This document shows, one piece after another, positions 1-6,561 of a stretch of 6,561 nt of DNA. The stretch spans positions 1 to 6,561 of the forward strand of contig SDNV01000146.1 in assembly GCA_004524515.1 (NCBI GenBank). Direction: 5' to 3'. Source of the stretch: Promethearchaeota archaeon. Lineage in GTDB: Archaea > Asgardarchaeota > Lokiarchaeia > Sigynarchaeales > SOKP01. The notes under the pieces are model-generated. The model saw only the letters and a program-made list of their open reading frames with translations. It was not told the origin of the DNA and ran no database searches. How positions within the stretch are numbered: the stretch's first letter is position 1; every line of letters begins with the position of its first letter. The position numbers and the translations under genes are program-made.

Positions 1-1392
1 CAGCTTGGGCCAAATTTGATCGAATTGTGAGTTATAATTGAAATACGCCATATCCAATTTTTTATTTGCTATTCTAATCGCTTTTTCAAATTTTATGTGA
101 AATTTTCCTATATTTGCTGTGCCCAGAAGGATTAAATCTTGATCATTTTTTTTCTTATCTTCAATAAAAACAAAGTTGTCAGCCCATTTGATAAATCCAA
201 ATGGTCGATATAAGATAATCATATCATTAAAAGTAGAGGCTAAGTTTTTATAGTTAGAGCATACATTATTTATAAGTGTCATATCCAAAGTAATTGGGAA
301 AACATAGGCAGGAAATTTTTTAATTCTATCTTGTTGAATAGTGACGATCTTCATTTTTTCTAAGTTTAAAATATTAGAATCATCCTCTGAATCTAAAATT
401 TTGATTGATATATTTGAATTATGAGTTTTTTTTGAGAGAGAAATAATTATTGGATAAATAGCCGTATTTCTAAATACAGAAAGGGAAGAAATGTCATAGA
501 TTTCTAAGATTTGGGATTCGTTTGTCAATTTTTTTCGTATTTTTTTCCCATAATCAGCTGCTAAGAATTTATTCGTGATAATAAATGATAAATATCCAAA
601 GCGGGGATTAAGAATATCTAATGACTTTTCAGCAAAAAGGATTGATAAATCATATAACCCATAAGCAGTATTGAATTTTTTTAGTTTTTTTTTGTAATCT
701 ATATTTCTCATTTTCTTATTTTCCACATACGGAGGATTTCCCAGAATGATATTAAATTCTTTTGAATTATATTCTAATAAAAAATCTTGATTGCAAATAT
801 TTAATTCTAAATTCAACTGTTTGGAGATCTTGCTGATTTCTTTCCCGATGTTCTTAATCTTTATCTCCATTTTCGATTTTTTTCCTAAATCCTTAACGTA
901 CCACTCGAATAATCTTATTTTTGAAATTGAAAAAGCAAATTTATCAATCTCAACCCCAAAAATGTTATTTTTAAGTATAAGTTCTTTCAGATCTTTATTG
1001 GAATATTCAGGTTTCAATATTTTAAATAATTTTAATAAATTTTCCGCAATTGTAATTAAAAAACTTCCAGATCCGCAACTAGGGTCTAAAATCCTTAAGG
1101 ACGAGGTTTGTTCCCATATTCCTCTTTTATTTTTATCTTTCAGAGAGGCTAATATTTGTAATAATTCATTAAATGATAGTGATTTTTCATATTTCCCTAT
1201 AAGGAGTTCGTTTAAAATATCAACTAAATAAAATTTTAAGATATTTTTAGTTAAAAAATCTGCAAGATTTAATGGAGTATATACAATACCGTTTTGTTGC
1301 CGTTTAAATCGAGAACTATAATTATTTTTTTCTAAAATTTCTAAAATTTCTTCAATTTGGTACGATTTATCGGGTTTTAATGTATCTTTCAT
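1..1392 (-). CDS. Adenine-specific DNA methyltransferase, Eco57I/TaqI-like (C-terminus beyond window)
   Basis: This is a DNA N6-adenine methyltransferase that would transfer a methyl group from SAM to adenine in a specific DNA site. The frame is open from ATG at 1392 to base 1, 464 codons with no stop, so the C-terminus lies outside. The start is fixed: the codon before it is an in-frame TAA. Motifs run in the order of gamma-class enzymes: VYTP near residues 37-40 (motif X), ILDPSCGSGSF at 101-111 (SAM-binding motif I), GVEID at 146-150 (motif II), and NPPY at 219-222 (catalytic motif IV). Residues after about 330 should be the start of the target-recognition part, which I recognise only by position. 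There is no room for an N-terminal nuclease before motif X, unlike classical type IIG fusions. It could be the modification enzyme of a restriction system, a defence-system methylase or a solitary one. Its base composition is very AT-rich, more so than the por genes. Family is firm; role is inferred. Confidence 0.92.
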   Translation of the reverse strand, partial: MKDTLKPDKSYQIEEILEILEKNNYSSRFKRQQNGIVYTPLNLADFLTKNILKFYLVDILNELLIGKYEKSLSFNELLQILASLKDKNKRGIWEQTSSLRILDPSCGSGSFLITIAENLLKLFKILKPEYSNKDLKELILKNNIFGVEIDKFAFSISKIRLFEWYVKDLGKKSKMEIKIKNIGKEISKISKQLNLELNICNQDFLLEYNSKEFNIILGNPPYVENKKMRNIDYKKKLKKFNTAYGLYDLSILFAEKSLDILNPRFGYLSFIITNKFLAADYGKKIRKKLTNESQILEIYDISSLSVFRNTAIYPIIISLSKKTHNSNISIKILDSEDDSNILNLEKMKIVTIQQDRIKKFPAYVFPITLDMTLINNVCSNYKNLASTFNDMIILYRPFGFIKWADNFVFIEDKKKNDQDLILLGTANIGKFHIKFEKAIRIANKKLDMAYFNYNSQFDQIWPKL

Positions 1393-1421
1393 TTATCAAT
1401 CTAAGATAAAACGATTAATTA

Positions 1422-1446
1422 TTAACTATTTATATTAAATAACTAA
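1422..1446. promoter_or_regulatory. Putative bidirectional promoter with imperfect palindrome
   Basis: The 93-bp gap between the divergent DNA methyltransferase (ATG 1392) and phosphatase (ATG 1486) holds an imperfect inverted repeat, TTAACTATTTA then TAAATAACTAA around a 3-bp centre, with 9 of 11 positions pairing. Both halves read as archaeal TATA-like elements (TTTATATT rightward, TTTAATATAAAT leftward). Their distance to the two start codons, about 42 and 52 bases from the centre, would allow short leaders in both directions. In DNA this AT-rich such symmetry may be chance. Confidence 0.35.
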
Positions 1447-1485
1447 CTAAAAATAATGTAATAAAATATTATATCTTTATTTGAA

Positions 1486-2388
1486 ATGGTTGATCAAACC
1501 TTCCTTCAATACCTAATTGAGAACCCCAAAAAGATCTCTGAATTAGAGTTCTCTCAAATTGAAGAGATTTTTGACAAAGCACAACAGATCGTTTCGAACG
1601 AACAAATTATATTAGATTTAAATATAAAAGATAATAATGAATTTTCTTACGTTATTGGAGACATACACGGTAATTTAAGTTCCTTACTTTATTTTATCGA
1701 AAAAATAGAGAAATATCGACCAAATTTCGTGCTTTTTCTTGGAGATATTGTTGATCGGGGAGAATATCAATTAGAATGTCTAATCTTAATTCTCGCATTG
1801 AAAATTCTATCGCCCGATCGTATATTTATAATTAGAGGAAATCATGAAAGTATAGAAATAAATAAAGCTTATGGATTTTATCACGAATTTACTCAGAGAT
1901 TTTTTACTGAGGAAGATTTTAATAAGGTCTTATCATTATATGATGTTTTTCCAATCTGCGCTAAAATAAATAACTCAATTTTATGCGTACATGGAGGAAT
2001 CCCAAAAGATTTTTCAATATTAAAGAAGATCGAGAATAAAATAACTAGTGAATTAAATGTTATATCTAAAGAAGATCGCGATAATCTGTTTCAAATTTTA
2101 TGGAATGATCCTAAAGAAGGATTAAAAGGATTTTCTCATAGTTATAGGGGAAAAGGGATTTATTTCTTCGGAGAAGATGTATTTAATAATTTCTTAGAAG
2201 TCAACGATCTTAACTTCTTAATTAGATCTCACGAATGCTTTCCAGAAGGTTTTAGATGGTTTTTTAATAAGAGATTGTTATCAATTTTCTCATCGGCGGG
2301 ATATAGAGGAGCTAATCCTGCTTCATTTGCAATTATAAAAGGCGATCAAATTTTTCCAGAAAATACTTTCAATTTAAAAAGATTATAG
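1486..2388 (+). CDS. PPP-family Ser/Thr protein phosphatase, eukaryote-like (PP1/PP2A/PP5 type)
   Basis: This is a two-metal phosphoesterase of the PPP superfamily, expected to dephosphorylate Ser/Thr in proteins in the cytoplasm. The full metal-site set is visible in order: GDIHG (58-62; D59, H61), GDIVDRG (86-92; D87, D90, R91), RGNHE (117-121; N119, catalytic H120), VHGG (168-171; H169), and RSHE (247-250; H249). Motifs typical of the eukaryotic catalytic domain are also present: LWNDP (205-209, compare LLWSDP), YRGKGIYFFG (220-229, with R221 equivalent to the phosphate-binding arginine of PP1) and SSAGY (269-273, in place of SAPNY). These make an ApaH or lambda-type enzyme unlikely. At 300 aa it is a bare catalytic domain plus a 50-residue helical N-terminus; no regulatory domain is seen. 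It stands alone and diverges from the DNA methyltransferase. There is no Shine-Dalgarno sequence before ATG 1486, so translation from a short leader is likely. Family assignment is firm; substrates are unknown. Confidence 0.93.
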   Translation: MVDQTFLQYLIENPKKISELEFSQIEEIFDKAQQIVSNEQIILDLNIKDNNEFSYVIGDIHGNLSSLLYFIEKIEKYRPNFVLFLGDIVDRGEYQLECLILILALKILSPDRIFIIRGNHESIEINKAYGFYHEFTQRFFTEEDFNKVLSLYDVFPICAKINNSILCVHGGIPKDFSILKKIENKITSELNVISKEDRDNLFQILWNDPKEGLKGFSHSYRGKGIYFFGEDVFNNFLEVNDLNFLIRSHECFPEGFRWFFNKRLLSIFSSAGYRGANPASFAIIKGDQIFPENTFNLKRL

Positions 2389-2394
2389 AAATCT

Positions 2395-2419
2395 TTCTAA
2401 AAATTAGCTCATTTTAGAA
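2395..2419. terminator. Weak hairpin between convergent genes
   Basis: An 8-bp perfect inverted repeat, TTCTAAAA and TTTTAGAA, surrounds a 9-base loop and starts 7 bases after the phosphatase stop. It has only one G-C pair per eight, so the stem is weak. The position between converging genes suits a transcript-end element for either gene, but archaeal termination relies mainly on U-tracts, so this is a tentative call. Confidence 0.3.
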
Positions 2420-2479
2420 TCTGGAGAGAAGGTTTTTCCAACATTTATATGTCAAAAGGTTCCATATTCTATTTGTTAG

Positions 2480-2499
2480 TTTCATTTTGAAATTTTTTC
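2480..2499 (+). terminator. T-rich tract, possible archaeal terminator for the phosphatase
   Basis: A T-rich run including TTTT and TTTTTT blocks lies about 90 bases beyond the phosphatase stop, just before the end of the converging Sm-like gene. Archaeal RNA polymerase terminates at such U-tracts. No strong hairpin is adjacent. The assignment rests on position and composition only. Confidence 0.3.
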
Positions 2500-2511
2500 A
2501 TCGCATTATTT

Positions 2512-2766
2512 TCACATTAATTCCGAAGCATCCGGTTTAATGAATAACAAATTATTTCCGCGAATGAAAATTTCATTATATTTAGCCACTGGCGCAGAAT
2601 CCATAATTTCAACAGCATCTTCTAAGATCATGTTCATATATGCATCAATTTCTTTTAATAACCCTTTATACTCCGTTCCATCTTTAAGACGCAACATTAT
2701 AGTAGAATTTTGAGCCGCTTGAAGAATATGTAATGGGTTTTTTGACCGTTGGTTATTTTTTTCCAT
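2512..2766 (-). CDS. lsm: Sm-like archaeal RNA-binding protein (SmAP/LSm)
   Basis: This is a small Sm-fold protein expected to assemble into a ring (usually a heptamer) that binds U-rich single-stranded RNA and acts in RNA metabolism. The Sm1 motif covers roughly residues 22-53, with LRLKDGTEYKG (25-35) followed by DAYMNM (41-46); D41 and N45 match the uridine-binding positions. The Sm2 motif IFIRGNN (66-72) contains the conserved R69-G70-N71. At 84 aa it has the usual length, with a short charged N-terminal tail before the first helix (about 12-20). ATG 2766 is the only plausible start: an in-frame TGA lies three codons upstream (2773-2775). No L37e ribosomal gene follows, although that pairing is common in other archaea. 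The gene stands alone between two oppositely oriented neighbours, so it should have its own promoter in the 2767-2889 gap. Confidence 0.95.
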   Translation of the reverse strand: MEKNNQRSKNPLHILQAAQNSTIMLRLKDGTEYKGLLKEIDAYMNMILEDAVEIMDSAPVAKYNEIFIRGNNLLFIKPDASELM

Positions 2767-2836
2767 AATAAATCAATTAAATCTAGTAATTAATATTAAA
2801 AACAATATCTTAAAGATAAACTTTTTTGAATTAAAA

Positions 2837-2856
2837 CCTTATTATCAGTTATAAGG
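2837..2856. promoter_or_regulatory. Palindrome in the divergent lsm/methyltransferase promoter region
   Basis: CCTTAT (2837-2842) and ATAAGG (2851-2856) form a perfect 6-bp inverted repeat with an 8-base spacer; one further pair in the spacer also matches. The right half, TTATAAGG, lies 34-41 bases upstream of the TTG start of the methyltransferase, where an archaeal TATA box would sit. The repeat could therefore be an operator overlapping that promoter. There is no independent evidence that a regulator binds. Confidence 0.3.
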
Positions 2857-2889
2857 CTACTTAAAAGAAATTTGTAAAAATTTGAAGAT

Positions 2890-3465
2890 TTGACAACTGA
2901 TAAAAAAAAATCCATTATAGATAAATATAACGCCTCTTCTCAATCTTATGATGCAAGGTATAATATAATCCAAAGAGAAAAATTTGAGTTTGTTTTAAAC
3001 CAATTTAATTTCTCTAAAAAGTTAGTGTTAGATGCGGGTTGTGGAACAGGACTCTTATACGATTTTATATCTATTAATAAGTCTAAACAACGAGCACAAT
3101 TTTTATCTCTCGACATTTCTTGGGGAATGTTAATAGAGTTGAAAAATAAACAGAGATTAGTGAAAAAAAAAGTTTTCATTTTACCTATATTATCAGATAT
3201 CGAACACATGCCAATAAGAAATAATATCTTTGATGCGATTGTTTCATTTACTTCATTTCAAAACTTATCAAAAATAAAGAAAGGCTTTTTAGAGGTAGTA
3301 AGAGTTTCTAAACCAAGAGCAGAAATAATCTTATCAATTTTAAAGAAGGATAAACGCATAAATTTATTTATTTCATTCATTAAGCCTTTTTTTAGTGAAT
3401 TTAGAAAACTAAACAATAAAAATTTAGAGGATATCATTATATATGGAATATTATTAAAAGATTGA
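2890..3465 (+). CDS. Class I SAM-dependent methyltransferase (Methyltransf_11/UbiE-like)
   Basis: This is a small soluble methyltransferase with the Rossmann-type SAM fold; the substrate cannot be told. Visible motifs: VLDAGCGTGL (46-55, SAM-binding motif I), SLDIS (73-77; D75 as the acidic residue contacting the SAM ribose), SDIEHMP (102-108, motif III) and FDAIVSF (114-120, motif IV). A helix and strand typical of Methyltransf_11 proteins follow (LEVVRVSKPRAEIILSI, 134-150). At 191 aa it is on the short side, with a brief basic C-terminal tail. TTG 2890 is the only usable start: an in-frame TAA lies at 2875-2877, there is no ATG between, and the next internal Met (residue 80) is already past motif I. 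The codon is weak and no strong ribosome-binding site precedes it, so expression may be low. Its stop is 7 bp from that of the converging rio2 gene. Confidence 0.88.
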   Translation: MTTDKKKSIIDKYNASSQSYDARYNIIQREKFEFVLNQFNFSKKLVLDAGCGTGLLYDFISINKSKQRAQFLSLDISWGMLIELKNKQRLVKKKVFILPILSDIEHMPIRNNIFDAIVSFTSFQNLSKIKKGFLEVVRVSKPRAEIILSILKKDKRINLFISFIKPFFSEFRKLNNKNLEDIIIYGILLKD

Positions 3466-3472
3466 AGTCGGT

Positions 3473-4351
3473 TCACTTGTAAAAACTTTTTATGATATCA
3501 TCAACGTTACTATATAGATTAAATTTTTTCTCGAAATAATTACATAAATTTGCTATATCTCTTTCTAAAATAGATTTAGCATTAGGATGATCACTATGAA
3601 TAGATTGAAGCCAATCAATTATAAGAATATTTCCTTTTTCATCAAGAACGATGTTAAATTCTCCTAAATCTCCATGTATAAGCTGGGCGTTTTGGAATAT
3701 CTTTTTCACTTGTTTCAATATTTTGTTAAAAATTTTTTTTGGATTATGGATCTCTTTAAAATAAATTAATTCTTTTCCCCTTAAGTAATTCATAACAATC
3801 ATATGCCTATTGTAGGCTATAGGTTTTGGAGTGTCCAATTTGAGTTTATAAATTTCTTCTAATGCTTCGAATTCTTTTTTTGCAGCTAATCTATTTACAT
3901 AAAGCCAAGATATATGTCCCCTATCCCCAATAATATCCCTTAAATTTTTTATATTTTTAAAACTTGTTCTACCCATTCGATAAACTTTTAATGCAAAGAT
4001 ATTTTCATTATTATCCATACAACTATAAACATCAGACTCTTTTCCTTTACCTATAAGTGGTCCTAATTGACTAATGATATTCATCTCCACGAGTGAATGA
4101 AGAGCTAAAATATCATAACCAATAGAATTAAGAGTATAAGCTGTTTCATATGAAGAGGAATCTCTAATTATTAAATCAAATTTGTGAACTTTTTTCAATC
4201 GAAATAAAGTCTCTTCCATTGGATATCGCGCATAAAACTTGATATTATTGATTGTGACATATTCAGATCTTTTCATACCCAGTTCAATTGCCATTAAAAT
4301 CCGGAGATCTTCCTTTTGCAGTTCTGTTAATAGTTTGGCAGCTTCAGCCAT
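3473..4351 (-). CDS. rio2: RIO2-family atypical protein kinase/ATPase
   Basis: This is a RIO2 kinase, which in archaea and eukaryotes acts on the pre-40S/30S ribosomal particle during small-subunit maturation. An N-terminal winged-helix region (about 1-90), diagnostic of RIO2 rather than RIO1, is followed by the kinase fold. Kinase features: P-loop GKGKESDVY (101-109), ATP-binding lysine K122 in FALKVYR, the RIO2-typical GRTSFKNIKNLRD (127-139), hinge VMNYLRGKEL (186-195), catalytic loop HGDLGEFN (226-233; D228, N233) and metal-binding D246 in IIDWLQ. The following DHPNAKSILERD (254-265) matches RIO2 sequences. The length, 292 aa, is normal for the archaeal form. IIDWLQ differs from the commoner IDFPQ/IDWPQ. 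ATG 4351 is preceded by an in-frame TAA nine codons upstream with no other start between. It lies 59 bp after the gelsolin-like gene on the same strand and may be partly co-transcribed with it. Confidence 0.95.
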   Translation of the reverse strand: MAEAAKLLTELQKEDLRILMAIELGMKRSEYVTINNIKFYARYPMEETLFRLKKVHKFDLIIRDSSSYETAYTLNSIGYDILALHSLVEMNIISQLGPLIGKGKESDVYSCMDNNENIFALKVYRMGRTSFKNIKNLRDIIGDRGHISWLYVNRLAAKKEFEALEEIYKLKLDTPKPIAYNRHMIVMNYLRGKELIYFKEIHNPKKIFNKILKQVKKIFQNAQLIHGDLGEFNIVLDEKGNILIIDWLQSIHSDHPNAKSILERDIANLCNYFEKKFNLYSNVDDIIKSFYK

Positions 4352-4382
4352 ACTATTAATTTCTAATTTTCTAATTTAAAAA

Positions 4383-4395
4383 ATTTATTATAAGG
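4383..4395 (-). promoter_or_regulatory. rio2: TATA-like element upstream of rio2
   Basis: On the minus strand CCTTATAATAAAT lies about 32-44 bases before ATG 4351, a suitable distance for an archaeal TATA box driving a short-leader transcript. Its first eight bases, CCTTATAA, also occur on the minus strand at 2849-2856 upstream of the Sm-like gene. Weak evidence; AT-rich DNA gives many such matches. Confidence 0.35.
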
Positions 4396-4410
4396 TCAAA
4401 ATCATGTATT

Positions 4411-5190
4411 TTAGAAAATAAATTGCTTATAAGTCTTAAAAAAAAACATTACTTTAATGAATGAAGGAAATATAAATAATAACGTGGAGAATGATAATAA
4501 CAAAAGAAAAAGAATCAGATCACTCGTTTTAATTAGGTAAGTTAAAGAATCAGATCCTGACTGAAACAAGAAAAGAAAAATACCTTGTTGTAAATAGAGA
4601 ATCATGCTAATGCTAATAATTAATCCAGCTAAAGAAATGACAATTGCTTGTACATCATATTCATAAATACTTATAGCAAAAAGAATGCTGAGGAAACTTA
4701 TTATCACTACAAGTAAAACTTTTGAAATGTTCAACCAGTACATGTAAGTAGTAGCCGAAATCATAAAATTTAGGCTTGACATTGGCCAATATATTGCACT
4801 CCAAAGAGAGATTAAATATATTATAAACAAGGTTAATGCAACCAATGAAAGGAAGAAATAACTCCGAATAGTTATAAAATGAGTAAATTCGTATTTTTCT
4901 AAGTTTTCTTCTCTCTTAACAGATTCCAAAAGAAGATCTAATCTATTTTTAATTTGAGGAGGCACGTGTTTATTTAGAACAATGATTTCAATATCATGAA
5001 AAGTAGATATCAGTTCATTTAAGGATTTTATTCCCTTTTCTAAAGCGTTTTTAGTGCTTTTTGGTCCTTTCCATAAATATATTTTACTGAAATTGTCATC
5101 TAATATTGCACAAATATCATGAAAAAGCAGTTCATGCTCTTCTTCAATCCAAGTATTATTGATAGCGTTATATATATATGTTCGAAGCAT
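4411..5190 (-). CDS. Gelsolin-like domain protein with about four C-terminal transmembrane helices
   Basis: I infer a membrane protein with a cytosolic gelsolin-like head. Residues 1-90 fit one gelsolin repeat: an opening strand (TYIYNAINNTWIEEE, 4-18), then HDICAILDD (24-32, compare the GDxxxLDD core), SKIYLWKG (35-42, the hallmark IYxWxG strand), a long helix (about 44-64), the strand IEIIVLN (67-73) and a final helix (80-92). A charged linker leads to hydrophobic segments at about 111-134, 155-176, 181-208 and 222-250, which look like four transmembrane helices; the 222-250 segment is long and may be more than one. No signal peptide is seen, so the head should face the cytoplasm. Gelsolin-domain proteins that act on actin are known from Asgard archaea; this membrane fusion is not a form I can name. 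The start is fixed, since an in-frame TAA directly precedes ATG 5190. It sits between porB and rio2 on the same strand. The membrane part is clear; the gelsolin call needs a profile or structure check. Confidence 0.72.
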   Translation of the reverse strand: MLRTYIYNAINNTWIEEEHELLFHDICAILDDNFSKIYLWKGPKSTKNALEKGIKSLNELISTFHDIEIIVLNKHVPPQIKNRLDLLLESVKREENLEKYEFTHFITIRSYFFLSLVALTLFIIYLISLWSAIYWPMSSLNFMISATTYMYWLNISKVLLVVIISFLSILFAISIYEYDVQAIVISLAGLIISISMILYLQQGIFLFLFQSGSDSLTYLIKTSDLILFLLLLSFSTLLFIFPSFIKVMFFFKTYKQFIF

Positions 5191-5213
5191 TTAAATCAAG
5201 ATAAGTAGTAATA

Positions 5214-5228
5214 AATCATATAATTTTT
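5214..5228 (-). promoter_or_regulatory. Possible TATA box of the gelsolin-like gene
   Basis: Minus-strand GAAAAATTATATGAT lies about 24-38 bases before ATG 5190 in the 78-bp gap after porB. This spacing would give a leaderless or nearly leaderless transcript, in line with the lack of a ribosome-binding site there. The gap otherwise holds nothing recognisable. Confidence 0.3.
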
Positions 5229-5268
5229 CAATAATTTTAGTCTTTTTCTATAAATAAGATTGAAATAA

Positions 5269-6165
5269 TTAAATATTCATTCTTTGTTCAATTTCAGCCC
5301 ATAGATTATTAATGTAGGATTTATAGTTATTGATATCATCTTCAGTGATAGATTTAAACCTTTTTTGTGCTTTTAAATAATCTTCAATCGGTTTTCGCTT
5401 ATCTTGATTTAGAAATCGCTTGCTGTCTTTTGATAGGTTAAATTTACCATCAATTACTTCATATAATGGCCAAAATCCTGTTTGCACAGCTAGTCTCCCT
5501 ATTTCTATCGATTTAGAGGGATCATAACCCCAACCAGGAGGACAAGGTGCTAATATGTGAATGTATTTCGGACCCACAATTGATTTTGCTTTAGTAAACT
5601 TCTCATATAAATCTAAAGGAAATGCTGAGATTGCAGTCGCTATGTAGGGAATTCCATGAGCTTCCAAAATTTTTGGCATGTTCTTTTTGTATCCTGTTTT
5701 GCCATCGGGTGTTGTGGTAGTAAAAGCTCCAGGTGGGGTACTTCCACTTCTTTGAACTCCAGTATTCATGTATGCTTCGTTATCATAACAAGCAAAAATA
5801 AAGTCTGTCCCTCTCTCAACTGCACCGCTTAGGCTTTGAATTCCAATATCTACTGTTCCTCCATCACCTGCAAAAGCGACAACGTTGATATCTTTTTCCA
5901 ATCCTTTATCTTCAAGGGATGCTACAATGCCTGAAGCAGATGCTCCCGTAGTTGCGAAGGGAGTATGAAGTACTGAAACCTTTGTAGTACAAAATCCTTG
6001 CATTCCATGAAGGACTGTGAGACAGCTAGCAGGTACAGTTATGATTGTTTTTGGTCCTAAAGCTTTTAACGCAATTCTATAAATTAAAGCCATGGAACAG
6101 CCAGCACATGCTCGAGTACCTGGATAAATAAATTCTTCCTCGGGTATATCCATTACATTTACCAT
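5269..6165 (-). CDS. porB: Pyruvate (2-oxoacid):ferredoxin oxidoreductase, beta subunit
   Basis: This is the thiamine-pyrophosphate-binding subunit of pyruvate:ferredoxin oxidoreductase, which with the alpha subunit decarboxylates pyruvate to acetyl-CoA and CO2 (or runs in reverse for CO2 fixation) with ferredoxin as carrier. TPP/Mg motif: GDGGT (100-104) followed by DNEAYMNTGVQRSGSTP (128-144), the signature of pyruvate-type beta subunits. Cysteines C20 and C23 (CAGC), C48 (ASCL) and C208 (PCPPGW) match the ligands of the beta-subunit 4Fe-4S cluster. The length, 298 aa, is normal. ATG 6165 is preferred over the internal ATG 6153 because GGTGA lies 7 bases before it. It begins 3 bp after porA, a clear operon. 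The C-terminal 40 residues are charged and helical. Another 2-oxoacid cannot be ruled out, but the YMNTGxQRSxSTP pattern favours pyruvate. Confidence 0.96.
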   Translation of the reverse strand: MVNVMDIPEEEFIYPGTRACAGCSMALIYRIALKALGPKTIITVPASCLTVLHGMQGFCTTKVSVLHTPFATTGASASGIVASLEDKGLEKDINVVAFAGDGGTVDIGIQSLSGAVERGTDFIFACYDNEAYMNTGVQRSGSTPPGAFTTTTPDGKTGYKKNMPKILEAHGIPYIATAISAFPLDLYEKFTKAKSIVGPKYIHILAPCPPGWGYDPSKSIEIGRLAVQTGFWPLYEVIDGKFNLSKDSKRFLNQDKRKPIEDYLKAQKRFKSITEDDINNYKSYINNLWAEIEQRMNI

Positions 6166-6168
6166 TTT

Positions 6169-6561
6169 TTAATCACCATTATAAAAATTAGATTCATCAT
6201 AATTTTGTAATTCTGCTAGTTTTACGCCTAAAAACTCGGTTTTATTGGAGATCTCTCCTTTCTTCTCAGCTTCAATGCTTTTTTGAACGCCTTCAAGAAT
6301 ATGATTTGTTGTAACATCTCTCCCTCCTAATCCAACAATGAAACCTTTTATGAATGGAGGATTTTTCAATCCAAATAATGCAGATTTTAATTCATAACTC
6401 AACACGCCTTCATAACCATAGCCAATATCTCTATCGAAAACAACAATATTACTTGTCTCCTTAAAGAACTCCCTTAAAGAAGCCGCAGGAAATGGTCTAA
6501 ACATTTTTAAGCTCAATAAACCAACTTGTAACCCGTTAGCTCGAAGTTTAGGAATGGCTAC
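6169..6561 (-). CDS. porA: Pyruvate (2-oxoacid):ferredoxin oxidoreductase, alpha subunit, C-terminal part
   Basis: These are the last 130 residues of the alpha subunit; the frame is open to the right edge, so the N-terminus, including the conserved core, lies outside. The visible part begins VAIPKLRANGLQVGLLSLKM, followed by FRPFP, which is the family's conserved kLRxxGxxVGLLxLxxFRPFP stretch. It continues with VVFDRDIGYGYEG, matching the C-terminal domain that packs against the beta subunit, and VGLGGRDVT. An internal TTG at 6514-6516 falls inside this conserved stretch and is not a start. The stop at 6169-6171 is 3 bp from porB. Gamma and delta subunits are probably upstream, to the right. 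Confidence 0.94.
   Translation of the reverse strand, partial: VAIPKLRANGLQVGLLSLKMFRPFPAASLREFFKETSNIVVFDRDIGYGYEGVLSYELKSALFGLKNPPFIKGFIVGLGGRDVTTNHILEGVQKSIEAEKKGEISNKTEFLGVKLAELQNYDESNFYNGD
6173..6177 (-). promoter_or_regulatory. porB: Shine-Dalgarno site for porB
   Basis: GGTGA, complementary to the 16S rRNA 3' end, lies within the last codons of porA and 7 bases before the porB ATG. It decides the porB start and suggests coupled translation. It is the only clear ribosome-binding site in the window, and it serves an internal operon gene. Confidence 0.6.

Follow-up and report, generated by a model that had tools for sequence, protein, structure and literature searches.

Genomic setting of the membrane gelsolin gene

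The window, by which we mean the whole 6,561-nucleotide stretch of DNA analyzed here, contains a gene whose product joins a gelsolin-like head to a multispanning membrane part and which lies between genes for the beta subunit of a 2-oxoacid:ferredoxin oxidoreductase (OFOR) and a RIO2-type kinase (Table 1).

Table 1. Coordinates of genes and protein features in the window
Feature	Coordinates	Strand	Details
Membrane gelsolin gene	4411..5190	minus	259 aa, ATG to stop
Gelsolin (ProGel-like) head, residues 1-92, predicted cytosolic	4915..5190	minus	
Asp25, presumed counterpart of the aspartate in the type II calcium site	5116..5118	minus	Invariant, 46/46
KIYLWKG, residues 36-42, gelsolin signature strand	5065..5085	minus	W40 36/36, G42 36/36 (core set)
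Transmembrane helix 1, residues 105-134	4789..4878	minus	AF2, full-length and membrane part alone
Transmembrane helix 2, residues 146-177	4660..4755	minus	AF2, full-length and membrane part alone
Transmembrane helix 3, residues 180-206	4573..4653	minus	AF2, full-length and membrane part alone
Transmembrane helix 4, residues 222-258, basic end	4417..4527	minus	AF2 and C-terminal charge count
RIO2-type kinase, conserved downstream neighbor	3473..4351	minus	Pfam RIO1 6.8e-50, Rio2_N 1e-18; synteny
OFOR beta, conserved upstream neighbor	5269..6165	minus	Family match and synteny
OFOR alpha, partial gene cut by window end	6169..6561	minus	PorA_Arch 1.8e-24, below its cut-off
LSM protein, member of conserved block	2512..2766	minus	Pfam 1e-20; synteny
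Methyltransferase	2890-3465	plus	
Metallophosphatase	1486-2388	plus	
Eco57I-type DNA methylase, cut	1-1392	minus	

Scanning one genome per species recovers 36 loci, all from assemblies titled Lokiarchaeota or Lokiarchaeia. The membrane gelsolin is followed directly by RIO2 kinase in 35 of the 36, at a distance of 7 to 171 nt (10 to 174 nt when the stop codon is counted), and OFOR beta lies directly upstream in 35 of the 36, at 32 to 164 nt; at locus L034, three ORFs in the opposite orientation separate the membrane gelsolin from RIO2, and locus L036 is cut. These fixed neighbors (OFOR, RIO2, and LSM) are housekeeping genes. The core set used below comprises the query and 35 Loki loci (n = 36), to which 10 divergent members are added for a total of 46. 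Where complete, divergent members are 233 to 316 aa long and keep both the head and the hydrophobic helices, and two of them (L093 and L095) are still found near RIO2, OFOR, and methyltransferase genes, that of L095 near LSM as well. A cluster of Eco57I-type DNA methylases occurs near the membrane gelsolin in 27 core-block loci, the window included, and also near three divergent membrane gelsolin loci (L096, L098, and L099).

Of the 227 genomes of the phylum searched with the profile, 69 give a match at E ≤ 1e-3. The fusion that the earlier note (made from the sequence of the window) proposed to look for in other Asgard genomes is present in 63 of them at E ≤ 1.1e-9 and in 52 at E ≤ 3.7e-50, the former count taking in a truncated or chimeric ORF (G048), a membrane part only (G131), and a gene split over two frames (G105). 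Six of the 69 genomes have weak matches alone (2.3e-4 to 6.7e-4), and two such places (L107 and L108) are ProGel-like.

The head is a gelsolin-homology domain

The translated ORF contains the gelsolin motifs as they were first reported, D25..L30-D31-D32 and K36-I-Y-L-W-K-G42, and the residues D25, W40, and G42 are each kept in all 36 members of the core set. The expectation that homologs would retain the IYxWxG strand holds fully for the core set and partly for the 10 divergent members, which all keep G42 (and D25) but have Trp in the tryptophan column in only 5 cases, with Tyr in 3, Leu in 1, and Phe in 1.

Single-sequence searches detect this kinship faintly. No NCBIfam model matches the 259-aa product at E ≤ 0.01, and the protein's match to Pfam PF00626 (16.7 bits, E 0.0068) does not reach the gathering cut-off of 21; with E ≤ 1, 21 of the 38 rows of the family alignment (query included, collected at E ≤ 0.01) match PF00626, the best at 7.5e-4. 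A PF00626 scan of six Loki genomes yields 26 places, none of them the membrane gelsolin gene, so that gelsolin counts made in this way would overlook it. These finds, together with further soluble proteins, form a set of 28 gelsolin-type proteins, none with a membrane segment.

Profile comparisons are stronger. Built from the close family, a profile finds gelsolin at E 0.0017; extended by the divergent members, it matches ProGel (7c2f, a single-domain chain) at E 4.1e-7, as well as villin (4.7e-9) and gelsolin (3.2e-7), both of the latter values being sums over several domains. This enlarged profile also gives a non-gelsolin match, 9ivk_A, over the membrane part (E 1.8e-4) and three further non-gelsolin rows between E 0.14 and 0.94. 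When 25 heads are aligned by hhalign with 32 soluble Asgard gelsolin domains, the match is 98.1% (E 1.1e-13), a percentage that was the same before four motif-matching non-gelsolin rows were removed from the soluble set (36 to 32 rows). By soluble group, the values are 98.0% for coiled-coil gelsolins, 97.1% for ProGel, 94.8% for 200-aa proteins, 94.4% for proteins of 300 or more aa, and 89.8% for 2DGel. Core heads alone reach 97.0% over 45 columns; taken by themselves, the heads of L102 and L106 (74.3%) and of L103 (59.1%) show a weak match to the soluble gelsolins. As controls, 12 clusters of neighboring genes (residues 1 to 95, no more than 25 members aligned per cluster) reach 3.0% at the highest, and the membrane part reaches 0.8%, both against the soluble set that still held the four non-gelsolin rows.

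The AF2 model of the full 259 aa (pLDDT 85.5, pTM 0.59) has head strands at residues 2-8, 13-16, 26-31, 36-41, and 68-71 and head helices at 47-61 and 78-99, an arrangement of five-stranded sheet, long helix, and second helix that, as modeled, corresponds to the gelsolin-homology fold. A Foldseek search with the head returns gelsolin chains at ranks 1 to 40, the closest being the Thorarchaeal ProGel from an actin complex (PDB 7c2f_B); the target-normalized TM-scores are moderate (ProGel 0.71, other single domains about 0.5). The head, residues 1-92, consists of one gelsolin-homology domain, of ProGel (Asgard cofilin-like) type. The gelsolin-type head put forward in the earlier note, which had named a different head fold as the outcome that would speak against it, is thus upheld by model, Foldseek, profile, and hhalign alike.

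Membrane part and topology

The four-helix membrane anchor that the note read from the sequence is also supported: besides the four long helices that AF2 places in the full-length protein, simple hydropathy finds four segments in the query. Across the 46 sequences it finds three to five (four in 33) and none in the head. Folded alone from 40 rows, the membrane part again forms four long helices (pLDDT 94.6, pTM 0.85). It has no PDB match at E ≤ 0.001, and the structural matches to residues 100-259 alone are generic bundles. Among 13 columns invariant in 32 sequences, 8 fall in the membrane part, which is therefore conserved at least as well as the head.

In the core set (n = 36), the mean K+R is 4.6 over residues 93-109 and 2.6 at the C terminus (where D+E averages 0.1), against 0.4 and 0.9 for the two would-be outer loops; the short loop that joins helices 2 and 3 on the inner side (K+R 0.2, D+E 1.8) adds nothing. 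Read from these charges, the N and C termini would both lie inside, and it is this pattern that places the head in the cytosol. For the divergent members (n = 10), the K+R means are 2.6 before the first helix, 0.7, 2.0, and 1.2 in the loops, and 7.5 in the C-terminal tail. At a pTM of 0.59, the full-length model does not fix the orientation of the head relative to the membrane.

Calcium site and actin-facing positions

By equivalence with human gelsolin G1, we take Asp25 to be the aspartate of the type II calcium site, and this residue is present in all 46 membrane gelsolins. Its partner, a glutamate nine residues after the signature tryptophan, is found in none of the 36 core members, of which 35 have Lys or Arg and the window protein Ala; within the window's own clade the residue at position 49 is Ala, Thr, Ser, or Asn, not Lys or Arg, with Thr, Ser, or Asn in the nearest relatives. 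The 10 divergent members have Glu in two cases, Asp in three, and other residues in the rest. Among soluble domains, the glutamate is present in all nine 2DGel domains, and the other 23 have Lys, Arg, or Gln; Lys also replaces it in the ProGel-like L107 and L108. Since the partner glutamate is absent, as in ProGel, the core family is predicted to act independently of calcium. The helix residues facing actin in human G1 correspond to polar, variable positions in the family, residue 55 being mostly Lys, Glu, Ser, Asp, Asn, or Gln.

A paralogous branch next to a phospholipid synthase-like gene

A profile of a paralogous branch (A5), run over the same 227 genomes, finds 16 full-length genes (L102, L106, and L138-L151) and 24 genomes at E ≤ 1e-3 when fragments and weak matches are included. 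Partial paralogs occur in G148 and G150. Its heads match coiled-coil gelsolins at 96.0%, core heads at 96.4%, ProGel at 91.4%, and a mixed soluble set at 89.1%, with no match to 2DGel (0.2%); the membrane parts of paralog and core family match at 55.7%.

At all 16 full-length loci, the next gene, 8 to 33 nt downstream on the same strand, encodes a CDP-alcohol phosphatidyltransferase with an intact catalytic motif (DGxxAR...GxxxDxxxD). Among NCBIfam models, the one for archaetidylinositol phosphate synthase fits this enzyme best, but its scores (126 and 127 bits for two of the genes; 117 to 138 bits over a set of gelsolin-linked genes) stay below the cut-off of 180 and make the substrate assignment tentative. 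Flanking genes are common to the 16 loci (cluster c2 and, at a greater distance, the riboflavin-kinase cluster c3), which makes the pair largely a single inherited arrangement; a movement of the pair between surroundings was considered and dropped, both groups of loci sharing c2 and c3. In one group, Ras GTPase, PhoU, and PHO4 genes surround the pair. In another branch (L101, L104, and L105), a gene for the same type of enzyme lies 1.1 to 2.6 kb away on the same strand at all three loci. Each of 12 genomes tested has two to six matches to the synthase model, and genes of this type are present in G003 and G006, neither of which has a full-length paralog. In G094 (L152), a head ORF of 107 aa stands alone and the synthase-like gene is on the opposite strand.

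This association suggests that inositol lipids may take part on the membrane side in the wider family. No synthase-like gene occurs in the 36 core loci, and the evidence for a lipid link accordingly comes from the paralogs.

Relation to known gelsolins

ProGel and 1DGelX were reportedly defined by Akil et al. (PNAS, 2020). The Thorarchaeal ProGel, like the head, is a single gelsolin domain and its nearest fold match, but it is soluble and about 94 aa long, whereas the membrane gelsolin has 259 aa and four membrane helices. Gelsolin, villin, CapG, and adseverin share the domain fold, the IYxWxG strand, and the calcium-site aspartate, yet these are soluble, calcium-regulated proteins of three to six domains, in contrast to one repeat plus four helices here, and their type II site (Asp plus Glu) lacks its Glu in the core membrane family. 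Asgard 2DGel, described from Loki, Heim, and Thor lineages, also has gelsolin-homology domains and is present in the same six genomes, but according to the accessible text of PMC9433394 it consists of two soluble domains with calcium residues and a WH2-like linker; it is also the weaker profile match to membrane gelsolin heads (78 to 90%). The same portions of that paper report calcium-dependent actin activity for the MKD1 and Heim 2DGels and little for that of Loki GC14_75, term ProGel the Asgard cofilin, and list two 1DGelX proteins in MK-D1 and three in GC14_75. From its name alone, 1DGelX would have one gelsolin domain and another part, and it could overlap with the membrane gelsolin family.

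No description of an Asgard membrane gelsolin was found in titles and abstract openings of the mainly open-access gelsolin and archaetidylinositol literature or in the accessible portions of PMC9433394, PMC12993045, PMC9834061, PMC10307638, and PMC7015854. The earlier note, which knew of no described family with this layout, agrees with these sources, but the point is not proven, given the possible overlap with 1DGelX.

Proposed function and alternatives

Lokiarchaea are relatives of the ancestors of eukaryotic cells. According to the accessible text of PMC9834061, Loki cells have a single membrane, beneath which an actin cytoskeleton extends through the cell bodies and the protrusions, and the portions of the literature searched do not tell how this actin is held at the membrane. 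The reading that we favor, and judge just about probable, is that this ProGel-like gelsolin sits in the membrane and, at its inner face, holds or regulates actin, actin binding being what we infer. Without needing calcium, the head of this polytopic protein would bind monomeric actin or the barbed ends of filaments and could so hold, cap, or recycle actin on the cytosolic side of the membrane (as a tether, a barbed-end cap, or a monomer sink). Fold, homology, membrane part, charge pattern, conservation, and genome position are computed, and the cytoskeletal role is a strong hypothesis: kinship with actin-binding domains and actin genes in all six genomes tested speak for it, and the variable outer helix positions, housekeeping neighbors, and sub-cut-off Pfam score speak against it.

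A serious, if less probable, alternative is a gelsolin fold that has lost actin binding and serves, like the gelsolin-like domain of Sec23/Sec24, as a cytosolic docking domain for another protein, with the membrane part as the main worker. It is consistent with the variable actin-facing positions, the housekeeping neighbors, and a membrane part conserved at least as well as the head (8 of 13 invariant columns); against it, the nearest structural and profile relatives are the actin-binding ProGel and gelsolin/villin domains, and actin was present in six of six genomes tested.

Improbable, in our estimation, is that these proteins scaffold or regulate inositol-phospholipid synthesis, with a head that senses lipid or enzyme and not actin. 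The tight spacing of paralog and synthase-like gene in 16 of 16 loci, the intact catalytic motif, and the same enzyme type nearby in three of three loci of another branch point that way, but the gene is missing from the 36 loci of the window's subfamily, occurs in two genomes without a full-length paralog, bears a name assigned below cut-off (117 to 138 bits versus 180), and is linked to the paralog largely through one inherited arrangement. A chance or convergent resemblance of a small alpha/beta domain, which the weak single-sequence Pfam match (E 0.0068) and moderate TM-scores might suggest, is highly implausible in view of the hhalign result (E 1.1e-13 against 12 negative controls), the match to a single ProGel domain (E 4.1e-7), and the unbroken run of gelsolin chains at Foldseek ranks 1 to 40.

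Under the favored actin-holding reading, the family is a concrete, single-gene candidate for an actin-membrane link, with a soluble, expressible head. The Asgard gelsolin-domain proteins described in the accessible literature are soluble, and the present family extends them to a protein embedded in the membrane. Eukaryotic gelsolin is controlled by phosphoinositides, and the pairing of the paralog with a synthase-like gene opens to testing the old question of when actin control became tied to membrane inositol lipids. The broader proposition, that Lokiarchaea tether actin through calcium-independent integral-membrane gelsolins, at least one branch of which sits in an operon with an inositol-phospholipid synthase, we regard as rather unlikely as a whole; if true, it would describe a link of membrane, actin, and inositol lipid that predates eukaryotes.

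Other genes and fusions near membrane gelsolins

Genes for TFIIB-like proteins or TBP lie directly upstream of three divergent membrane gelsolins (L096:5025-5924, L098:5755-6672, and L102:4101-4757), and at two loci (L101:3970-4563, minus strand, and L104:5842-6366, plus strand) the ORF that immediately follows the membrane gelsolin encodes an E2 ubiquitin-conjugating enzyme (PF00179). In one ORF (L097:1826-2962, minus strand), probably chimeric or decayed, a truncated head of the membrane-gelsolin type is joined to a part that, judged by eye, resembles an EamA-type transporter. The third gene downstream of the membrane gelsolin at L101, on the same strand (L101:743-3142, minus), encodes a 799-aa protein in which we recognize by eye a gelsolin-like head, a long coiled coil, and a proline-rich tail, and a gelsolin-coiled-coil ORF resembling it is present at L110.
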